Virus record (IMG/VR): IMGVR_UViG_3300043449_000492
Coordinates: 1 to 64,000 of that record
DNA from: a virus
Reading direction: 5' to 3' (one strand)
DNA length: 64,000 bases
Position numbers and translations under genes: made by a program. The notes below the pieces were generated by a model, which saw only the letters and a list, made by a program, of their open reading frames with translations, made no database searches and was not told the DNA's origin. Below are positions 1 to 64,000 of this stretch, in pieces; within the stretch, counting starts at the first letter, position 1, and every line of letters begins with the position of its first letter.

Positions 1-141
1 CACTATGGTAATTACCAAAAGTGGAATGGGTTCATGTTTAACGAGCATCTTGTAGGTTACAAGGATCTACCCTGGGAGCAAGAGGCTCATAAGCTTGAAC
101 TAGAACTATATCAAATGTGGAAAGACAGGAGACAATCGTGA
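1..141 (+). CDS. C-terminal end of an unrecognised protein (cut by window start)
   Basis: Frame 1 is open from the first base to a TGA at 139-141, giving 46 residues that are polar and charged (Lys/Glu/Gln-rich, with aromatic residues at the start). The stop overlaps the GTG start of the next gene as GTGA, the usual translational-coupling arrangement in this genome, which argues that the frame is real. No family recognised and the N-terminus is outside the window. Confidence 0.6.
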   Translation, partial: HYGNYQKWNGFMFNEHLVGYKDLPWEQEAHKLELELYQMWKDRRQS

Positions 142-1241
142 AGAAGCCTACATCAGTTCGTCGTCCAAAATTCACTGATGAAAAGTATCTCGGTTCCGAA
201 CCGACCGTAACAGCAATGTCTACCGATTCAGATATGGGCAAAGCTTATAATTGGTTCAACTATTTCTATAACAGCGAAGACGCTAAGGGCTTCGTTATCA
301 CCTACCTAAAGTCGATCAAGTATGACAAAGAAATCATTAAGAAGCTGGCGAAAGCGAAAGCGATTGAACTTCACTCTGCGGGTTGGAACTGCCGTCTTCT
401 CTCACAAGGCTCAACCCTTCCAGACGAGGTCTGGGAGAAAACGGAGCAACGCATCCTCGAAGCGACTAAGAATATCCTCTGTGAGGAGACGGAGCTGGAA
501 CCGATATCTCCAGTCCGAGTTGTATCAATTGCTGAACGAGTAAATAACAAGGCGTCCGAACTCATCGGAGAGCTAGAAGAACAGCTAGACGTTTTCTTCA
601 AGGAAGGAGTAGTGCAGTTTGACGTTAAGAAGTGGTCCCTTGAGAAGGGAATTAAACCGCAAATTGCGAAGAGGATTGCAGACAAATTCCGTCCTCAATT
701 TAACGAAATCACCGAAGCCCTTGAAGGCAAAGACAAAGAGTTGGTCGAAGCATATAAGGGATGGCGTAAGCCAGTTCTTAAAATCATGGCGATTTTTCTA
801 AAGCGTATCATCGACCATATGGTTGAACTGGATTCTGCTGGTCAGGCTATTCGTAAGCCACGCAAGAAGAAGGCTAAGCCAGCTTCGGTACTTATCGCCA
901 AGCTTAAATATAAGGAGACTGATGGTGACCTCAAGTCAGTTAATCCCTGCGAGATTATCGGTGCTTCGCAGCTTTGGATTTACAATTCTAAAACTCGTAA
1001 TCTTTCTGTCTATAATGCCGTGGGTAATTCGGGCCTTTCGGTCAGAGGGACTACGATTACAGGATTTGATGCAGAGTCTTCGATCACAAAGAAACTCCGT
1101 AAGCCAGAAGCGGTAATCAAGCCGCTTCTCGAAGGTGGCAAGATTTATCTGCGTAAGGTTATGGACAATATCTCGACCAAAGAAGCTGCGGCTAATGGTC
1201 GTGTCAATGAAGATTGTATTCTACTGAGAGTGGTAAAATAA
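138..1241 (+). CDS. Conserved T4-like phage protein of unknown function
   Basis: 367 residues from a GTG at 138. I prefer this start to the in-frame GTG at 117 because AGGAGA lies about 6 nt upstream and the start overlaps the preceding TGA. The N-terminus has a short proline/arginine motif (PTSVRRPKF...YLGSEP) that I recall from uncharacterised proteins of T4-like cyanophages and rhizobial phages. The middle is helical and highly charged, and a KPRKKKAKP stretch precedes a more beta-rich C-terminal third. No catalytic motif, signal peptide or membrane segment is visible. It is the first complete gene of the run that continues to RNase H. Confidence 0.8.
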   Translation: MKKPTSVRRPKFTDEKYLGSEPTVTAMSTDSDMGKAYNWFNYFYNSEDAKGFVITYLKSIKYDKEIIKKLAKAKAIELHSAGWNCRLLSQGSTLPDEVWEKTEQRILEATKNILCEETELEPISPVRVVSIAERVNNKASELIGELEEQLDVFFKEGVVQFDVKKWSLEKGIKPQIAKRIADKFRPQFNEITEALEGKDKELVEAYKGWRKPVLKIMAIFLKRIIDHMVELDSAGQAIRKPRKKKAKPASVLIAKLKYKETDGDLKSVNPCEIIGASQLWIYNSKTRNLSVYNAVGNSGLSVRGTTITGFDAESSITKKLRKPEAVIKPLLEGGKIYLRKVMDNISTKEAAANGRVNEDCILLRVVK

Positions 1242-1352
1242 ATGCACAGTGTAATCTTCGCCATCATACATATAGCTATCGTGCTGGCGACAATCCTACT
1301 TGGAGTGTCGTTGGTCGTGCTGTTCAAATCAATAACAAAAGGTGAAAAATGA
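1242..1352 (+). CDS. Small single-pass membrane protein
   Basis: 36 residues. The ATG directly follows the preceding TAA and the stop overlaps the next ATG (ATGA). About 25 consecutive hydrophobic residues (Ile/Val/Leu/Ala-rich) form one predicted transmembrane helix, followed by a short basic tail. No recognised family. Coupling on both sides supports expression although the ORF is very short. Confidence 0.6.
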   Translation: MHSVIFAIIHIAIVLATILLGVSLVVLFKSITKGEK

Positions 1353-1750
1353 CCGAGAAAGTAATTGAGTTTCCCAAGAGCAAGGTAGTTCGTGAAGTAC
1401 CTGCCGAAGTCCATGAAGAACGAAACAAACGAGCCGATCTTAAAATGGCAGACTCAATTGTGGATGAAATCACGGGTCTTATCATCACAGAACTAGATAA
1501 CTATTATGTTGAGGTAGAGAATAAGCAATTCGCTAAGGACATGATTCTAGTGGCAGATGCTCTCAAGGCCTGTGTCTATCGCTCGTTTGGTATCGACCAT
1601 CATCTGCATGACTTCATCGATAACAATGTAAAGATTATCGAAGGCGATTTAAATTCTATGTCTAAGGAAGAGATTAAGGAAAAGATTGAGAAGATTATGG
1701 ACGAGCTAACCGAAGCGAAGGAAAAGATTGACAGCGACGACGAGGAGTGA
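1349..1750 (+). CDS. Conserved acidic phage protein of unknown function
   Basis: 133 residues beginning TEKVIEFPKSK, a VI(E/K)FP opening that I recall from a family of small T4-like phage proteins. A helical body with one Cys is followed by a very acidic, probably coiled-coil tail (EEIKEKIEKI...DSDDEE). RBS-like AAAGGTG upstream; the start overlaps the stop of the small membrane-protein gene. No enzymatic motif seen. It immediately precedes RNase H. Confidence 0.75.
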   Translation: MTEKVIEFPKSKVVREVPAEVHEERNKRADLKMADSIVDEITGLIITELDNYYVEVENKQFAKDMILVADALKACVYRSFGIDHHLHDFIDNNVKIIEGDLNSMSKEEIKEKIEKIMDELTEAKEKIDSDDEE

Positions 1751-1782
1751 TAGAATATATACTCGCTCAATAAGGAAACATT

Positions 1783-2643
1783 ATGTCTTACATGCTTATC
1801 GACCTTAATCAGGTTCTAATCTCTAATCTAATGCAACACCTAAAGTTCGTGAGTAAGACCCACGAAATGGACGAGAACCTTATTCGTCATATGTGCATCA
1901 ACACCATTCGTTCTAACGTCAAGCAGTTTCGTTCAAAATATCCGAACGTCATTCTTTGCTGCGACTCCAAGCACTACTGGCGTCGTGACTACTTTCCGTT
2001 CTATAAGTCTCAGCGTAAGCATGATCGTGAAGCATCAGGCCTTGATTGGGGTTTGATCTTTGACGTTCTCAATCGTCTGCGTGACGAACTGCGTGATTAC
2101 TTTCCCTACAAGACTTTGAATGTTGAGGGTGCAGAGGCTGACGATGTGATTGCGGTTCTTACTGCTCGCTTGGCTCCGCATGGTGGTGTTCTTATTCTGT
2201 CGTCCGATAAAGACTTCGGTCAGCTACAGAAATATCCTAACGTCAAGCAGTATTCGCCCATTCTAAAGCGTTTCATCCAGATCGATGATCCGAAGCGTTT
2301 CGTGCGTGAGCATATTCTTAAGGGTGATCGTGGTGACGGCATTCCGAACTTTCTATCGCCTGACAACACCTTTGCTGCTGGTGAAAGGCAGAAGCCGATA
2401 AATAGCAAGAAACTTAATGAGTGGGTTACGCAAGATCATAACACGTTCTGCAATACAGATATGATGCTTCGTAACTATCTTCGGAATCAGACACTCGTTG
2501 ACTTTGACTATATACCCGAGGAGCTGCAGACTAAGATTGTAGAAGCTTTCGACAACTCAAAGCCTGCGACCAAAGAGAAGATGCTAAACTATTTCATTGA
2601 AAAGGGACTCAAGGTTATGATCGAGTCCATTTCAGACTTTTAA
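1783..2643 (+). CDS. rnh: RNase H / 5'-3' exonuclease, FEN1 family (T4 Rnh-like)
   Basis: 286 residues, close to the T4 enzyme (305). The metal-binding acidic set of the FEN/5'-nuclease family is visible: Asp7 (LIDLNQ), Asp61 (CCDS), the E-x-x-E-A-D-D cluster at 115-121, S-S-D-K-D at 140-144 and the G-D-R-G-D-G-I-P helix-hairpin-helix start near 181-188. The family removes RNA primers and flaps from lagging-strand fragments before ligation and acts with gp32, also encoded here. AAGGAAA provides the RBS. The region after NFLSPDN carries the lysine-rich segment typical of phage RNase H. Confidence 0.95.
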   Translation: MSYMLIDLNQVLISNLMQHLKFVSKTHEMDENLIRHMCINTIRSNVKQFRSKYPNVILCCDSKHYWRRDYFPFYKSQRKHDREASGLDWGLIFDVLNRLRDELRDYFPYKTLNVEGAEADDVIAVLTARLAPHGGVLILSSDKDFGQLQKYPNVKQYSPILKRFIQIDDPKRFVREHILKGDRGDGIPNFLSPDNTFAAGERQKPINSKKLNEWVTQDHNTFCNTDMMLRNYLRNQTLVDFDYIPEELQTKIVEAFDNSKPATKEKMLNYFIEKGLKVMIESISDF

Positions 2644-2652
2644 GGAAAAACT

Positions 2653-3093
2653 ATGTCAATAAAGAATGTGTATGAAGTGCTAAATGACTTCAAGGCTGCT
2701 ACAACAAAGGCAGATAGACTTGATGTGCTAAAGCGAAATGACACCTTTGCTCTCCGAAGCATTCTACAGGGTACATTCGCTCCGAACATCAAGTTTAGAA
2801 TGAAAGATGTTCCTGAATGGAAAAGAGTTGAGGTTCCGCCAGGTCTATCTTACTCTCATATGACAGAGGCTCTTTCCCGTGCATATCTTTTTGTTGAGGG
2901 TCATCCTCGTCGTCCCGAAGGTCTAACAGATAAAAGAGAGACAGAGCTGCTAATTCAATTACTCGAATCTCTTGAACCTCAAGAGGCAGAAATTTACGCT
3001 GGCATGATTAGAAAGGATCTTAAGGTTCCATATCTTACAGCAAAGTTAGTCAATGAAGCTTTTCCTGGTCTAGTGCCAGATATTACGGAGTAA
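2653..3093 (+). CDS. Stand-alone relative of the DNA-ligase N-terminal DNA-binding domain (unknown function)
   Basis: 146 residues. Conserved small proteins of this type are common in T4-like phages (I recall the family as DUF6433, from memory). The N-terminal motif TKADRLDVLKRNDTFALR and the C-terminal motif IRKDLKVPYLTAKLVNEAFPG-LVP match, in the same order and spacing, the two ends of the T4 gp30 ligase N-terminal domain (TKQKQAILEKNKDNELLKR and MRDLECGASVSIANKVWPG-LIP, recalled). The ligase at 8.7 kb lacks that domain. I infer a DNA-binding helper that may act with ligase or RNase H. It starts 9 nt after the RNase H stop with AAGGAAAA as RBS. Function unproven. Confidence 0.75.
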   Translation: MSIKNVYEVLNDFKAATTKADRLDVLKRNDTFALRSILQGTFAPNIKFRMKDVPEWKRVEVPPGLSYSHMTEALSRAYLFVEGHPRRPEGLTDKRETELLIQLLESLEPQEAEIYAGMIRKDLKVPYLTAKLVNEAFPGLVPDITE

Positions 3094-3109
3094 CATAAGG
3101 TAGTTGAGC

Positions 3110-3313
3110 ATGACCACAAAGAACAAGTCAATTCCTCACAAGATGGATCCTCTCTATGCCGAGCTATATGAAGAGGATAAGAAGTATGGTGGTAAGAGAC
3201 TAGAGAGACCGCAAACTGACATTAGCAAGAAGCGGCCTCTCAAGAATCTAAAAAAAGCGTGGATGGAACACGTTGAGGACTTTGATGAAGTGGATGACTT
3301 TTATGAGCATTAA
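3110..3313 (+). CDS. Small charged protein of unknown function
   Basis: 67 residues from ATG 3110, with ATAAGG 9 nt upstream; an in-frame TTG at 3104 is too close to that RBS. The sequence is lysine-rich at the N-terminus and ends in a strongly acidic tail (EHVEDFDEVDDFYEH). No family recognised. It is the last gene before the terminator at 3383. Confidence 0.6.
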   Translation: MTTKNKSIPHKMDPLYAELYEEDKKYGGKRLERPQTDISKKRPLKNLKKAWMEHVEDFDEVDDFYEH

Positions 3314-3382
3314 TTGACGGTTTAACAACCACTTTAAAATCAATGACTTAGGAAAAACCCTAGTTAAATCAACTACTTAGAG

Positions 3383-3409
3383 GGTGCGACAGCTTGTCGC
3401 ACCTTTTTT
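3383..3409 (+). terminator. Rho-independent terminator, copy 1 of a repeated element
   Basis: A 9-bp perfect stem (GGTGCGACA / TGTCGCACC) with a 3-nt loop is followed by six T. It closes the RNase H operon. Nearly the same hairpin recurs at 5271, and a lone right arm at 7173. Confidence 0.9.
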
Positions 3410-3411
3410 CC

Positions 3412-3440
3412 TTGACTATTCCTCAAAAAGGGTATAGGAT
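3412..3440 (+). promoter_or_regulatory. Sigma70-like promoter with a putative leaderless start
   Basis: TTGACT, 17-bp spacer, TAGGAT. The -10 ends only 6 nt before ATG 3447, so transcription should begin at or within one or two bases of the start codon. No RBS is present. It lies immediately behind the terminator at 3383. Confidence 0.75.
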
Positions 3441-3446
3441 AAGCGT

Positions 3447-3764
3447 ATGTTGAAAAGAAAAACCCGCTCCGATCGCAACCATCTTATCTATAGTCTAGCT
3501 ATAGGTAAGCGTGAATATATTGGCGTCACCGTCGTCAATGGTCGTTCCCCGACCAAATCGCTTAAACGTCGCTGGCAAAAGCATGTCCAACGTGCCCTGG
3601 CCGAAGACAAGGGCTGGAAATTGTCGCTTGCTATTCGTAAGTATGGTGCCGATGCTTTTACGGTCGAGGTCATTCAAATCGTGCGTGGCAAGTCAAATGC
3701 TCATAATGTCGAGCGTGACTTGATCCGTATTCGCAAACCCAAACTCAACACCGACATTCGCTAA
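3447..3764 (+). CDS. Small GIY-YIG-fold nuclease
   Basis: 105 residues, about the size of one GIY-YIG domain. Signature elements in order: IYSL at 14-17 (in place of GIY), YIGVT at 24-28 (YIG), RRWQKH with the conserved Arg near 41-46, KYGADAFTVEVI near 65-76, and Glu89 of VERDLI as the probable catalytic acid, ending PKLNTDIR. The family cuts DNA; small versions occur in phages as free-standing nucleases. There is no NUMOD-type DNA-binding tail, unlike the homing endonucleases at 10.5 and 61.9 kb, so it may be an accessory enzyme rather than a mobile element. First gene of an early-type operon with a start predicted to be leaderless. Confidence 0.75.
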   Translation: MLKRKTRSDRNHLIYSLAIGKREYIGVTVVNGRSPTKSLKRRWQKHVQRALAEDKGWKLSLAIRKYGADAFTVEVIQIVRGKSNAHNVERDLIRIRKPKLNTDIR

Positions 3765-3779
3765 TCGAAAGGATCTAAA

Positions 3780-3992
3780 ATGAACGCTCGTTTTGTCAAT
3801 AAGGGTAAACTCAAGGCTGATCTTGCCACCCCGAATGCTCTCGTTAACTATTTCGAGGATGGTGGCACCATTACGGTGTGCAAGCCGGGCCGTCGTTCTA
3901 AGGCGAATACCTCTTTTCCGCAGGTTCACGGTACCGTTGCTAATGTCGGTGCCAAGAAAACCAATCTTCGTTCTAAAGGTCTGAAAGGTTAA
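3780..3992 (+). CDS. Small basic protein of unknown function
   Basis: 70 residues, rich in Lys/Arg (C-terminal GAKKTNLRSKGLKG). RBS GAAAGGA is well placed upstream. No family recognised. Codon third positions are visibly richer in C/G than in the tail genes, like the rest of this 3.4-8 kb block. Confidence 0.6.
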   Translation: MNARFVNKGKLKADLATPNALVNYFEDGGTITVCKPGRRSKANTSFPQVHGTVANVGAKKTNLRSKGLKG

Positions 3993-3995
3993 TTC

Positions 3996-4427
3996 ATGAA
4001 ACTGGACTACTGTGAAGCTATCGCCCGTCTCGAGGCTCTTCCGTTCGATTGTCTTGCGGAATGGTGCTATGACTCCTATAAGGATTTCTATGGCATCAAG
4101 GGTCGTCACATGAGAGGTCAGGGTTGGACCAAACTCGACTATCTCGATTGGATCAAATGTCACTTTCTCTGGGACTATGATGCTCAGGGTTGGCGCAGGC
4201 GTTCTTCGTTGAGGATTGATATGGAAGTCTATATGGTTTCGCACGAAATCGCCTATGAAGGATCATCGGTAGTTGGTATCTTCTCCGACTATGAGAAGGC
4301 CCGCTCTTTCCAGTTAGAGTATGACGCCAAGGAAATCGATTCGAAGTATGAAGGCACGGAGATCCGCAAGGTTGAGGTCGATAAGATATATGAACGTGCG
4401 TTCTTTGGAATAGGAGAGGAAGTTTAA
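3996..4427 (+). CDS. Unknown protein with a possible two-part structure
   Basis: 143 residues. The first half (to about residue 70) is aromatic- and Cys-rich (CLAEWCYDSY, WTKLDYLDWIKCHFLWDY). The second half (YMVSHEIAYEGSSVVGIFSDYEKARSFQLEY) has the pattern seen in many small phage proteins in which a beta hairpin precedes F-S-x-x-E-K-A-x-x-[FY]; the small proteins at 6379 and 6822 share that pattern. No catalytic residues recognised. The stop overlaps the next start (TAATG). Confidence 0.6.
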   Translation: MKLDYCEAIARLEALPFDCLAEWCYDSYKDFYGIKGRHMRGQGWTKLDYLDWIKCHFLWDYDAQGWRRRSSLRIDMEVYMVSHEIAYEGSSVVGIFSDYEKARSFQLEYDAKEIDSKYEGTEIRKVEVDKIYERAFFGIGEEV

Positions 4428-4585
4428 TGTTTTCTCGTAAGGAACTTGAGATTATATCCGCAGCATTAGAAGACGCTATGGATAACACAAGTAGCAATGA
4501 AGCCTTTGAGGCTTATGAAATGCTATGGGAAAAAATTGAATCGGTGCTGTTTGAAATTGAACAGAAGAGGAAAAAGAATGATTGA
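4427..4585 (+). CDS. Small acidic helical protein, unknown
   Basis: 52 residues from the ATG in TAATG, preceded by GGAGAGGAAG. Almost entirely helix-forming, Glu-rich, ending in a short basic tail (QKRKKND). No family recognised. Overlaps the following gene by 8 nt. Confidence 0.5.
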   Translation: MFSRKELEIISAALEDAMDNTSSNEAFEAYEMLWEKIESVLFEIEQKRKKND

Positions 4586-4685
4586 CGAAACCAAGTTTGT
4601 GCAGATGGTCGCCGTTGCCGTCGTGAGTGTCGGGCTTACCGTCGGTGTTCTGTTAATCGCTTATCTCGATGGAGGTGGTCAGTGA
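4578..4685 (+). CDS. Small single-pass membrane protein
   Basis: 35 residues: about ten polar residues, then one strongly hydrophobic segment (MVAVAVVSVGLTVGVLLIAYL) predicted to span the inner membrane, then a DGGGQ tail. RBS AGAGGAAA upstream. No family recognised. Confidence 0.5.
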   Translation: MIDETKFVQMVAVAVVSVGLTVGVLLIAYLDGGGQ

Positions 4686-4858
4686 CAGAAGTGAAAGTCC
4701 TCATATACAATGGCAAAGGGAATAGATCGCATTTTCTCTATGGTGAGGTTGTGGATGCTAAAACAGACAATCTTATGATTTGTGCATCTGCAAAATATGT
4801 GACTGATGCTATCAAAGAGCATGGATATAAGATTGTCGAACTGGTGGTGGAGAAATAA
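4682..4858 (+). CDS. Small protein of unknown function, GTG start
   Basis: 58 residues from GTG 4682, which overlaps the preceding TGA (GTGA), with GGAGGTGG upstream as RBS. Mixed alpha/beta composition with no recognised motif. Its TAA is directly followed by the next ATG. Confidence 0.5.
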   Translation: MTEVKVLIYNGKGNRSHFLYGEVVDAKTDNLMICASAKYVTDAIKEHGYKIVELVVEK

Positions 4859-5050
4859 ATGAGAGTTGAGACTTGGTATCTACACATTAATCTGGCTGAT
4901 GGTCGCAAGCTTCGTTTCGACAATCTGTCTCGGGTCGCTTTCAAGCGATATCTTTATTGGTATGACATTTTTATGGACGAGCGGAATGCGACGTATCAAT
5001 ACGGTCCGAATGAGCTAAAGCGTAGCAATAACTGGTTAGCTGGGACTTAG
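4859..5050 (+). CDS. Small aromatic-rich protein, unknown
   Basis: 63 residues; ATG adjoins the previous stop and GGTGGTGGAG lies upstream. Rich in Tyr/Trp/Arg (KRYLYWYDIFMDE). No family recognised. Last gene before a repeat-bearing stretch at 5.05-5.3 kb. Confidence 0.5.
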   Translation: MRVETWYLHINLADGRKLRFDNLSRVAFKRYLYWYDIFMDERNATYQYGPNELKRSNNWLAGT

Positions 5051-5058
5051 CTATAAGT

Positions 5059-5073
5059 CTTATAGTCAAGCTT
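5059..5073 (+). repeat. Short direct repeat CTTATAGTCAAGCTT, copy 1
   Basis: The 15-mer recurs exactly at 7144-7158 and with one mismatch at 7118-7132; a shorter ATAGTCAAG sits at 5226. All copies lie in the two untranslated or lightly coding module boundaries of the early block, among AAGCTTAAG-type palindromes. Confidence 0.7.
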
Positions 5074-5146
5074 GAGCTAATAGCTAGGGCTTTGCTATAA
5101 CGAGCGCCGTAGAGCCGGTCGAATCATTTTAAGCGGGGTATGTAGC

Positions 5147-5278
5147 ATGACGAAACAAAAGCGCCCCAGCGGCGCTTATAATCCGGTTGCTTTCGCTCTC
5201 AAAAGCGGGCGCTTCAAGCAACGAATAGTCAAGTCTAAGCTTAAGTATAACCGTAAGCTTAAGCATAAGGGGGTGTGA
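5147..5278 (+). CDS. Small, very basic protein
   Basis: 43 residues. The pattern N-P-V-A-x-x-L-x-x-x-x-F-x-x-R-[IV]-V-K-S-K resembles a family of short basic proteins that I recall from many tailed phages, whose function is unknown. About a third of residues are Lys/Arg, suggesting nucleic-acid or membrane binding. The RBS is poor (only a GGGG some 11 nt upstream), so expression is less certain than homology. The stop codon lies inside the left arm of the terminator at 5271, so termination and the gene end are fused. Confidence 0.55.
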   Translation: MTKQKRPSGAYNPVAFALKSGRFKQRIVKSKLKYNRKLKHKGV

Positions 5279-5299
5279 CAGCTTGTCGCACCCTTTTTT
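5271..5299 (+). terminator. Rho-independent terminator, copy 2 of the repeated element
   Basis: GGGTGTGACA / TGTCGCACCC with a 3-nt loop (one G-T pair) followed by six T. Its core matches the hairpin at 3383, including loop and T-run, and it is again followed within about 15 nt by a promoter. Confidence 0.9.
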
Positions 5300-5311
5300 C
5301 CGTTTTAGCCC

Positions 5312-5340
5312 TTTACATTGAACTTTTCCTGTGTTAGGAT
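5312..5340 (+). promoter_or_regulatory. Sigma70-like promoter
   Basis: TTTACA, 17-bp spacer, TAGGAT (the same -10 as the promoter at 3412). It gives a short leader to ATG 5373, which has its own RBS AGGAAAGGA. Confidence 0.7.
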
Positions 5341-5372
5341 GGCTTATAGTGAAAAAGAGGAAAGGAATTTCT

Positions 5373-5492
5373 ATGATTATGACCGCTTCCGAATCCGACC
5401 ACGGCTTCGTCGTTCTCTATGTCGTCGTTGCCGACGATCATGTCGCTTCTAACTCTTGCAGCGTCTGGATCGTTCCCGGTACCATTCGCTAA
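5373..5492 (+). CDS. Very small protein of unknown function
   Basis: 39 residues following a promoter and an excellent RBS (AGGAAAGGA, 8 nt before ATG). Beta-prone, Val/Ser/Asp-rich, not membrane-spanning; one Cys and one Trp near the C-terminus. The placement as the promoter-proximal gene is the main support. Confidence 0.5.
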   Translation: MIMTASESDHGFVVLYVVVADDHVASNSCSVWIVPGTIR

Positions 5493-5543
5493 TCTCCCCA
5501 ATCGCCAAGTCAACTGAACAATCAAAAGAAAGTGAGATATAAA

Positions 5544-6236
5544 ATGGCTATCGTTCATTACACCTCGGAATCCACCTTCGCCGTTTCGGGCAAGTATGAG
5601 TATGTCAACGTCATCAAGGAGTTTGCCGCTGGTTGCGTTATCAAGACTGGTTATCGTGACATTCGCATTATGAGTGACGTTTGGAGTAATGAGTTTTACG
5701 TCCAGTATTGGGACGAGAAGACCCAGTCGATTAAGGATATCGGTCTTTATTGCGGTGAGAACGGTGAGTGGGAACGCATGTCCCACGCCGAGGTCGATGC
5801 CACCGAAGAGACGTGGCAGGCCGTCGAGAACTTCTATTATATGCAAGAGGCTAAATCCCTCATTGCTTCCGCTAATCGTGAAGCGGCCAAGATCGTCAAG
5901 GGCTCGTCGGTTAAGGTGACTAGTGGTCGCTTTAACAAGGGTGCTGAGGGTAAGGTCATCGTCGTGATGGAAAAGTATTACGGCATGGGCTATCGTGGCT
6001 CGCTTGAGAACAAGCTGGGCATCGCCACTTCCGACGTTATGGTCGATAAGATGGTGCGTGGTCGCATTTACAAAAATCACCGTGACGTTGTTTGGGCCTG
6101 GGCTCGCAACTGTGAACTGACCGAAGTGCCTGAGGTCAACGAAACCGAGTGCTGCATCGAGGCCCTGAAAAGGGCGAAATACAAAGTTGGTACCATGCGT
6201 GGTACGATCAAGCCCCGTTACGGCTGGGCTGCTTAA
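5544..6236 (+). CDS. Phage protein with a KOW-like segment
   Basis: 230 residues from ATG 5544 (MAIVHYTSES); the in-frame GTG at 5532 is embedded in the AAAGAAAGTGAG ribosome-binding stretch. Residues about 125-160 (GSSVKVTSGRFNKGAEGKV) look like a KOW/SH3-type beta-barrel motif seen in phage proteins of unknown role. The N-terminal part is aromatic with several Cys. No catalytic signature. Possible RNA- or RNA-polymerase-binding protein by analogy with other KOW proteins, but this is inference. Confidence 0.65.
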   Translation: MAIVHYTSESTFAVSGKYEYVNVIKEFAAGCVIKTGYRDIRIMSDVWSNEFYVQYWDEKTQSIKDIGLYCGENGEWERMSHAEVDATEETWQAVENFYYMQEAKSLIASANREAAKIVKGSSVKVTSGRFNKGAEGKVIVVMEKYYGMGYRGSLENKLGIATSDVMVDKMVRGRIYKNHRDVVWAWARNCELTEVPEVNETECCIEALKRAKYKVGTMRGTIKPRYGWAA

Positions 6237-6247
6237 GGAGAAATCAA

Positions 6248-6376
6248 ATGGTAGTTTTCTATTCATACTGGTATGATAACTCTCGCCGCATTTCGTTCAT
6301 TCGCTATTGCAGTGAATGTATTTGCGACGTGGCTGATATCTCTTACTGGGCTGTTCCTGGAACTCTGGAGGACTAA
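6248..6376 (+). CDS. Very small Cys/aromatic-rich protein
   Basis: 42 residues from ATG 6248, with TAAGGAG 8 nt upstream. Contains C-x-x-C-x-C (CSECIC) near residues 21-26, a possible metal-binding knot. Ends 2 nt before the next ATG and supplies that gene's RBS (GGAGG). No family recognised. Confidence 0.55.
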   Translation: MVVFYSYWYDNSRRISFIRYCSECICDVADISYWAVPGTLED

Positions 6377-6378
6377 TC

Positions 6379-6585
6379 ATGAAAGTTTTTGCTGTCGTTG
6401 AACACGAGGTTTCCCCGCATGGCGAAGAATGGGGTGAGGGTCGCACTCTCAAACTGTTTATGTCCGAGGAGAAAGCCAAGGAATATAAAAAGCAGGTCAA
6501 GCGTGACCGTATCTTTGGTATCGGTGATGGTGGTGATTACCGTTCCGAAATCAAAGTGAAACAGAAGACAGTGGTGGAGGACTAA
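6379..6585 (+). CDS. Small phage protein with an F(M)S-x-E-K-A motif
   Basis: 68 residues; RBS GGAGG about 8 nt upstream. The pattern VVEHEV...LKLFMSEEKAKEYKKQVK belongs to a recurrent class of small phage proteins (beta hairpin plus helix); the C-terminal halves of the proteins at 3996 and 6822 look like relatives. No function known to me. Confidence 0.6.
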   Translation: MKVFAVVEHEVSPHGEEWGEGRTLKLFMSEEKAKEYKKQVKRDRIFGIGDGGDYRSEIKVKQKTVVED

Positions 6586-6586
6586 A

Positions 6587-6829
6587 ATGGATATCAAGTT
6601 GAAGGTTATCGGTCCCAATCAGACCGAAATCCGTATGGGTGAGAAGGTGCTTTTCTTCTCATATAATACGTTGGTAGCGGTTCGTCCCGGTTTTGGCATC
6701 TGTTATCGGGCAATGCCCTCGACCGTTAAGAAGTGGTCGAAGACAACCGCAAAGCATGTTAATGGATGGTGCCATGATCGTGCCATCGAAATCCCGTATT
6801 CTCAACTGGTGGAGTTTGCAAATGGATAA
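6587..6829 (+). CDS. Small conserved phage protein with an S-K-T-T-x-x-H motif
   Basis: 80 residues. The block VRPGFG-(x)n-KKWSKTTAKHVNGWC resembles a widespread family of short phage and prophage proteins with a YS-[KR]-T-T-x-x-H-[IV]-N-x-W core, which I recall as uncharacterised. RBS GTGGTGGAGG upstream. Overlaps the next gene by 8 nt. Confidence 0.65.
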   Translation: MDIKLKVIGPNQTEIRMGEKVLFFSYNTLVAVRPGFGICYRAMPSTVKKWSKTTAKHVNGWCHDRAIEIPYSQLVEFANG

Positions 6830-7091
6830 GTATGAAAATCTTCGTAACTGGAAACCCACTCAAGAGGATCTTACGATTAGATCATTGGACAACGTACCTA
6901 AGTGGAACAAAATCTGGACTGTCGAATATCACGATGACTGCGAGGGTTGGGAAATCCGTGGTCACTTTACAACCAAAGAGAAGGCCGAAGAGTATCTAGA
7001 GGTTCTCAAAAAGGAATGGGATGACGTTTACGATGAAACGTCGGAGTTCCGTATCGATTGGCATTACGTTGATCGTGGTTATTGGGAATAA
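6822..7091 (+). CDS. Small acidic protein, unknown
   Basis: 89 residues from ATG 6822, preceded by GGTGGAG; a longer upstream frame would read through the previous gene. Contains HFTTKEKAEEYLEVLKKEW, the same F-x-x-x-E-K-A-E-E-Y layout as the protein at 6379, suggesting duplication of a small domain. Last gene of this operon. Confidence 0.6.
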   Translation: MDKYENLRNWKPTQEDLTIRSLDNVPKWNKIWTVEYHDDCEGWEIRGHFTTKEKAEEYLEVLKKEWDDVYDETSEFRIDWHYVDRGYWE

Positions 7092-7117
7092 TCCTATGCT
7101 TAAGCTTAAGCATATCG

Positions 7118-7158
7118 CTTATAGTCAAGCTAAAGCTAGATTCCTTATAGTCAAGCTT
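7118..7158 (+). repeat. Two further copies of the CTTATAGTCAAGCTT repeat
   Basis: Copies at 7118-7132 (one mismatch) and 7144-7158 (exact), 26 bp apart, preceded by AAGCTTAAG near 7102. They precede the orphan TGTCGCACCC arm (7173-7182) and the promoter at 7201, the same order of elements as at 5059-5340. Confidence 0.7.
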
Positions 7159-7200
7159 ACGCCGAGACGGAATGTCGCACCCTAATACCCGATTTTTGCC

Positions 7201-7229
7201 TTGCAATTATACCCCAGCGGGTGTATAAT
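7201..7229 (+). promoter_or_regulatory. Consensus sigma70 promoter with a palindromic spacer
   Basis: TTGCAA, 17-bp spacer, TATAAT. The spacer and -10 start contain the near-palindrome ATACCC-CAGC-GGGTGTAT, a possible operator. It drives the operon starting with the H1-like gene at 7266. Confidence 0.8.
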
Positions 7230-7265
7230 GAAGCATAAGTCAAAAAAGCAACTCAAGAGGTCTAT

Positions 7266-7952
7266 ATGTCTACCAATGCTATCAAGTTTCGCCATCGTTA
7301 TATCAAGCGTGCTGCTCGGGTTCTTCCCGCTATTCAGCTCGGCGTGCCGTTCACTCCCGAAGACATTGCAAAGATTGTCGGTGGTGACTATGCTGCCAAG
7401 TTCGTCTTCTATCTTCGCCATCTCGGTTTCGAGTTTAGCTATCAGAAAGATGGTCGTAAGGTCGTTGGGTATACTCTAATCAAAGAGCCCGACGATGTTG
7501 CAACTATCCGCGGTGCGGCTCCGTCCCGTGGTCGTGGCAAGAATGCTGCTCCCAAGGCTCCGAAGGTTCCCAAGGCTCCGAAGGCTGCCCCGAAGCGTGA
7601 CAAGCTGGTCGAAGCTGTCAAGCGTGAAGGTCGTGAGTATGCCAAGCGCAAGAAGACCGAAGCTGAGGCCCTGACCAAGGCCGTCGAGCGTTGGCAAGAT
7701 GCTACGAACAACAAGGGTACCAAGGCTAAGGTCAAGGCACCCAAGAAGATCGCTTCGACTACGAAGAAGTCGGTTGCAGATATCAAGGCTAAGAACCTCG
7801 CCAAGCTCAAGGCAGTTGGTGAACGCTTCGCTAAGGCTAACAAGCCGATAACCGATGCGGACATTCTGGCTGATGCTCCGAAGTCCACTTCGTTCTCGAT
7901 TGACGACAACTGGGATTCTATCGACGGTCTCGATCTTGCGAAGATCATCTAA
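7266..7952 (+). CDS. Histone-H1-like protein: winged-helix-like N-terminus with a Lys/Ala/Pro tail
   Basis: 228 residues; RBS AAGAGG upstream. Residues 1 to about 75 look like a compact helix-turn-helix or winged-helix domain (TPEDIAKIVGGDYAAKFVFYL...). Residues about 85-215 are low-complexity Lys/Ala/Pro/Arg, including APKAPKVPKAPKAAPK, resembling eukaryotic H1 or bacterial Hc1/AlgP-type tails that coat DNA. A short acidic end follows (DDNWDSIDGLD). Being promoter-proximal behind the best host-type promoter in the window, it is probably expressed early and abundantly, consistent with a nucleoid- or transcription-modifying role. That role is inference. Confidence 0.7.
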   Translation: MSTNAIKFRHRYIKRAARVLPAIQLGVPFTPEDIAKIVGGDYAAKFVFYLRHLGFEFSYQKDGRKVVGYTLIKEPDDVATIRGAAPSRGRGKNAAPKAPKVPKAPKAAPKRDKLVEAVKREGREYAKRKKTEAEALTKAVERWQDATNNKGTKAKVKAPKKIASTTKKSVADIKAKNLAKLKAVGERFAKANKPITDADILADAPKSTSFSIDDNWDSIDGLDLAKII

Positions 7953-7969
7953 TCATCGGAGTGTCAAGA

Positions 7970-8401
7970 ATGCGACTTAAGGTCAAAGTCAAAAATACAG
8001 ACTACAAATATCGTCATCGATATGCGAGCTATGTCGTCATTCCTGAGTTTAACATCTACGTTGGCCGAGTGGTTTCCCCTCGGCCTTCGTGGCTTTCTCC
8101 GAATGAGTTTATGCTGACGACGAGTGACATTGACGCTCCCGTTCGCATTCTAGACAAAAACGATATCGTTGAAGCGTGGACTTCCGACAAAGATGTTGAC
8201 GATGGAGTGACGTTAGTTGCTGGTGAAAAGCGTCCATATGTTGTAACTCGTGGAATGAATGGCAAGTATTCTTGCAACTGTTCTTCGTATGGCTATCGCA
8301 AGTGGTGTTCTCATATCAACGAGGTGAAGAAAAATGGCAAACGAGTTTCTGCACAAGGATCCAGAAAAGGCTCTGGAACAAGTAAAGCAAAAAATGTATG
8401 A
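7970..8401 (+). CDS. SWIM zinc-finger protein
   Basis: 143 residues from ATG 7970, with CGGAG 8 nt upstream; GTG 7961 overlaps that RBS. Residues about 90-117 carry C102-x-C104-x8-C113-x-H115 in the context YVVTRGMNGKYSCNC...WCSH, which fits the SWIM zinc-finger pattern CxCx(n)CxH. SWIM domains bind DNA or proteins and occur in transposases, Swi2/Snf2 helicases and phage proteins. The N-terminal 85 residues are beta-rich and unfamiliar; a basic Ser/Gly/Lys tail (GSRKGSGTSKAKN) follows. Follows the H1-like gene in the same operon. Confidence 0.75.
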   Translation: MRLKVKVKNTDYKYRHRYASYVVIPEFNIYVGRVVSPRPSWLSPNEFMLTTSDIDAPVRILDKNDIVEAWTSDKDVDDGVTLVAGEKRPYVVTRGMNGKYSCNCSSYGYRKWCSHINEVKKNGKRVSAQGSRKGSGTSKAKNV

Positions 8402-8537
8402 TCGTCTTAAGGTGCTTCGCACTTGCTTGATCGGTGCGTCTAAAGACGACATTGGTTATGTTAGTGAATACGATATGGCCATGTATAACGAGATTGACTT
8501 TCTCGAAGGTGTTCTAGACGATATCGAAAAGAGGTAA
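8334..8537 (+). CDS. Small helical protein, unknown
   Basis: 67 residues, RBS GAGGTGAAG about 9 nt before ATG. It overlaps the 3' end of the SWIM gene by 68 bp in another frame, covering only that protein's low-complexity tail. Helical, with DIEKR end. No family recognised. Confidence 0.6.
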   Translation: MANEFLHKDPEKALEQVKQKMYDRLKVLRTCLIGASKDDIGYVSEYDMAMYNEIDFLEGVLDDIEKR

Positions 8538-8538
8538 C

Positions 8539-8670
8539 ATGCGACATTTATTCTTGGTACCCATTCTGGTGATAGTGCCGGGGATAGCTATGTTGTGCTT
8601 GCTTGGTGGCATTGTATATCACTTCGGCTGCTATGTTATCTCAAAGTTCCAATCAAGAAAGGCTCGTTAG
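8539..8670 (+). CDS. Small membrane protein
   Basis: 43 residues; AGAGG 5-6 nt upstream. One long hydrophobic stretch (residues 4-35, perhaps two tight helices) with two Cys, then a basic C-terminus (SKFQSRKAR) predicted to be cytoplasmic. Ends one base before the ligase start. Confidence 0.55.
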   Translation: MRHLFLVPILVIVPGIAMLCLLGGIVYHFGCYVISKFQSRKAR

Positions 8671-8671
8671 A

Positions 8672-9781
8672 ATGAATCGTGAGAAGCTATATAAGATTGA
8701 CTCAAACGGTAATACCCGTGTATGGTGGATTGAATATGATAATGAAAAATATAGGACTCATTCTGGCATTGAAGGTGGTAAGATTGTTACTTCTGGTTGG
8801 ACCTTTCCTACCGGAAAGAATATCGGCCGCTCTAACGAAACATCTATTTCAGAACAAGTTATTTCTGAGGTTGATGCTGATTACATAAAGAAGCAGCATC
8901 AGGGTAAGTATCATCAGACTACCACTTGGGCCAAGAATGGTGCCAAGTTCATCGAGTGTATGCTTGCTGGCAAGTATGATCCGAAGAAGCATACAAAGTT
9001 CCCTTATTGGTCTCAGCCCAAGTTCGATGGTGTGCGTTGTATTGTTACTAAAGACGGTATGCAGTCACGCAACGGCAAGCCTATTCTTTCTGCACCTCAT
9101 ATCAGTGAAGCACTAGAACCTTTCTTTAAGAGGTTCCCTGACGTTGTGCTTGACGGTGAGCTGTATAATCATGAGCTAAAGAATGACTTTGAGAAAATCA
9201 TTTCGCTGGCTCGTAAGACAAAGCCGACTGCTGAAGACTTGAAAGAATCTGCTGAAATGATTCAGTATCATGTTTACGATGTTGTCGATCATTCAATGAC
9301 ATTCTCTGAGCGTAACACGATGCTGCATAGTGTGTATGGCATTTGGTCAAAGACAATTCAGCCTGTTGCCACTAACAAAGTGAAAGATGCAGAGCAGATT
9401 CAGATAATGCTAAATGATTATCTGATGATGGGTTATGAAGGTCAGATGCTTCGTGATCCTGATTCCTATTATGAAGGTAAGCGTTCCAAAGGTCTGCTCA
9501 AGCACAAAGAGTTTGAGGATGCTGAGTTCCGTATCGTGTCTATCGTAGAAGGTAAAGGTAACTGGGCAGGCTATGCCAAGTCAATTGAGATTGAACTGGA
9601 AGACGGAACAACTCAGTTCTCTGGTGTGCGTGGATCATTTGACACGTTGAAAGATGTGTTGTATAATGCTAATGATTATATCGGCACAGAGGTAACGGTA
9701 AGATATCAAAATCGTTCGGCTGATAACAAGCTTCGTTTTCCTGTTGTCGTTGCATTCTGGAAAGGTAAGAGGGACATATGA
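8672..9781 (+). CDS. ATP-dependent DNA ligase with WGR-like N-terminus
   Basis: 369 residues from ATG 8672, with AAGAAAGG upstream; an in-frame start at 8603 would run through the membrane-protein gene. Residues 5-80 form a WGR-like domain (LYKID-NGNTRVWWI, GGK, GKNIGRSNETS). The nucleotidyltransferase motifs follow: motif I with Lys117 (QPKFDGVR), motif III with Glu163 (VVLDGELYNHE), IIIa (QYHVYDVV), IV (GYEGQMLRDP) and V (KGLLKHKEF), then an OB fold to the C-terminus. It seals nicks after RNase H. Unlike T4 gp30 it has no N-terminal DNA-binding domain; a separate homologue of that domain lies at 2653. Confidence 0.93.
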   Translation: MNREKLYKIDSNGNTRVWWIEYDNEKYRTHSGIEGGKIVTSGWTFPTGKNIGRSNETSISEQVISEVDADYIKKQHQGKYHQTTTWAKNGAKFIECMLAGKYDPKKHTKFPYWSQPKFDGVRCIVTKDGMQSRNGKPILSAPHISEALEPFFKRFPDVVLDGELYNHELKNDFEKIISLARKTKPTAEDLKESAEMIQYHVYDVVDHSMTFSERNTMLHSVYGIWSKTIQPVATNKVKDAEQIQIMLNDYLMMGYEGQMLRDPDSYYEGKRSKGLLKHKEFEDAEFRIVSIVEGKGNWAGYAKSIEIELEDGTTQFSGVRGSFDTLKDVLYNANDYIGTEVTVRYQNRSADNKLRFPVVVAFWKGKRDI

Positions 9782-10323
9782 ACATTTTCTATCTACACCC
9801 TGATCCTAAGATTTGTGCCGAGTGGGCAGTTGACAAGCATTGTGTCAAGATGATTCTTGAGGCAGCGCAGCTATTGTCAACGGCTCACCGTTTACTCGAC
9901 GGTGTTGAGTATGTTGATAAAACGAAGACTGGTCGGAGTGTCAAAAGATGGCGCCTAACCGATAGTCGTGATACCACTCTCTATTCAGCTACTCATGTCA
10001 ATCATCCCTGTGCTGTATGGGTTCGTGAATCTGCACGAAACTACACTTGGCTTTGGTCGTATCTCAACGAACATTGCAAAGAATACACATATCGTTATGG
10101 TAAGATTCACAAGGTAGAAGAAAGCGGTCTTCTCGATGCATTGAAGCAGCTTCCAAGAAATGTTCCTCGTCTAATCAATAGAACGCCCATTCCAAGTTGC
10201 ATGGATGCTAAATACATCATATCGGAAGATGCGGTAGAGAACTATCGCAACTACTACAAGATTGGTAAGGCACATCTTCATAGTTGGAAACTACGTGAAG
10301 CGCCTGAGTGGATTATGGAGTAA
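9778..10323 (+). CDS. Conserved phage protein of unknown function
   Basis: 181 residues; ATG overlaps the ligase TGA. The opening NIFYLHPDPKICAEWAVDKHCVKMILE and internal ATHVNHPCAVWVRESARNY are hallmarks of a family that I recall from many phages and some bacteria without an assigned function. Conserved His/Asp/Cys/Glu residues in the DKHCVKMILE helix could be catalytic or metal-binding. Coupling to ligase suggests a DNA-related role, but this is guesswork. Confidence 0.75.
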   Translation: MNIFYLHPDPKICAEWAVDKHCVKMILEAAQLLSTAHRLLDGVEYVDKTKTGRSVKRWRLTDSRDTTLYSATHVNHPCAVWVRESARNYTWLWSYLNEHCKEYTYRYGKIHKVEESGLLDALKQLPRNVPRLINRTPIPSCMDAKYIISEDAVENYRNYYKIGKAHLHSWKLREAPEWIME

Positions 10324-10325
10324 CA

Positions 10326-10523
10326 ATGCCCACATATTCTTTTAAAGACAAAGGCACAGGTGAATGCTTTGACGTTTTCATGTCAATATCGGAACTGGAT
10401 GAGTTTTTAGAGAATCATCCTGAGCTAGAAAAGCTACTCTCTGCCCCACACTTTCTAGGCACCAATATGAATGGCGGACTAAAGAACAATTCATTTTATG
10501 ACCCAAAGGATAATGTTGATTGA
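10326..10523 (+). CDS. Small conserved T4-like phage protein, paralogue A
   Basis: 65 residues from ATG 10326, with GGAG 5-8 nt upstream. The N-terminus ([15 protein letters not shown]) and the [16 protein letters not shown] helix define a short phage family whose opening resembles FmdB-type zinc ribbons but lacks the CxxC pairs. The gene at 11020 is a clear relative (CPNYTWENKETGEEHT, MTIAERDEYEKNNPQL). A homing endonuclease gene separates the two. Confidence 0.7.
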
Positions 10524-11020
10524 ATATACCTGAAGGATTCTACATATACGCATATCTAAGACTGGATGGAACACCTTACTATATTGGTAAAGGTAAAAAC
10601 AAAAGAGCATGGTATAAAGTCAAAGAACATATAAAAGTTCCTAAACTTTCTAGTCAAATCGTCATAATGGAATCTAATCTTACAGAAATTGGAGCTCTAG
10701 CTCTTGAACGATTCTATATTCGTTGGTATGGACGTAAAGATAATCAAACAGGCATACTTCGCAATAAAACTGATGGCGGTGATGGTCTTACTGAACCGAG
10801 TATGGATATAAAGAGAAAGATATCTGAAACTAAAAAACTAAATCCTACCAAATATTGGCAGGGTAAAAAAAGAAGCCACGAAGATAGACAAAAAATGTCT
10901 CAAGCGAAAATGGGAAAAGTTCAATCAGACGCTCATAAAGCAATTAACTCACAAAAAATAAAAGAGTTGTGGAAAGATCCAGTCTGGAGAGAAAAAATGT
11001 TACAAGCGAGGAAAAAATAA
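10520..11020 (+). CDS. GIY-YIG homing endonuclease with NUMOD3-type tail
   Basis: 166 residues from TTG 10520, which overlaps the preceding TGA; AAAGGA lies about 9 nt upstream. GIY-YIG elements: FYIYAYLR (GIY), PYYIGKGK (YIG), RAWYKVKEH with the Arg, and Glu70 ([10 protein letters not shown]) as the probable catalytic Glu. The C-terminal half contains NUMOD3-like DNA-binding repeats (KISETKK..., W[14 protein letters not shown]). It is visibly AT-richer and more A-homopolymer-rich than its neighbours, as expected for a recently mobile gene. It probably promotes its own spread by cutting endonuclease-free relatives. Confidence 0.85.
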
Positions 11021-11286
11021 TGTGTCCAAATTACACATGGGAAAACAAAGAGACTGGTGAAGAACACACCAACACAATGACTATTGCAGAGCGTGATGAA
11101 TATGAGAAGAACAATCCTCAGCTTCGTCAGGTTCTGCGCAATTTCACAATGGTCGATCCAGTGAATATTGGCGTCACTAAGCCGCCAGCAGATTTTCAAA
11201 AGTATGTTCTAGGTAGAATCAAAGAAAAGGTTCCACATTCGGACGCTATCGCTTCTAAGCGTTGGAACATTCCCAAGGAGATTTAA
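11020..11286 (+). CDS. Small conserved T4-like phage protein, paralogue B
   Basis: 88 residues from the ATG in TAATG. Related to the protein at 10326 across the first ~45 residues, but with a longer C-terminus containing a positively charged helix (FQKYVLGRIKEKVPHSD). This family occurs widely in T4-like phages (recall), sometimes in several copies. No function known. Confidence 0.7.
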   Translation: MCPNYTWENKETGEEHTNTMTIAERDEYEKNNPQLRQVLRNFTMVDPVNIGVTKPPADFQKYVLGRIKEKVPHSDAIASKRWNIPKEI

Positions 11287-11319
11287 CCACTGTCATCAGA
11301 ACATTTTAGCAAACGATTT

Positions 11320-11355
11320 AGAGGTCGTGCCCGTAAAAAGGCATTGACCTCTTTT
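11320..11355 (+). terminator. Hairpin with T-run in the phoH leader
   Basis: AGAGGTC (11320-11326) pairs with GACCTCT (11346-11352), and TGCC/GGCA extends the stem above a small internal bulge, with loop CGTAAAAA. TTTT follows. It can act as a terminator or attenuator between paralogue B and phoH. The stretch is also open in the phoH frame, but has no good start there. Confidence 0.6.
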
Positions 11356-11397
11356 GGTTATGGGCATGTGAATAACGATAACAATAAAGGTCAATAT

Positions 11398-12108
11398 ATG
11401 TCAAGAAAACAGAGAAGAAATAACCAACAGCATCATGACAATATCGCTGAAAGAAACCACTTCGAACTTCGTCACATTAAACCACTAACAGTAAACCAAC
11501 AAAGAGTGTGGGACGCTTTCGAGGCAGGTTCTAATCTTATGCTACATGGTTATGCCGGCACCGGTAAAACTTTTCTATCCTCATACCTAGCACTAAAGGA
11601 GGTGTTACATAGCGACATATATAAGAGGGTAGTTATCATCCGCTCAGTCGTTCCATCCAGAGACATGGGATTCTTGCCTGGTTCTGAAAAACAAAAAGCG
11701 GAAGTTTACGAACAACCCTATCAAGAAATCTGTGACGATCTATTTGGTCGTGGTGACGGTTGGAGAATACTAAAGTTGAAGCGTCTGGTTGAGTTTACAA
11801 CAACCTCGTTTCTTCGTGGAACAACCTTCAATGATTCAATCATCATCGTTGATGAATGTAACAATATGAACTTTCAGGAAATTGATACGGTCATGACACG
11901 CATTGGCAATAACTCACGCATTATCTTCTGCGGCGATTATCGTCAGAGTGATCTACATAAGCCTCATGATAAGACCGGCATTAAAGAGCTAATGAACATT
12001 ACTCGTCGTATGCCGTCATTCGACCATATCGAATTTGACATTGAGGACATTGTTAGATCAGGTGTCGTTAAAGAATACATCATTCAGAAAACGGAGATGG
12101 GTCTATGA
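11398..12108 (+). CDS. phoH: PhoH-family ATPase
   Basis: 236 residues from ATG 11398 (AAAGGT upstream); earlier in-frame GTG/TTG codons lie in the leader hairpin region. Walker A is GYAGTGKT (about residues 54-61), Walker B is IIIVDECNN with the family's IFCGDYRQSD sensor region. The N-terminal RKQRR stretch and KPLTVNQQ opening are usual for T4-like phage PhoH. PhoH proteins are RNA/DNA-associated P-loop ATPases; the phage role is unsettled. Confidence 0.93.
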   Translation: MSRKQRRNNQQHHDNIAERNHFELRHIKPLTVNQQRVWDAFEAGSNLMLHGYAGTGKTFLSSYLALKEVLHSDIYKRVVIIRSVVPSRDMGFLPGSEKQKAEVYEQPYQEICDDLFGRGDGWRILKLKRLVEFTTTSFLRGTTFNDSIIIVDECNNMNFQEIDTVMTRIGNNSRIIFCGDYRQSDLHKPHDKTGIKELMNITRRMPSFDHIEFDIEDIVRSGVVKEYIIQKTEMGL

Positions 12109-12269
12109 CAAGAGAAGAATACGAGCTACAACTTGACACATATATCAGAGAGCAAATGGCTACCGTGCCTGCAGGTAGAAAGAAGCTAACTTTTTGGGCC
12201 GAATTTAATCGGAACATGAAAGAAAACTTCGATGCTCAACTTGCAGCAAATGGTATTGTAGTTGAATAG
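12105..12269 (+). CDS. Small helical protein, unknown
   Basis: 54 residues; ATG overlaps the phoH TGA (ATGA), and GGAGATGG precedes it. Amphipathic helices with mixed charge (MTREEYELQLDTYIREQ). No family recognised. Ends 8 bp before a late-promoter-like box. Confidence 0.55.
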   Translation: MTREEYELQLDTYIREQMATVPAGRKKLTFWAEFNRNMKENFDAQLAANGIVVE

Positions 12270-12276
12270 AACCCTA

Positions 12277-12283
12277 CTAAATA
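12277..12283 (+). promoter_or_regulatory. Candidate late promoter CTAAATA
   Basis: CTAAATA, close to the T4 late consensus TATAAATA and identical to boxes at 30536, 55560, 60570 and (minus) 25028. It lies 28 nt before the ATG of a virion protein gene, with AAGGAG between. Confidence 0.6.
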
Positions 12284-12310
12284 TAAGGAACTACTAAGGA
12301 GTAGATAATT

Positions 12311-13630
12311 ATGGCCCAGTTCCGAATAGACAAACACGAATATCTACCACAGGAGAAGACCTTATTTGAGGTCGTCATGCTTGCTGACCAGTATGGTAAT
12401 CAGATTGGTCCTGCTAATCCTTCTGGTATGGCCGTGGATGCTTTCGGACGGGCCAGAAACTCTTTGCCATATACTCTCTTTGAGTCGTTTCATCGTTATC
12501 AAGATAATGGTAGAATCTCTACTGCCAACTCTGCTACAGGTTCAACATATACTCATAAGCCTAATGAAGCATGTATTGAATGCTCGATTACCAACGTAGC
12601 TAATTCATATGTGTATAGAGAGTCCTCTAGAGTTTTTGCGTATCAGCCTGGCAAATCAATTCAGATTCTAGAATCATTCGTTCTTGCCCCACCACAAGTA
12701 GGTCTAAGACAACGATATGGTTATTTCGGAACACAGAATGGTTTCTTTCTTGAACAAACAGACAATACGATTTATTTTGTTAAGAGGTCATCAGTAACAG
12801 GTAGTGTGGTCGAAACAAGAGTAGCACAAGCTGACTGGAATGTCGATACAATGCTAGGTGCCGTTGTGTCTAGTCCATCACAGTTGACATTGGATCTAAC
12901 AAAGGCACAGATTCTATTCATTGATATCGAATGGCTCGGCGTCGGCTCTGTTAGAATGGGATTCATTGTAGATGGTCAGTTTGTTCATTGTCATACTTTC
13001 CATCATGCTAATTCGGCAAATGCTAACTCCACATATATAACTACCGCATGTCTACCAGTTCGTGCTGAGATTGAAAACTACAACTCTATGGCAAACACAT
13101 CTAATCTAAAAATCATTTGTGCTACAGTTATTTCAGAAGGCGGATTCGAGCCAAGAGGTCGCCAAAAGACTGTTGGTCGTGAACCTAACACAGCATTAAC
13201 TATGTCAACATCAGGTACCTATTATCCTGTTGCTGCTATTAGATTAAAGAGTGACCGTGCTGATGGTGTTGTTCTACCAAAGAACGTATCATTACTTGGC
13301 ATTGGTGGCAACGGTTCAAGACTACGTTACAAGATTGTTTCGGGTGCCGCTATCTCAGGTGGAACTTGGGTAGACGCTGGACCTGATTCTTCTGTTCAGT
13401 ATAATATCTCTGCTACAGGAATGACTGGCGGTAATGATTTAGTATCTGGTTATCAAGCTATCAACAATCAGGGTTCCGTCGCTCTAGACATTGGTGGCTC
13501 TGACTTCTTCCGCTATCAGCTAGAAAGAAACACTTTCACTGGCGGTAATACCACATTCGTTCTAGCTGCTACAGGAGCTGGAAATGGTGACACATGTGTC
13601 GGCGGTATTGACTGGGAAGAAATGACATAA
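12311..13630 (+). CDS. Virion structural protein conserved in T4-like phages
   Basis: 439 residues; RBS AAGGAG. The N-terminal block (FEVVMLADQYGNQIGPANPSG-MAVDAFGRARNS) and the central IDIEWLGVGSVRMGFIVDG block are those of a structural protein that I recall from cyanophage and alphaproteobacterial T4-like virions; its virion position is not known to me. Beta-rich, no signal peptide, no catalytic site. It has its own late-type box, which fits a virion component placed outside the main tail cluster. Confidence 0.8.
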   Translation: MAQFRIDKHEYLPQEKTLFEVVMLADQYGNQIGPANPSGMAVDAFGRARNSLPYTLFESFHRYQDNGRISTANSATGSTYTHKPNEACIECSITNVANSYVYRESSRVFAYQPGKSIQILESFVLAPPQVGLRQRYGYFGTQNGFFLEQTDNTIYFVKRSSVTGSVVETRVAQADWNVDTMLGAVVSSPSQLTLDLTKAQILFIDIEWLGVGSVRMGFIVDGQFVHCHTFHHANSANANSTYITTACLPVRAEIENYNSMANTSNLKIICATVISEGGFEPRGRQKTVGREPNTALTMSTSGTYYPVAAIRLKSDRADGVVLPKNVSLLGIGGNGSRLRYKIVSGAAISGGTWVDAGPDSSVQYNISATGMTGGNDLVSGYQAINNQGSVALDIGGSDFFRYQLERNTFTGGNTTFVLAATGAGNGDTCVGGIDWEEMT

Positions 13631-13632
13631 GC

Positions 13633-13661
13633 TTGACAATATAATAAAAGTGAGTTATAAT
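13633..13661 (+). promoter_or_regulatory. Consensus sigma70 promoter, putative leaderless start
   Basis: TTGACA, 17-bp spacer, TATAAT: a perfect match. The -10 ends 5 nt before ATG 13667, so the transcript should begin at about the first base of the codon. No RBS is present. Confidence 0.85.
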
Positions 13662-13666
13662 GAACA

Positions 13667-14338
13667 ATGAAAACATTTAAGCATTTAAACAGTGATCCTA
13701 TTCTATGTAAACTTGATAGAGAAGAAATCAACGGTAAGCGTTATTATATCTCTCCCCAGGGAAAACGCTTACCGTCTGTCACCACATTCTTAGGTCATTT
13801 CAAGAAAGAATCCATAATGGCTTGGAGAAAGAAAGTTGGCGAGGAAGAAGCCAATCGTATCTCCGGCCAGGCTGCGAGAAGAGGAACTAAGTTTCACTCA
13901 CTCATGGAATCGTATCTAGGCAATGAGCAGAACTTCCTTACCGAAGATATCATGCCTGACATGAAACAAGCCTTTCATGACATGGTTCCCACCCTTGACA
14001 GAATCGACAATATACATTATATTGAGACTATGCTTTACAGCGAGATTTTAGGTCTCGCAGGACAAGTTGATTGCATTGCGGAATTTGATGGTGTTCCTTC
14101 TATCATTGATTTTAAGACTTCCAATAAGCTTAAGAGAGAAGACTGGATCACAAATTACTTTGAGCAATGCACTTGTTATTCCCTAATGTATGAGGAAATG
14201 ACAGGCATCAAGGCAAAGCAAATCGTCGTGCTTATCTCCGTTGACGGAGAAATGCAACCCCAAGTTTTCGTCAAAAATCGTAAGGACTATGTTCCTGGTT
14301 TAGCCGAAAAGATTAAAGAGTTTAGGAGCATAATATGA
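13667..14338 (+). CDS. PD-(D/E)XK (RecB/Cas4-type) exonuclease
   Basis: 223 residues. A PSVTTFLG motif near the N-terminus, A-x-R-G-T-x-x-H (AARRGTKFHSLME) and the core G-x-V-D (LAGQVDCIAEFDG) ... IIDFKTS ... Y..QCTCYSLMYEE match the RecB-like nuclease fold; the D of QVD, the D/K of DFK and the Q/Y of the C-terminal helix are the expected active-site residues. Such genes occur in T4-like cyanophages and may process DNA ends. The promoter abuts the start codon, and the end overlaps the lipoprotein gene (ATGA). Confidence 0.85.
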   Translation: MKTFKHLNSDPILCKLDREEINGKRYYISPQGKRLPSVTTFLGHFKKESIMAWRKKVGEEEANRISGQAARRGTKFHSLMESYLGNEQNFLTEDIMPDMKQAFHDMVPTLDRIDNIHYIETMLYSEILGLAGQVDCIAEFDGVPSIIDFKTSNKLKREDWITNYFEQCTCYSLMYEEMTGIKAKQIVVLISVDGEMQPQVFVKNRKDYVPGLAEKIKEFRSII

Positions 14339-14460
14339 AGAAGCTTGTTTTAGTTCTAGTAGGTTTTCTTTTTCTTAGTGGTTGCGCTGGCCGTGTTGGC
14401 GACGACCTCAGGTACCTCGGTTGCATTGCGAGGGATAATACATCGAGGCCCTGTAACTGA
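14335..14460 (+). CDS. Small predicted lipoprotein
   Basis: 41 residues: a Lys-Lys start, a hydrophobic h-region and a lipobox L-S-G-C (Cys17), so processing by signal peptidase II would give a 25-residue lipid-anchored peptide. RBS TAGGAG. Two further Cys near the C-terminus. Size and nested layout recall Rz1-type outer-membrane spanins, but proline content is low and the assignment is only a possibility. Confidence 0.7.
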   Translation: MKKLVLVLVGFLFLSGCAGRVGDDLRYLGCIARDNTSRPCN

Positions 14461-14506
14461 TACACCTCAGTTAGAAGATTTTGAGAAAGAGTTGGAGAAT
14501 CAATGA
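14378..14506 (+). CDS. Overlapping small membrane protein (possible)
   Basis: A second frame through the lipoprotein gene reads from GTG 14378 for 42 residues: a hydrophobic start, then a polar tail ending QLEDFEKELENQ. Its TGA overlaps the following ATG (ATGA), which supports translation, but the start codon and RBS are weak. Could be a nested gene or only a carry-through frame. Confidence 0.35.
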   Translation: MVALAVLATTSGTSVALRGIIHRGPVTDTPQLEDFEKELENQ

Positions 14507-14688
14507 TCGAATATGTATTACTTGCACAAGTAGTAACTCAGAGTCCTAACATCATGGACGATAAGCAAGTTCCTGTTTACTCATGGGAGAAACCTTATAT
14601 TGCACCTATATATCAGCAACCACGAACTGGTATCTCTATGCGGTCCGGTTCAACTCCTTCACCTGTTTATGAAGAGATTGAAGAATGA
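14503..14688 (+). CDS. Small protein of unknown function
   Basis: 61 residues; TTGGAG lies about 8 nt before ATG. Pro/Tyr/Gln-rich middle (PYIAPIYQQPRTG), short hydrophobic start, acidic end. No family recognised. Overlaps the next start (ATGA). Confidence 0.55.
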   Translation: MIEYVLLAQVVTQSPNIMDDKQVPVYSWEKPYIAPIYQQPRTGISMRSGSTPSPVYEEIEE

Positions 14689-14969
14689 AACGATTGATTT
14701 TGATATTGTGCTTGATTAGCACATCATCATGGGCGTCGGAAGACATAACATGTCAGAAGAATCTCAACCATGCATTTGTTGTAACATGTGAAGCAAAGAA
14801 GGTGATGAATGTTTCGTTGGTTAACATTGATGGCGGCGAGTGTGCTGCTCCTGCATTTCACTGGCACGGTACAGGTAAATTCGACGTTCCTGGAACACAA
14901 CAATGTTTCTATGTCAGATCAGTAACATTGAACATTGACGGACACAAGAAAGCATTTGGACCTCTTTAA
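14685..14969 (+). CDS. Small exported Cys-containing protein
   Basis: 94 residues with a typical Sec signal peptide (KRLILILCLISTSSWASE; cleavage probably after WA-S). The mature part is about 76 residues, beta-rich, with four Cys (C-x12-C, then C and C) that could form two disulphides in the periplasm. Small secreted proteins of this kind occur in phage clusters next to lipoproteins and may modify the infected cell envelope; this is inference. Confidence 0.65.
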   Translation: MKRLILILCLISTSSWASEDITCQKNLNHAFVVTCEAKKVMNVSLVNIDGGECAAPAFHWHGTGKFDVPGTQQCFYVRSVTLNIDGHKKAFGPL

Positions 14970-15097
14970 TGTCAAAACTTTTATGTAAAATCTTTGGACA
15001 TAAGTTCTATAGGATTAATCCTCTTTTGAAGAATAGTCCTATTAGTCATTGGTTGCGTTGTAAAAGATGCGATCATGTAGATACATTTTATAAATAG
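14969..15097 (+). CDS. Small zinc-ribbon-like protein (DUF1660-like)
   Basis: 42 residues from the ATG in TAATG. LLCKIFGHKF near the N-terminus and RCKRCDH near the C-terminus give Cys/His pairs as in the short prophage proteins that I recall as DUF1660 (LCxxxGHxW ... CxxC). Function unknown. Its last codons contain the TATAAATA box at 15089. Confidence 0.65.
   Translation: MSKLLCKIFGHKFYRINPLLKNSPISHWLRCKRCDHVDTFYK
15089..15096 (+). promoter_or_regulatory. Candidate late promoter TATAAATA upstream of tmRNA
   Basis: Exact T4 late consensus TATAAATA overlapping the stop of the preceding gene. With the usual spacing, transcription would start around 15101-15103, at the beginning of the acceptor piece of the tmRNA. 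Confidence 0.6.
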
Positions 15098-15404
15098 AAT
15101 TGCCGAAGGTCGTTGAGAGACGAAGCATAGGATTCTTGGACGTGGGGGCAGTACCCACCGTCTCCACCATGGATACACTGGTTGAGTTTAGGCCGTTGGT
15201 TATCTCGTAAAACTCTGCCAACGGATGAGAAGTTTCCAGTGTATCTTTGATGGGGACGAAATAGGTTCGACAGGATTCAGTAAGGTCGTAAGGAGACCAA
15301 AGGCGATAAGCAAATGCAGCAAATGATAATGCTCCATTTGAAGGATATGCTCTAGCAGCGTAACCTCATTGGGCTGGTGACTTGCCTAGAAACAGAAAAG
15401 TCAC
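15098..15404 (+). ncRNA. ssrA: Circularly permuted two-piece tmRNA (alphaproteobacterial type)
   Basis: The acceptor piece comes first, ending T-stem GTGGG/CCCAC (15142-15158), CGTCTCC, A and CCA at 15167-15169. The coding piece starts at GGGGACG (15252-15258), which pairs over 7 bp with CGTCTCC (15159-15165), including the G3:U wobble used by alanyl-tRNA synthetase. GGTTCGACAGGATT is the conserved tmRNA 5' signature; CAGGATTC (15271) can form P2 with GATTCTTG (15131). The tag frame ends GCA AAT GAT AAT ... GCG TAA (15319-15363), peptide ANDNAPFEGYALAA, typical of alphaproteobacterial tags. The spacer 15170-15251 is closed by GATACACTGG/CCAGTGTATC with an inner CCGTTGG/CCAACGG stem. Hairpin 15377-15404 ends the coding piece. 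Role: rescue of stalled ribosomes. Confidence 0.93.
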
Positions 15405-15431
15405 ACTCACACAAACACACAGGAATTTATC

Positions 15432-15671
15432 ATGGACAAATATTCATACGATCCAAACACACCGTTTGCAATTCGTCTAGAGTTGCTGAAACTCGCTCAA
15501 TCAATCGAAAGTGAACGCATTTGGTCTGAGCGTAATCGTCTAGAAATGGACTGGCAGACCAAAAAGGAAAACGGCGTCACTGAGTCATTTCCTGAACTAC
15601 CTTCTGTCACTTATAAAAGCGTTATTGCTGTAGCAGAAGAACTAAACAAATTCGTTTCTAACAAAGGATAA
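15432..15671 (+). CDS. Small conserved T4-like phage protein, unknown
   Basis: 79 residues; CACAGGAA precedes the ATG. The motif YDPNTPFAIRLELLKLAQ resembles a family of short cyanophage proteins (recall) with no known role. Helical, Glu-rich. Confidence 0.65.
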   Translation: MDKYSYDPNTPFAIRLELLKLAQSIESERIWSERNRLEMDWQTKKENGVTESFPELPSVTYKSVIAVAEELNKFVSNKG

Positions 15672-15674
15672 AAG

Positions 15675-16592
15675 ATGACCAAGGCCTTCATTTGTGCAGC
15701 TACAGTAAACAAGTCTGGTGCAGCATTAGACGATGACGAGATTGCATTTCTCAAAGAGACGATGCCATGTGGTGTCATTCTATTCAAGCAAAATTGTAAG
15801 TCTAAAGAACAAGTGAAGGCCTTGGTCGAGAGTGTTAAATCTATTCTCGGACCCAATGCTCTCATTCTTGTTGACCAAGAAGGCGGCAAGATTCAACGTC
15901 TCAAGCCTCCAGTCTGGAAGGCACACCCCGCAGCTAATTCCTTTGTAAAAGAAATACTTCAACAGTCTAATAGATATCCAATGGTCGAATCATCAGCGTA
16001 TGACATGGGAGTTGAACTTGCGGAACTCGGAATTAATGTCGATTGTTTTCCTGTGCTTGATGTTCCTGTGTCTGGGGCTTCTCTCATCATTGGTAGTCGT
16101 GCCTATTCCGACAACCCTGATGAAGTAGCGACACTTGGACGTTGGGCTGCAGTCGGTATGAAAAGGTCAGGCGTTCATCCTGTAATCAAGCATATACCAG
16201 GTCATGGTCGTGCTACGGTTGACTCACATCATGCTCTTCCAATTGTTGATACAGATATTGAAACACTAAAAGAAACAGACTTTGTTCCTTTTGTCTTTAA
16301 TAATGATTGGAAGTTTGGAATGGTGGCTCATGTGGTATATTCCGCTATCGATCCAAAAGAGCCTGCTTCCCAATCTCGTAAGGTTGTCCAGGAAATCATT
16401 CGTGATTATATTGGATTCAAAGGTATTCTAATGACCGATGATCTTACAATGGAAGCACTCAGCGGTTCCTTTGCAGAAAGAGCCAAGAAAGCCATTGACA
16501 GCGGGATCGATATTGTGCTAATATGCAACGATACATTGGAAGACGCTAGACAAGTCGCTTCCGTAGTCCCGGAATTATCCGTCAAGCTATAA
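15675..16592 (+). CDS. nagZ: Beta-N-acetylhexosaminidase, GH3 family (NagZ-like)
   Basis: 305 residues, slightly shorter than E. coli NagZ (341). Family motifs in order: GVILF (33-37), VDQEGGKIQR (66-75), the substrate-binding KHIPGHG (172-178), the general acid/base dyad D183-S-H185, AHVVYSAIDP and the nucleophile region MTDD (Asp255/256), then ICND. No signal peptide, so cytoplasmic. NagZ removes GlcNAc from anhydro-muropeptides in cell-wall recycling. RBS AAAGGA. Phage-encoded NagZ is unusual. It may exploit recycled wall material, alter muropeptide signalling, or have been recruited to another sugar. It follows the tmRNA and precedes a small membrane protein. Confidence 0.9.
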   Translation: MTKAFICAATVNKSGAALDDDEIAFLKETMPCGVILFKQNCKSKEQVKALVESVKSILGPNALILVDQEGGKIQRLKPPVWKAHPAANSFVKEILQQSNRYPMVESSAYDMGVELAELGINVDCFPVLDVPVSGASLIIGSRAYSDNPDEVATLGRWAAVGMKRSGVHPVIKHIPGHGRATVDSHHALPIVDTDIETLKETDFVPFVFNNDWKFGMVAHVVYSAIDPKEPASQSRKVVQEIIRDYIGFKGILMTDDLTMEALSGSFAERAKKAIDSGIDIVLICNDTLEDARQVASVVPELSVKL

Positions 16593-16603
16593 GGAAAAAG
16601 CTA

Positions 16604-16798
16604 ATGAGCAATAAAGACAAATATACAGGCATGAGAGATTTTGATTTTGCTCTAAGCAATAATGTTTATATCTGTGCAGTAGCTGGTGCAGTTCTCGGTG
16701 CTATTCTCGGTTACTGGGCAACAGGTGCAATCGAGATTACAATTGCTTCGGCAATTACATTCTTTGTTCTCTCGGGTATCTTTGGAATGTTCGTATGA
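16604..16798 (+). CDS. Small membrane protein with two helices
   Basis: 64 residues; AAGGAAAA upstream. A polar N-terminus of about 20 residues is followed by two hydrophobic helices separated by an A-I-E turn (VYICAVAGAVLGAILGYW, then TIASAITFFVLSGIFGMF). The topology would fit a holin-like pore, but there is no family match. Overlaps gene 33 (ATGA). Confidence 0.6.
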   Translation: MSNKDKYTGMRDFDFALSNNVYICAVAGAVLGAILGYWATGAIEITIASAITFFVLSGIFGMFV

Positions 16799-17019
16799 GC
16801 CCCGATGATATCCAAAAGTTTAGTTTAGAGATTGAGGAAATTGTCTATATGAAAGACATACCTTATATCGATGCGGTCATTATGTATTGTGAGCAGTCGA
16901 ACTTTGAAGTAGAAACAGCAGCTAAACTTATCTCAGGCGTCCTCAAATCCAAGATTCAGTTAGAAGCTGAAGAACTACACTTTATCAAGAAAGCAACTAC
17001 CTCCCAACTCCCCATCTAA
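16795..17019 (+). CDS. 33: Late-transcription co-activator gp33
   Basis: 74 residues. In T4, gp33 bridges the beta flap of host RNA polymerase and the sliding clamp to switch on late promoters. The helical core YIDAVIMYCEQSN-x-E-V-E-T-A-AKLIS...LKSKIQLEAEELHFI and terminal LPI correspond to the short gp33 proteins of T4-like cyanophages (recall); T4 gp33 itself is longer (112). Its presence fits the TAAATA-type late boxes ahead of the tail genes. Confidence 0.8.
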   Translation: MSPDDIQKFSLEIEEIVYMKDIPYIDAVIMYCEQSNFEVETAAKLISGVLKSKIQLEAEELHFIKKATTSQLPI

Positions 17020-17030
17020 TAGGAAATATC

Positions 17031-17915
17031 ATGAGCGAAGTGAAAGCGTTTAATGTGGACGAATCTGCAGCGATTAGTGCTGCAAAAGAAACGCTACAGA
17101 AGGCCGTCATGGCAGGTAGTGTTTATAGATTTAGCTTCTACAATTTTCTAACCGACACATATCATACTGATGCTATAATGACACCCGAAGAGAATACACT
17201 AATGGTTGTCGCTGGTGGCGTTATTCCTTCCATTCTGCTTAAAGAGCAGATCAACGATATCGATGTGTTTATTCTCAAGAAGAATATTGAATTGTTCCGT
17301 AAGCTTATTGACTTTAAGCCTGGTAATTGGACCATTCGTTATTTCTTTGACGAAGACAATGATACTCGTTCGGATGACTATAAGAATCCTCATGTCTTTG
17401 CAACGGCTACAAACAAGGAAACTAAGGTTCAGTATATTCTAACTGACCATGTGGATCGAAAGAGTCTGCTATCGGACTTTGATTATCTACATTCTACAGC
17501 ATCTTATCACGAAGGCTCGTTGTATATCAATCGTGAGACATATGATGCCATCATGAATAAGAAACTGATTCGTCAGCATAAGAATAAGAAGATTCGGGCG
17601 GGTAGAGCAAACAAGTTTATTAGTCGTGGCTGGCAGTCGGAAGAAGATGCGTTGCTAAATTCCCCGATAAAGTCTCTTAAGGATATTCTTACAGATCAAC
17701 TGCATAATCTACGCACTCCTGCTTCTAATCCTGTCACTAAGAAGGAACTGGATGATGGTTGGCAGCAGGCTGCAGCAACAACAGGTTGGCAGAAGAGATA
17801 TGAGAATTTGCTTGCCGATGCTTTGAAGAAAGGCAATACATCTTATGGAACTGATATCACTCTTGATGATCTGTTGGATGATCCCTATGCAGAGATACTT
17901 AAAAAGCCAAAATGA
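17031..17915 (+). CDS. Nucleotidyltransferase-like protein
   Basis: 294 residues. VVAGGVIPSILL...NDIDVFIL (about 59-82) has the GG-x(n)-D-x-D layout of the pol-beta/poly(A)-polymerase nucleotidyltransferase fold. The later part (FDYLHSTASYHEGSLYINRETYDAI...LIRQHKNKK) matches the phage branch of this family, which I recall in T4-like genomes. Substrate unknown; RNA end modification or small-molecule transfer are options. Followed by gene 59 with an ATGA overlap. Confidence 0.65.
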   Translation: MSEVKAFNVDESAAISAAKETLQKAVMAGSVYRFSFYNFLTDTYHTDAIMTPEENTLMVVAGGVIPSILLKEQINDIDVFILKKNIELFRKLIDFKPGNWTIRYFFDEDNDTRSDDYKNPHVFATATNKETKVQYILTDHVDRKSLLSDFDYLHSTASYHEGSLYINRETYDAIMNKKLIRQHKNKKIRAGRANKFISRGWQSEEDALLNSPIKSLKDILTDQLHNLRTPASNPVTKKELDDGWQQAAATTGWQKRYENLLADALKKGNTSYGTDITLDDLLDDPYAEILKKPK

Positions 17916-18529
17916 AACACTTTTCTGGATATGGAGCTTATCTGTTGTTCTTGGCCTTGAGAACACATTTCACTAAAGCCAAGTATGACTTCTTTCAGAT
18001 GCATGGCAAACTCCGTGCAAATAAAGAGTCATATCTTAAGCGTAGAGATAAGTCCTTCTTTGAGAGATTGGCTAGAACGTATAATGTGGAAGAACTTAAG
18101 ACATTCTACATCGCAAACTTTCTAGCTGATCGACATTACATAACCGAAATGCTTGACGAAGATGCACACGGAGCGTTTTATGAGCTACAGAAGAGAAACC
18201 AGTCCCTCTCATATATTTTCAAGAATGACCTTGACATTATATTTGAAAATGGGTGTAAATCTGCTTTTGATACTTTCAATGGTGACTACCCTCATATTAT
18301 CAATCTGGTTATGCGTCGAGCTATTGCTATTGAGTCAGCAGCTATTCTAAATGACTTTGTTCCCTATGTGGATAAGTTCAATAAATATCTTGGAGACGAT
18401 GATATTGTGTGGTCGAGAGTTGCTTTGAAACTCCGCAAGTATAGACCGTTCATTCATTATGATGCTGAGAAATTCAAAGCCATCCTAAAGGAGAAGGTCA
18501 ATGAAAACTCTACAGGGAGAAGCATCTGA
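17912..18529 (+). CDS. 59: Helicase loader gp59
   Basis: 205 residues (T4 gp59 has 217). The all-helical sequence follows the T4 protein: an N-terminal region GYGAYLLFLALRTHFTKAKYDFFQ, YLKRRDKSFFERLARTY, LKTFYIANFLADRHY, and a C-terminal LKLRKYRPFIHYD block. gp59 loads the gp41 helicase onto gp32-coated forks, and gene 32 lies just downstream as in T4. Confidence 0.9.
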   Translation: MKHFSGYGAYLLFLALRTHFTKAKYDFFQMHGKLRANKESYLKRRDKSFFERLARTYNVEELKTFYIANFLADRHYITEMLDEDAHGAFYELQKRNQSLSYIFKNDLDIIFENGCKSAFDTFNGDYPHIINLVMRRAIAIESAAILNDFVPYVDKFNKYLGDDDIVWSRVALKLRKYRPFIHYDAEKFKAILKEKVNENSTGRSI

Positions 18530-18689
18530 TATTCTAAGAGAATGGGTTGACGGACGTTATTGTGTCTTTTATAAATGGGATGGAGAGCGAGCATTTCAGA
18601 TAGAACTATTCGAGAGGGAGACAAAGACAACATTTCTACCGAATGAAGAAACTGAACACTTTTTGGAGATTATTCTGGATCATGAATAA
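18501..18689 (+). CDS. Small protein of unknown function
   Basis: 62 residues; AAAGGAGAAGG is well placed. Overlaps the gp59 gene by 29 nt in another frame. No recognised motif (VDGRYCVFYKWDGERAFQIEL). Sits between genes 59 and 32. Confidence 0.6.
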   Translation: MKTLQGEASDILREWVDGRYCVFYKWDGERAFQIELFERETKTTFLPNEETEHFLEIILDHE

Positions 18690-18939
18690 AGACAAAAGAC
18701 AGAAGAGATTCCAACAAAAGAAACGCCATATGCAGCGTCAGTATGATATCTGGAATGCATATATGAATCGGGATGGAAGACATTATAGAGAACCTCATCG
18801 ATTCCATAAAACACATGCTTTGAATTGTGGAGATCCTAAGTGCGTTATGTGCATGAATCCTCGCAAGTCATTTGGTGAGAAGACATTCCAGGAACGTAGA
18901 TTTGAATGTCTTCCTATAGAAGAACTAAATACACCTTGA
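18682..18939 (+). CDS. Conserved phage protein with C-x(n)-C-x2-C motif
   Basis: 85 residues from ATG 18682, which overlaps the preceding gene by 8 nt. Very basic N-terminus (KDKRQKRFQQKKRHMQRQ), then HALNCGDPKCVMCMNPRK-x-FGEKTFQERR, a signature of a widespread small protein of phages and bacteria that I recall as uncharacterised. The three Cys plus His may bind zinc. The gene-32 promoter -35 begins within its last codon. Confidence 0.7.
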   Translation: MNKDKRQKRFQQKKRHMQRQYDIWNAYMNRDGRHYREPHRFHKTHALNCGDPKCVMCMNPRKSFGEKTFQERRFECLPIEELNTP

Positions 18940-18964
18940 CAGGAGAGCAATCACCTGTTATGAT
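18936..18964 (+). promoter_or_regulatory. Sigma70-like promoter for gene 32
   Basis: TTGACA, 17-bp spacer, TATGAT. Leader of about 57 nt to ATG 19028, AT-rich and possibly an autoregulatory gp32-binding site as in T4 (inference). A second TATAAT at 18975 has no matching -35. Confidence 0.75.
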
Positions 18965-19027
18965 ACAAACATTATATAATGATTATGTGGACAAAACAAC
19001 ATACACTGTAATACAAGGAAACATACA

Positions 19028-19975
19028 ATGAACTTTGCAAATCTAAAGAAGCAGTCCTCTAAGTTTGACAATCTCCTTAAGGAAGTTGACAAGCTAAACA
19101 ATCCTACATTCGAGAAGAACGATACCGCCGATCTTTACTGGAAGCCCACTCCAGATAAGACTGGCAACGCTCTTGCGGTCATTCGCTTTCTTCCAGGTCC
19201 AGCAGTCGATGGTGACGAAGCACTTCCGTTCGTTCGTTACTTCGATCATGGCTTCCAGTCAAAGACAACTGGCAAGTGGTATATCGAAAAGTCTCTAACG
19301 ACATTCGATGAAAAGGATCCTGTTTCTGAATATAACTCCCAGCTATGGAATTCTACTCAGGATGATAATGCTCCAGAGCGTAAGCAGGCACGTGACCAAA
19401 AGCGTCGTCTTCATTACGTTTCGGTGATTAAGGTTATCTCTGATCCACAGAACCGTGATGCTGAGGGTAAGGTCTTCTACTTCAAGTATGGTAAGAAGAT
19501 TTTCGACAAGATTACCAAGATGATGAATCCTGATCTTGATTCTGAGCCACGTATCAATCCATTCGATCTTTGGAATGGTGCGAACTTCAAGCTTAAGATG
19601 ACTCGTCAGAACGCCAACATTGGTGGTCGTAACGTAGCATTTCCAAACTATGATGAGTCAGTGTTTCTAACCGCTGGTCCTCTAAGTGATGATGATTCAG
19701 AGCTAGAGACTATCTGGAAGGGTGAGCCTTCACTCAAGGAGCTTATTGATCGTAAGAACTTTAAGACCTATGATGAGCTAAAGCGTAAGCTGGAAGATGT
19801 TCTAGGACATACTGGTTCACGGTCTGCTCCTGCTCCAACTACTCGTAAGGCAGTTGTTGAGGATGATGAAGTGCCGTTCACCGAGTCTAAGCCAATTGCT
19901 AAGAAGCCTGCTCCTGTCGTTGATGACGAAGAGGATGAGGATCTAGCAATGTTTAGAAAGCTTGCTGAAGACTAA
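19028..19975 (+). CDS. 32: Single-stranded DNA-binding protein gp32
   Basis: 315 residues (T4 gp32 has 301). N-terminal basic B-domain LKKQSSKFDNLLKEVDKL with K-K-Q-S-S-K, core OB-fold blocks (VIRFLPGP, FVRYFDHGF, KWYIEKSLTT, DPVSEYNSQLW, KVFYFKYGKKIFDKI, FDLWNGANFKLKM) and an acidic C-terminal tail (VVDDEEDEDLAMFRKL) that in T4 recruits gp59 and polymerase. There are no cysteines at all, so the structural zinc site of T4 gp32 is absent. Own promoter, terminator after the stop. Confidence 0.95.
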   Translation: MNFANLKKQSSKFDNLLKEVDKLNNPTFEKNDTADLYWKPTPDKTGNALAVIRFLPGPAVDGDEALPFVRYFDHGFQSKTTGKWYIEKSLTTFDEKDPVSEYNSQLWNSTQDDNAPERKQARDQKRRLHYVSVIKVISDPQNRDAEGKVFYFKYGKKIFDKITKMMNPDLDSEPRINPFDLWNGANFKLKMTRQNANIGGRNVAFPNYDESVFLTAGPLSDDDSELETIWKGEPSLKELIDRKNFKTYDELKRKLEDVLGHTGSRSAPAPTTRKAVVEDDEVPFTESKPIAKKPAPVVDDEEDEDLAMFRKLAED

Positions 19976-19981
19976 GATTAA

Positions 19982-20007
19982 GGCGGGGATCAAACCCCGC
20001 CTTTTTT
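19982..20007 (+). terminator. Strong rho-independent terminator after gene 32
   Basis: GGCGGGG / CCCCGCC stem with ATCAAA loop and six T. It separates the plus-strand gene 32 from the convergent minus-strand tail genes; in the other direction the T-run is poor. Confidence 0.95.
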
Positions 20008-20010
20008 CTG

Positions 20011-22503
20011 TTATGAGTTGTTACCTCTATTGTGATGATAACCTATCTCTGCACTTCCCGTCTCTCTGCCCTGCGCTCTTGCTGCTACTCTTGCAGCAGA
20101 CGGGCTCTTGAATGGATTAGACGATCCATGTGTTAGAGTATCAAGCCAGTTCGGTTGATCAACAAGAGGTGTTCCTGTTGCCATCTGAGTTGGCTCAGTC
20201 TTTTTAGCTTTGAGACTTGCGAAGTCAGACTTAATGTCTTGAATCGTAGATTGAAACTCTTGCATCATTTCCGTCGGAGTGTCTTGCTTTGCTCCTGCTG
20301 CAATATTTGTTGACTTCTTTTCAGGTGTTACCGTAGCTTTCTTGCTCTCACCGTCTATTGATATATTTTCATCTGTGTTCATTGTGAATAAAGGTTTTTG
20401 TTGAGCATTCACAACAACGGTATTATCTCCCTTAAGATCATTAATCGGATATGCTTTAATCTGATCTGTATTAACTGGAACTGTGCCACCTTCCGCAAGT
20501 GCTTTGACAGGTGTTGCAGGTTCTTTCTTTGCTTCTTTCTGAGGCTCTGGTGCTGGTGTTTTAGGAGCCTCTGGAGCTTTCTCTTTCTTTGCTTCTACAG
20601 TAGGCTTCGGTGCTTCTGGCTCAGGTTTCTTTTCTTCTTTCTTACCAGCTGCATTCTCAGGTCCATCTTTTTGTGTCATTTCTTTTAGTGACTTAATATG
20701 TGTAGCTGCAGTATTGTCCCTGTCATGACGAGTATTTCTTTTATTCTCTGAATCTGGAAGATTTGTTCTTTTTTCAGTTTGAGATACTTGTGGGCCGACA
20801 TTAGTATCACTATTAATCCATGCTTGAGTATGTTCAGGAGCAATACTTCTTCCAATTGAAACTGCTTGCATACTTCTCTCTGACGGTTCTCCTCCCATCA
20901 CAACTCTCATTTTTTCGCCGTTATAATCATTAATATTAACTTTATGAACACGAGGAGGTTGTCCATTAAATTGCTCTAGAATGAGAACTTCTCCTTGATC
21001 ATTCGGTTTGGTTAGAGCAATTCCTGTATGATAGTGACTCTTTCCATCCCAAGTTTTATTAGCTTCAATACCTCCTGGATGGCCGCCGTGACCATTAGGC
21101 CCATATGATGTAGTTGCAATGACGGCACCAGGTTGAATAGCGCCTACATCATCATGAAATTGCCATGTGCTGGCAGCTCCAATATTTGGAGCAAAGTGTT
21201 TACTTAGAGAAGCACATTGTTGATTTTTACCAAACTGTTTTGGAACTTCACCTTTGTATTGTGGAATTGGACCAGCTGCATTCTCTGGGCCATTAGGTTG
21301 AGTTATTCGTGCAAGAGTTCCCATGCGAGACATTTCTTCTTGGGATGCCAAGACATTCTTTCTTTCTTCGAACTGTTCTTTCGTCCAATCTCTTGTAATA
21401 GGATCATTATATGTATTTCTTGCCTGCTCAAGCATGTTCATAAGTTTTTCTGCTCGGGCTTTGCCTCCCATGGCAGCATTTCCAGCAAGACCACCATATG
21501 CACTTGCTCCGCTTGTCATAGGTACTGAAGCAAATTCATGAGCTAAGTCATTAAGTGCAGCTTCTCTATTGTTACTTTTTCCTGTCAAGTATGAGTTTAA
21601 AACGGGTCTCTTCTCTGCTGATATAAGATAACTGAATAGCTTTTCTTGTGTTGCAGCGTCGAATTTGGCATTCGGATCAACTTTTGTATATCTAACGGCA
21701 GCCCTAAGAGTTTCAGGAATGAATTGATACTTACCGACAGCAAAAAATTCACGACTACCACGGCCGCCCGCTTGCATTTGCATAACCTGACCTACTGTGA
21801 GATTTGTTAATGTGTGAGTTCGGGCAGTTGCAGGTGTATCTCCTGCAACTCCTCTATTATAAGCATTGTAATCACCCTCTCCCTTAGCAATCTCAGACTT
21901 TATATTTTCTATTGCTGGTGACGATGTTGAAGATAGAGATTTTTTCACTTCTTCATCACTAACTAGAGGAGCTTCATAATGATATACCGAATTTCCTTTA
22001 TCATCTTTAATAATGCTAATGCCAACTTGTTTTTTAACATCGTCTGGAACATTCTTGAGCCATTTCATTCGCTCATCATCAATGCCAATGTTGCCAGCTT
22101 TTAGATCGTCAAATGCTTTACGTTGTTCTGGAGATAATTGTGGAGGCGGCCTTTCTCCACGACGAGAAACCTGCGTTCTTTGCTCATTAATATCGTCTCT
22201 CCACTTTCTCTTATAACTATGAGAGTTAAAGTTTGAGCCAGCTCCTGCTGCTGTATTTTCAATCTGTTCTTCATACGATCTTTGACGAGCAGCAGAGAGT
22301 GAAGATGGAATAGCTTTAATGAATCCACTAATGTCAGGATGACGGTCAAGATAATATTTAGGAAAGAGTTCGGCAGCTTGTGTTGGAGTGAGCATAGAAA
22401 TAAGAGTCTGACCCATATTAACGTCAGTCGCAGCTTGCATTCTCTCGTTGAGATTTAATCTCTTAAGTGCTTTATAGTTTGCTTGTCTTGCCTGAAATGC
22501 CAT
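20011..22503 (-). CDS. Baseplate-associated tail protein with lysozyme-like and NlpC/P60- or CHAP-like domains
   Basis: 830 residues. Residues about 200-350 have a lysozyme/transglycosylase-like pattern (KGEGDYNAYNRG with Glu209, then FFAVGKYQFIPETLR). Residues about 420-535 look like a Cys/His peptidase-amidase (Gln-Gln-Cys430, SHYH492TGIAL, LILEQFNG). A Pro/Glu/Lys/Ala-rich linker (about 630-690) and a helical C-terminus follow. The motif GPENAAG occurs twice flanking domains. By position behind genes 26/51 it is probably the virion muralytic enzyme whose activity sits in gp5 in T4; here the spike domains are separate genes at 28.1 and 29.6 kb. Catalysis is inferred from motifs. Confidence 0.75.
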   Translation of the reverse strand: MAFQARQANYKALKRLNLNERMQAATDVNMGQTLISMLTPTQAAELFPKYYLDRHPDISGFIKAIPSSLSAARQRSYEEQIENTAAGAGSNFNSHSYKRKWRDDINEQRTQVSRRGERPPPQLSPEQRKAFDDLKAGNIGIDDERMKWLKNVPDDVKKQVGISIIKDDKGNSVYHYEAPLVSDEEVKKSLSSTSSPAIENIKSEIAKGEGDYNAYNRGVAGDTPATARTHTLTNLTVGQVMQMQAGGRGSREFFAVGKYQFIPETLRAAVRYTKVDPNAKFDAATQEKLFSYLISAEKRPVLNSYLTGKSNNREAALNDLAHEFASVPMTSGASAYGGLAGNAAMGGKARAEKLMNMLEQARNTYNDPITRDWTKEQFEERKNVLASQEEMSRMGTLARITQPNGPENAAGPIPQYKGEVPKQFGKNQQCASLSKHFAPNIGAASTWQFHDDVGAIQPGAVIATTSYGPNGHGGHPGGIEANKTWDGKSHYHTGIALTKPNDQGEVLILEQFNGQPPRVHKVNINDYNGEKMRVVMGGEPSERSMQAVSIGRSIAPEHTQAWINSDTNVGPQVSQTEKRTNLPDSENKRNTRHDRDNTAATHIKSLKEMTQKDGPENAAGKKEEKKPEPEAPKPTVEAKKEKAPEAPKTPAPEPQKEAKKEPATPVKALAEGGTVPVNTDQIKAYPINDLKGDNTVVVNAQQKPLFTMNTDENISIDGESKKATVTPEKKSTNIAAGAKQDTPTEMMQEFQSTIQDIKSDFASLKAKKTEPTQMATGTPLVDQPNWLDTLTHGSSNPFKSPSAARVAARAQGRETGSAEIGYHHNRGNNS

Positions 22504-22787
22504 TATTGTTGTCTTCTCTGTGATTGTCTCATTTGAGCCTTAAGTTCCTGCTCTCTCTGAACTCTTTCTTTTTCTTTTTCTTCTAGATAGTCCTGAAGCA
22601 GTTGAATATAGATATATCTTTCCCAAGGTATCATTTGTTCTAGAGACTCCAAACTCCAATGATGATGCTGCATCAATGCAAAGTTTGTCTTAAACACATT
22701 CTGTAATTTATCATGACCAAGTATTATAGAAAAAAATCGAGGAAGTCTGAATACCTCACTGTATGATGATATCCACACTTTGGACAA
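22503..22787 (-). CDS. 51: gp51-like baseplate hub assembly protein, probably made as a gp26-gp51 frameshift fusion
   Basis: The open frame encodes 94 residues, but its only upstream initiator is a TTG with a weak RBS inside gene 26. The recognisable part begins after the overlap: NVFKTNFALMQHHHWSLESLEQMIPWERYIYIQLLQDYLEEKEKE, which follows the gp51 pattern (LE-x-[IM]-M-P-[WF]-E-R-x-[IL]-Y-[IV]). A T7 slippery run at 22730-22736 lets ribosomes reading gene 26 shift -1 into this frame. The stop overlaps the next ATG (TAATG). Confidence 0.75.
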   Translation of the reverse strand: MSKVWISSYSEVFRLPRFFSIILGHDKLQNVFKTNFALMQHHHWSLESLEQMIPWERYIYIQLLQDYLEEKEKERVQREQELKAQMRQSQRRQQ

Positions 22788-23476
22788 TCCGCTTCAATCT
22801 TCACAACAAATGTAGGAAAGTTATCTACAAATGCTTCTAGTCTCTTATACTTTTCTTCAGTGAGACCTTCAACAAAGTCTTTTAGTTCTTTTGATGAATA
22901 GTCTTTAGCTGAATATATTCCATTCTTATCGTAAATATGTTCGATTGAATTAATAATGATAATGGTCTTCTTATCAATCTCTGGAACGTCATCAAGCTTC
23001 TTCACCAGAGTATAATTCGGATATTTCATCTTTACGCCAGAACTTTTGTCTAGCTTGATATCTGCAGTGACGCTTTCATCTTTAATAATCTCACAATCGC
23101 TAATATTCATCATTGTAGGAAACGTATGACCGCATCTATTTCCATCTTCAAGTGTGTTATTACATGTTAGATTAATCTCGACTGCTTCACCAACTGACTT
23201 AGCTCTTAGAAAGATAAAGAGAAAATCTATATCAAAGAATGGCAGCTTGTCAATATCCACATCTCCAGAAACAATGCAATTATTCAATACTTGCTTAGAT
23301 GTTGTAATCACATCTTCTAGATTATTAGCTTCAGCAGCCATGAGCAAAAGCTTTTCTTCTTTCACTGAAAACGGTCTGACCTTAATCTCTTTTCCACTTG
23401 ATGGTATCTTGACACCGTAGATGGGCACATCAATCTTAGGTAATCGCTTAACATTTGTTTCTTCAATCGGTAACAT
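22724..23476 (-). CDS. 26: Baseplate hub protein gp26
   Basis: 250 residues. The layout (IKVRPFSVKEEKLLLMA near the N-terminus, FDIDFLFIFLRAKSVGE, and a C-terminal CPKCGYHH knuckle) matches the T4 gp26 family of baseplate assembly proteins (recall: T4 base plate protein family). Four other Cys/His (CNNTLEDGNRCGH) form a second possible metal site. Its end overlaps gene 51 by 64 bp in the -1 frame, with a slippery heptamer 3 codons before the stop. Confidence 0.85.
   Translation of the reverse strand: MLPIEETNVKRLPKIDVPIYGVKIPSSGKEIKVRPFSVKEEKLLLMAAEANNLEDVITTSKQVLNNCIVSGDVDIDKLPFFDIDFLFIFLRAKSVGEAVEINLTCNNTLEDGNRCGHTFPTMMNISDCEIIKDESVTADIKLDKSSGVKMKYPNYTLVKKLDDVPEIDKKTIIIINSIEHIYDKNGIYSAKDYSSKELKDFVEGLTEEKYKRLEAFVDNFPTFVVKIEADCPKCGYHHTVRYSDFLDFFL
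22730..22736 (-). promoter_or_regulatory. -1 programmed frameshift heptamer T-TTT-TTT
   Basis: On the minus strand, gene 26 reads GAT TTT TTT CTA TAA, so T-TTT-TTT sits in the canonical X-XXY-YYZ phase. A -1 shift gives ...DFFSIILGHDKL and continues in the gene 51 frame for 75 codons, making a 324-residue product beside the 250-residue gp26. Confidence 0.7.
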
Positions 23477-23491
23477 AATTTAACTCCATAA

Positions 23492-24160
23492 TTATCCCGA
23501 ATTTCTTTGCCAAATATTTGGAATTTGTCCTGGCTCACCTCCCGGTGTAGCGTCTCTTCCTGGTCTTGTCCAGAACTGATAAATGAATGACACTGATAAT
23601 CTCAATACATCATTATCTGCCCATGTGACAGGCTGTGGAGTAACAGTAGCTGGCCATGCGTTTTGTAATGACCACATGTATGTCGCTTTTGGTGCAGTAG
23701 CTCTTAGATCACCTTCCGCTGGGGCCTCAGATAATTGAAATACTTGAATTGTTGCATAATAGTTTTTTGCATATTCAAAATTAAAGTTATTGATTGGATT
23801 AATAATACCCATCCAGTCATCAAACATTTGTCTTTCATAACCTTCAGTTCGGGTAAGAAACGACAATGAAATTTCACCAGAGTATTTCGTATTATGTGGA
23901 ACGACGAGTCCAGGTCCATAGTAACGAGTTTCTGAAACATCAAATGAACGACCAGGAAGTTCTGCAGCATCACAGAGATATGACATTTCATTGAGCATAT
24001 AATTATAGCCCAAGTCTCTTAACTTGTTATTCACACCTGCAGGAAGAATTCGGACATAGTAACGACACTGTTTTGCTAGAGCCCCATAGTTGTCTATGAT
24101 GGCTCTAAAGTTTGTCATCTGCAAATCTTTAGGAGGATTTTCGATCTTAAAAGTTGCCAT
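23492..24160 (-). CDS. 54: gp54-like baseplate/tail-tube junction protein
   Basis: 222 residues. Tube-protein-like features: NFRAIIDNYGALAKQCRYYVRI near the start, ELPGRSFDVSETRYYGP, and beta-rich segments ISLSFLTRTEGYERQMFDDWM and VLRLSVSFIYQFWT. Both T4 gp54 and gp19 have this fold; the position directly after gene 48 favours gp54, the initiator of tail-tube polymerisation. It could alternatively be a tube paralogue. ATG overlaps the gene 48 stop. Confidence 0.7.
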   Translation of the reverse strand: MATFKIENPPKDLQMTNFRAIIDNYGALAKQCRYYVRILPAGVNNKLRDLGYNYMLNEMSYLCDAAELPGRSFDVSETRYYGPGLVVPHNTKYSGEISLSFLTRTEGYERQMFDDWMGIINPINNFNFEYAKNYYATIQVFQLSEAPAEGDLRATAPKATYMWSLQNAWPATVTPQPVTWADNDVLRLSVSFIYQFWTRPGRDATPGGEPGQIPNIWQRNSG

Positions 24161-24993
24161 TAGTAGCCTTTCTCCACATCGTCTCTATCAATGATTTCCA
24201 TTTCTCTCGTTCGAATTGATAGTAGGGTAGTGACAGGATAACCATTGGTAAATGTTGAGTAGACTCCCTGTGGAGCATATTGCACCGTGACACCTGTGAT
24301 TACTTGTCGTTTCATTTTAATTAAATGTGTGTTAACATTATCTCTAAATCGCATGTCAATTTCTACTTCCGCAGGAGAACGATAAAAAAGACCTTCGTCT
24401 TTTGGTGCGGCATACGTTCTAATCTTTTTAATGATGCTTTCCATCGACTGAGATTCTTTTTCTGATCTTGGAGCAAATAGAAACGCAAAGTCAAATGTTC
24501 TTAGATGAGTTGTCTTATAGAGAACCTGAACACCAGGATTAATAGCTCTACCAGTTGCCGCTGCTGCTCCCTTAGCTGCTTGAAATGCTTTAGCCGATGC
24601 AATCTGATTAGCGAATACGTTTGTCATTGAAATATCTGCATATTCGTGGGTATCTTCAAAAGTTGGAAAGATACCCCCGCCAGCTTCTGTGGGCATGAAT
24701 AGGGCTACATTGTAGTTGTTTTGTGAAAAGCCGCCAGTATTAAAACCGCCATAGTTTGCCTGAATATTATTTCCTTGAGTGTATAGTCTGATCATCATAT
24801 AGTGCATCATATATTCGGCACCAAGATCCTCAGGAAACACATCATAACTAAATCTATAATCTGGTGTGCTATTGAACAAACCTGCGTTAGTCTTTGAAAT
24901 AAGACTGGCAGCGTCTGTTCCAGTTACAACGTCCCGGACTGTGGAAAGTGCATCACTTAAATAACTGGTAAATGTTGATGCTGAATCGACCAT
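24160..24993 (-). CDS. 48: gp48-like baseplate tail-tube cap protein
   Basis: 277 residues (T4 gp48 is longer). The N-terminal region is variable, followed by FSYDVFPEDLGAEYMMHYMMIRLY, a central Gly/Asn segment and the conserved TFDFAFLFAPRSEKESQSMESIIKKIRTYAAP block seen in gp48 of T4-like phages. RBS AAGGGAT. First gene of the minus-strand operon, 35 nt downstream of a CTAAATA box. Confidence 0.8.
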   Translation of the reverse strand: MVDSASTFTSYLSDALSTVRDVVTGTDAASLISKTNAGLFNSTPDYRFSYDVFPEDLGAEYMMHYMMIRLYTQGNNIQANYGGFNTGGFSQNNYNVALFMPTEAGGGIFPTFEDTHEYADISMTNVFANQIASAKAFQAAKGAAAATGRAINPGVQVLYKTTHLRTFDFAFLFAPRSEKESQSMESIIKKIRTYAAPKDEGLFYRSPAEVEIDMRFRDNVNTHLIKMKRQVITGVTVQYAPQGVYSTFTNGYPVTTLLSIRTREMEIIDRDDVEKGY

Positions 24994-25007
24994 TGATTAT
25001 CCCTTGG

Positions 25008-25014
25008 ATAAATA
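25008..25014 (+). promoter_or_regulatory. Candidate late promoter ATAAATA (plus strand)
   Basis: GGATAAATAGA, 33 nt before gene 4. The same decamer GGATAAATAG occurs ahead of the fibre gene at 53660. Forms a divergent pair with the minus-strand box at 25028. Confidence 0.6.
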
Positions 25015-25027
25015 GAAATACTAGATA

Positions 25028-25034
25028 TATTTAG
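25028..25034 (-). promoter_or_regulatory. Candidate late promoter CTAAATA (minus strand)
   Basis: Minus strand ACTAAATATATC; the box is 35 nt from the gene 48 start. Its transcript must run across the plus-strand box at 25008. Confidence 0.6.
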
Positions 25035-25047
25035 TAGAGGTGCGTGA

Positions 25048-25506
25048 ATGGCTACGGCTTACAAGCAGGGATTTTTTAAGCCTAGATTTCCTGAAAAGTA
25101 TATAGGTGATGTTAGTAATATTGTATATCGTTCTGGTTGGGAAAGACGAGTCATGCAGTATCTAGACGAGAATACGAATATAGCAAAGTGGTCATCAGAA
25201 GAGATTGTCATACCATATATTTCTCCCATAGATAATAGACCTCATCGTTACTTTGTCGATTTCTATGTTGAAGCAAAAGCAAGAGACGGCTCGACTAAGA
25301 AGATGATACTGGAAGTAAAGCCTGCTGCACAGACAGCTCCACCAGAAGCATCTAAGAGACGAACAAAACGCTATATCTCAGAAGTAATGACATATGGAGT
25401 TAATCAAGCAAAGTGGAACGCAGCAGTAGACTTTTGTATTGATAAAGGATGGGAATTTAAAATTATAACAGAAAACGAATTGTTCCCTAAAAAGAAGAAT
25501 AAATAG
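25048..25506 (+). CDS. 4: Head completion nuclease gp4 (gp4/gp50)
   Basis: 152 residues, the same size as T4 gp4. FFKPRFPEKYIGDVSNIVYRSGWERRVMQYLDEN is the family opening; the core has SSEE (about 50-53), RYFVDFYVEAK and MILEVKPAAQ, giving the PD-(D/E)XK/TnsA-like E...D...E-x-K active site (Asp, Glu and Lys of VDF and LEVK). In T4, gp4 completes heads after packaging. RBS GAGGTG. First plus-strand gene of the tail cluster. Confidence 0.92.
   Translation: MATAYKQGFFKPRFPEKYIGDVSNIVYRSGWERRVMQYLDENTNIAKWSSEEIVIPYISPIDNRPHRYFVDFYVEAKARDGSTKKMILEVKPAAQTAPPEASKRRTKRYISEVMTYGVNQAKWNAAVDFCIDKGWEFKIITENELFPKKKNK
25499..25505 (+). promoter_or_regulatory. ATAAATA box overlapping the gene 4 stop
   Basis: AATAAATAGC, ending only 6 nt before the next ATG. 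As a late promoter it would yield an almost leaderless message; it may be fortuitous, since the box contains the TAG stop. Confidence 0.3.
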
Positions 25507-25510
25507 CAAT

Positions 25511-26035
25511 ATGGCAGACGAAGGTAAAAAGAAATATAATGCAGATGAGCTACAGCGTTGGCTAATCGAGAAAGCCGAGCAAGCCAAATCACCTGATATT
25601 GCTCGTAAGACTATTCTATCTAATGAGCAACGTGGACGATCCACAACGATATTGGGTAGATTGTATTTCTTTAAGTATAGTCCAATCGGTAGATACACGC
25701 TTCCGAAGTATGATAGATTTCCAATGTGTGTTCCTATCGAGCGATATAATAATGGCTTTCTCGGACTCAATCTACATTATCTTCCAGCAGGATCTAGATT
25801 GTCATTGATACAAATGATGCTGTCAACGAGAAATGCGTTTGAAACATCTGATGTTACCGTTATGAAGATAAATTATCAGATGATTAAAGCTATTAATAAA
25901 TTAAATACTCTGGCTACACCTTGTATTCATCGTTATGTGTTTAATCAGGTGCGTTCAAAGTTTATCGAAATCTATCCGTCAGAATATGACAAAGCAATCC
26001 AACTACCAGTAGAAGACTGGGTATTCAATTCATAG
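25511..26035 (+). CDS. Conserved protein between genes 4 and 53, unknown
   Basis: 174 residues. LYFFKYSPIGRYTLPKYDRFPMCVPIERYNNGFLGLNLHYLP is a block that I recall from the same position in other T4-like phages (cyanophages), where the protein is unnamed or loosely annotated. The C-terminus has YPSEYDKAIQLPVEDW. Helical middle, no catalytic motif. Probably a virion assembly or DNA-packaging-linked protein by context. Confidence 0.7.
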   Translation: MADEGKKKYNADELQRWLIEKAEQAKSPDIARKTILSNEQRGRSTTILGRLYFFKYSPIGRYTLPKYDRFPMCVPIERYNNGFLGLNLHYLPAGSRLSLIQMMLSTRNAFETSDVTVMKINYQMIKAINKLNTLATPCIHRYVFNQVRSKFIEIYPSEYDKAIQLPVEDWVFNS

Positions 26036-26044
26036 GGTAAAAGA

Positions 26045-26854
26045 ATGACCATCTACAATTCATATTTTGATAAGATTCCGAAGCTTAATTATGATATCAA
26101 TAGATCACTTATGAATCCTCGTTACGAGTCGGTAACAAATATCTTTTTTCGTGTTAAATTCATTCAAGAAACAATCAATAACGTATCGTCATATTTTCTA
26201 GCGGAATTAGAAGATGGAGATACACCTGAGATTATTGCAGAAAAGGTCTATGGTGATTCTGGCGCCCATTGGATAATTACAATGGCTAATCAGATAGTAG
26301 ATCCTCAGTGGGATTGGCCATTAGATGAAGACGCTTTTCGTAAGTATTTGGTCGAGAAATATGGTTCAGTAGAATATGCACAAACGAATAATCATCATTA
26401 TGAAATGGTTGTCACCAGAACACTCAAGCCTGACATGGTTATCTCAGAGGCTCGTTATAGCGTCAATTCAAATAAATTAACAAGAAATATGCCTCAGGCT
26501 CCATACAACTATTACTTTCCATTTATTTTGACTATCGTATTTTGTGATAGCACCGACATTACAATCGATTCTACAATGTATACCGTTGATAATGGATATG
26601 AAGCGCAGGAAGGATATGGTCTACAACCAGGCTCTCTAGCCACTACACAATTCTATAATACATATGACATAGATGGTAAGACTGTCGTTGAAGTTATTAA
26701 AGGTGAACCTGTAACTTATTATGATTATGAAAATCAAATAAATGAATCCAAAAGAGTAATCAAGATAATCAAGAAAGATTATTATAGTCAGATATTGAAA
26801 GAACTTGAAACCCTGACCTCGACACAAACATCATATAGAAGACGAGTTAGCTAA
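26045..26854 (+). CDS. 53: Baseplate wedge protein gp53
   Basis: 269 residues, longer than T4 gp53 (196). The N-terminal half carries the family pattern YFDKIPKLNYD, TNIFFRVKFIQETINNVSSYFLAELEDGDTPE-IIAEKVYGDSGAHWII and NQIVDPQWDWPL. The C-terminal part (INESKRVIKIIKKDYYSQILKELETL) is an added or diverged segment. gp53 joins six wedges around the hub in T4. TAATG overlap with the next gene. Confidence 0.9.
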   Translation: MTIYNSYFDKIPKLNYDINRSLMNPRYESVTNIFFRVKFIQETINNVSSYFLAELEDGDTPEIIAEKVYGDSGAHWIITMANQIVDPQWDWPLDEDAFRKYLVEKYGSVEYAQTNNHHYEMVVTRTLKPDMVISEARYSVNSNKLTRNMPQAPYNYYFPFILTIVFCDSTDITIDSTMYTVDNGYEAQEGYGLQPGSLATTQFYNTYDIDGKTVVEVIKGEPVTYYDYENQINESKRVIKIIKKDYYSQILKELETLTSTQTSYRRRVS

Positions 26855-28074
26855 TGCCAATTAATTATGGAGTCTTAGACAACAAGGACCTGGTCCAGAT
26901 TTCTGATTTTGATATTGGAAGTGGTATACCAGATAATATGTCCGTGAAAGAGATTAATATTGTCGAGAGTCTTCTATCTCCATCAGCACAAGTTCTCGCA
27001 GTTATGCAATCGGATATCTACAATCCACCCGGTAAGAACTTTGATGATTTTAAAAATAAGGATATGTCTTTTACACTAGAGCTTAAAGGTGGATCGCAGA
27101 AAAAGATGAAGGTCAAGATGAAGACCTATCGCTTAGATAATAGAAGCTTTGTGCAGAATAATCTAAGCAATGTTGAAGAAATGGTATTTCATGCTATTGA
27201 CGAGACAGTTCTAGAAGATGCTAAATGTCTTGTCTCTAAGTCATGGAAATGTACCCAGCCTTCCAAGATAGTTAGTAGCATTCTAGAGGAATGCTTGAAA
27301 GCGGAAAACTCTGTTGTTGACAATGCTGATCCTGCAAGAGATTATATAGCTGAGAATATTCATCCATTTCGTGTCATTGCACAACAAGCGGAAGTTGCTC
27401 TCGATGGAGACGATCCATCTTTTCTTCACTTTATGACAGTTGATGAAGAAAAAGGTTCTGGTGTGCATCATTTTCAATCGCTCAAGAAACTCACTAAAGA
27501 AAGTCCTATTCAAGTCTATCAGTCTGAACCTACTCAAAAAGGAACTTATAAGAATAAGACTGCAGCTATTAGCTTCTCGTTTCCGTGCGACTTTGATTAT
27601 CTTTCCGATCTGCTTAATGGCTTAGATGAGAATGGACAAAATCAAAACTCAATGAGCACCATTGACATGGTAAAGAAGCAATTCATGAAGCTTATGGGCG
27701 GCGGAGAGGGATCCGACTCATGTGATTGTGGACTCGGGCAATATAATTATAAAGTTGCACAATCAAATAAAACATCTGCAGAGCAAAGAAATAGTTGCAA
27801 TCTAGACGTTGAAACTCACTTACTCAAAAGACAAGCTCGTATGGCTCTATTAGAGAAAGACAAGATTGCACTCAGAATTACCGTGCCATGGGATCCTGCT
27901 CTACATGCTGGTAAAGTTATTAAGTTTGAATGGAAAAACAAATATTCAGACGCTGATGTATATGGGCATGGAGATTATCTAATTGTCTCGATGATGCATA
28001 CCATTCGTATGGGAGGTTATGCAGTTACAACAATGGATTGCGTTGCTAAGACAGTAGGTGAGGGAGAGGTTTAA
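26854..28074 (+). CDS. 27: gp27-like central baseplate hub protein
   Basis: 406 residues. Beta-rich N-terminus (GVLDNKDLVQISDFDIGSG..., EINIVESLLSPSAQVLAVMQSD), central SFLHFMTVDEEKGSGVHHFQS and a C-terminal tube-like domain (ALRITVPWDPALHAGKVIKFEWKNK, GDYLIVSMMHTIRMGGYAVTTMD) match the hub proteins (gp27/gpD type) of T4-like phages. A Ser/Asp/Cys insert (GSDSCDCGLGQ) lies near residue 285. The hub trimer carries the gp5 spike, encoded next. Confidence 0.8.
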   Translation: MPINYGVLDNKDLVQISDFDIGSGIPDNMSVKEINIVESLLSPSAQVLAVMQSDIYNPPGKNFDDFKNKDMSFTLELKGGSQKKMKVKMKTYRLDNRSFVQNNLSNVEEMVFHAIDETVLEDAKCLVSKSWKCTQPSKIVSSILEECLKAENSVVDNADPARDYIAENIHPFRVIAQQAEVALDGDDPSFLHFMTVDEEKGSGVHHFQSLKKLTKESPIQVYQSEPTQKGTYKNKTAAISFSFPCDFDYLSDLLNGLDENGQNQNSMSTIDMVKKQFMKLMGGGEGSDSCDCGLGQYNYKVAQSNKTSAEQRNSCNLDVETHLLKRQARMALLEKDKIALRITVPWDPALHAGKVIKFEWKNKYSDADVYGHGDYLIVSMMHTIRMGGYAVTTMDCVAKTVGEGEV

Positions 28075-28076
28075 CT

Positions 28077-29540
28077 ATGAGTTCAATTGGAAATATTTTT
28101 GATTTACTACAAATTGGTGTTATTGCATCTGGTGGTGATCCTAACGGTAAGGGTGATAAGAAGGGAGATTTTCCTTCTGATAAATCATCAAATCAAAAAG
28201 TCATTCTACCTATGACACAGGATCCTGAGGGAGTAAAGCAAGAGCATCTAGCTTTCTCCCCAATGATGCATTCGCCGACAGCATTTTCACAGGGCGGATT
28301 TCAGGGTCATCTAGACCCAGGCGCACTTGTTTATTTTCTCAAGATGCCTGGCGAAACTGGAGGAATTATTCTTGGTCAAGCTAATGATCTAGTCAATTAT
28401 GATCAAGGTGCATCTGGTGGACAAAATCTACTCGGAGCACAATACTTTCAGGATCTATTTGATAGAGAAACTGGTGTTAATATTCCCCCAGAGATTAAAG
28501 AAACTGAAGAAGACGGTGTTAAAGTTAAAGCAATTAAAGAGAAGAATAAAAAGCATAAACATTCTCTACTTAAAGGCTTGCCTTCGCATAATGCAATGCA
28601 GCCGACTACGGGATATAAACTAGAAGAAATAACAAACGTCCCCACAGCAAAGCAAGAATTTAATGCATTGCCCACTACCGATATGATGAATATGATTCCT
28701 GGCAATCTTATGTCATTGCCTCAGATGTTTCAGGGACTCATGCAGGGCGGTGGTGGAGCTGGAGGGGGCGGACAAGGAGCAGGTGGTCAGGGAGCTGGGC
28801 AAGGAACTGCAAGCGGCTCAGCAGGACTAACCGCATCTTCTACCAGAGTAAAAGTAGAGAATCCAGAAACATCTAATACAGTCATTGGCTCAGTAGCGTT
28901 CATGACTGAAGATGATCCTATGATGGATCTATTACCTACTCCCATGGAGAGACTTGAGCAGCAACTTGATCCTACTATTTTTAATGCACTTAGTAGTATT
29001 TCTACGCTTACACAAGGCATGGCAGCATCTGATGTTTGTTCTTTTCAGACAGCCAGTCGAGTGCATTATGATACCTATATGTATAATGCAGAGACTCTAT
29101 TATCACAGGTCACATGTCTTGAAGACTTGTTTACCGCTATTCATAGATTGCAGCATGATACCTCATTATTCGGCCTTGAAAATTTAGCTCCTGTTTATTA
29201 TACTGTAGAGACTGCATGGGGAAATGCTAATGTTGTTATCTCTCATGCTGATATTGGACTAGAATATGCTAATGCTAATGTGCAGAAACAATTTGCACAA
29301 TCAATGACCAATCCATCTAATAGTCCATCCGCAGGTGGCGGCGGAGGTGGAGGGAATATGTTCGGTAAGTCTGCCGAAAAGATGATGGACATGTTCAAGC
29401 GTCTAGGTCCTAATAATCAAAAAGAAGCAAAACAAATGCATGAGAAATTAAATCAGGGCGATGATGCACAGAAGCTATGGAAAATTGTAGAAAAAACACT
29501 CAAGGGAGGAAACCCTCTTGATCCTTCACTATTCAAATAA
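28077..29540 (+). CDS. Baseplate spike protein with gp5-type OB domain
   Basis: 487 residues. Residues about 55-105 (LAFSPMMHSPTAFSQGGFQGHLDPGALVYFLKMPGETGGIILGQ) resemble the OB-fold domain by which gp5 docks to gp27. The rest lacks the T4 lysozyme domain; instead there is a Gly/Gln-rich linker (about 220-250), a helical region and a second polyglycine patch. The C-terminus is helical. Placed between the hub gene and the beta-helix spike gene, it looks like one part of a divided gp5. Confidence 0.7.
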   Translation: MSSIGNIFDLLQIGVIASGGDPNGKGDKKGDFPSDKSSNQKVILPMTQDPEGVKQEHLAFSPMMHSPTAFSQGGFQGHLDPGALVYFLKMPGETGGIILGQANDLVNYDQGASGGQNLLGAQYFQDLFDRETGVNIPPEIKETEEDGVKVKAIKEKNKKHKHSLLKGLPSHNAMQPTTGYKLEEITNVPTAKQEFNALPTTDMMNMIPGNLMSLPQMFQGLMQGGGGAGGGGQGAGGQGAGQGTASGSAGLTASSTRVKVENPETSNTVIGSVAFMTEDDPMMDLLPTPMERLEQQLDPTIFNALSSISTLTQGMAASDVCSFQTASRVHYDTYMYNAETLLSQVTCLEDLFTAIHRLQHDTSLFGLENLAPVYYTVETAWGNANVVISHADIGLEYANANVQKQFAQSMTNPSNSPSAGGGGGGGNMFGKSAEKMMDMFKRLGPNNQKEAKQMHEKLNQGDDAQKLWKIVEKTLKGGNPLDPSLFK

Positions 29541-29552
29541 GGTGTGAAATAA

Positions 29553-30539
29553 ATGTCAGATACTAGAAAATCCGATAAGAACTTAGATCAAGATAAGAAG
29601 AAATCCCCCAAGAACTGGAAGGGTCCTCCAGATGCTCGTCGTGAAGAAGGAGCAGGCAAATATCCAAATCAGTTTCTCTCTGCTCATTCTCGCTCAGGTC
29701 ATAGCATTGTTATTGACGACTCTGAAGGTAAAGAGAGTATGACGTTTCAGCATCGTGGAGGTTCTGCGATGCAGTTTCTACCCAATGGTGCGATTCAGGT
29801 TGTGGCTCACAATTCAATGTATCATCTAGTCTTTGGACAAAATCGTCTTTCAATTACTGGTGCAAATGATCTTACCGTCAAGGGTGATGGATCAATGCTA
29901 GTATATGGAGACTTTAATAAGACAGTTCACGGCGATATCAATTGGACAGCTACTGGTGACTTTAATGTTACTGCTGAGAATATGAATAGTCATATTAGAG
30001 GCAATATAGACACACAAGCAAAGAATGAAACAAAAAAGCTTGAAGGATCTATGGCTGTCAAAGCGCAGGGAGCTATTGCAATGGCTTCTAAAGATTCGCT
30101 TACTGCAGTATCGCTAGGTGATCAAGTGCATATTGGTGGGGGCTCGGGACTCAATCTCTTTGCTAACGAAGGTAATATCACAGGTAATGTTGAGAAAGGT
30201 AACTTTCACTTTGAAGCTAAAGATGGAACATTTGAAGCAAAGATTAAAGACGCTATTAAGCTTCTCTCTGATTCGGGAGCAATGCATCTAATCGCTCAAG
30301 AAGCAGCAAACATTATTGCTAAGAGCGGGAACATTCATATCAACTCACAGTCTGGTGATATTCACGTTAAGGCTGATTCAGGTATGCATCATCTAGACGC
30401 TTCGCTCTCATATATGCAAAGTGGAACATCGCAAGCAGGATCACCAGAAGAAGCCACAGGTGCTACAGGTGAAGCGACAGCAGCTAAGACTACCTCTGGA
30501 GTTCAGAGTGATTCTAAGGCTTTAGGCAAACTCAACTAA
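29553..30539 (+). CDS. Spike protein with gp5 C-terminal type beta-helix
   Basis: 328 residues. After a charged N-terminus (to about residue 60) the sequence becomes a run of short beta repeats (LTVKGDGSMLVYGDFNKTVHGD, NVTAENMNSHIRGNIDTQ, IHINSQSGDIHVKADS), the pattern of the triple-stranded beta-helix needle of gp5/VgrG-type spikes. Ala/Thr-rich tail. No lysozyme domain. Likely the membrane-piercing needle. Confidence 0.8.
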   Translation: MSDTRKSDKNLDQDKKKSPKNWKGPPDARREEGAGKYPNQFLSAHSRSGHSIVIDDSEGKESMTFQHRGGSAMQFLPNGAIQVVAHNSMYHLVFGQNRLSITGANDLTVKGDGSMLVYGDFNKTVHGDINWTATGDFNVTAENMNSHIRGNIDTQAKNETKKLEGSMAVKAQGAIAMASKDSLTAVSLGDQVHIGGGSGLNLFANEGNITGNVEKGNFHFEAKDGTFEAKIKDAIKLLSDSGAMHLIAQEAANIIAKSGNIHINSQSGDIHVKADSGMHHLDASLSYMQSGTSQAGSPEEATGATGEATAAKTTSGVQSDSKALGKLN

Positions 30540-30542
30540 ATA
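30536..30542 (+). promoter_or_regulatory. Candidate late promoter CTAAATA
   Basis: CTAAATATAG, overlapping the spike-gene stop and 22 nt before gene 25. Same extended form as the box at 12277. Confidence 0.55.
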
Positions 30543-30564
30543 TAGTAACCAGTAGAGGACTAAA

Positions 30565-30969
30565 ATGGCTTACGCTATTCTCACAAATAATTATCCAGAT
30601 GCAGATTTGGATCTAGACTTTCTAAGAAATCCTACTACATCAGATGTTGTTAGAAAGACTGGTGAAGAAGCTATTAAAAGATCAGTTAGAAATCTCATCT
30701 TTACCAACTTTTATGATCGCCCATTTAGATCATATATCGGTTGTTCTGTTAGACAAATCCTATTCGAGAATATGGGTCCTCTCACCGAGACATTTCTAGA
30801 GACTGCCATTAGAGATGTGATAAATAATTTTGAGCCAAGAGTCCGACTTATCTCTGTTAAGGTCTCAGCAGACTTTGATAGAAACGGATATTCTGCTGGT
30901 CTAGAATACATCATCAATAATCGTGAAACGCCTATTATAACAAGTTTATTTCTGGAGCGTATTAGATGA
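30565..30969 (+). CDS. 25: Baseplate wedge protein gp25
   Basis: 134 residues, the same length class as T4 gp25 (132). Motifs: DLDFLRNPTTSDVVRKTGEEAIKRSVRNLIFTN, FYDRPFRSYIGCSVRQILFEN and the PRVRLISVKV end typical of the gp25/gpW lysozyme-like family that links baseplate to sheath. RBS AGAGGAC. The TGA overlaps the NUMOD3 gene (ATGA). Confidence 0.95.
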   Translation: MAYAILTNNYPDADLDLDFLRNPTTSDVVRKTGEEAIKRSVRNLIFTNFYDRPFRSYIGCSVRQILFENMGPLTETFLETAIRDVINNFEPRVRLISVKVSADFDRNGYSAGLEYIINNRETPIITSLFLERIR

Positions 30970-31214
30970 TTTGGCACAAACATCATATAGGCAAACAAAA
31001 AACTATAGAAGAAAAAGAAAAGATTAGCAATACCCTAAGGGGATATAAAAGATCAGAAGATTCTAAGAAGAAGCAAAGTCAGACTATGACTGGTAGAAAA
31101 TTACCTCAGGAGCAAGTAGCAAAAATGATAGCCGGTAATACAGGTAAGAAACGATCTGAGGAGACGAAAGAGAAAATGCGACTCGCCTGGATTAGACGAA
31201 AGGGCAATCTATAA
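30966..31214 (+). CDS. NUMOD3-only protein, remnant of a homing endonuclease
   Basis: 82 residues consisting of NUMOD3-like DNA-binding repeats: IGKQKTIEEKEKISNTLRG, KRSEDSKKKQSQTMTGRKL, NTGKKRSEETKEKMRLAWIRRKG. No GIY-YIG or HNH nuclease motif. Such repeats normally form the C-terminal part of phage homing endonucleases, so this looks like a deleted endonuclease or a free DNA-binding protein. Inserted between genes 25 and 6, with A-rich composition. Confidence 0.8.
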   Translation: MIWHKHHIGKQKTIEEKEKISNTLRGYKRSEDSKKKQSQTMTGRKLPQEQVAKMIAGNTGKKRSEETKEKMRLAWIRRKGNL

Positions 31215-33292
31215 TGGCAATCTCAAATACAGCACTTAGAGTTGCAGAATTAGACTTCTTTAAGATTAAAGATAATCTTAAGAACTTTTTGCGTAGTCAG
31301 ACTCAGTTCAATGATTATGATTTCGAGGGATCAGGCATGTCTGTTCTATTGGACGTTCTTGCCTATAACACATACTACAATTCATTCTATATGAATATGG
31401 CAGCATCCGAAGCCTTTCTTGATACTGCACAAGTTCGTTCTAATATTCTATCACATGCTAAGCTTATTAACTATGTTCCTGAATCTGCACAGGGAGCATT
31501 AGCAAAGATCAATGTAGTTGTTACGCCTTCTACATCGGAAGATAGCACTCCAAATGTCATTTCACTTGATAGATATTCCAGACTAATTGGTCGAGACATT
31601 GATGGAAAGAATTTCACATTCGTCACCCTCAATTCAAATACTGCTGCAAAGGTAAACGGTTCATTCACATTTGCTAACGTAATGATCAAACAGGGTGAAG
31701 TTATCACTTATGAGTTTACTGCAGCAGCAAATAATGTGACCAGAAGATATCAGATTCCTTCTTCAAACGTAGACATGACGACTATTACAGTTACCGTGCA
31801 GGAATCATCCGCTAACACATATACTACAGAATATAAACATGCTGATGACATGACAGTCTTGACAAAAGATTCCAGAGTGTATTATCTTGAAGAAGACGAC
31901 CAGCTAAAGTATTCACTTTACTTTGGTGATGACATTCTTGGTAAGAGACCTACTGATGGTAATATCATTATTGTCACTTATCTCGATACACTTGGTTCTG
32001 TATCTAATAACATTTCAAAGTTTGTCTTTGCAGAATCTATTGCAGATCGTTATAGAGACAATGTTAGAATTACCACTGTTCAAGGATCATACGGCGGCGT
32101 AGATAAAGAAAATATTGAGAGCATTCGTTTTCGTGCTCCTTATTTCTATACTGCACAGAATCGTTGCGTCACAATCAACGATTACGAATCTCTTATTATG
32201 AAAGATTATAACAACATTGACTCTGTAGCAATTTGGGGCGGCGAGGACAATGATCCTGTTGTATATGGTAAGGTCTATCTTTCACTTAAGACCAAAAACT
32301 TCTATGCTCTATCTAATCTAGAAAAAGAAAAGATTAAAACCTCACTTATCAAGAATCGTAATGTTCTAACAATTATTCCAGAAATTGTTGATCCGGATTA
32401 CGTTTATCTTATGATTAGAGGAAGAGTTAAATACAATCCATCGCTAACATACAAGTCAGCAAACGAAATTCAAGATATCGTCAAAGAAGCAGTTGTGCGT
32501 TATAGCGATCAAGAACTAAGCAAGTTCAAGTCAACATTTAAAAAGTCAAAACTTCAGGCATATATTGAAGCTTCTGATCCATCTATCACAGGATCGGATA
32601 TCTATGTGTTTATGCAAAAGCGTGTTCCAATTAATATTAATCAGACCAAGAACTACTATATCAAGTTTAATGCTCCGCTTACTAAAGGCGACTACGTTAA
32701 AAAGCTATACACCTATCCCGAACTATCCGTTCTCGATAGTGGTAATGTAATTCGTCAAGTCTTTTTTGAGGAAGTTCCAAGTTCATTTACAGGTATCGAT
32801 GCCATTCAAGTCGTATCTGGAGGTATTAATTATGAGTCAACTCCTATTATCACAATTCAAGGTGATGGTACTGGAGCTACTGCAGTAGCTGAAATGGCAG
32901 GCAATAGAGTTAAGTCTATCAAAGTTACTAATAAGGGCGTTAACTATTCAAGAGCCACTGTTCTCATTTCTGGTGGTGGAGGCTCGGAAGCTTATGCTCT
33001 TCCTGTGCTTCAAGCAAGAAACGGAACTATCAGATCATTTTATTATAAGACAAACGGCGAAAAAGTTGTTGTCAACGAAAACGCAGGTACAGTAAACTAT
33101 AATACAGGCGAAGTTGTCCTTACAGCACTTAATCCATTGAATGTTACAAAGAATGAATACTATGGAACTGACATTCTAACACTCAATTCTGTTCCTTTTG
33201 AGGATATCATTGTTCCACAAAGAAATCGAATCCTCTCTATTGACGAAAACAATATTCAAAGCATTCAGCTCGAAATCATTGCGGAAACTTGA
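31214..33292 (+). CDS. 6: Baseplate wedge protein gp6
   Basis: 692 residues (T4 gp6 has 660). The N-terminal half follows the gp6/J-type family: LDFFKIKDNLKNFLRSQTQFNDYDFEGSGMSVLLDVLAYNTYYN-x-FYMNMAASEAFLDTA, then YGGVDKENIESIRFRAPYFYTAQNRCVTINDYES. A Gly-rich beta segment (GGINYESTPIITIQGDG) near the C-terminus is repeated in gp7 and gp8. gp6 forms the ring holding the wedges together. Confidence 0.95.
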   Translation: MAISNTALRVAELDFFKIKDNLKNFLRSQTQFNDYDFEGSGMSVLLDVLAYNTYYNSFYMNMAASEAFLDTAQVRSNILSHAKLINYVPESAQGALAKINVVVTPSTSEDSTPNVISLDRYSRLIGRDIDGKNFTFVTLNSNTAAKVNGSFTFANVMIKQGEVITYEFTAAANNVTRRYQIPSSNVDMTTITVTVQESSANTYTTEYKHADDMTVLTKDSRVYYLEEDDQLKYSLYFGDDILGKRPTDGNIIIVTYLDTLGSVSNNISKFVFAESIADRYRDNVRITTVQGSYGGVDKENIESIRFRAPYFYTAQNRCVTINDYESLIMKDYNNIDSVAIWGGEDNDPVVYGKVYLSLKTKNFYALSNLEKEKIKTSLIKNRNVLTIIPEIVDPDYVYLMIRGRVKYNPSLTYKSANEIQDIVKEAVVRYSDQELSKFKSTFKKSKLQAYIEASDPSITGSDIYVFMQKRVPININQTKNYYIKFNAPLTKGDYVKKLYTYPELSVLDSGNVIRQVFFEEVPSSFTGIDAIQVVSGGINYESTPIITIQGDGTGATAVAEMAGNRVKSIKVTNKGVNYSRATVLISGGGGSEAYALPVLQARNGTIRSFYYKTNGEKVVVNENAGTVNYNTGEVVLTALNPLNVTKNEYYGTDILTLNSVPFEDIIVPQRNRILSIDENNIQSIQLEIIAET

Positions 33293-36200
33293 TGGACAAC
33301 TCAAACAATAAAACATCATTATTAATTAGTTCTCAGGTACCTCAGTTCGTTAAAGACGATCATGAGACCTTCGTCAATTTCCTTGAAGACTATTATAAGT
33401 TTTTAGAGCAAGATGGTCAGCTAAGTTACGTCCAGAAGAACTTTCTACGTTTTTTGGACATTGACAATATCAATCAAGACATTAAAGAAGATGCTCTTTT
33501 TGAAGGACATACTGAAGAAGGTGGATATCACAGTTTTCTTCAAAAGATGTATGATAACTTTATTGCACTTATTCCTGCAAAAGTTCTTGCTGACAGAACC
33601 CTTATTCTTAAACATGCCAAGGACTTCTATCGTGCCAGAGGCTCTGAGAAGTCTGTTCGCTTTCTTCTACGCATTCTATTCAATAAGGAAATTAGCTTCT
33701 ACTATCCGAGACAAGATGTTCTCAAAGCATCTGACGGTAAGTGGTATATCGAAACTGCTATTAGAGTAGGAAACATTCAAGTCAATAATGTTTCTAATAC
33801 TAGTGCAGCAACTAAGTTCGTATCTAAACAAATTATTGGAGAAACATCAAACACAACGGCCATCGTTGAGTTCGTTGATACATTCTATGATAAAGGCAAA
33901 CTTGTCACTGAGTTAAAAATTTCTAACTTCGATAGAGAATTTTCTGCCAGTGAAATTGTTCACGCAAGATATGAAGAAAATGGAGAAGAAAAGTTTCTTT
34001 CTGGTAGACTCTATTCTGGTAGTATCTCATATGTTAGCTTGATTGATGGAGGTGTAGGTTATACTCTTGGTGAAGAAATTCCTATTGAAGGCGACGGAGC
34101 TAATGCTAAGATTATTGTTTCAAGAGTTACCAAAGGCTCTCTTACATCTATTGGTGTATTGAAACCTGGTGCTGGATTTAAAGTTGATGACAATATCTTC
34201 ATTCTCGGCGGTGGTGGAGACGGAGCTAATGGTCGTGTTTCTATTGTCGATCTATCTAACAAGTATCATCCAAACACATATCAGATTGTCGCTGATCAGA
34301 TTTATCTAGAAGCTAATACGCCAATTGGCAATACAATCTATGCTAATCTAAAACCTGAGATTATCGATCCAGCAAATAACTGGATTGCTAACTCTATGCA
34401 TTACTGGGCATATGCTAACTGTGGTCCTGTTCTCTTTGCTGAACTTGTGAGAGAAGGCGAAGGTTATACATCTATGCCTGTTGCTGATATTCAATCAAAT
34501 ACTGCAGTTAGGTCACTCGGTATTGTAGGTCGCATGGAGATTAGACGAGGTGGAGTGAATTATCAAGTTGGTGACACCATCGAGTTTGATAATCCATATG
34601 GTTCATTTGGCACAGGCGCATATGCTAATGTTACTAATGTTGCTGCTAATGGTATGATTACATCAGTTAACTGGGTCACTCAGCCTGGTCATTTCCCAGG
34701 CGGTGAGGGTTATAATCAAGCTACTCTACCACTAGCAAGAGTCGTTTCTGGAACAGGAAGCAATGCTTATATTGAAGTTGTAGCTACAATTGGTGACGGC
34801 GAACAACTTATTGAATCATCTACAACATTTGGTACAATTCTTGAAATTAAAGTTATTGCGGCAGGCGATGGATTCACCTATGCTCCGTTACTCAATCTTG
34901 CAAATATGTCAACAGGTTCAAACGCATCAGCTCTAGCCTATATTGTTCAAGGCACATATGTCTATCCAGGTCGTTATCTAAACGATGATGGCCATCTATC
35001 ATCTTATAACTTCCTTGAAGATAGAGACTACTATCAGAACTATTCTTATGTTGTTAAGATTGACGAACCTATTAGTAAATATAGAAAGCCCCTTAAGGAT
35101 CTAACTCACCCTGCAGGTATGAAGCTATTTGGTCAGTATGACTTTGTTACTAATAACTCTCTAAATGTTCGCACATCTGCTGCAAATACTATTAATAGCA
35201 AGATGGTTCTTTCTGAGTATTATGTCAATACAAATGATGTGACTAAGAGTGGTTCATATAATGTCAAGACTCTTGTGGGAACTTATGAACCTTATATCGG
35301 AACGGCAACATTCAATATTATGCCGACTTCAACAACGACATATGGTTCTAGAAACTCTAGAATTTATGTTAAGTCATTTAGACATAGCTATAAGTCTGGA
35401 CAAAAAGTATTTCTAAAGTTCAATCAAGGTTATGCAAACATCGTCAATGGACTCTATACCGTTGTAATGGCAAATACCAACTACTTTTCGGTTGATGTTG
35501 TAAATGGAAATACAAACATCATTACTCCTAAGCCTAATACATCTAATCTAGTATTAAGCTCAGGATCAGGTAATACAGTATCATTTATTAACGTAAGTTA
35601 TTGGGTAGCTAACTCAAACAATAAGTTTGACGTTGGCGATACTCTAAATGTTCGTGGCAATCTCGTTAGTGTCGTTTATGCTAGTCAGAACTCTGCGACA
35701 TTTGCAGTCTTTCCTGCAGTATCGGGAAATATTTCTGGTGAGGACTTCATTGTTCTTCAACAACCTTATCCAGCAAATGGTAATGTTATTATATACGATC
35801 CTAAGATTCGTATAAACTATTCCGACAAGAGACAGACTGCAAATGCAAGCGTATATCTCAAATTCCAAACAGACGATACAACATATGAAAATACATTCTA
35901 TGAAGTAACTACTGCTAACTCTGTGGCTTTCTCCGTTCAGCATAGCAATATTGCCAATGCGATAGTCAAGAATGGACTTGTGAGAGTTTATTCAAATACC
36001 ATAGTTGTAACAGCAAATAGTCATGACATTGTTGAAGGAGAGTCAATTTATCTTACATTCACTACTGGCGATGTTGCAAATGCAACCAGTAACTTCTACA
36101 ATGTATATCATTCTACTGCTAATACATTTAATATAGATACTCCTAATACTGTTATGACTGGAGGAGCTGTAGATATCAAGACAGCAAATATCACTGTTAC

Positions 36201-36609
36201 TGTTACTAATCATGGATTTAGAACAGACGATTCGATTTATATGTGGTTCACTTCTGGTGATATCGCAAATGTCTCAAATGGCTACTATACAGTTTTTGTT
36301 AAAGACATAAATACAATGTATATCACAGATTTTGGTGAGAAGATCGGATCTAATGGTGAGCTTACAATCTATAGAGGTTATATGAATGCCACTCTCACTA
36401 GAGCCGATCATGGATATAGTATCGGTGATTATGTTAGAGTAATGTTCGATTCAGGTAATCTCGCCAATATATCAAACGGAATCTACTATGTCAATGATGT
36501 TGCTGATAGTAGCACCTACAACATTGCACACAGAAATATCATTATATCAGGAAATCTAACTAACTTATTACCAAATAATTCAGGTAATGTTTATGTATCT
36601 AAAGCATAA
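33292..36609 (+). CDS. 7: Baseplate wedge protein gp7-like
   Basis: 1105 residues from ATG 33292, overlapping the gene 6 TGA; T4 gp7 has 1032. N-terminal block (SSQVPQFVKDDHETFVNFLEDYYKFLEQDG ... DRTLILKHAKDFYRARGSEKSVRFLLRILF) is the T4-like wedge initiator pattern. Several repeated Gly-Gly-x-G-Y-T beta modules follow (about 240-560). From about residue 680 to the end there are tandem modules in which short blocks of the type V-x-x-x-x-H-x-[FLI]-x-x-G-[DE]-x-[VI]-Y-[LM] recur, probably Ig-like. RBS weak; translation is probably coupled to gene 6. Confidence 0.8.
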   Translation: MDNSNNKTSLLISSQVPQFVKDDHETFVNFLEDYYKFLEQDGQLSYVQKNFLRFLDIDNINQDIKEDALFEGHTEEGGYHSFLQKMYDNFIALIPAKVLADRTLILKHAKDFYRARGSEKSVRFLLRILFNKEISFYYPRQDVLKASDGKWYIETAIRVGNIQVNNVSNTSAATKFVSKQIIGETSNTTAIVEFVDTFYDKGKLVTELKISNFDREFSASEIVHARYEENGEEKFLSGRLYSGSISYVSLIDGGVGYTLGEEIPIEGDGANAKIIVSRVTKGSLTSIGVLKPGAGFKVDDNIFILGGGGDGANGRVSIVDLSNKYHPNTYQIVADQIYLEANTPIGNTIYANLKPEIIDPANNWIANSMHYWAYANCGPVLFAELVREGEGYTSMPVADIQSNTAVRSLGIVGRMEIRRGGVNYQVGDTIEFDNPYGSFGTGAYANVTNVAANGMITSVNWVTQPGHFPGGEGYNQATLPLARVVSGTGSNAYIEVVATIGDGEQLIESSTTFGTILEIKVIAAGDGFTYAPLLNLANMSTGSNASALAYIVQGTYVYPGRYLNDDGHLSSYNFLEDRDYYQNYSYVVKIDEPISKYRKPLKDLTHPAGMKLFGQYDFVTNNSLNVRTSAANTINSKMVLSEYYVNTNDVTKSGSYNVKTLVGTYEPYIGTATFNIMPTSTTTYGSRNSRIYVKSFRHSYKSGQKVFLKFNQGYANIVNGLYTVVMANTNYFSVDVVNGNTNIITPKPNTSNLVLSSGSGNTVSFINVSYWVANSNNKFDVGDTLNVRGNLVSVVYASQNSATFAVFPAVSGNISGEDFIVLQQPYPANGNVIIYDPKIRINYSDKRQTANASVYLKFQTDDTTYENTFYEVTTANSVAFSVQHSNIANAIVKNGLVRVYSNTIVVTANSHDIVEGESIYLTFTTGDVANATSNFYNVYHSTANTFNIDTPNTVMTGGAVDIKTANITVTVTNHGFRTDDSIYMWFTSGDIANVSNGYYTVFVKDINTMYITDFGEKIGSNGELTIYRGYMNATLTRADHGYSIGDYVRVMFDSGNLANISNGIYYVNDVADSSTYNIAHRNIIISGNLTNLLPNNSGNVYVSKA

Positions 36610-36612
36610 ATA
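36606..36612 (+). promoter_or_regulatory. ATAAATA box at the gene 7/gene 8 junction
   Basis: CATAAATAATG overlaps the gene 7 stop. As a late promoter it would start transcription near 36618, ahead of the gene 8 TTG at 36636. Confidence 0.4.
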
Positions 36613-36639
36613 ATGTCAGATGAAGGAACACGTTTTTGA
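36613..36639 (+). other. Eight-codon ORF overlapping the gene 8 start
   Basis: ATG 36613 reads MSDEGTRF and stops at TGA 36637-36639, overlapping the gene 8 TTG (36636) in the -1 frame across TTTTT. Either a coupling leader peptide, or the true gene 8 N-terminus reached by a -1 slip or an undercalled T. Confidence 0.4.
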
Positions 36640-37961
36640 CCGCTATTAAGTCTAAAGATTTACAAATCTTCAATGCAGCACGTTTTAAGAAATCCGTGTC
36701 TGGCGTTGGAGCTGCTAATGTTTACTTCACATTTGGAAGAGCATATGCATGGGAAGATGAGTTCGATCCCCCTTTAGCAAATACAAGTATTGATGCATAT
36801 TATGAAGTATGGGATAATATGATCGGCGGTAAGAAAGTTACCGGTAACAATGTTCGTCATGCTATTCCTCGTAATAACTGGACTTCGGGTGCAATCTATA
36901 ATGGTTATGATAATTCTATAGATTCAAATGTTCTTATGAATGGAGAAGTCCCGTTCTATGTCGTTACCGACGAATGGAACGTCTATAAGTGTATTAGTAA
37001 TAACTATGGGGCTCTTTCTACATCTAAGCCAATTTCAATCTCAACAACATCTGATGTTCAGACACAAGACGGTTATATCTGGAAGTATATGTATACCGTA
37101 ACTGCAGAAGAGCAGCTACGATTTGTCACTGACGACTTTATTCCTGTTAGAACACAAGACATTAACGATCAATCACTGCAGTGGCAGGTTCAGAACAACG
37201 CTATCTCCGGTGCCATACATTATATTAAAGTTCTTGAGGGCGGCACATTTTATGCTAATGATATCTCCGTCATCATCAAAGGTGACGGTCAGGACGCTAA
37301 TGCTTTTGCTGTCAGAGACGTTACATCAAATTCAATTTCTGAGATTGTTGTTGATAATCTAGGCATCAATTACACATATGCTGCAATCTCATTCTATTCT
37401 ACGTCTGATGGCAAAGGTGCAGTAGCCCGAGCGGTCATTAGTCCTCCAGGCGGTCATGGATCGGATCCACTTGCTGAGCTTGGTGGTTCAAACATCATAA
37501 TCAATATGACGCTCAAGAATTATGAATTTGGTAAGTTGCCAGTTACAAATGAGTATAGACAGATTGCGCTTGTCGATAGTCCTCTAGTATATAATAAAGA
37601 CACTATTAGCTCAAACGCTGTTGTATCACAAACCACACAGATTGAATTGAATGGTGTGTCATCAGATTACTCAGTAGATGAATGGGTGTTCCAAGGCAGA
37701 AGCTTACCTAATTATACATTCAAGGGTAAAATTGTTGAATGGGATTCAGCAAACAATCTTCTTAAACTTGCTAATGTTACAGGTAAGCCTAAATCAGAGC
37801 TTTTGATTGGTGCTAATACAACGGCAGCTCGATTCCTGTCATCAATTACATATCCAGATTTACAACCTCGTTCTGGAAAAATTCTATATATAGATAACAT
37901 ACTCCCTATTGAACGTGCCGCAGATCAGGCCGAAGATTTCAAACTAGTTTTAAAGTTCTAA
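36636..37961 (+). CDS. 8: Baseplate wedge protein gp8
   Basis: 441 residues from TTG 36636 (GAAGGAAC upstream); T4 gp8 has 334. Family features: NVYFTFGRAYAWEDEFDPP near the start, NWTSGAIYNGYDNS, PFYVVTDEWNVYKCISNNYGALSTSKP and DGYIWKYMYTVTAEEQLRFVTDDFIPV. A Gly-rich insert (about 200-270) contains the same beta module found in gp6 and gp7. gp8 is a peripheral dimer in the T4 wedge. The start may lie further upstream if the TTTTT run is a frameshift point. Confidence 0.9.
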   Translation: MTAIKSKDLQIFNAARFKKSVSGVGAANVYFTFGRAYAWEDEFDPPLANTSIDAYYEVWDNMIGGKKVTGNNVRHAIPRNNWTSGAIYNGYDNSIDSNVLMNGEVPFYVVTDEWNVYKCISNNYGALSTSKPISISTTSDVQTQDGYIWKYMYTVTAEEQLRFVTDDFIPVRTQDINDQSLQWQVQNNAISGAIHYIKVLEGGTFYANDISVIIKGDGQDANAFAVRDVTSNSISEIVVDNLGINYTYAAISFYSTSDGKGAVARAVISPPGGHGSDPLAELGGSNIIINMTLKNYEFGKLPVTNEYRQIALVDSPLVYNKDTISSNAVVSQTTQIELNGVSSDYSVDEWVFQGRSLPNYTFKGKIVEWDSANNLLKLANVTGKPKSELLIGANTTAARFLSSITYPDLQPRSGKILYIDNILPIERAADQAEDFKLVLKF

Positions 37962-37976
37962 AAGGAAAAAAGTAAA

Positions 37977-40900
37977 ATGGCTGACAATGTTGATGTTACC
38001 GCAAATTCAGAATTTTTCTATTCTAATGTGCGATCGGTTACGACTAACTTTAACGTAAGTCCGTATTACGACGATTATGACGGTACATCTAATTACTATA
38101 AAATTCTTTTTAAGCCAGGTTATGCGGTTCAGGCTAGAGAACTTACACAGATTCAGTCTATTCTTCAAGAGCAGATCAATCGTTTTGGTCAGCATATCTT
38201 TAAAGAAGGTAGCATGGTTCTTGGAGGAAAATATAATATCGACACCAGAGCCCACTATGTTAAAGTAAAAGATTTTGATTTGTTTGACAATAAAGTTAAT
38301 ATTGACAATTTTAAAAACGAAATTGTTACTGGTCAGCTAACAGGTATCAAAGCATACGTTAATCTTGTAATTGATGGTTCAGAAGGAACCGATACGCCCA
38401 AGACACTTTATGTAACTTATATGTCAGGTAATTCAGATACTGATGAAGTTGTATTTGTTGCTGATGAACCTCTAGTTTCAAATGTTGGTACTCTTATTGT
38501 AGGAAATACTGTTCCTGTTGGTTATGGTTCTGTATTCACAGTCAATGAAGGTATTCGATTTGCTAAAGAGCATTTCATCTACCATAATAAACAGTCAGTA
38601 GTTGTTGATAGATATGACATATTTCCAACATGTAAGGTAGGCTTTGTTCTTGATGAGACAATCATCAATCCATCACAAGATTCTTCGCTACTTGATCCAG
38701 CATTGGAAGCATCAAACTATGCTGCACCCGGTGCAGATAGATTTAAAATTATTCCAACTCTTACTCGTTTGGATATTGACGATGAAGCAGGATTTCCTAA
38801 TTATGTAAATCTATTCACTATTGATAAGGGCAATGTTACTGAGCTTAATGAAAGACCTGTCTATAATGTTATTGCGGATGAAATTGCTAAGAGAACCTAC
38901 GACGAATCAGGTGATTACTATGTTCGTGGTTTCAATACTGTAATTGAGGAACATCTTGATCTTGGAAATGGTGGATATCTTATAGAGTCTAGAGGTGGAG
39001 ATTCTCAGTTACTTTCAATTCAGGTCGAGCCTGGAACTGCTTATGTCAAAGGTTATGAAGTTAACAAGCTTGTTACTGAGTTTTTGACTACAGAAAAGGC
39101 AACATCATTTGCTAATGTCAATGGACAAATTATATCATCGAAAGTTGGTAGCTATATTATAGCAAACAATGTCGTTGGTGCTTGGAATGTTAATATTGGT
39201 CAGAATATTGATCTGTATGATACTGCACAAAAGCGTGTCTTTTTAGGAACTGCATCAACAGCTTCACAGACTGGTAAAAAAATTGGAACTGCCAGAATCA
39301 AATCTTTGTCTAAAGAAGGCGGAAAGTTAGGTTCGCCTGATGGAGCTATTCGTATTCACTTATTCGATGTTAATATGCTCGGATCAAATTCATTTTCTTC
39401 TGTAAAGAGTGTTTACTACAATAATTTGACCACAGCAGATATGGGTGCAGACGTTGTATTAGAATCAGGTTCTGCTAAAATTGCTGACGTATATTCTCCT
39501 CTTCTATATTATGTAGGTTCAAACTACACAAAAACAATTCGTTCACCAGACGGAACGGTTGATACATCTTTCTTCTTTAAGAGAACAACGGACGTTTCTA
39601 TTGATTCATCTGGAGCATTTTCACTCACATCACCAATCGCTTCAGAGAATTTTCCATATGGAACAACTACTCTTTCAGCTAGTGATCTTGATGATATCTT
39701 TTTAAATCTTAATCTAGATAGTCCTATTACTATCGACATAGGAACTGCATCTAGTGGAGCAGGAACAACTGTTCTTAGAACATCAGGAACAGGATTTAGC
39801 ACTCTTAATATTGGCGACAAGATTACTCTTTCAGGAAATGGTAAAATTTACGTTGTTAGTTCAATTGCTAACAACAATACTCTAACAGTAACTCAGACAT
39901 TGCCATCAAGTGTAAGTGCAGCAAACACAATCTATAAGACTTTTCTTAATGGTGACACTATTGAGCTAACGGGCGCCGGTACCGGGGGAAGTAGAAGCGT
40001 TTCAGCTACGCCACTGGCACTTAACTTTAACATTGCTGAAAATTTTGGAACTTCTGTTACAGGCACAGTTACCTATACAATGTATAAATCAAATGCCAGA
40101 GAAATTCGAAAAGTTCTAAGACGCAATCGTTACGTTCTAATCGATTGTTCTACTGCAGGAACTTCTGGTTCATATTATCTAGGTTATTCTGACATTTATG
40201 CTGTTAAATCTGTGCGTAAGGCAACATCATTTACTGCAGTGACTGATGGTGACGATGTTGGATTAAGAACTACTATTGATAGAGGTCAAAGAGATAATTA
40301 TTATGGTACAGGAAAACTTTTTTATAATGGCACACTCACAGCATCCGACAAGCTTTTAGTATGTTTAGATTATTTTGAACCTGATTATACTCTTGGCGTA
40401 GGATATTTCTCCATTGATTCTTATCCAATCGATGATACTGTACCTTCTGCAGACCAGATTAGAACACAAGATATTTCATTCTATATCTCTAAAGATACTG
40501 GTAAAACATATGATTTGAGAAACCATTTAGACTTTAGACCTGTATTTACTAATACAGCAGGTGATGCTACAACAATTGATCAGGTTTTAAACAATGTTGC
40601 AAATAAAAATCCTCCTCAGTCAACGACATTAAGATATGAAGCTAATGGTCTTAGAATACCCGCAGATTCTGAATCAATTATCTATGACTATTCATACTAT
40701 CTCGCTAGAAAGGATATTGTCACCTTAAATAAAAAAGGTGATTTTATGATAATCAAGGGTGTTCCTGCATCAGTTCCTATAACTCCAGCATGTCCACAAC
40801 ATTTAATGTCGATTGCAAAACTTTTTATACCTCCATATCCTTCACTTTCGCCAAGCTATGGTAGATTAATACAAAGAATCGATCTTGCTGCTCATTCAGA

Positions 40901-43900
40901 AAGAACTTCTCAAGTTCGATTCACAATGAAAGATATTGGTGTATTAAAGCAGAGAGTTGACAATCTGGAAAATTATGTGTCACTTTCTCTACTAGAGAAA
41001 TCTGCTCTTGATATGAAGATTTTAGATGAAAATGGACTAGATAGATTTAAGAACGGTATCTTTGTAGATTCATTCACATCATTTGCATTGTCTGATTATA
41101 ACAATCCGGATCATCATATTTGTTATGATCCTAAAGAAGGCTCAATTCGTCCTCTTTTCAATTCACACGGATTAGGTTACAAATACTTTTCAGGTTCTAA
41201 TATTGTAGTTGAAAATAATCTTCTAATGCTTCCTTATACGGAAGTAATGGCACTAACACAACCATATGCTACAACTACTCGTAATGTTGAGACAACCGTA
41301 TATCGATTTATCGGAAAACTATTCTTAGATCCTGATTCTGACTATTGGGTAAATACTGATCGTTTGGCTAGTCAGACTTTCAATTTTGGTGCCACAGATG
41401 CTGATGTGACCCCTTACTCAATTGTTTACGCTTCTTGGCAGACAACTGTAACAGGAGTGACAACTACAGATCCTGTTCTTATCTCTTCTGCAACTGCTTT
41501 AAGTTCAACTTCTCAGACAATCGGCGGAGGACCAGCAGGTGAACAGTCTATTGCTGCATTCTATCAAGGAACGGACATTCTTGATAATATTGGTTCACTT
41601 ATCGATACTTACGGTGCAGATACTCCAGTCACTTGGACGACCTGGGTTGATGGTTATGCAACCAATCATAATGCTACTTTAGGAGATTTTTATCCTGTTG
41701 GTAGATATTTTGGTATTGCTGGAGAAGCAACAACAGCAACAAATTTATATCAACAAATAGGACCAACTATAGGACAATATGCCGGTATTATTAGTCCAGC
41801 AGATAAATTATGGATTTTGCAAAATCCAGGAACTATTGACGTTACTACAACGACAACAACTGCTACAACAACTAATACATATCAAACAACAGCAACAACA
41901 GGTACGCAAGCTACTAGAAACTATAAAGAAACATTTCAGACACTTAAGACCGAATCACATAGCATTGGTGACAAGGTTACAGCAGTTGCTCCAATAGCTG
42001 ATATTCGTCCTCAGACAATTGCGTTCGAAGGGGCAGGTCTCAAGGCAAGCACACGATACTATGTGTATTTTGACGGACAACTTATGTCTGCATATGTAAC
42101 TCCTGGTATAGCTAGTTCAATTCCTTCTAGTTTAGGTAACAATAAGTTTAAAAATCTTATTACTGCTACTGATGTTGAAGGTGGAAAGCTATATTCAGAT
42201 GCTAACGGCTACGTTCATGGATTTCTAAGACTTCCTGTCAATGCTACAAAAACATTTAGAACTGGTACTAAGGAAGTTATTCTTACCGATAGTCCTACAA
42301 ATGAGCCTGATGCTACAGCAGCTGCAAAGGGATACTTTGTAGCACAAGGTATAACACAGACTATTCAAGAGACAATTATCTCAACAGGTCAGGTTATTAC
42401 TACTGAAAAGAGTGGTACAGAATCACAACCAATTCGTTATTCTACGACAACAAACACTTATAGCACAGTAACTTCTACCACAGATGTTGTTGTTGCTAAT
42501 AATAGTATTCCAGGATCTTTAACATTTAATTATATTGATAATCCAAGTTGTATGGCTTATTCATTTAAGCTAACAACACCAAATGCAGAAGAAGGAACAT
42601 TTCTTTCAAGTATTGATGTGTTCTTTGCTGAAAAAGATCCAAATCTTGGTGTTTGGTTTGAAATTCGAGCAATGGATAATGGAGGAACAATCACAAAAAC
42701 TCAAGTTCCTGGATCTGAAGTTTGGCTACAATCAAATCAGGTCAATACTTCCGACAACGGATCGGTGGCAACAAACATTAAGTTTAAAGATCCTGTATTT
42801 TTAATGAACAACCAGGAATATGCTTTCATCATTCATACTGTTGGAATCAATCCAAACTATTATATGTATGTTTGTGTGCTTGGTCAAGCTGACATTATCA
42901 CTAATCAAAAAATCAATAATCGTCCTCTTACAGGCACTTTATTCACCACAAATAATAATACAGATTGGGATATAGTACCGAGAGTGGATCTTAAGATCAC
43001 ATTCAATCGTGCTAAGTTTAGTACCGATGTTGTTGGTGAAGCGATTATTGGTAATAAACGTAATGAATATGTTCAACTTCCATTAACTCAAGCTACGGGT
43101 TCTAATACTGCATGGTTTGGCGATAGAATTAGAGGAAATGATAAGTTACAACTTCAAGCTCCAACTGGTCCTATTAGCGTGGGTGATTATCTGATTGGTC
43201 AGGTAAGCTCAACTAATACAGCAGTTAAAGCTATTGATGGTTCGACATATTCAATGAGTGGCACAGGTTATGTTCAAAATGAGAACATTTCTGTAAGACG
43301 AGCAAACGGAAGTCTTGCAACTGGAGTTACTTCGTCTGTTGTCTCAACTAATACTGCTACTGGAGCAATCTATAAAGTTACACCAAAAAATGACATTACA
43401 GCATTTAATGGAAATAGTGCTATTCTTATTGTTGAAGATTCAAATGGGCTATTTGAGGCTAATGATACACTTCATATGGAATTGACTGGATCAACAGTCT
43501 TCGTAAATAAAGTCACAAAGATGCGTTATTCTTCAATTCAATTTGAACCAAGCTATCTTGATTTTATTCCAACAGATATTAGTTTCTCTATGCTAACAAC
43601 TAGCAATAGCGGTTCAGTAGGCGAATATCAATCAATCGTTGTTAGTAATCCAATGGATTTTGATGATGAAAAAGCATTGTATTCACATTCTGCAGAAATT
43701 GCAAACTTTGGTGGAGCTCCCTCTAATCGTGTCAAGATTAGAATGACAACCACTTCAGATTATTTGACACCTATTGTCAATCTAGATAGAACATACTCAG
43801 TTTATATTGATAATCTTATTAACTCAAATACTTCTGGTGAGCTTTCATCATCTGGTGGAGGTCTAAAAGATAAATACCTTTCACAGGTTGTCACTCTGGC

Positions 43901-44294
43901 TGACGGTCAAGATGCTGAGGATCTAAGAGTAGTTCTAACAGCATATCGTCCACCAGGTTCCAATTCAGATATTAAGGTATATGCTCGTATATCTAATGCT
44001 GAAGACTTTGAATCTATTAAGAGTAGAAATTGGTTCGAACTAACTCCATATGATTCATCTGTCTATTCTTCACTTACTAATAGAAAAAATTGGAGAGAGT
44101 TTCAGTATAAAATTCCAGATAGTCTCATGACTGGATCTAATGATCAGGATGATCCAATTGTTCGATATACAAACTCTGCCAACACTGTATTTGAAGGATT
44201 TAAGCAATTCCAAATCAAAATTGGTCTAGTTTCGGACAATAGTGCAATATATCCAAGAGCTACTGATCTTCGTGTTATTGCTCTACAAAAGTAA
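37977..44294 (+). CDS. Giant baseplate/tail-fibre attachment protein (DUF4815-type N-terminus)
   Basis: 2105 residues, the largest gene here. The N-terminal ~350 residues (PYYDDYDGTSNYYKILFKPGYAVQARELTQIQSILQEQINRFGQHIF-KEGSMV) are the family I recall as DUF4815, found in cyanophage and rhizobial-phage structural proteins. Later parts include a Thr-rich linker (about 1285-1320), IRPQTIAFEGAGLKASTRYYVYFDG near 1345, and a jelly-roll-like C-terminal third. No catalytic motif. By place after genes 6-7-8 it probably replaces T4 gp9/gp10, linking the baseplate to fibres (inference). RBS AAAGGAAAA. Confidence 0.75.
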   Translation: MADNVDVTANSEFFYSNVRSVTTNFNVSPYYDDYDGTSNYYKILFKPGYAVQARELTQIQSILQEQINRFGQHIFKEGSMVLGGKYNIDTRAHYVKVKDFDLFDNKVNIDNFKNEIVTGQLTGIKAYVNLVIDGSEGTDTPKTLYVTYMSGNSDTDEVVFVADEPLVSNVGTLIVGNTVPVGYGSVFTVNEGIRFAKEHFIYHNKQSVVVDRYDIFPTCKVGFVLDETIINPSQDSSLLDPALEASNYAAPGADRFKIIPTLTRLDIDDEAGFPNYVNLFTIDKGNVTELNERPVYNVIADEIAKRTYDESGDYYVRGFNTVIEEHLDLGNGGYLIESRGGDSQLLSIQVEPGTAYVKGYEVNKLVTEFLTTEKATSFANVNGQIISSKVGSYIIANNVVGAWNVNIGQNIDLYDTAQKRVFLGTASTASQTGKKIGTARIKSLSKEGGKLGSPDGAIRIHLFDVNMLGSNSFSSVKSVYYNNLTTADMGADVVLESGSAKIADVYSPLLYYVGSNYTKTIRSPDGTVDTSFFFKRTTDVSIDSSGAFSLTSPIASENFPYGTTTLSASDLDDIFLNLNLDSPITIDIGTASSGAGTTVLRTSGTGFSTLNIGDKITLSGNGKIYVVSSIANNNTLTVTQTLPSSVSAANTIYKTFLNGDTIELTGAGTGGSRSVSATPLALNFNIAENFGTSVTGTVTYTMYKSNAREIRKVLRRNRYVLIDCSTAGTSGSYYLGYSDIYAVKSVRKATSFTAVTDGDDVGLRTTIDRGQRDNYYGTGKLFYNGTLTASDKLLVCLDYFEPDYTLGVGYFSIDSYPIDDTVPSADQIRTQDISFYISKDTGKTYDLRNHLDFRPVFTNTAGDATTIDQVLNNVANKNPPQSTTLRYEANGLRIPADSESIIYDYSYYLARKDIVTLNKKGDFMIIKGVPASVPITPACPQHLMSIAKLFIPPYPSLSPSYGRLIQRIDLAAHSERTSQVRFTMKDIGVLKQRVDNLENYVSLSLLEKSALDMKILDENGLDRFKNGIFVDSFTSFALSDYNNPDHHICYDPKEGSIRPLFNSHGLGYKYFSGSNIVVENNLLMLPYTEVMALTQPYATTTRNVETTVYRFIGKLFLDPDSDYWVNTDRLASQTFNFGATDADVTPYSIVYASWQTTVTGVTTTDPVLISSATALSSTSQTIGGGPAGEQSIAAFYQGTDILDNIGSLIDTYGADTPVTWTTWVDGYATNHNATLGDFYPVGRYFGIAGEATTATNLYQQIGPTIGQYAGIISPADKLWILQNPGTIDVTTTTTTATTTNTYQTTATTGTQATRNYKETFQTLKTESHSIGDKVTAVAPIADIRPQTIAFEGAGLKASTRYYVYFDGQLMSAYVTPGIASSIPSSLGNNKFKNLITATDVEGGKLYSDANGYVHGFLRLPVNATKTFRTGTKEVILTDSPTNEPDATAAAKGYFVAQGITQTIQETIISTGQVITTEKSGTESQPIRYSTTTNTYSTVTSTTDVVVANNSIPGSLTFNYIDNPSCMAYSFKLTTPNAEEGTFLSSIDVFFAEKDPNLGVWFEIRAMDNGGTITKTQVPGSEVWLQSNQVNTSDNGSVATNIKFKDPVFLMNNQEYAFIIHTVGINPNYYMYVCVLGQADIITNQKINNRPLTGTLFTTNNNTDWDIVPRVDLKITFNRAKFSTDVVGEAIIGNKRNEYVQLPLTQATGSNTAWFGDRIRGNDKLQLQAPTGPISVGDYLIGQVSSTNTAVKAIDGSTYSMSGTGYVQNENISVRRANGSLATGVTSSVVSTNTATGAIYKVTPKNDITAFNGNSAILIVEDSNGLFEANDTLHMELTGSTVFVNKVTKMRYSSIQFEPSYLDFIPTDISFSMLTTSNSGSVGEYQSIVVSNPMDFDDEKALYSHSAEIANFGGAPSNRVKIRMTTTSDYLTPIVNLDRTYSVYIDNLINSNTSGELSSSGGGLKDKYLSQVVTLADGQDAEDLRVVLTAYRPPGSNSDIKVYARISNAEDFESIKSRNWFELTPYDSSVYSSLTNRKNWREFQYKIPDSLMTGSNDQDDPIVRYTNSANTVFEGFKQFQIKIGLVSDNSAIYPRATDLRVIALQK

Positions 44295-44303
44295 GGAATT
44301 TTT

Positions 44304-44561
44304 ATGGACGTTTTAGATTATCTTTACTTAAACGGAGAAAAGAAAACCGCCCCTTTACCTTCTATAGATACAAAAACAGATGTAGACGGCTATTATAAAA
44401 CTTCAGCGGGAGCGGTAGTCTCTAAAGATGATAATATTCTTAATGCTTATAAGAAGCAAAAGGTAAAACAAGCACAACTAAATAGTATGAAGAATGACAT
44501 AGATCAGCTAAAGAACGACATGTCGGAAATCAAAGAATTGCTCAAAGGACTTGTAAAGTAA
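44304..44561 (+). CDS. Small coiled-coil protein
   Basis: 85 residues; AAGGAATT upstream. The last ~45 residues (NAYKKQKVKQAQLNSMKNDIDQLKNDMSEIKELLKGLVK) form heptads of a short coiled coil. Perhaps a fibre trimerisation or connector subunit; no family recognised. Confidence 0.65.
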   Translation: MDVLDYLYLNGEKKTAPLPSIDTKTDVDGYYKTSAGAVVSKDDNILNAYKKQKVKQAQLNSMKNDIDQLKNDMSEIKELLKGLVK

Positions 44562-44562
44562 T

Positions 44563-46641
44563 ATGGCATTATTAGCAAACGTATCCCTTCAAGACACATT
44601 TGATACCTGGCGCATTAGAACTAATCAGCTAATTGCAGTATCAGAACAAGCATATGAAATCTCGTTATTGTCTGCTAATGCTGTCGGCAATACAATCAAT
44701 GTTACCATGGCATATTCAAATGATACGTCCAATAGCTTTAGAACTATAGCATATGCTTATTCAAATAACATGGGCAACACAGTTAATAGTTATGTTACCT
44801 ATGCTATTGGTCTTATCGACATTAATATGCAATCTTCTATGGTTTACTCCAATGCAGTTGGCAATAGCGTTAACTCATTTACAAGATCATCATATACAAC
44901 ATTAGCTAATGGTCGAGCAGCTTTCACCACTGCCAACTCAAAAATTGCTACGGTTGCAGGAAATGCTGGTCGTATCCTTGTTACCAATACAACAGCTGGA
45001 GCAAATATTACTGCTACTGTTGATCTAGCATCAATTGTTACCGCAACAAACTATACTGGCGGTATTTCAGCTATCAATGTCGATGCTTACGGTCGTGTTA
45101 CCGGTGTCTCAGGTAATGCTAACTATCAGCCTAATTTGGGATTCACTCCTGTCCAGCAGGGCGGTGGAACTAGTCAATCATCAAATAAGATTTATATTGG
45201 TTGGTCTGCAGGAAGTGTTCTTAGACTTCAAGTCGATGCGACTGACTTTGGCGCATCTTGGCCGATAAATGTTACAGGTACTTCAAGCTATTCTACAACA
45301 TCGGGAACATCTGCACTAACTAATCAAACATCATGGACTAATCTGACAGTTACAAATTCTCTTTCTGCTCCAATTATGTATGATTATAATAATACAAGTT
45401 TCTATGTCAATCCTAATGGAACTTCTATTTTTTCAGTTCTATCAGTAGGACGTGTAGCAGCAGGATATGATTCTGGAGTAGGAAACTCTATTAATTGTAA
45501 TGGCTGGTTTAGATCAGGTGGTGCAACTGGTTGGTTTAATGGTGATTACGGCGGCGGCATCTATATGACCGACACCACTTGGGTTAGAGTCTATGGTAGT
45601 AAAGCGTTTTGGGCGGCAGGGACTATTCAATCTGATACGGATTTAAGAGCACCATTATTATATGATACAAATGACACAAGCTACTATCTGAACCCTAATT
45701 CAACTTCAAGATTATTTACTCTAAACACTTTGAATCAGATTAACGCTCAAGGTAATCAGGGAATCGGAATCCAGAATGCTACTAGTGGCGCAGGTGGTAT
45801 AATGGTTCAGGGCTCAGGCTCTGCAGCATTCATGTCATTTCATAGACCGGGCGCATATGCTTCTTATTTTGGTATTGATACAGATAATCAATTTGCTGTC
45901 GGCGGATGGTCTGCAGGTGCAGGACTTGCTTATTTCAAAGCGGCTGGTATTGGTGTAGGAACAGCAGCAACCGGACCAGGCAACATCAATGCAACTGGCA
46001 CCATGACGGCTGCTGCCCTTGGCGGCGCAGCAGCTACAGGTGTAGGAGCGTCTGGAACTTGGAATATTAGTTCTAACAATGGTAGAACATTGTTGCAAGA
46101 TACTATTATTGCAAATGGAGCTGGTGATGTAGGAGCTCCGTATACGTTCTCTGGTAATCCTGACTACAATACTTTCGAAATTGAACTTATAAACCTTTTA
46201 CCACAACTTAATTTGAATTATTTGTATATAAGATTTACTCAGGACGGAGCGTATAGAGGAGAGTCATTATATTCTTCGACTATTGTAGGACCTGGTAGCA
46301 CGCAGCAATATCAGAACTCAAAGACCGTCGGATTTCTTACCAGTTATGCAGGAGGATTTTACAGTTACTCTCCTCTAATTTATGCTGGATGGGTTTCAAA
46401 CACTGCCGCTCTTGGAGGCGTTAACGGCACTCTACGTATGACATTTCCTCATGATGGATCAAATTATAAGTCTATGTATGGTTTTGTCAATTATAGACAA
46501 GCTGACTCTACTACTTATCAGTTAAACACTTCCACTAATATATCATTGGCTAGACTTGCAGCTGTTCAAGGATTTCAGATATTTTGGGATCATGGTGCAT
46601 TCGCTAGTGGACGTATTCGTGTGTATGGTTATAAGGTATAA
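44563..46641 (+). CDS. Tail fibre protein 1
   Basis: 692 residues. The opening LQDTFDTWRIRTNQLIAVSEQAYE is common in T4-like cyanophage fibre proteins. The shaft contains GISAINVDAYGRVTGVSG and two copies of the fibre motif YD-x-N-x-T-[SX]-[FY]-Y-[VL]-N-P-N-[GS]-T-S (YDYNNTSFYVNPNGTS, YDTNDTSYYLNPNSTS). The C-terminal ~180 residues are a distinct beta-rich domain (TFEIELINLLPQLNLNYLYIRF), presumably receptor-facing. First of the fibre cassette. Confidence 0.8.
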   Translation: MALLANVSLQDTFDTWRIRTNQLIAVSEQAYEISLLSANAVGNTINVTMAYSNDTSNSFRTIAYAYSNNMGNTVNSYVTYAIGLIDINMQSSMVYSNAVGNSVNSFTRSSYTTLANGRAAFTTANSKIATVAGNAGRILVTNTTAGANITATVDLASIVTATNYTGGISAINVDAYGRVTGVSGNANYQPNLGFTPVQQGGGTSQSSNKIYIGWSAGSVLRLQVDATDFGASWPINVTGTSSYSTTSGTSALTNQTSWTNLTVTNSLSAPIMYDYNNTSFYVNPNGTSIFSVLSVGRVAAGYDSGVGNSINCNGWFRSGGATGWFNGDYGGGIYMTDTTWVRVYGSKAFWAAGTIQSDTDLRAPLLYDTNDTSYYLNPNSTSRLFTLNTLNQINAQGNQGIGIQNATSGAGGIMVQGSGSAAFMSFHRPGAYASYFGIDTDNQFAVGGWSAGAGLAYFKAAGIGVGTAATGPGNINATGTMTAAALGGAAATGVGASGTWNISSNNGRTLLQDTIIANGAGDVGAPYTFSGNPDYNTFEIELINLLPQLNLNYLYIRFTQDGAYRGESLYSSTIVGPGSTQQYQNSKTVGFLTSYAGGFYSYSPLIYAGWVSNTAALGGVNGTLRMTFPHDGSNYKSMYGFVNYRQADSTTYQLNTSTNISLARLAAVQGFQIFWDHGAFASGRIRVYGYKV

Positions 46642-46650
46642 GGAATAAAG

Positions 46651-46905
46651 ATGAGTACCAAATTAAATTACCGACTTAGATTTGAAACAGATTCAGTTTT
46701 TAGATTAACTGATAATTTCATCATTTCTCCTCATATGGAAAAAGATTGGGCCGAATATCAAGCTTGGTTAAAGCAGGGTAATACCCCTTTACCTGCAGAA
46801 AATTTTATTACTCCTGAAACTGCAAGTCAACCTACTATTGAAGAAAAACTAGCATCTGTTGGATTGGATCTTAATGATCTTAAAAAAGCTCTAGGAATCA
46901 ATTAA
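46651..46905 (+). CDS. Small fibre-associated protein
   Basis: 84 residues; AAGGAATAAAG upstream. The WAEYQAWLKQGNTPLPAE core resembles short proteins encoded next to phage tail fibres (some are chaperone-like domains), followed by a possible helical hairpin (IEEKLASVGLDLNDLKKALG). Function unproven. Confidence 0.6.
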   Translation: MSTKLNYRLRFETDSVFRLTDNFIISPHMEKDWAEYQAWLKQGNTPLPAENFITPETASQPTIEEKLASVGLDLNDLKKALGIN

Positions 46906-46917
46906 AGAAAGACCCCA

Positions 46918-47253
46918 ATGGCCGAATATGTAGAACTATACATCGATCAAGGAGCCGATTTTGAATCGACTCTAGTTCTTGAGGACGATGTTACCAATCT
47001 TCTACAAAATGTCTCAAGTTATGTAGTAACGGGAACAATGAGAAGGTCATTACTTTCTCAAAACGCTTCTGGTATTCTTAGTTGCGCCATCAATGCTAAT
47101 GCTACTGGCGAGATTCTAATGACAATGAATGCTGCAAACACAGCTAATTTAAGACCAGGAACACATCTTTTTGATGTTAAGACATTTGATGGAAGTAAAT
47201 ATAATAGACTGATTGAAGGTATCATTATAGTAACACCCTCTATCACAAAGTAA
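46918..47253 (+). CDS. Small beta-rich virion-cluster protein
   Basis: 111 residues. EYVELYIDQGADFESTLVLEDD and the LRPGTHLFDVKTFDG...RLIEGIIIVTPSIT end are the pattern of a short protein that I recall in fibre clusters of T4-like cyanophages. Compact beta sandwich expected. Role unknown. Confidence 0.65.
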   Translation: MAEYVELYIDQGADFESTLVLEDDVTNLLQNVSSYVVTGTMRRSLLSQNASGILSCAINANATGEILMTMNAANTANLRPGTHLFDVKTFDGSKYNRLIEGIIIVTPSITK

Positions 47254-47258
47254 GTTCA

Positions 47259-47492
47259 ATGTCCAGCAACAAGATTACTGTTATAACACAACCTAAAAAC
47301 CGAATTATGATAAATAATTCTCAGAAAGCTCAAATTAAGAACGTCACAACGCCTGTTACTATCAATAAGTTAGCACAGATGCTCGATGTGGACGCTTCTA
47401 GCATAGATAACAACGAAACAGTAGTTTATGATGAGGTAAGTGGCAAATTTGTAGTGAAAGAATTACCCATCATAAACGGAGGAACCTTCTAA
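47259..47492 (+). CDS. Small fibre-cluster protein, unknown
   Basis: 77 residues, basic N-terminal half, then TINKLAQMLDVDASSIDNNETVVYDEVSGKFVV, in which the VVYDE-x-S-G-K-F/Y-V phrase is commonly found in phage fibre-associated proteins. Its last codons supply the RBS (GGAGGA) for the next fibre gene. Confidence 0.6.
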   Translation: MSSNKITVITQPKNRIMINNSQKAQIKNVTTPVTINKLAQMLDVDASSIDNNETVVYDEVSGKFVVKELPIINGGTF

Positions 47493-47493
47493 C

Positions 47494-48990
47494 ATGTCTA
47501 ATACATTAATTCAGATCAAGAGATCCCAAACAACGTCAGCTCCTGGATCTCTGCAGATCGGTGAGCTGGCGTATTCTTATTCATCTAATAATCTCTTTAT
47601 CGGTACTCCAGACGGTGCTAGTGTTATCGCTATTGGCGGCGCATCAATGGGTATTGGCGCTAATGCTTATGCAGCTGCTGTAGGCGTATCTGCTAACTCA
47701 TACGCAGCAGCAGTAGGTGTCTCCGCTAACTCGTATTCAGCAGCCGTCGGTGTTTCTGCTAACTCATATGCCTCTGCTGTAGGTGTATCTGCTAATAGTT
47801 ATGCAGCTGCAGTTGGTGTTTCTGCAAATGCGTTCGCTACATCAGTTGGAATTGCTGGCAACAACTATACAAACTCTGTAGGCGTTGCTGGAAATAACTA
47901 TACTAATGCAGTAGGAACGGCAGGCAATAACTACACAAACGCCGTCGGTCAGTCTGGTAATGCTTATGCAGAATTTGTAGGCGCATCAGCAAACGCATAT
48001 GCAACCGCTACATACTATGCAAAGACAGGCGGAACAATCTCTGGTGACGTTACAGTTACTGGAAATCTTACAGTTTCAGGACAGACAACTTATACCAATA
48101 CAAATACATTGCTTGTTGGTGATAACATTGTCACACTTAATGCTGACCTTCCAGGTACCGCAGCTCCAACAGAGAATGCTGGTCTAGAAGTCAATCGTGG
48201 TAATGCTGGCGCTAACGCTGCTCTTTTCTGGAATGAAACAACTGACAAGTGGCAAATTTCTACTAACTTTGGTTCAGGTTCAACTTGGCTAAACATTGCA
48301 TCTAATACTGATGTTGAGTCAGTAGCATCTGGTGCAAACGCTTACTCAGCCGCTGTTGGTGTATCAGCCAATAGCTATGCCGCCGCAGTCGGAGTCTCAG
48401 CTAACTCTTATGCAGCCGCTGCAGCAGTTTCCGCTAATTCATACGCTGCAGCAGTTGGTGTATCAGCTAATCTATATGCAGACACTAAAGTATCTTCTGT
48501 CACTGGCACAGCAGGTCAAATCTTTAGTTCAGGTGGCACGACACCTACACTCAATCTAATTTCAACAGGCGTAACAGCTACTACTTATGGCGGTTCTACA
48601 CAAGTTCCAACATTTACAGTAGATGCTTTTGGTCGTCTGACATCTGCAGCTAACGTATCAATCGCTGCGATGGACTATGCATACGTTAATACTGCTGCTA
48701 ATAATGCTAACTCATATGCTGCTGCTGTTGGTGTATCTGCTAACTCTTATGCGGCGCAGATCACAGGTTATGCTAACACTAACGCATCAAACGGTTCTTA
48801 TATCAGCACTGGTGTGGTTCGTGTAGCTTATGGCGGTACAGGAAATACAACCTTCCTTGCAAACAGCGTTCTCATCGGCGCAGGAACTGATCCAATCTGG
48901 GGTCTTGCATCTTCTACAGAAGGTCATCTACTACAGATTAGTTCTGCTGGTGCACCACAGTTTGCAATGCTTGACGGAGGTTCATTCTAA
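47494..48990 (+). CDS. Tail fibre protein 2 with 11-residue Ala/Ser repeats
   Basis: 498 residues. The N-terminus IQIKRSQTTSAPGSLQIGELAYSYSSNNLFIGTPDG is the fibre attachment block of T4-like cyanophages. Then come tandem repeats of about 11 residues (AAAVGVSANSY and variants AGNNYTNAVGT), a beta module (TGNLTVSGQTTY...LLVGDNIVTLNADLPG) shared with the fibre at 53660, a second repeat block (about 280-330) and SVTGTAGQIFSSGGTTPTLNL/VDAFGRLTSAANV, shared with the fibre at 55593. Confidence 0.8.
   Translation: MSNTLIQIKRSQTTSAPGSLQIGELAYSYSSNNLFIGTPDGASVIAIGGASMGIGANAYAAAVGVSANSYAAAVGVSANSYSAAVGVSANSYASAVGVSANSYAAAVGVSANAFATSVGIAGNNYTNSVGVAGNNYTNAVGTAGNNYTNAVGQSGNAYAEFVGASANAYATATYYAKTGGTISGDVTVTGNLTVSGQTTYTNTNTLLVGDNIVTLNADLPGTAAPTENAGLEVNRGNAGANAALFWNETTDKWQISTNFGSGSTWLNIASNTDVESVASGANAYSAAVGVSANSYAAAVGVSANSYAAAAAVSANSYAAAVGVSANLYADTKVSSVTGTAGQIFSSGGTTPTLNLISTGVTATTYGGSTQVPTFTVDAFGRLTSAANVSIAAMDYAYVNTAANNANSYAAAVGVSANSYAAQITGYANTNASNGSYISTGVVRVAYGGTGNTTFLANSVLIGAGTDPIWGLASSTEGHLLQISSAGAPQFAMLDGGSF
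47650..48480 (+). repeat. 33-bp tandem repeats in fibre gene 2 (two blocks)
   Basis: Blocks near 47650-47960 and 48330-48480 encode the 11-residue unit GVSANSYAAAV with synonymous changes at many third positions, so protein periodicity is kept better than DNA identity. Confidence 0.8.
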
Positions 48991-49011
48991 CATTTAATTA
49001 GGAGATACAAA

Positions 49012-49650
49012 ATGAGTGATACAAATGTGAACTATATGAATGCTTATGTTGACTTGACTATGGAAACAGTTCATTCGTATCTCAATGAAATTCTACAACT
49101 AAAAACGCAGTTGAAGCTACTCAATGGCCTGGTTTTGGACAAAGACCAGGTCATTTCTTCATTGCAGCAGCAAGTAGATACATTGAGCGATGAGCGTGGA
49201 AATCGTGAACAGATAGAAGCTGAACTACAAAAGGTTCGTGACGAATCAAATGGTGAAATACAAAAGCTTCGTGAAAATGCAGCTACTTGGGAATTTCAAT
49301 TCAATAGTATGAAAGAAAAAGTATCTCACATGGATACTTTGATTAATCAGCATAATGATCTACAAAAAGAGTTTGTCATTAAGACTAATGAACTGGAACA
49401 TGTTAGCACAGTTTTGGCAGAATTGAAGCCTAAGTTAGATGAATCAAATCGACAGGTTGAAAATCTTACAGCAGAATTAGCTAGTGCAAACAAGAAAATT
49501 GATCGTCTCACTAAGAAGGAAGAAAAGAAAGTTTCTGTAGTGACACCAGTCACCCCTTCTAAGAAAGACATAAATAAGGATGAGACTAAATCGACTTCCC
49601 TATCTCAGAAGATTGTGGACAAACCTAAAGAGACAGACGACGACTTCTAA
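49012..49650 (+). CDS. Long coiled-coil protein
   Basis: 212 residues; TAGGAGATAC upstream. Heptad pattern from about residue 25 to 165 (LQLKTQLKLLNGL, VISSLQQQVDTL, LDESNRQVENLTAELASANKKIDRLTKK), then a Lys/Thr/Ser-rich disordered tail ending ETDDDF. Could be a fibre trimerisation chaperone, whisker-like strut or assembly scaffold; its place between fibre genes supports a fibre-related role. Confidence 0.7.
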   Translation: MSDTNVNYMNAYVDLTMETVHSYLNEILQLKTQLKLLNGLVLDKDQVISSLQQQVDTLSDERGNREQIEAELQKVRDESNGEIQKLRENAATWEFQFNSMKEKVSHMDTLINQHNDLQKEFVIKTNELEHVSTVLAELKPKLDESNRQVENLTAELASANKKIDRLTKKEEKKVSVVTPVTPSKKDINKDETKSTSLSQKIVDKPKETDDDF

Positions 49651-52600
49651 TGGCTAATACCACTATTGCAATCAAAAAATCTGGAACTCCTGCCGCTGTA
49701 CCTGCGGCACTAGCTAATGGCGAGCTTGCTATTAACTATGCTGACGGTAAGCTATATTATAAGAATACAACAGGCCAGATTGTTTCGATTAGCGGTTCTG
49801 GTGGTAACTCGTTTGGTATTGCTAATGTTGATAATATTCTTATTTTATCTAGCACAGGCAATGACGTTCTAAACTTCCGTTCTGGTAACGGTGTCTCTCT
49901 ATCCGCTTGCTCTACAACTAGAACAATCACATTCAATGGAACAACAAATGTTCCTATATCACCTACTGCTCCATCTACTCCAGTTGCTGGTGACGTATGG
50001 TGGAATAGTAATCTTGGTAGTTTGTTTATCTATTACAATGATGGCGATTCTAGTCAGTGGATTGAAGCAGTTCCTACTGGTGGAACAACGGCCGGCGGCA
50101 GTGGTAGTGACGCCGCCGCTTTTACTCATGCTAATGCTGCATTCGACCAAGCTAACAATTCGTATGTAAACGCAAATAATGCTGCTAACTCATCAAACTC
50201 TTTTGCAGTAACTATTGGTGCGTCATCTAATGCATGGGCTAACTCATTATCAACTATTGATAGAGCAATAGCAAATGCTGCCGCTAACTCGGCAAACTCT
50301 GTAGCGTCCGCATCATATTATACCATTGCAAACGGAACCTCAGCTTTTGCTAAAGCTAATGCTGCACTTGCTAACTCTACAGGAACTTTTGCTGGTGACC
50401 TAAGAGTTACTGGTAATGTTGTTACTAACACAATAAACTCAATGAGTGGGTTTATTGACTTAGGTCCTGGTTCTAGACCAAGTTATCTTGAAGGTCGTAT
50501 CTACTATGACAATGTTGATAAGTCACTAACAGTATTCAATAACGATTCTAACTTTGTTCTTCCTTTAGGTCAAAAAGAGTTTGTCAAAGTATTGAATAAC
50601 TCAGGTGCTACAATCAATAGAGGTCAGCCTGTTTATGCTACAGGTTTCCATGCCACTTCACATCATCATATTACAATTGGTCTAGCTGATGCATCTGATG
50701 CAGCTAAGTATGACGTTATTGGACTAGCAGGACACGACATTTTAAATGGTGACCATGGTTATGTTATTGTTCGTGGTTGGATAGGTGGATTCGATACTTC
50801 TGGTCTAACACAGGGTCAAAGATTTCATCTAGGTTTTGCTTCACCAGGGACTCTAGTTACTACTTCTCCTGAGTATCCTAATTATCCGTATGACATTGGA
50901 TATTGTATCGTATCAGATGCAACAAATGGCTTTCTTTATGTCGATAGACAGTCACACACGCAAGAAAGTATTAGAGTCTTAAACGGTGCTCGTATCGGCG
51001 GTGACATGACTGTCGAAGGAGACTTCACGGTTCTAGGAACACAGACAGTTACTAGCACATCAAGTCTATCAGTAGGCACACAATACATCTATCTTTCTGC
51101 TGGTGATAGTATTCCTAATTCTAACATAACATTCACAGGCACTGGTCTAAATGACTTGTCCTTCAAGGGTCATTATGAAGGTATAGGAACTACTACCTTC
51201 TATGTTAAGATTACTGGTTCTAATGTTGACGGCGAATACTTTACTTGGTCATATAACAACTTTGTCTCGAATGTTGCAACAAACACTAAGATTCTATATC
51301 AAACTAGTCAACCTCTTTCTAATGGCATTAGTGTATATTTCCAAGCAAATACAGGACACACTGTTGGCGACACTTGGAATGCATCAGTCACAGCCGTTTC
51401 TACAGATTCTGGCTTTGTAACTAATCATACAGATCCTGGACGTTATACTCATGCGGGTATGTTCCGGGATGCTACCGACGGCACATTTAAGTTTTTCAAT
51501 ACATATGATGCTGAGCCTGCAGGTAACATTGATATTGCCAACTCAACATTTAGTTTGGGTAATGTTCAAGTTCTAAAGATTACCGCAGATGAAATATTTG
51601 CAGGAGCTACAGAGATTGGTGGTCTAGTTCCACTATCATATGATACTGCAAATGCCGCATATAGTGCTGCCAATACTAAACTATCAAACACATCTGGTGT
51701 AGCATTCATCGGTAGTCTATATTTCCCAAGTGGTAATATTGCTATTGGCTCAGGCTTTTCTAACTATCCTCTTACTATTGTCAGTGGCGGTGTCACCCCT
51801 CTAGCAGGTCTAACAGGCGCTCTAGCAACTGCTGAAGGTACAGTCAACGGAACTAATCAGTTCAATCTTCGTAATGCTGGTGCAGGATCGGCAGCTTCAA
51901 GTGACTATATCGCTACATCTAATGATGGTTCAGAGACTACAAACTTCATTGACTTAGGTATTAACAACTCAGGATACAATGCACCAGCGTTTTGGACAAT
52001 CAATGGTCCAAGAGATGGTTATTTGTATATGCCTGACGGCAATCTATCTATTGGTGTTGCTAATACAACTGCAACATATAAGTTTGTTAATTTCTTTCTT
52101 GGTGGCGCTCTTGCAGCCGATGAAGTTATGCGTCTACAAGATTCTGCAGGCGGAGCTAATGTCGGTATCGGCACAACATCACCTGACTATAAGCTATGCG
52201 TCACAGGAACAATTAACGCAGCAAATATTCTAGTCAATCAGGTTCCCGTAGTATCTAATGCAGCAACCACACTATTTACAGGTACATCAAACAATACTAA
52301 CTTCGTCGCCGGCGCCAATGCTGCAGAAGTCATCACAGCATCTATCGGATTTGTCATCGACGGTGGTGGAGCAGTAATTGAACCTGGTCAAAAAGGTCAC
52401 ATCGAAGTTCCTTTCTCTGCTACAATCAATCAGTGGACAATGCTACTTGACCAGACTGGATCTGCTAACGTAGAAATCTGGAAAGAATCGTATGCAAACT
52501 TCCCGCCAACAAATGGTGATACTATTAACACAGGCGGGTTCCAAGTCTCTACAGGTGTTAAGAATCAAGGAAGTCTATTCAATACATCATCAACAATCAA

Positions 52601-52685
52601 TGCTGGTGATATTCTAGCGTATAACGTAGCTACAGTAGATGCAACAACTCGTCTCACCATTTCGCTAAAAGTGACTAAGACCTAA
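49650..52685 (+). CDS. Tail fibre protein 3 (largest fibre)
   Basis: 1011 residues from the ATG in TAATG. The opening TTIAIKKSGTPAAVPAALANGELAINYADGKLYYKN is the usual fibre start. Shaft with NANNAANSSNSFAVTIGASSNAW-type repeats (about 165-250), a long beta region, VEGDFTVLGTQTVTSTSSLSVG (relative of the module in fibres 2 and 5), and a C-terminal domain VVIEPGQKGHIEVPFSATINQWTMLLDQTGSANVEIWK, a beta-sandwich that recurs at phage fibre tips. Confidence 0.8.
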   Translation: MANTTIAIKKSGTPAAVPAALANGELAINYADGKLYYKNTTGQIVSISGSGGNSFGIANVDNILILSSTGNDVLNFRSGNGVSLSACSTTRTITFNGTTNVPISPTAPSTPVAGDVWWNSNLGSLFIYYNDGDSSQWIEAVPTGGTTAGGSGSDAAAFTHANAAFDQANNSYVNANNAANSSNSFAVTIGASSNAWANSLSTIDRAIANAAANSANSVASASYYTIANGTSAFAKANAALANSTGTFAGDLRVTGNVVTNTINSMSGFIDLGPGSRPSYLEGRIYYDNVDKSLTVFNNDSNFVLPLGQKEFVKVLNNSGATINRGQPVYATGFHATSHHHITIGLADASDAAKYDVIGLAGHDILNGDHGYVIVRGWIGGFDTSGLTQGQRFHLGFASPGTLVTTSPEYPNYPYDIGYCIVSDATNGFLYVDRQSHTQESIRVLNGARIGGDMTVEGDFTVLGTQTVTSTSSLSVGTQYIYLSAGDSIPNSNITFTGTGLNDLSFKGHYEGIGTTTFYVKITGSNVDGEYFTWSYNNFVSNVATNTKILYQTSQPLSNGISVYFQANTGHTVGDTWNASVTAVSTDSGFVTNHTDPGRYTHAGMFRDATDGTFKFFNTYDAEPAGNIDIANSTFSLGNVQVLKITADEIFAGATEIGGLVPLSYDTANAAYSAANTKLSNTSGVAFIGSLYFPSGNIAIGSGFSNYPLTIVSGGVTPLAGLTGALATAEGTVNGTNQFNLRNAGAGSAASSDYIATSNDGSETTNFIDLGINNSGYNAPAFWTINGPRDGYLYMPDGNLSIGVANTTATYKFVNFFLGGALAADEVMRLQDSAGGANVGIGTTSPDYKLCVTGTINAANILVNQVPVVSNAATTLFTGTSNNTNFVAGANAAEVITASIGFVIDGGGAVIEPGQKGHIEVPFSATINQWTMLLDQTGSANVEIWKESYANFPPTNGDTINTGGFQVSTGVKNQGSLFNTSSTINAGDILAYNVATVDATTRLTISLKVTKT

Positions 52686-53635
52686 TGGCTACTAACGTAT
52701 ATGTCGCTATTACCACAACTAGTCAATGGACAGTTCCTGATGATTGGAACAATATTGATAATAGCATCATTTGTATTGGTGCAGGTGCTGGTGGTTATCT
52801 AGCTCCTGCAACTACAGGTTCTCCTGGTGGCGGCGGCGGTTCGTTTGCTATCTCAAATAACTTTACACTAACACCTGGCACAAACATCTTCATTAACTGT
52901 CAAGGTGTATTAACCGCTGCTAATACTAATGGTGCTAATACTTGGGTTAATGTTGCTTCTAATGCTGCTCCCGCATCAGCGGCAGGAGGAGCATTAGCAA
53001 CAGGTGGTAGAACACCTACTACTCAGACTACTGGCGGTATTGCCGTTGCAGGTTCTATAGGAACAGTAACTAATCTTGGCGGCAACGGCGGTACAGCTAC
53101 TACCGCTACATTTACTGCTGGTGGCGGTGGAGGATCTGCTGGACCTGCTGGTGTAGGTAGAAACGGTGGTAACGGCGATACTGCAACAGCAGGTGACGAC
53201 GGTGGTGGCGGCGGCGGTGGTTCTAATGGAGGCTCATCTACCGCTGGTGGTAACGGTGGTACTGCTGGTGGCGCTGGTGGTCAGGGTTCTGGTGGTACAG
53301 GAGCAGGAACTGGCGGCTCCAACGCTGATGGTGGCGATGCTACAGCAGGTTCAGGCGCTGGTGGCGGCGGCGGCGATAACGGTAGAAATGGCGGCGATGG
53401 CGCTATACAAAACATCTGGAATATTAGTGGCGTTGATTATGGCCCGGGCGGCGGTGGAGGTGGTACAGGTAACCAAAGTGCTGGTACTAACTTAACTGGC
53501 GGAAACGGCGGCGCATTTGGTGGCGGTGGAGGTGGTACAGAGACTGCTGGTAGCGGTCTTGGCGGCGGTGGTCTTGTTATTGTTCGTTATAGTCTTCCCT
53601 CAAAAGGTTACGCATACGGTTATATAATAGGATAA
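52685..53635 (+). CDS. Glycine-rich fibre-tip adhesin-like protein
   Basis: 316 residues from the ATG in TAATG. The N-terminal domain (ITTTSQWTVPDDWNNIDNSIICIGAGAGG) resembles the glycine-rich phage tail domain that begins T-[SX]-W-x-V-P. Residues about 130-300 are dominated by GG/GGG motifs separated by Ser/Thr/Asn/Ala. Such patterns form polyglycine-II helix bundles with variable loops in gp38-type adhesins of T-even relatives (established for Salmonella phage S16). C-terminus GGGLVIVRYSLP closes the fold. Likely binds the receptor. Confidence 0.75.
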   Translation: MATNVYVAITTTSQWTVPDDWNNIDNSIICIGAGAGGYLAPATTGSPGGGGGSFAISNNFTLTPGTNIFINCQGVLTAANTNGANTWVNVASNAAPASAAGGALATGGRTPTTQTTGGIAVAGSIGTVTNLGGNGGTATTATFTAGGGGGSAGPAGVGRNGGNGDTATAGDDGGGGGGGSNGGSSTAGGNGGTAGGAGGQGSGGTGAGTGGSNADGGDATAGSGAGGGGGDNGRNGGDGAIQNIWNISGVDYGPGGGGGGTGNQSAGTNLTGGNGGAFGGGGGGTETAGSGLGGGGLVIVRYSLPSKGYAYGYIIG

Positions 53636-53638
53636 ATA
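53632..53638 (+). promoter_or_regulatory. Candidate late promoter ATAAATA
   Basis: GGATAAATAGA overlapping the adhesin stop, 22 nt before the next fibre ATG; identical 11-mer to the box at 25008 region. Confidence 0.5.
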
Positions 53639-53659
53639 GACAAGCAACAAGAGTTATAG

Positions 53660-55327
53660 ATGGCATTAAATTTCCCAAGTTCACCAATTAACGGTCAAAT
53701 ATATTTCGATGCATCATCAGGCAATCGTTATGTGTATGATTCTGCGAATACGATTTGGACATATGCTGCTAATAACTCATTAGTCGGTTCAGCAAACTCA
53801 CAGATTCTATTCAATAACGAGGGGTCTATAGATGGATCTGATGCTCTCGTTTTTGAAGCCAATACTCTTTATCCTCAAGAAATCGTTGTCACACAAAACT
53901 CAACCGCTACTTACTACTTTGGTAACGGTGCGTTTCTTACAGGTATTACAGCTGGTGTAACCGACTTAAGTGGTGCAAACGGATGGGCAAATAGTCTATC
54001 AACTATCGATAGAGCTATTGCTAACTCTGCTGCTAACTCTGCTAATGCTTATGCGATCACAATAGGTGCTGCAGCCAATGCAACTCATTACATCTATGCA
54101 AATAACGTAGCAAACAATTCCAACGCTTATGCTGGTACTCTATGGACTAATGCTCTTATCAATGCTAACAATGATGCCAATAGTGCTAATGCTTATGCAG
54201 GAACACTTTGGACAAACGCTTTAATCAATAGCAATAACTCCGCTAATTCTGCCAACGCATATACTGTAACAGTTGGTGCAGCAGGGAATACTGCTGCTTA
54301 CATCTTTGCTAACGGCGTCGGCAACGCAGTTAACGCATTTGCTTCGGCGACATACTATGCTAAATCTGGAGGAACAGTATCTGGCGATGTTGTTATTACA
54401 GGTAATCTAACTGTTTCTGGTCAAACAACATACGCTAATACAGGCACTCTACTTGTAGGCGACAATATTGTTGTTCTCAATGCTGACATTCCAGGTTCAA
54501 TGTCGCCTATTGAAAATGCTGGTATCGAAATCAATCGTGGTTCTAAGAGTGCTAATGCTCAGATTCTATGGATTGAGTCTGCAAATGCTTGGGGTTTCAC
54601 AAGTAATTCACAAAACGGTGTCACAACTTACTTTGCTTCTAATGCTGATATTGTCTTAGATCGTGCAATAGCTAATGGTGCCGCAAACTCAGCAAATGCA
54701 TATGCGGTGACAGTAGGAGCAGCGGGCAACACTGCAGCATATGTTTTTGCAAACGGAACTGCCAATAGTGCAAATGCTTATGCAGTCACTGTAGGAGCAG
54801 CAGGAAATACTGCTGCTTACATCTTTGCAAACGGAACTGCTAATAGTGCAAATGCTTACGCCGTTACAGTTGGTGCTGCAGCTAATGCCACACATTACAT
54901 ATACGCAAACAATGTGGCTAATAGTGCTAATTCATTTGCGGTAACAATTGGAGCATCTTCTAATAACTGGGCTAATACTAAAGGTGTAGTCAATAACACT
55001 CTAACATTTACTAATTCATCAATTTTTGCTAATACACTTCTTACAACATCTGCAACAAGCCAAATTCTTGATGTGTTTTCGACTTCAACTTGGAGGTCAG
55101 CTAATTACATAATTACAATGAATACGACTCCATCGCTATTTCATACTACCCAGATTGTTCTATTACATGACGGAACAAATGCATATATTACTGAATATGG
55201 CACATTGTTTACATCTAACAATTTAGCCCTATTTGATGCAACTATTGTCTCTGGAAACGTAAGATTGAATGTTGTTCCTTCTGTAGCGGTTACCACAATC
55301 AATTTTGTAAGAACGACAAATAAATAA
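53660..55327 (+). CDS. Tail fibre protein 4 with Asn/Ala repeats
   Basis: 555 residues. N-terminus LNFPSSPINGQIYFDASSGNRYVYDSANTIWTY is a common fibre/collar start. Repeats of the type ANAYAVTVGAAGNTAAYIFANGTANS occur in two blocks around the module GGTVSGDVVITGNLTVSGQTTYANT-LLVGDNIVVLNADIPG, which is closely related to that in fibre 2. The C-terminal ~120 residues (IYANNV..., SQILDVFSTSTWRSANYIITM) form a beta domain seen at other fibre ends. Confidence 0.8.
   Translation: MALNFPSSPINGQIYFDASSGNRYVYDSANTIWTYAANNSLVGSANSQILFNNEGSIDGSDALVFEANTLYPQEIVVTQNSTATYYFGNGAFLTGITAGVTDLSGANGWANSLSTIDRAIANSAANSANAYAITIGAAANATHYIYANNVANNSNAYAGTLWTNALINANNDANSANAYAGTLWTNALINSNNSANSANAYTVTVGAAGNTAAYIFANGVGNAVNAFASATYYAKSGGTVSGDVVITGNLTVSGQTTYANTGTLLVGDNIVVLNADIPGSMSPIENAGIEINRGSKSANAQILWIESANAWGFTSNSQNGVTTYFASNADIVLDRAIANGAANSANAYAVTVGAAGNTAAYVFANGTANSANAYAVTVGAAGNTAAYIFANGTANSANAYAVTVGAAANATHYIYANNVANSANSFAVTIGASSNNWANTKGVVNNTLTFTNSSIFANTLLTTSATSQILDVFSTSTWRSANYIITMNTTPSLFHTTQIVLLHDGTNAYITEYGTLFTSNNLALFDATIVSGNVRLNVVPSVAVTTINFVRTTNK
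55320..55326 (+). promoter_or_regulatory. ATAAATA box at a gene junction
   Basis: AAATAAATAAATGAC: box overlaps the fibre stop and ends 1 nt before the next ATG, so it cannot serve that gene with a normal leader. Could be coincidental to the AAATAAATA sequence. Confidence 0.25.
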
Positions 55328-55555
55328 ATGACAACATCTAATGTTACAGTTGTTCAAGCAGAAGTTCTTTATACAGGAAATCCGACGGTCAATGTTTCGA
55401 CTGTTCAGACAGAAGTTCTTTATGTTCCTAATACTGTCAGTATTAATGTTGCTTCGTTTGGATTGCAAATCTTTTATCAGTTTGGTCCTGAACCTCCATG
55501 TTCAAGAGCAGTTATTAATAGATATACTTCTATTAGAGGACAAGTTTCATTTTGA
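55328..55555 (+). CDS. Small beta-repeat protein
   Basis: 75 residues with an internal repeat: VTVVQAEVLYTGNPTVNV / STVQTEVLYVPNTVSINV / ASFGLQIFYQ. The V-x-x-[EQ]-[VI]-L-Y pattern is typical of a small phage structural family (recall) often near fibres. Function unknown. Confidence 0.65.
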   Translation: MTTSNVTVVQAEVLYTGNPTVNVSTVQTEVLYVPNTVSINVASFGLQIFYQFGPEPPCSRAVINRYTSIRGQVSF

Positions 55556-55559
55556 TAAA

Positions 55560-55566
55560 CTAAATA
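55560..55566 (+). promoter_or_regulatory. Candidate late promoter CTAAATA
   Basis: AACTAAATAAGT, 27 nt before the GTG of fibre 5, with GGGGAAAGGGA between as RBS. Confidence 0.55.
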
Positions 55567-55592
55567 AGTAAAACCTGGGGAAAGGGAACTAG

Positions 55593-56849
55593 GTGGCTAA
55601 CAAAGAATTTCAAGCTCGGCACGGGCTTATTGTCAATACTAATCTTCTTATTGCTAATGTCATCACTAATAATGTTAGTGTCAATGGCAATTTTTGGACT
55701 AGCAATGTCATATCATTAGGTCCTTATAACAATACCTCTCTCTTTCAATCCGGTAACAACTTTATCATTCAATCGAACGGAGCTAATGTTCTGGTTGTGT
55801 CAGGAAACACGACAGGTATCTTGCTCGATGTAGTCAATAGTGCCTCTCAGGTTCGAGTCTTTTCTGTTTCTGATACTGGTAACGTATATTCTGCGGATAA
55901 CGTCAATGCTAACTATTTTTATGGAAATGGTGCAACTCTTACAGGTCTAAATACACAACCCGATATTGTTTACAGCACTAATTTTAGTATTAGCATTGGA
56001 TATGGAAATGCCAATACGGTAGGTAACTCAGCAAATATTTTTGCAATGACTTACGCTAATGGTGTAGGTAACTCTGTTAATTCTGGTAAAGTTACATCAG
56101 TTACAGGTACATCAGGTCAAATTTTTAGCTCCGAAGGCACAACTCCTACTCTAAATCTAATCAATACATCGGTTACATCATCTACTTATGGCGGATCAAG
56201 TAACATTCCCGTCTTTACAGTCGATGGTCAGGGACGCCTAACATATGCAGCGAATGTTGCAGTTACTTCTGGTGGTATGGACTATGCCTATGCTAATAGT
56301 ATTGGTAACAATGCTAATTCATTGTCTAGCACTAAACTAGCGAACACTACAACAACATTTGCAGGTACATTGACTGTTAGTGGAGATTTAGTTGTAACAG
56401 GCAATGCCAATTTAGATTTTGGAATGGTTATAGTTGATGCATTAAACAATAAAGTAGGAATTGGCGTCGGATCATCGTCTCCAGCAGCCACTCTTGATGT
56501 TGTTGGCTCTGTTTCAACTGCTAGAGCAAACATTCTATCTCAAACACTTACCTTTGTTGCTTCACCTTCTACAACAGCATGGAATGCCGCAAGCGGACAG
56601 ATTGCTACACTTACACTAACAGGTAATGCTATTCTTGCTGCACCAACTAATCTTAGAGTTGGCACATATATACTTCATGTAATACAAGATGGTGTAGGAG
56701 GTAGAACACTGGACGTTTCTAATGCAGTATTCAAGTGGCCAGGTGGCGTTGATCCAGTAGCTACCGCAACAGCAAGTGCCCGTGACGTTTACACATTCGT
56801 CTCAGACGGAACTAACATGTATGGTTCTTACATTCAAAACGTAAAGTAA
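55593..56849 (+). CDS. Tail fibre protein 5
   Basis: 418 residues from GTG 55593. The N-terminus NKEFQARHGLIVNTNLLIANVITNNVSVNG is a known fibre opening. A module SVTGTSGQIFSSEGTTPTLNL...VFTVDGQGRLTYAANV is shared with fibre 2 and TLTVSGDLVVTGNANL with fibres 2-4. The C-terminal domain (SGQIATLTLTGNAILAAPTNLRVGTYILHVIQDGVGGRTL) is the beta domain found at many phage tail proteins. Confidence 0.8.
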   Translation: MANKEFQARHGLIVNTNLLIANVITNNVSVNGNFWTSNVISLGPYNNTSLFQSGNNFIIQSNGANVLVVSGNTTGILLDVVNSASQVRVFSVSDTGNVYSADNVNANYFYGNGATLTGLNTQPDIVYSTNFSISIGYGNANTVGNSANIFAMTYANGVGNSVNSGKVTSVTGTSGQIFSSEGTTPTLNLINTSVTSSTYGGSSNIPVFTVDGQGRLTYAANVAVTSGGMDYAYANSIGNNANSLSSTKLANTTTTFAGTLTVSGDLVVTGNANLDFGMVIVDALNNKVGIGVGSSSPAATLDVVGSVSTARANILSQTLTFVASPSTTAWNAASGQIATLTLTGNAILAAPTNLRVGTYILHVIQDGVGGRTLDVSNAVFKWPGGVDPVATATASARDVYTFVSDGTNMYGSYIQNVK

Positions 56850-56862
56850 GGAGTTTCTTTAC

Positions 56863-59547
<2,685 letters not shown>

Positions 59548-59563
59548 TAATAGGGAGAAACTA

Positions 59564-59917
59564 ATGAACCTAAAATATCGTATTCTTAGAGTAAACGCAG
59601 AAGATCATTCATTCGCCGTAAGATACTTTACAGATATTCTTACAGAAGATTTGCTTTGTAGTTATTTTGACGCAGACGGAAACATTGTTAGAGATGAAAA
59701 CAATTATCCTTTGTCATGTAAGACCGATACAAATGTAACAATTTTCAATAATCCTAATCCTTCTCAAGATGATATTATCAAACTAGTTACAGACTATTCA
59801 TCTACAATGAAAGATTATCTGGCAATTCTTGAACTTCAGCTACAACCCAACGCAGTGGAACGAATGGCAAATGTAACATCACTAGTGAATACAACAGGAG
59901 TTATCACACTCGATTAA
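59564..59917 (+). CDS. Small protein between collagen-like fibre and hydroxylase
   Basis: 117 residues; AGGGAGAAA upstream. RYFTDILTEDLLCSYFDADGNIVRDENNYPLSCKTDTNVTIFNNP gives a mixed alpha/beta fold that I recall near phage fibre genes, followed by a helix with LELQLQPNAVERM. It may be a fibre assembly chaperone. No catalytic motif. Confidence 0.6.
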   Translation: MNLKYRILRVNAEDHSFAVRYFTDILTEDLLCSYFDADGNIVRDENNYPLSCKTDTNVTIFNNPNPSQDDIIKLVTDYSSTMKDYLAILELQLQPNAVERMANVTSLVNTTGVITLD

Positions 59918-59926
59918 GGATATATT

Positions 59927-60544
59927 ATGTATAAGTCGTTATGTAACAATACGTTTGAGAGAAATCGTGTCACATATCAAACATGTTGGTGGGATAATGC
60001 TTTCAATGATGATGAATTAAACAAACTAATAAATCTTTGTGACGATTCATTGTTAGAAAGAGCAGGAACTATAGGTGAACAAAATGCAGATCAGACAAGA
60101 CTTATTAGAAGATCAAAGGTAAAGTTTATTGAAAGAGACTGTGCAAGTTCATGGATTTTTGATAGATTCAATGATGTTGGCGCCAAACTAAATGAACAGT
60201 TTTATGGTTTCAATCTTTATGGTTATGATAGTTTTCAATATACGGTATATGAGGGAACTGATCAAGGCGAATATAATTGGCACATGGACATGGAATTAGG
60301 CGGATCAACTATGGAACTCACTCGTAAGATGACAATGGTTCTTTTACTTAGTGAGCAGGGTAAAGACTTCTTAGGAGGTGATTTTGAAGTTACGATGGGT
60401 AATCAAAATACACCAGATAGAGTTGACACTAGAAAAGGTCGCATAGTTGCTTTTCCTTCTTTTCTCTTGCATCGTGTTAAACCTATCACAATGGGAGTTA
60501 GAAAGTCTATTGTAATTTGGATCACAGGTCCTAAGTTTATATAA
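59927..60544 (+). CDS. 2-oxoglutarate/Fe(II) oxygenase, prolyl-hydroxylase-like
   Basis: 205 residues, a single catalytic domain of PKHD/prolyl-4-hydroxylase type. Iron ligands: His119 and Asp121 in NWHMDME and His182 in LLHRVKP; Arg192/Lys193 (VRKSIVIW) would bind the 2-oxoglutarate carboxylate. FQYTVYEG precedes the first ligand as usual, and LSEQGKDFLGGDFEV is the conserved central strand. These enzymes hydroxylate proline or other residues using O2 and 2-oxoglutarate. The gene starts 380 bp after the collagen-like fibre gene, whose Y-position prolines are natural substrates for such enzymes. PKHD enzymes also occur elsewhere in T4-like phages, so this pairing is inference. Confidence 0.88.
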   Translation: MYKSLCNNTFERNRVTYQTCWWDNAFNDDELNKLINLCDDSLLERAGTIGEQNADQTRLIRRSKVKFIERDCASSWIFDRFNDVGAKLNEQFYGFNLYGYDSFQYTVYEGTDQGEYNWHMDMELGGSTMELTRKMTMVLLLSEQGKDFLGGDFEVTMGNQNTPDRVDTRKGRIVAFPSFLLHRVKPITMGVRKSIVIWITGPKFI

Positions 60545-60547
60545 ATA
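60540..60547 (+). promoter_or_regulatory. Candidate late promoter TATAAATA
   Basis: Exact T4 late consensus overlapping the hydroxylase stop, 61 nt before the gene at 60609. A CTAAATA box lies 30 bp further on. Confidence 0.6.
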
Positions 60548-60569
60548 AAAGAGAAGCTAAAACACAATA

Positions 60570-60576
60570 CTAAATA
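60570..60576 (+). promoter_or_regulatory. Candidate late promoter CTAAATA
   Basis: Second late-type box, 32 nt before ATG 60609, at the start of the neck operon. Confidence 0.55.
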
Positions 60577-60608
60577 ACCATATAAGTAGCTAACAAAGAG
60601 GTAGTAAA

Positions 60609-60947
60609 ATGGCAGTTACATACAAATGGGAAGTGACAGGTCTCAAGACAAGACCAGGTGATAAAAATTCTAATGTTATTGTTCAGACATATTGGAAAAA
60701 GATCGGTACCGATGAGCTTGGCAATGAAGGCGTATTTGACGGTGCCACCCCATTTTCGGCAGACTCAATGCCTAAGGGAACTAAGTTTGTTCCTTTTGAG
60801 AAACTAAAAGAAGCTGACGTTATTGAATGGATCAAAGCGGGTGTTGTTGATCTATACGAACAGCATGTCAATGATATTATTCAAAAGCAAATTGACGAGA
60901 AAAGAAATCCACATGTGGATGCAGCCCTACCCTGGGTAAAGAAGTAA
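60609..60947 (+). CDS. Conserved T4-like phage protein upstream of the neck genes
   Basis: 112 residues; GAGGTAG upstream. VTYKWEVTGLKTRPGDKNSNVIVQTYWKKIGTDELGNEGVFDGATPF is a recognisable pattern of a small protein conserved among T4-like cyanophages (recall), with helical WIKAGVVDLYEQHVNDIIQKQIDE end. Possibly virion-associated; role unknown. Confidence 0.75.
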   Translation: MAVTYKWEVTGLKTRPGDKNSNVIVQTYWKKIGTDELGNEGVFDGATPFSADSMPKGTKFVPFEKLKEADVIEWIKAGVVDLYEQHVNDIIQKQIDEKRNPHVDAALPWVKK

Positions 60948-60963
60948 ACTTAAGGAGTATATC

Positions 60964-61149
60964 ATGGAACCTAAGATCACAGTAGAACTAAATCTGCAGC
61001 AGCTTAACACTATTCTTTCAGGATTAGCAAAGCTACCTCTTGAGCAGTCTATGGAAACATTTACAACTGTTCGTCAACAGGCAGAAGCTCAAGTTAATTC
61101 ACAAGAAGTTCCATCAGGACCGCTCGCAGATAAGGTTCTGAACAAGTAA
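60964..61149 (+). CDS. Small helical protein, unknown
   Basis: 61 residues; TAAGGAG upstream. ITVELNLQQLNTILSGLAKLPLEQSMETFTTVRQQAEAQ resembles short proteins found near phage structural genes, with no known function. Confidence 0.65.
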   Translation: MEPKITVELNLQQLNTILSGLAKLPLEQSMETFTTVRQQAEAQVNSQEVPSGPLADKVLNK

Positions 61150-61163
61150 GGTAAACCAAAAGC

Positions 61164-61913
61164 ATGTCACTCACTAAGCCAGCTAATAGAGAAGAACTTA
61201 AAGACTTCTGTTTAAGACAGTTGGGTTATCCTGTTATTCAAATCAACGTGGACGATGAGCAAGTTAACGATGCCATCGAGCTTGCATTTGAATACTGGAA
61301 TGAGTTTCATTTTGATGGCACAGAAAGAACATATGTCAAGCATCAGATCACTGCACAAGATAAGACAAATGGTTATATTCAACTAAGTGATCAGATCATT
61401 GGAGCTGTTCGTATCTTTCCTATTGGTGGAAACAACATGGCTATGAATATGTTCGATCTGCGCTATCAGCTAAGACTTAATGATCTTTGGGATCTTTCGT
61501 CTACCTCTTATGTCAACTATTCGCTAACGATGCAACATTTGGCTACACTCGATCTTATCTTCACTGGTCAGACGCCAGTTCGCTTTAATAAGATCAACAA
61601 TCGTCTCTATATCGATCATGACTGGGTAAACGATGTTGATGTTGGAGAGTTTGTCATTGTTGAAGGAATGATTATCACAGATCCAGTTCAGTTCACTGCT
61701 GTCTGGAACAATCGTATGCTCAAGAAACTAGCTACAGCATATGTAAAGAAACAGTGGGGAGCCAACATGTCAAAGTTTGACAAGATGCAGCTTCCTGGAG
61801 GAGTTACCATGAGAGGCGTGGACATTTATAATGAAGCTGTAGCCGAGATAGCGGCGACTGAACAAGAAATAAGGAATGTTTATGAGAGCCCTCCCGGCTT
61901 TTTGGTAGGCTAG
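61164..61913 (+). CDS. 13: Neck protein gp13
   Basis: 249 residues (T4 gp13 has 309). Family blocks: LKDFCLRQLGYPVIQINVDDEQVNDAIELAFEYW-NEFHFDG, QIIGAVRIFPIG, YSLTMQHLATLDLIF and a helical end IAATEQEIRNVYESPPGF. gp13 and gp14 close the head-tail connector after packaging. Separated from gene 14 by a homing endonuclease gene. Confidence 0.93.
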   Translation: MSLTKPANREELKDFCLRQLGYPVIQINVDDEQVNDAIELAFEYWNEFHFDGTERTYVKHQITAQDKTNGYIQLSDQIIGAVRIFPIGGNNMAMNMFDLRYQLRLNDLWDLSSTSYVNYSLTMQHLATLDLIFTGQTPVRFNKINNRLYIDHDWVNDVDVGEFVIVEGMIITDPVQFTAVWNNRMLKKLATAYVKKQWGANMSKFDKMQLPGGVTMRGVDIYNEAVAEIAATEQEIRNVYESPPGFLVG

Positions 61914-61916
61914 ATA

Positions 61917-62591
61917 ATGATAAACTATGTACCTTACACATATCTGATAGGATGGTCTAAGCACAATAAGTGGTATTATGGCTGTCAGTATGGTGTAAAC
62001 GCAAATCCTAGCAATTTATGGAACATTTATTTCACTTCTTCTAAAAAAGTTAAAACTTTCAGAAAAGAGTTTGGTGATCCGGATATTATTCAAATAAGAA
62101 GAACTTTTAAGACTAAAGAGTCTGCTAGACTTTGGGAACATAGAGTCATAGAACGCACAAATGCGGTATCCAAAGACAAATGGTTAAATGCAGGAAACGG
62201 CGGAAAAGAGTTTCTAAACAAAGGCGGTTATAAGTTATCTGAATCAACTAAGATGAATCAACGAAAGCCTAAGCCTGAGGGATTTGGAGAAAAAATAAGT
62301 AAAGCAAAAAAAGGTGTGCCTGGAGTAAGTGGTGCTAGTCATCCTATGTTTGGAAGAAAACAGAGTTATGAGTCCAGACAGTTAATGAGTGACGCCAAGA
62401 AAGATAAGTATGTAGGAAAAGATAATCCGTTCTTTGGAAAACAACATAGTATCGCAATGAGACAGCATCTTAGTGATAGAGCAAAATCAAAGTTGAGATT
62501 GACATGTCCTCAATGTAACAAGACTATGGACTCAAGTAACTTCAAGAAATATAATCACGGTCTAGAATGTAAAAGGTTTATATGCCTGTAA
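61917..62591 (+). CDS. GIY-YIG homing endonuclease (Seg-like) with NUMOD3 repeats and a zinc knuckle
   Basis: 224 residues. GIY-YIG signature as YTYLIGWSKHNKWYYGCQYG (8-27), then IYFTSSKKVKTFRKEFGDPD with a conserved Arg, and Glu81 of LWEHRVIERT as catalytic Glu; this is the T4 SegA-G/phage pattern. NUMOD3 repeats follow (HPMFGRKQSYESRQLMSDA, NPFFGKQHSIAMRQHLS), then C-x2-C...C-x3-...C (CPQCNKTM, LECKRFICL), a zinc-finger-like end. Inserted between genes 13 and 14; overlaps the gene 14 start by 10 bp. Confidence 0.88.
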   Translation: MINYVPYTYLIGWSKHNKWYYGCQYGVNANPSNLWNIYFTSSKKVKTFRKEFGDPDIIQIRRTFKTKESARLWEHRVIERTNAVSKDKWLNAGNGGKEFLNKGGYKLSESTKMNQRKPKPEGFGEKISKAKKGVPGVSGASHPMFGRKQSYESRQLMSDAKKDKYVGKDNPFFGKQHSIAMRQHLSDRAKSKLRLTCPQCNKTMDSSNFKKYNHGLECKRFICL

Positions 62592-63472
62592 ATAGATACT
62601 TTCAAAATTATCCTGGGCAGGCACGTTTTAATAACGAACACATGCTCATAGAAGATGTTATTGTTGAGTCCATAGAGATTATGGGTCATGCCATGTATTA
62701 TATTCCTAGAGAGTCTTTTGATGAAGGGGATATGATTTTTGGTGAGTATAGTAAATCTAAATTCAATAAAGCATATCTCATTGATGGTTATTTGGCTAAC
62801 GTAACGGGATTCGAGGGAGACGGGGATTTTTTTGGTCGTTTCGGTCTAGAGATTAGAGATACCTCAAACTTTGTTATCTCTCGTCGTTCATTTGCTAAAC
62901 ACGTTCCTTCATCTATGAGACATAGACCCCAAGAAGGCGATCTAGTTTACGTTCCAGTTCTTCATAAAATGTTTGAGCTTAAGTTTGTCGAACAGGAACT
63001 ACTCTTTCACCAAGTCGGCAAGCGTCTACCATATGTGTATGAGCTACGTTGTGAAGCATTCCGTTTTGCACAAGATGAGATTGATACTGGTGTTGAGGAT
63101 ATCGATCTTGTAGCAGAAGAGAATGCTTACAAGAGAAAACTAAATCTCAATACATCTGGCACAGGTAACATTCTTGAAGGCGATGTTATCTATCAAAGTG
63201 AAGATGGAACCTGGGCAAATGCAACTGCTCATGCAACCGTATCCGATTGGTTCAAGGCTAACGGCACAACATTCATCTATGATATTTCAGGAATATTTAC
63301 TGCTGGTAGTAATGTTTATGCTAATAGCACAAATGCAATTTATAGAATTACATCTATAGATGATGAAAAGTCTGATTTTGTTAAGTATGACATTTATGAT
63401 AATGAAAACTTTGACACAGGAGCCGATCTAATTCTTGATCTGACCGAAGTTAATCCGTTTGGAACACCATAA
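62582..63472 (+). CDS. 14: Neck protein gp14
   Basis: 296 residues (T4 gp14 has 256). Opening VNRYFQNYPGQARFNNEHMLIEDVIVESIEIMGHAMYYIPRES is highly characteristic, with EGDLVYVPVLHKMFELKFVEQE in the middle and YVYELRCEAFRFAQDEIDTG. The ATG is inside the end of the endonuclease gene, and the TAA overlaps the gene 15 ATG. Confidence 0.95.
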   Translation: MPVNRYFQNYPGQARFNNEHMLIEDVIVESIEIMGHAMYYIPRESFDEGDMIFGEYSKSKFNKAYLIDGYLANVTGFEGDGDFFGRFGLEIRDTSNFVISRRSFAKHVPSSMRHRPQEGDLVYVPVLHKMFELKFVEQELLFHQVGKRLPYVYELRCEAFRFAQDEIDTGVEDIDLVAEENAYKRKLNLNTSGTGNILEGDVIYQSEDGTWANATAHATVSDWFKANGTTFIYDISGIFTAGSNVYANSTNAIYRITSIDDEKSDFVKYDIYDNENFDTGADLILDLTEVNPFGTP

Positions 63473-64000
63473 TGTTAGGACATGCTAATTTCTATCATCA
63501 TCTAACAAGAAAAGCAGTCATTCTCTTCGGTAGAATGTTTGATGACATTACGATTGTCCGTAAGAACGATCAGACAGGTAAAGAAGTATCTCGCTCACTA
63601 GTTCCTATTGTATATGCCCCTAAAGAGAAGATGGTCACTCGCATTCTTGAGGATCCTGATCTACTAAGACAGCTACAGACTATTCTTCCTCGTATGTCGT
63701 TTGAGATTACAGGCATTACATACGATGCAGCAAGAAAGCATAACTCACTACTTAAGACAAATAAGACTAGCACATCAACATCAGCCTCGACAGCTTATGT
63801 AGGTGTTCCTTATGATATCACATTCTCGCTTCATGTGTATGCTAGAAACATTGACGACGGAACACAAATTGTTGAACAGATTCTACCATTTTTTAATCCG
63901 GATTTCACCGTTACCGCTAGAATGGTACCTGATCTGGGGTTTCTTAAAGACATACCAATCGTTCTTAACAACGTAAGCAATCAGATTGAGTATGAAGGAA
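63472..64000 (+). CDS. 15: Tail sheath stabiliser gp15 (N-terminal part, cut by window end)
   Basis: 176 codons are present. LGHANFYHHLTRKAVILFGRMFDDITIVRK, VPIVYAPKEKMVTRILEDPD and LPRMSFEITGITYDAARK are the usual N-terminal signatures of T4-like gp15, the terminator of the tail tube and sheath, followed by YDITFSLHVYARNIDDGTQIVEQILPFFNPDF. The rest (about 90 more residues in T4) lies outside the window. Third gene of the neck operon. Confidence 0.93.
   Translation, partial: MLGHANFYHHLTRKAVILFGRMFDDITIVRKNDQTGKEVSRSLVPIVYAPKEKMVTRILEDPDLLRQLQTILPRMSFEITGITYDAARKHNSLLKTNKTSTSTSASTAYVGVPYDITFSLHVYARNIDDGTQIVEQILPFFNPDFTVTARMVPDLGFLKDIPIVLNNVSNQIEYEG

Follow-up and report, generated by a model that had tools for sequence, protein, structure and literature searches.

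The Permuted tmRNA Locus

The window, by which is meant the whole stretch of 64,000 nucleotides analysed here, covers the beginning of a virus record of 169,069 bases with the gene content of a T4-like marine myophage, including gp32, gp59, gp33, PhoH, T4 RNase H, and homologues of T4 baseplate proteins. At positions 15098–15404 of the plus strand it is confirmed to carry a complete alpha-type, circularly permuted two-piece tmRNA gene, the only tmRNA copy in the record. On the same strand, a PD-(D/E)XK exonuclease is encoded upstream (13667–14338; PHROG 298, E 1e-73) and a gp33-like late-transcription coactivator downstream (16795–17019; Pfam Trans_coact, E 3e-20). Just 3′ of the tmRNA gene lies a gene (15675–16592, plus strand) for a GH3 enzyme of the NagZ type (NCBIfam beta-N-acetylhexosaminidase equivalog, 235 bits), for which a 57% relative was found in two IMG/VR contigs only, together with nine distant matches in phage records. 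Elsewhere in the record, ~122 kb from the tmRNA, a single cluster of 23 tRNA genes covers most amino acids (L126, 13368–18792; record positions ~137368–142792).

The initial annotation, made from the letters alone, had proposed a complete alphaproteobacterial-type permuted tmRNA and suggested a check with Infernal and the Rfam models. Two models and ARAGORN concur in this identification. In cmscan searches, RF04321 (tmRNA_permuted) matched 15108–15363 with 93.8 bits (cut-off 47; E 7e-17) and RF01849 (alpha_tmRNA) matched 15071–15407 with 79.8 bits (cut-off 50; E 5e-20), both above the curated cut-off over the full model length, although the base pairs of RF04321 cover the tRNA-like domain only (PMC11915505). 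ARAGORN called a permuted tmRNA (tmRNA*) with the tag AANDNAPFEGYALAA*. The gene order of acceptor piece, spacer, and coding piece is the alphaproteobacterial arrangement, and the locus shares with the Caulobacter-type two-piece tmRNA of RF01849 the permuted order, the G3:U70 pair, the GGCRGTA family of T-loops, the GGNTCGAC signature, and the ANDN start of the tag. In the RF01849-type tmRNAs of hosts, by contrast, the spacer is mostly short, and the acceptor piece is longer and carries one more hairpin at its 5′ end.

Anatomy of the Two Pieces

The anatomy that had been read from the sequence, with the CCA piece first, a 7-bp stem containing G3:U, the signature, and a 10-bp spacer stem, is present as described. 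The acceptor piece (15102–15169, plus strand), placed from the cmscan alignments with a predicted 5′ end, comprises the 5′ half of the inter-piece helices, the T-arm, the acceptor 3′ strand, and CCA. Its helix GGUC at 15108–15111 pairs with GACC in the coding piece and is retained in six phages in an RNAalifold alignment. The T-arm (GTGGG-GGCAGTA-CCCAC, 15142–15158) had been flagged as an oddity on account of its loop; GGCAGTA turns out to be normal for the class, as it agrees with the RF01849 consensus and occurs in 53 of 114 phage tmRNAs among the matches listed and in 7 of 101 host tmRNAs, most hosts having GGCGGTA. The acceptor 3′ strand CGTCTCC (15159–15165), followed by the discriminator A and CCA (15166–15169), forms seven pairs with GGGGACG at 15252–15258, including G3:U70, a pair found in all 114 phage copies among the matches listed. 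The predicted tRNA-like domain is shown by these features to be intact, with alanine identity. A hairpin of the host 5′ acceptor piece (GTGCCGG...CCGGCTATGGCGATAA; host loci L138–L255) is absent at 15097–15140, and the phage acceptor piece appears shorter.

The coding piece (15252–15404, plus strand), delimited by cmscan and covariation, begins with GGGGACG and continues with the GGTTCGACAGG signature, the tag frame, and a 3′ hairpin (GTGACTT/AAGTCAC, 15377–15383/15398–15404). When the window was aligned with five relatives (L260, L262, L263, L265, and L082), RNAalifold returned 67 consensus pairs, 27 of them with compensatory double changes, which fall in the inter-piece helices, in the stems of the T-arm, acceptor, and spacer, and in the 3′ hairpin. 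The whole gene folds with a z-score of −5.2. No intrinsic terminator was seen 3′ of the gene, and 3′-end processing of the tmRNA is therefore assumed. In cells, the RNA would be expected to run as two processed pieces.

Between the two pieces lies a hairpin spacer (15170–15251, plus strand; −31.1 kcal/mol, z −4.7) for which excision is expected. It is closed by a 10-bp stem of exact complements, GATACACTGG at 15172–15181 and CCAGTGTATC at 15236–15245. Stems of at least 8 bp were found in 86 of 88 phage spacers among the matches listed versus 39 of 264 shuffled sequences. Spacers of at least 55 nt occur in 88 of 114 phage loci among the matches listed (L003–L122) versus 13 of 101 host loci (L138–L255). 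L263 (4410–4525) and L260 (1610–1732), both close relatives, have a further hairpin immediately upstream of the late promoter box discussed below, and its ends (in L260, CGCCTTCATCA ... TGATGAAGGCG) resemble the tmRNA's own boundary between acceptor stem and spacer, so that it looks as if a spacer region had been duplicated or a mobile hairpin inserted.

The tag frame, AANDNAPFEGYALAA plus TAA, spans 15316–15363 on the plus strand, with the stop at 15361–15363. The initial annotation was right in assigning the phage its own tag with an ALAA end, but its count of 14 residues missed one GCA. In an alignment with L260, L262, L263, and L265, the resume codon lies 10–11 nt past AAAGGC, a spacing that places the window's resume codon at GCA 15316–15318 and gives 15 encoded residues; the encoded tag is thus most likely AANDNAPFEGYALAA, one alanine longer than first read. 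Tags end in ALAA in 61 of 84 phage copies among the matches listed versus 19 of 115 host tags. The suggestion that the tag might redirect proteins to a different protease balance finds no footing here, as the ALAA end appears to be an ordinary ClpXP-type end and nothing points to a special protease.

A Putative T4-Type Late Promoter Upstream of the tmRNA

The octamer TATAAATA, at 15089–15096 on the plus strand, has the sequence of a T4-type late promoter box and stops a few bases 5′ of the acceptor piece. Two copies are present in the window, against 4.6 expected. Of the 111 phage tmRNA genes scored among the matches listed (window included), 81 have the exact octamer between 76 and 59 nt ahead of CCACCA, where chance, from the contigs' own frequency, would yield ~0.003 per region. 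The same position holds the octamer in 0 of 133 host genes (0/100 and 0/33 further), a comparison in which the hosts are mostly of GC-rich lineages and the AT-rich genomes form a small set of nine, all within the further 33. The difference (Fisher p 9e-40) is descriptive and carries no correction for relatedness, the phage loci being mutually related so that the counts overstate independence. An artefact of AT-rich hosts was rejected as the source of this contrast, since 0 of the 9 AT-rich hosts carry the octamer. In four relatives with PhoH proteins 86–93% identical, the tmRNA and the position of ATAAATA are kept and the sequence farther upstream has diverged.

Across the phage genome, 19 of 30 N-ATAAATA sites lie no more than 80 nt upstream of gene starts, against 5.3% expected, and the motif precedes the homologues of gp23 capsid, gp18, gp19, gp21, and gp4, thus marking capsid, sheath, tube, and protease genes. 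Homologues of the late-transcription factors gp55, gp33, and gp45 are encoded by the phage. Sequence and consensus together identify the TATAAATA box as the putative late promoter of this phage. The T4 late promoter box spans −13 to −6, and if this geometry is valid here, transcription is predicted to start at ~15102, six bases before the first acceptor-piece helix. The arrangement matches the T4-type late promoter in its octamer and in the presence of the three homologous proteins, but it serves a tmRNA and, in most relatives, is fused with a sigma70 promoter.

On this basis we infer late expression of the window tmRNA. By promoter criteria, its copy of TATAAATA would be late-only because a good −35 is missing (best 4 of 6), the stretch concerned coding instead for a 42-residue protein. 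This ORF (14969–15097, plus strand) is DUF1660-like with a CxxC motif, and its TAG stop overlaps the late box. Read-through from upstream genes could provide an alternative supply of the RNA. Late expression is not universal, since 12 phage loci among the matches listed, including L082, have a sigma70-type promoter without a late box.

Putative Composite Promoters in Related Phages

The main alternative to a late promoter is that the tmRNA is expressed early or constantly, as proposed for the Methylophilales phage Melnitz (MZ577097), TATAAATA being merely the AT-rich −10 of a sigma70 promoter. The Melnitz gene is the closest described counterpart: it too is an alpha-type two-piece tmRNA located upstream of gp33 and gp59 and downstream of PhoH and a PDDEXK nuclease, and it has TATAAATA ~70 nt before CCACCA (PMC9004378). 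The window differs in having a shorter spacer and another tag, and it has neither the full TTGACA-17 sigma70 part nor the glutamine riboswitch found behind the Melnitz gene; a search of the window with Rfam cmscan returned no glutamine riboswitch at the gathering cut-off. The early reading draws strength from the TTGACA at 17 nt in most relatives and from the term used for the Melnitz promoter by its authors, who describe it as early (PMC9004378). It is nevertheless unlikely, since what is conserved is the exact octamer and not TATAAT, the octamer occupies this place in none of the 133 host genes, the host promoters having a CTATATT-like −10, the capsid genes are preceded by an identical box, and the window copy stands without a good −35. 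Moreover, where the sigma70 −10 is offset from the box, as in L262, L092, L113, and L119, ATAAATA still follows downstream (e.g., TATAATAAATA).

Scoring required TTGACA with 5 or 6 of 6 matches, a spacer of 16–18, and a −10 with at least 3 of 6; of 110 phage tmRNA genes among the matches listed, 76 combine a late box with a sigma70 promoter by this measure. In 53 of these 76 composites the same bases serve as late box and −10, and in the remainder the −10 is placed 3–11 nt upstream of the late box. The composite form is associated with the tmRNA: among the matches listed, 56 of the 69 distinct TATAAATA sites at tmRNA genes show it, compared with 20 of the 115 found elsewhere in the same contigs. 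A second set, gathered once the composite criteria were fixed, had TTGACA-17-TATAAATA in 11 of 11 IMG/VR contigs (at most 6 distinct sequences) and in the isolate Melnitz. Among the close relatives, L260, L263, and L265 are late-only by the same criteria, L262 is composite, and L082 is sigma70-only. Tandem TATAAT-like boxes (TATAATATGGTATAATATAAATA) are seen at the offset position upstream of the tmRNA in L100 and L106.

By its sequence, TTGACA-17-TATAAATA, the Melnitz promoter reads as both early and late. For the permuted tmRNA class of T4-like marine phages, a single composite promoter of ~40 bp, in which a host sigma70 promoter is fused with a phage late promoter, probably provides a supply of rescue RNA from early to late infection, with some lineages, this phage included, late-only and others sigma70-only. 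No statement of this composite reading was found in the literature searched, in which one detailed report describes the promoter as early.

Distribution, Gene Slot, and Origin

Permuted ssrA genes in phages are more common than the initial annotation had supposed. Two-piece tmRNAs of phages have already been published with the OM43 phage Melnitz; of the 133 unique tmRNA structures from phages tallied there, 53 are two-piece, and 50 of these are marine or aquatic (PMC9004378). A 23-base alpha-type pattern was found here in at least 120 IMG/VR contigs, and both tmRNA pieces could be placed in 114 sequences, window included, among the matches listed. The new point is regulatory, namely the late box or composite promoter at phage tmRNA genes.

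Most of the main virion and replication proteins of the phage are ~30–60% identical to those of Melnitz, single-gene comparisons place cyanomyophages and marine single-virus genomes closest among the isolates (~45–48%), and several virion proteins have few or no relatives among phage records. At the nucleotide level, 20 kb of the window gave no match by megablast, a blastn search of phage records with the tmRNA gave no match at 1e-5 and, at E 10, four Melnitz records plus two weak matches at chance level, and a more stringent exact pattern aimed at close relatives likewise matched nothing. Close relatives were recovered with the upstream exonuclease protein as query; L260, L262, L263, and L265 carry a tmRNA in the same place, and the tmRNA of L082 is in part 78–83% identical to that of the window.

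A search of the phage record found no SmpB, although the record may be incomplete; the expected partner would then be the SmpB of the host. This observation, together with the tmRNA-like inhibitors known in phages (cited in PMC11915505), would also suit an RNA that acts as a decoy or inhibitor by titrating the SmpB or AlaRS of the host, comparable to the tag-less tmRNA-like RNA of mycobacteriophage DS6A. Such a role is very improbable given that resume context, tag frame, stop, and degron end are all intact in the window tmRNA and that 80 of 84 phage copies among the matches listed preserve an LAA, VAA, or IAA end, for which a decoy would have no need.

With neighbours scored by similarity to the window's proteins, an exonuclease or PhoH lies upstream on the same strand in 41 of the 85 loci with upstream room, and gp33, gp59, or gp32 lies downstream in 54 of the 77 with downstream room; 35 loci, which are fragments or too distant, have none of the tested neighbours (all counts among the matches listed). 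Taken singly, the exonuclease is upstream of the tmRNA in at least 47 phage loci and gp33 downstream in at least 62. The slot PhoH/exonuclease–tmRNA–gp33–gp59–gp32 is typical of T4-like marine phages and is conserved even where gp33 is just 32–60% identical to that of the window, and its fixed position across many T4-like phages indicates that the tmRNA is an old resident gene. That it might be a passive relic of integration beside, or capture from, a host ssrA gene, a common integration site (PMC9004378, PMC11915505), scarcely merits belief in view of this conserved slot with its divergent gp33, the compensatory changes, and the gene's own type of promoter.

Proposed Function in Late Infection

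The locus probably represents a complete, working alphaproteobacterial-type two-piece tmRNA, long resident in these phages and placed behind a phage late promoter, that would supply ribosome rescue late in infection. Under this model, the late RNA polymerase, consisting of host core with gp55, gp33, and gp45, would start at ~15102, and the spacer would be removed from the transcript by RNase P and 3′ trimming enzymes of the host. The pieces would remain paired, the acceptor piece would be charged by host AlaRS, and host SmpB would bring the charged tmRNA to ribosomes stalled on broken mRNA. The nascent chain would there receive A-AANDNAPFEGYALAA, a host ClpXP-type protease would degrade the product, and the ribosome would be released.

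The late box would sustain the supply of tmRNA once host transcription stops and late phage mRNA dominates, and in most relatives the sigma70 promoter on the same element would provide early as well as late supply. A late supply would fit the need for ribosome rescue after host transcription ceases. The earlier idea that the tmRNA keeps ribosomes recycling during host shut-off is consistent with this picture, and the putative late promoter box, which had gone unnoticed, lends it specific support.

With Melnitz already isolated and growing on OM43 strain H5P1, the reason why lytic phages carry tmRNA genes becomes testable. The conservation of a late, or early-plus-late, promoter over divergent phages points to use of the tmRNA during the translation of late phage mRNA, which would favour ribosome recycling over the early destruction of host proteins.
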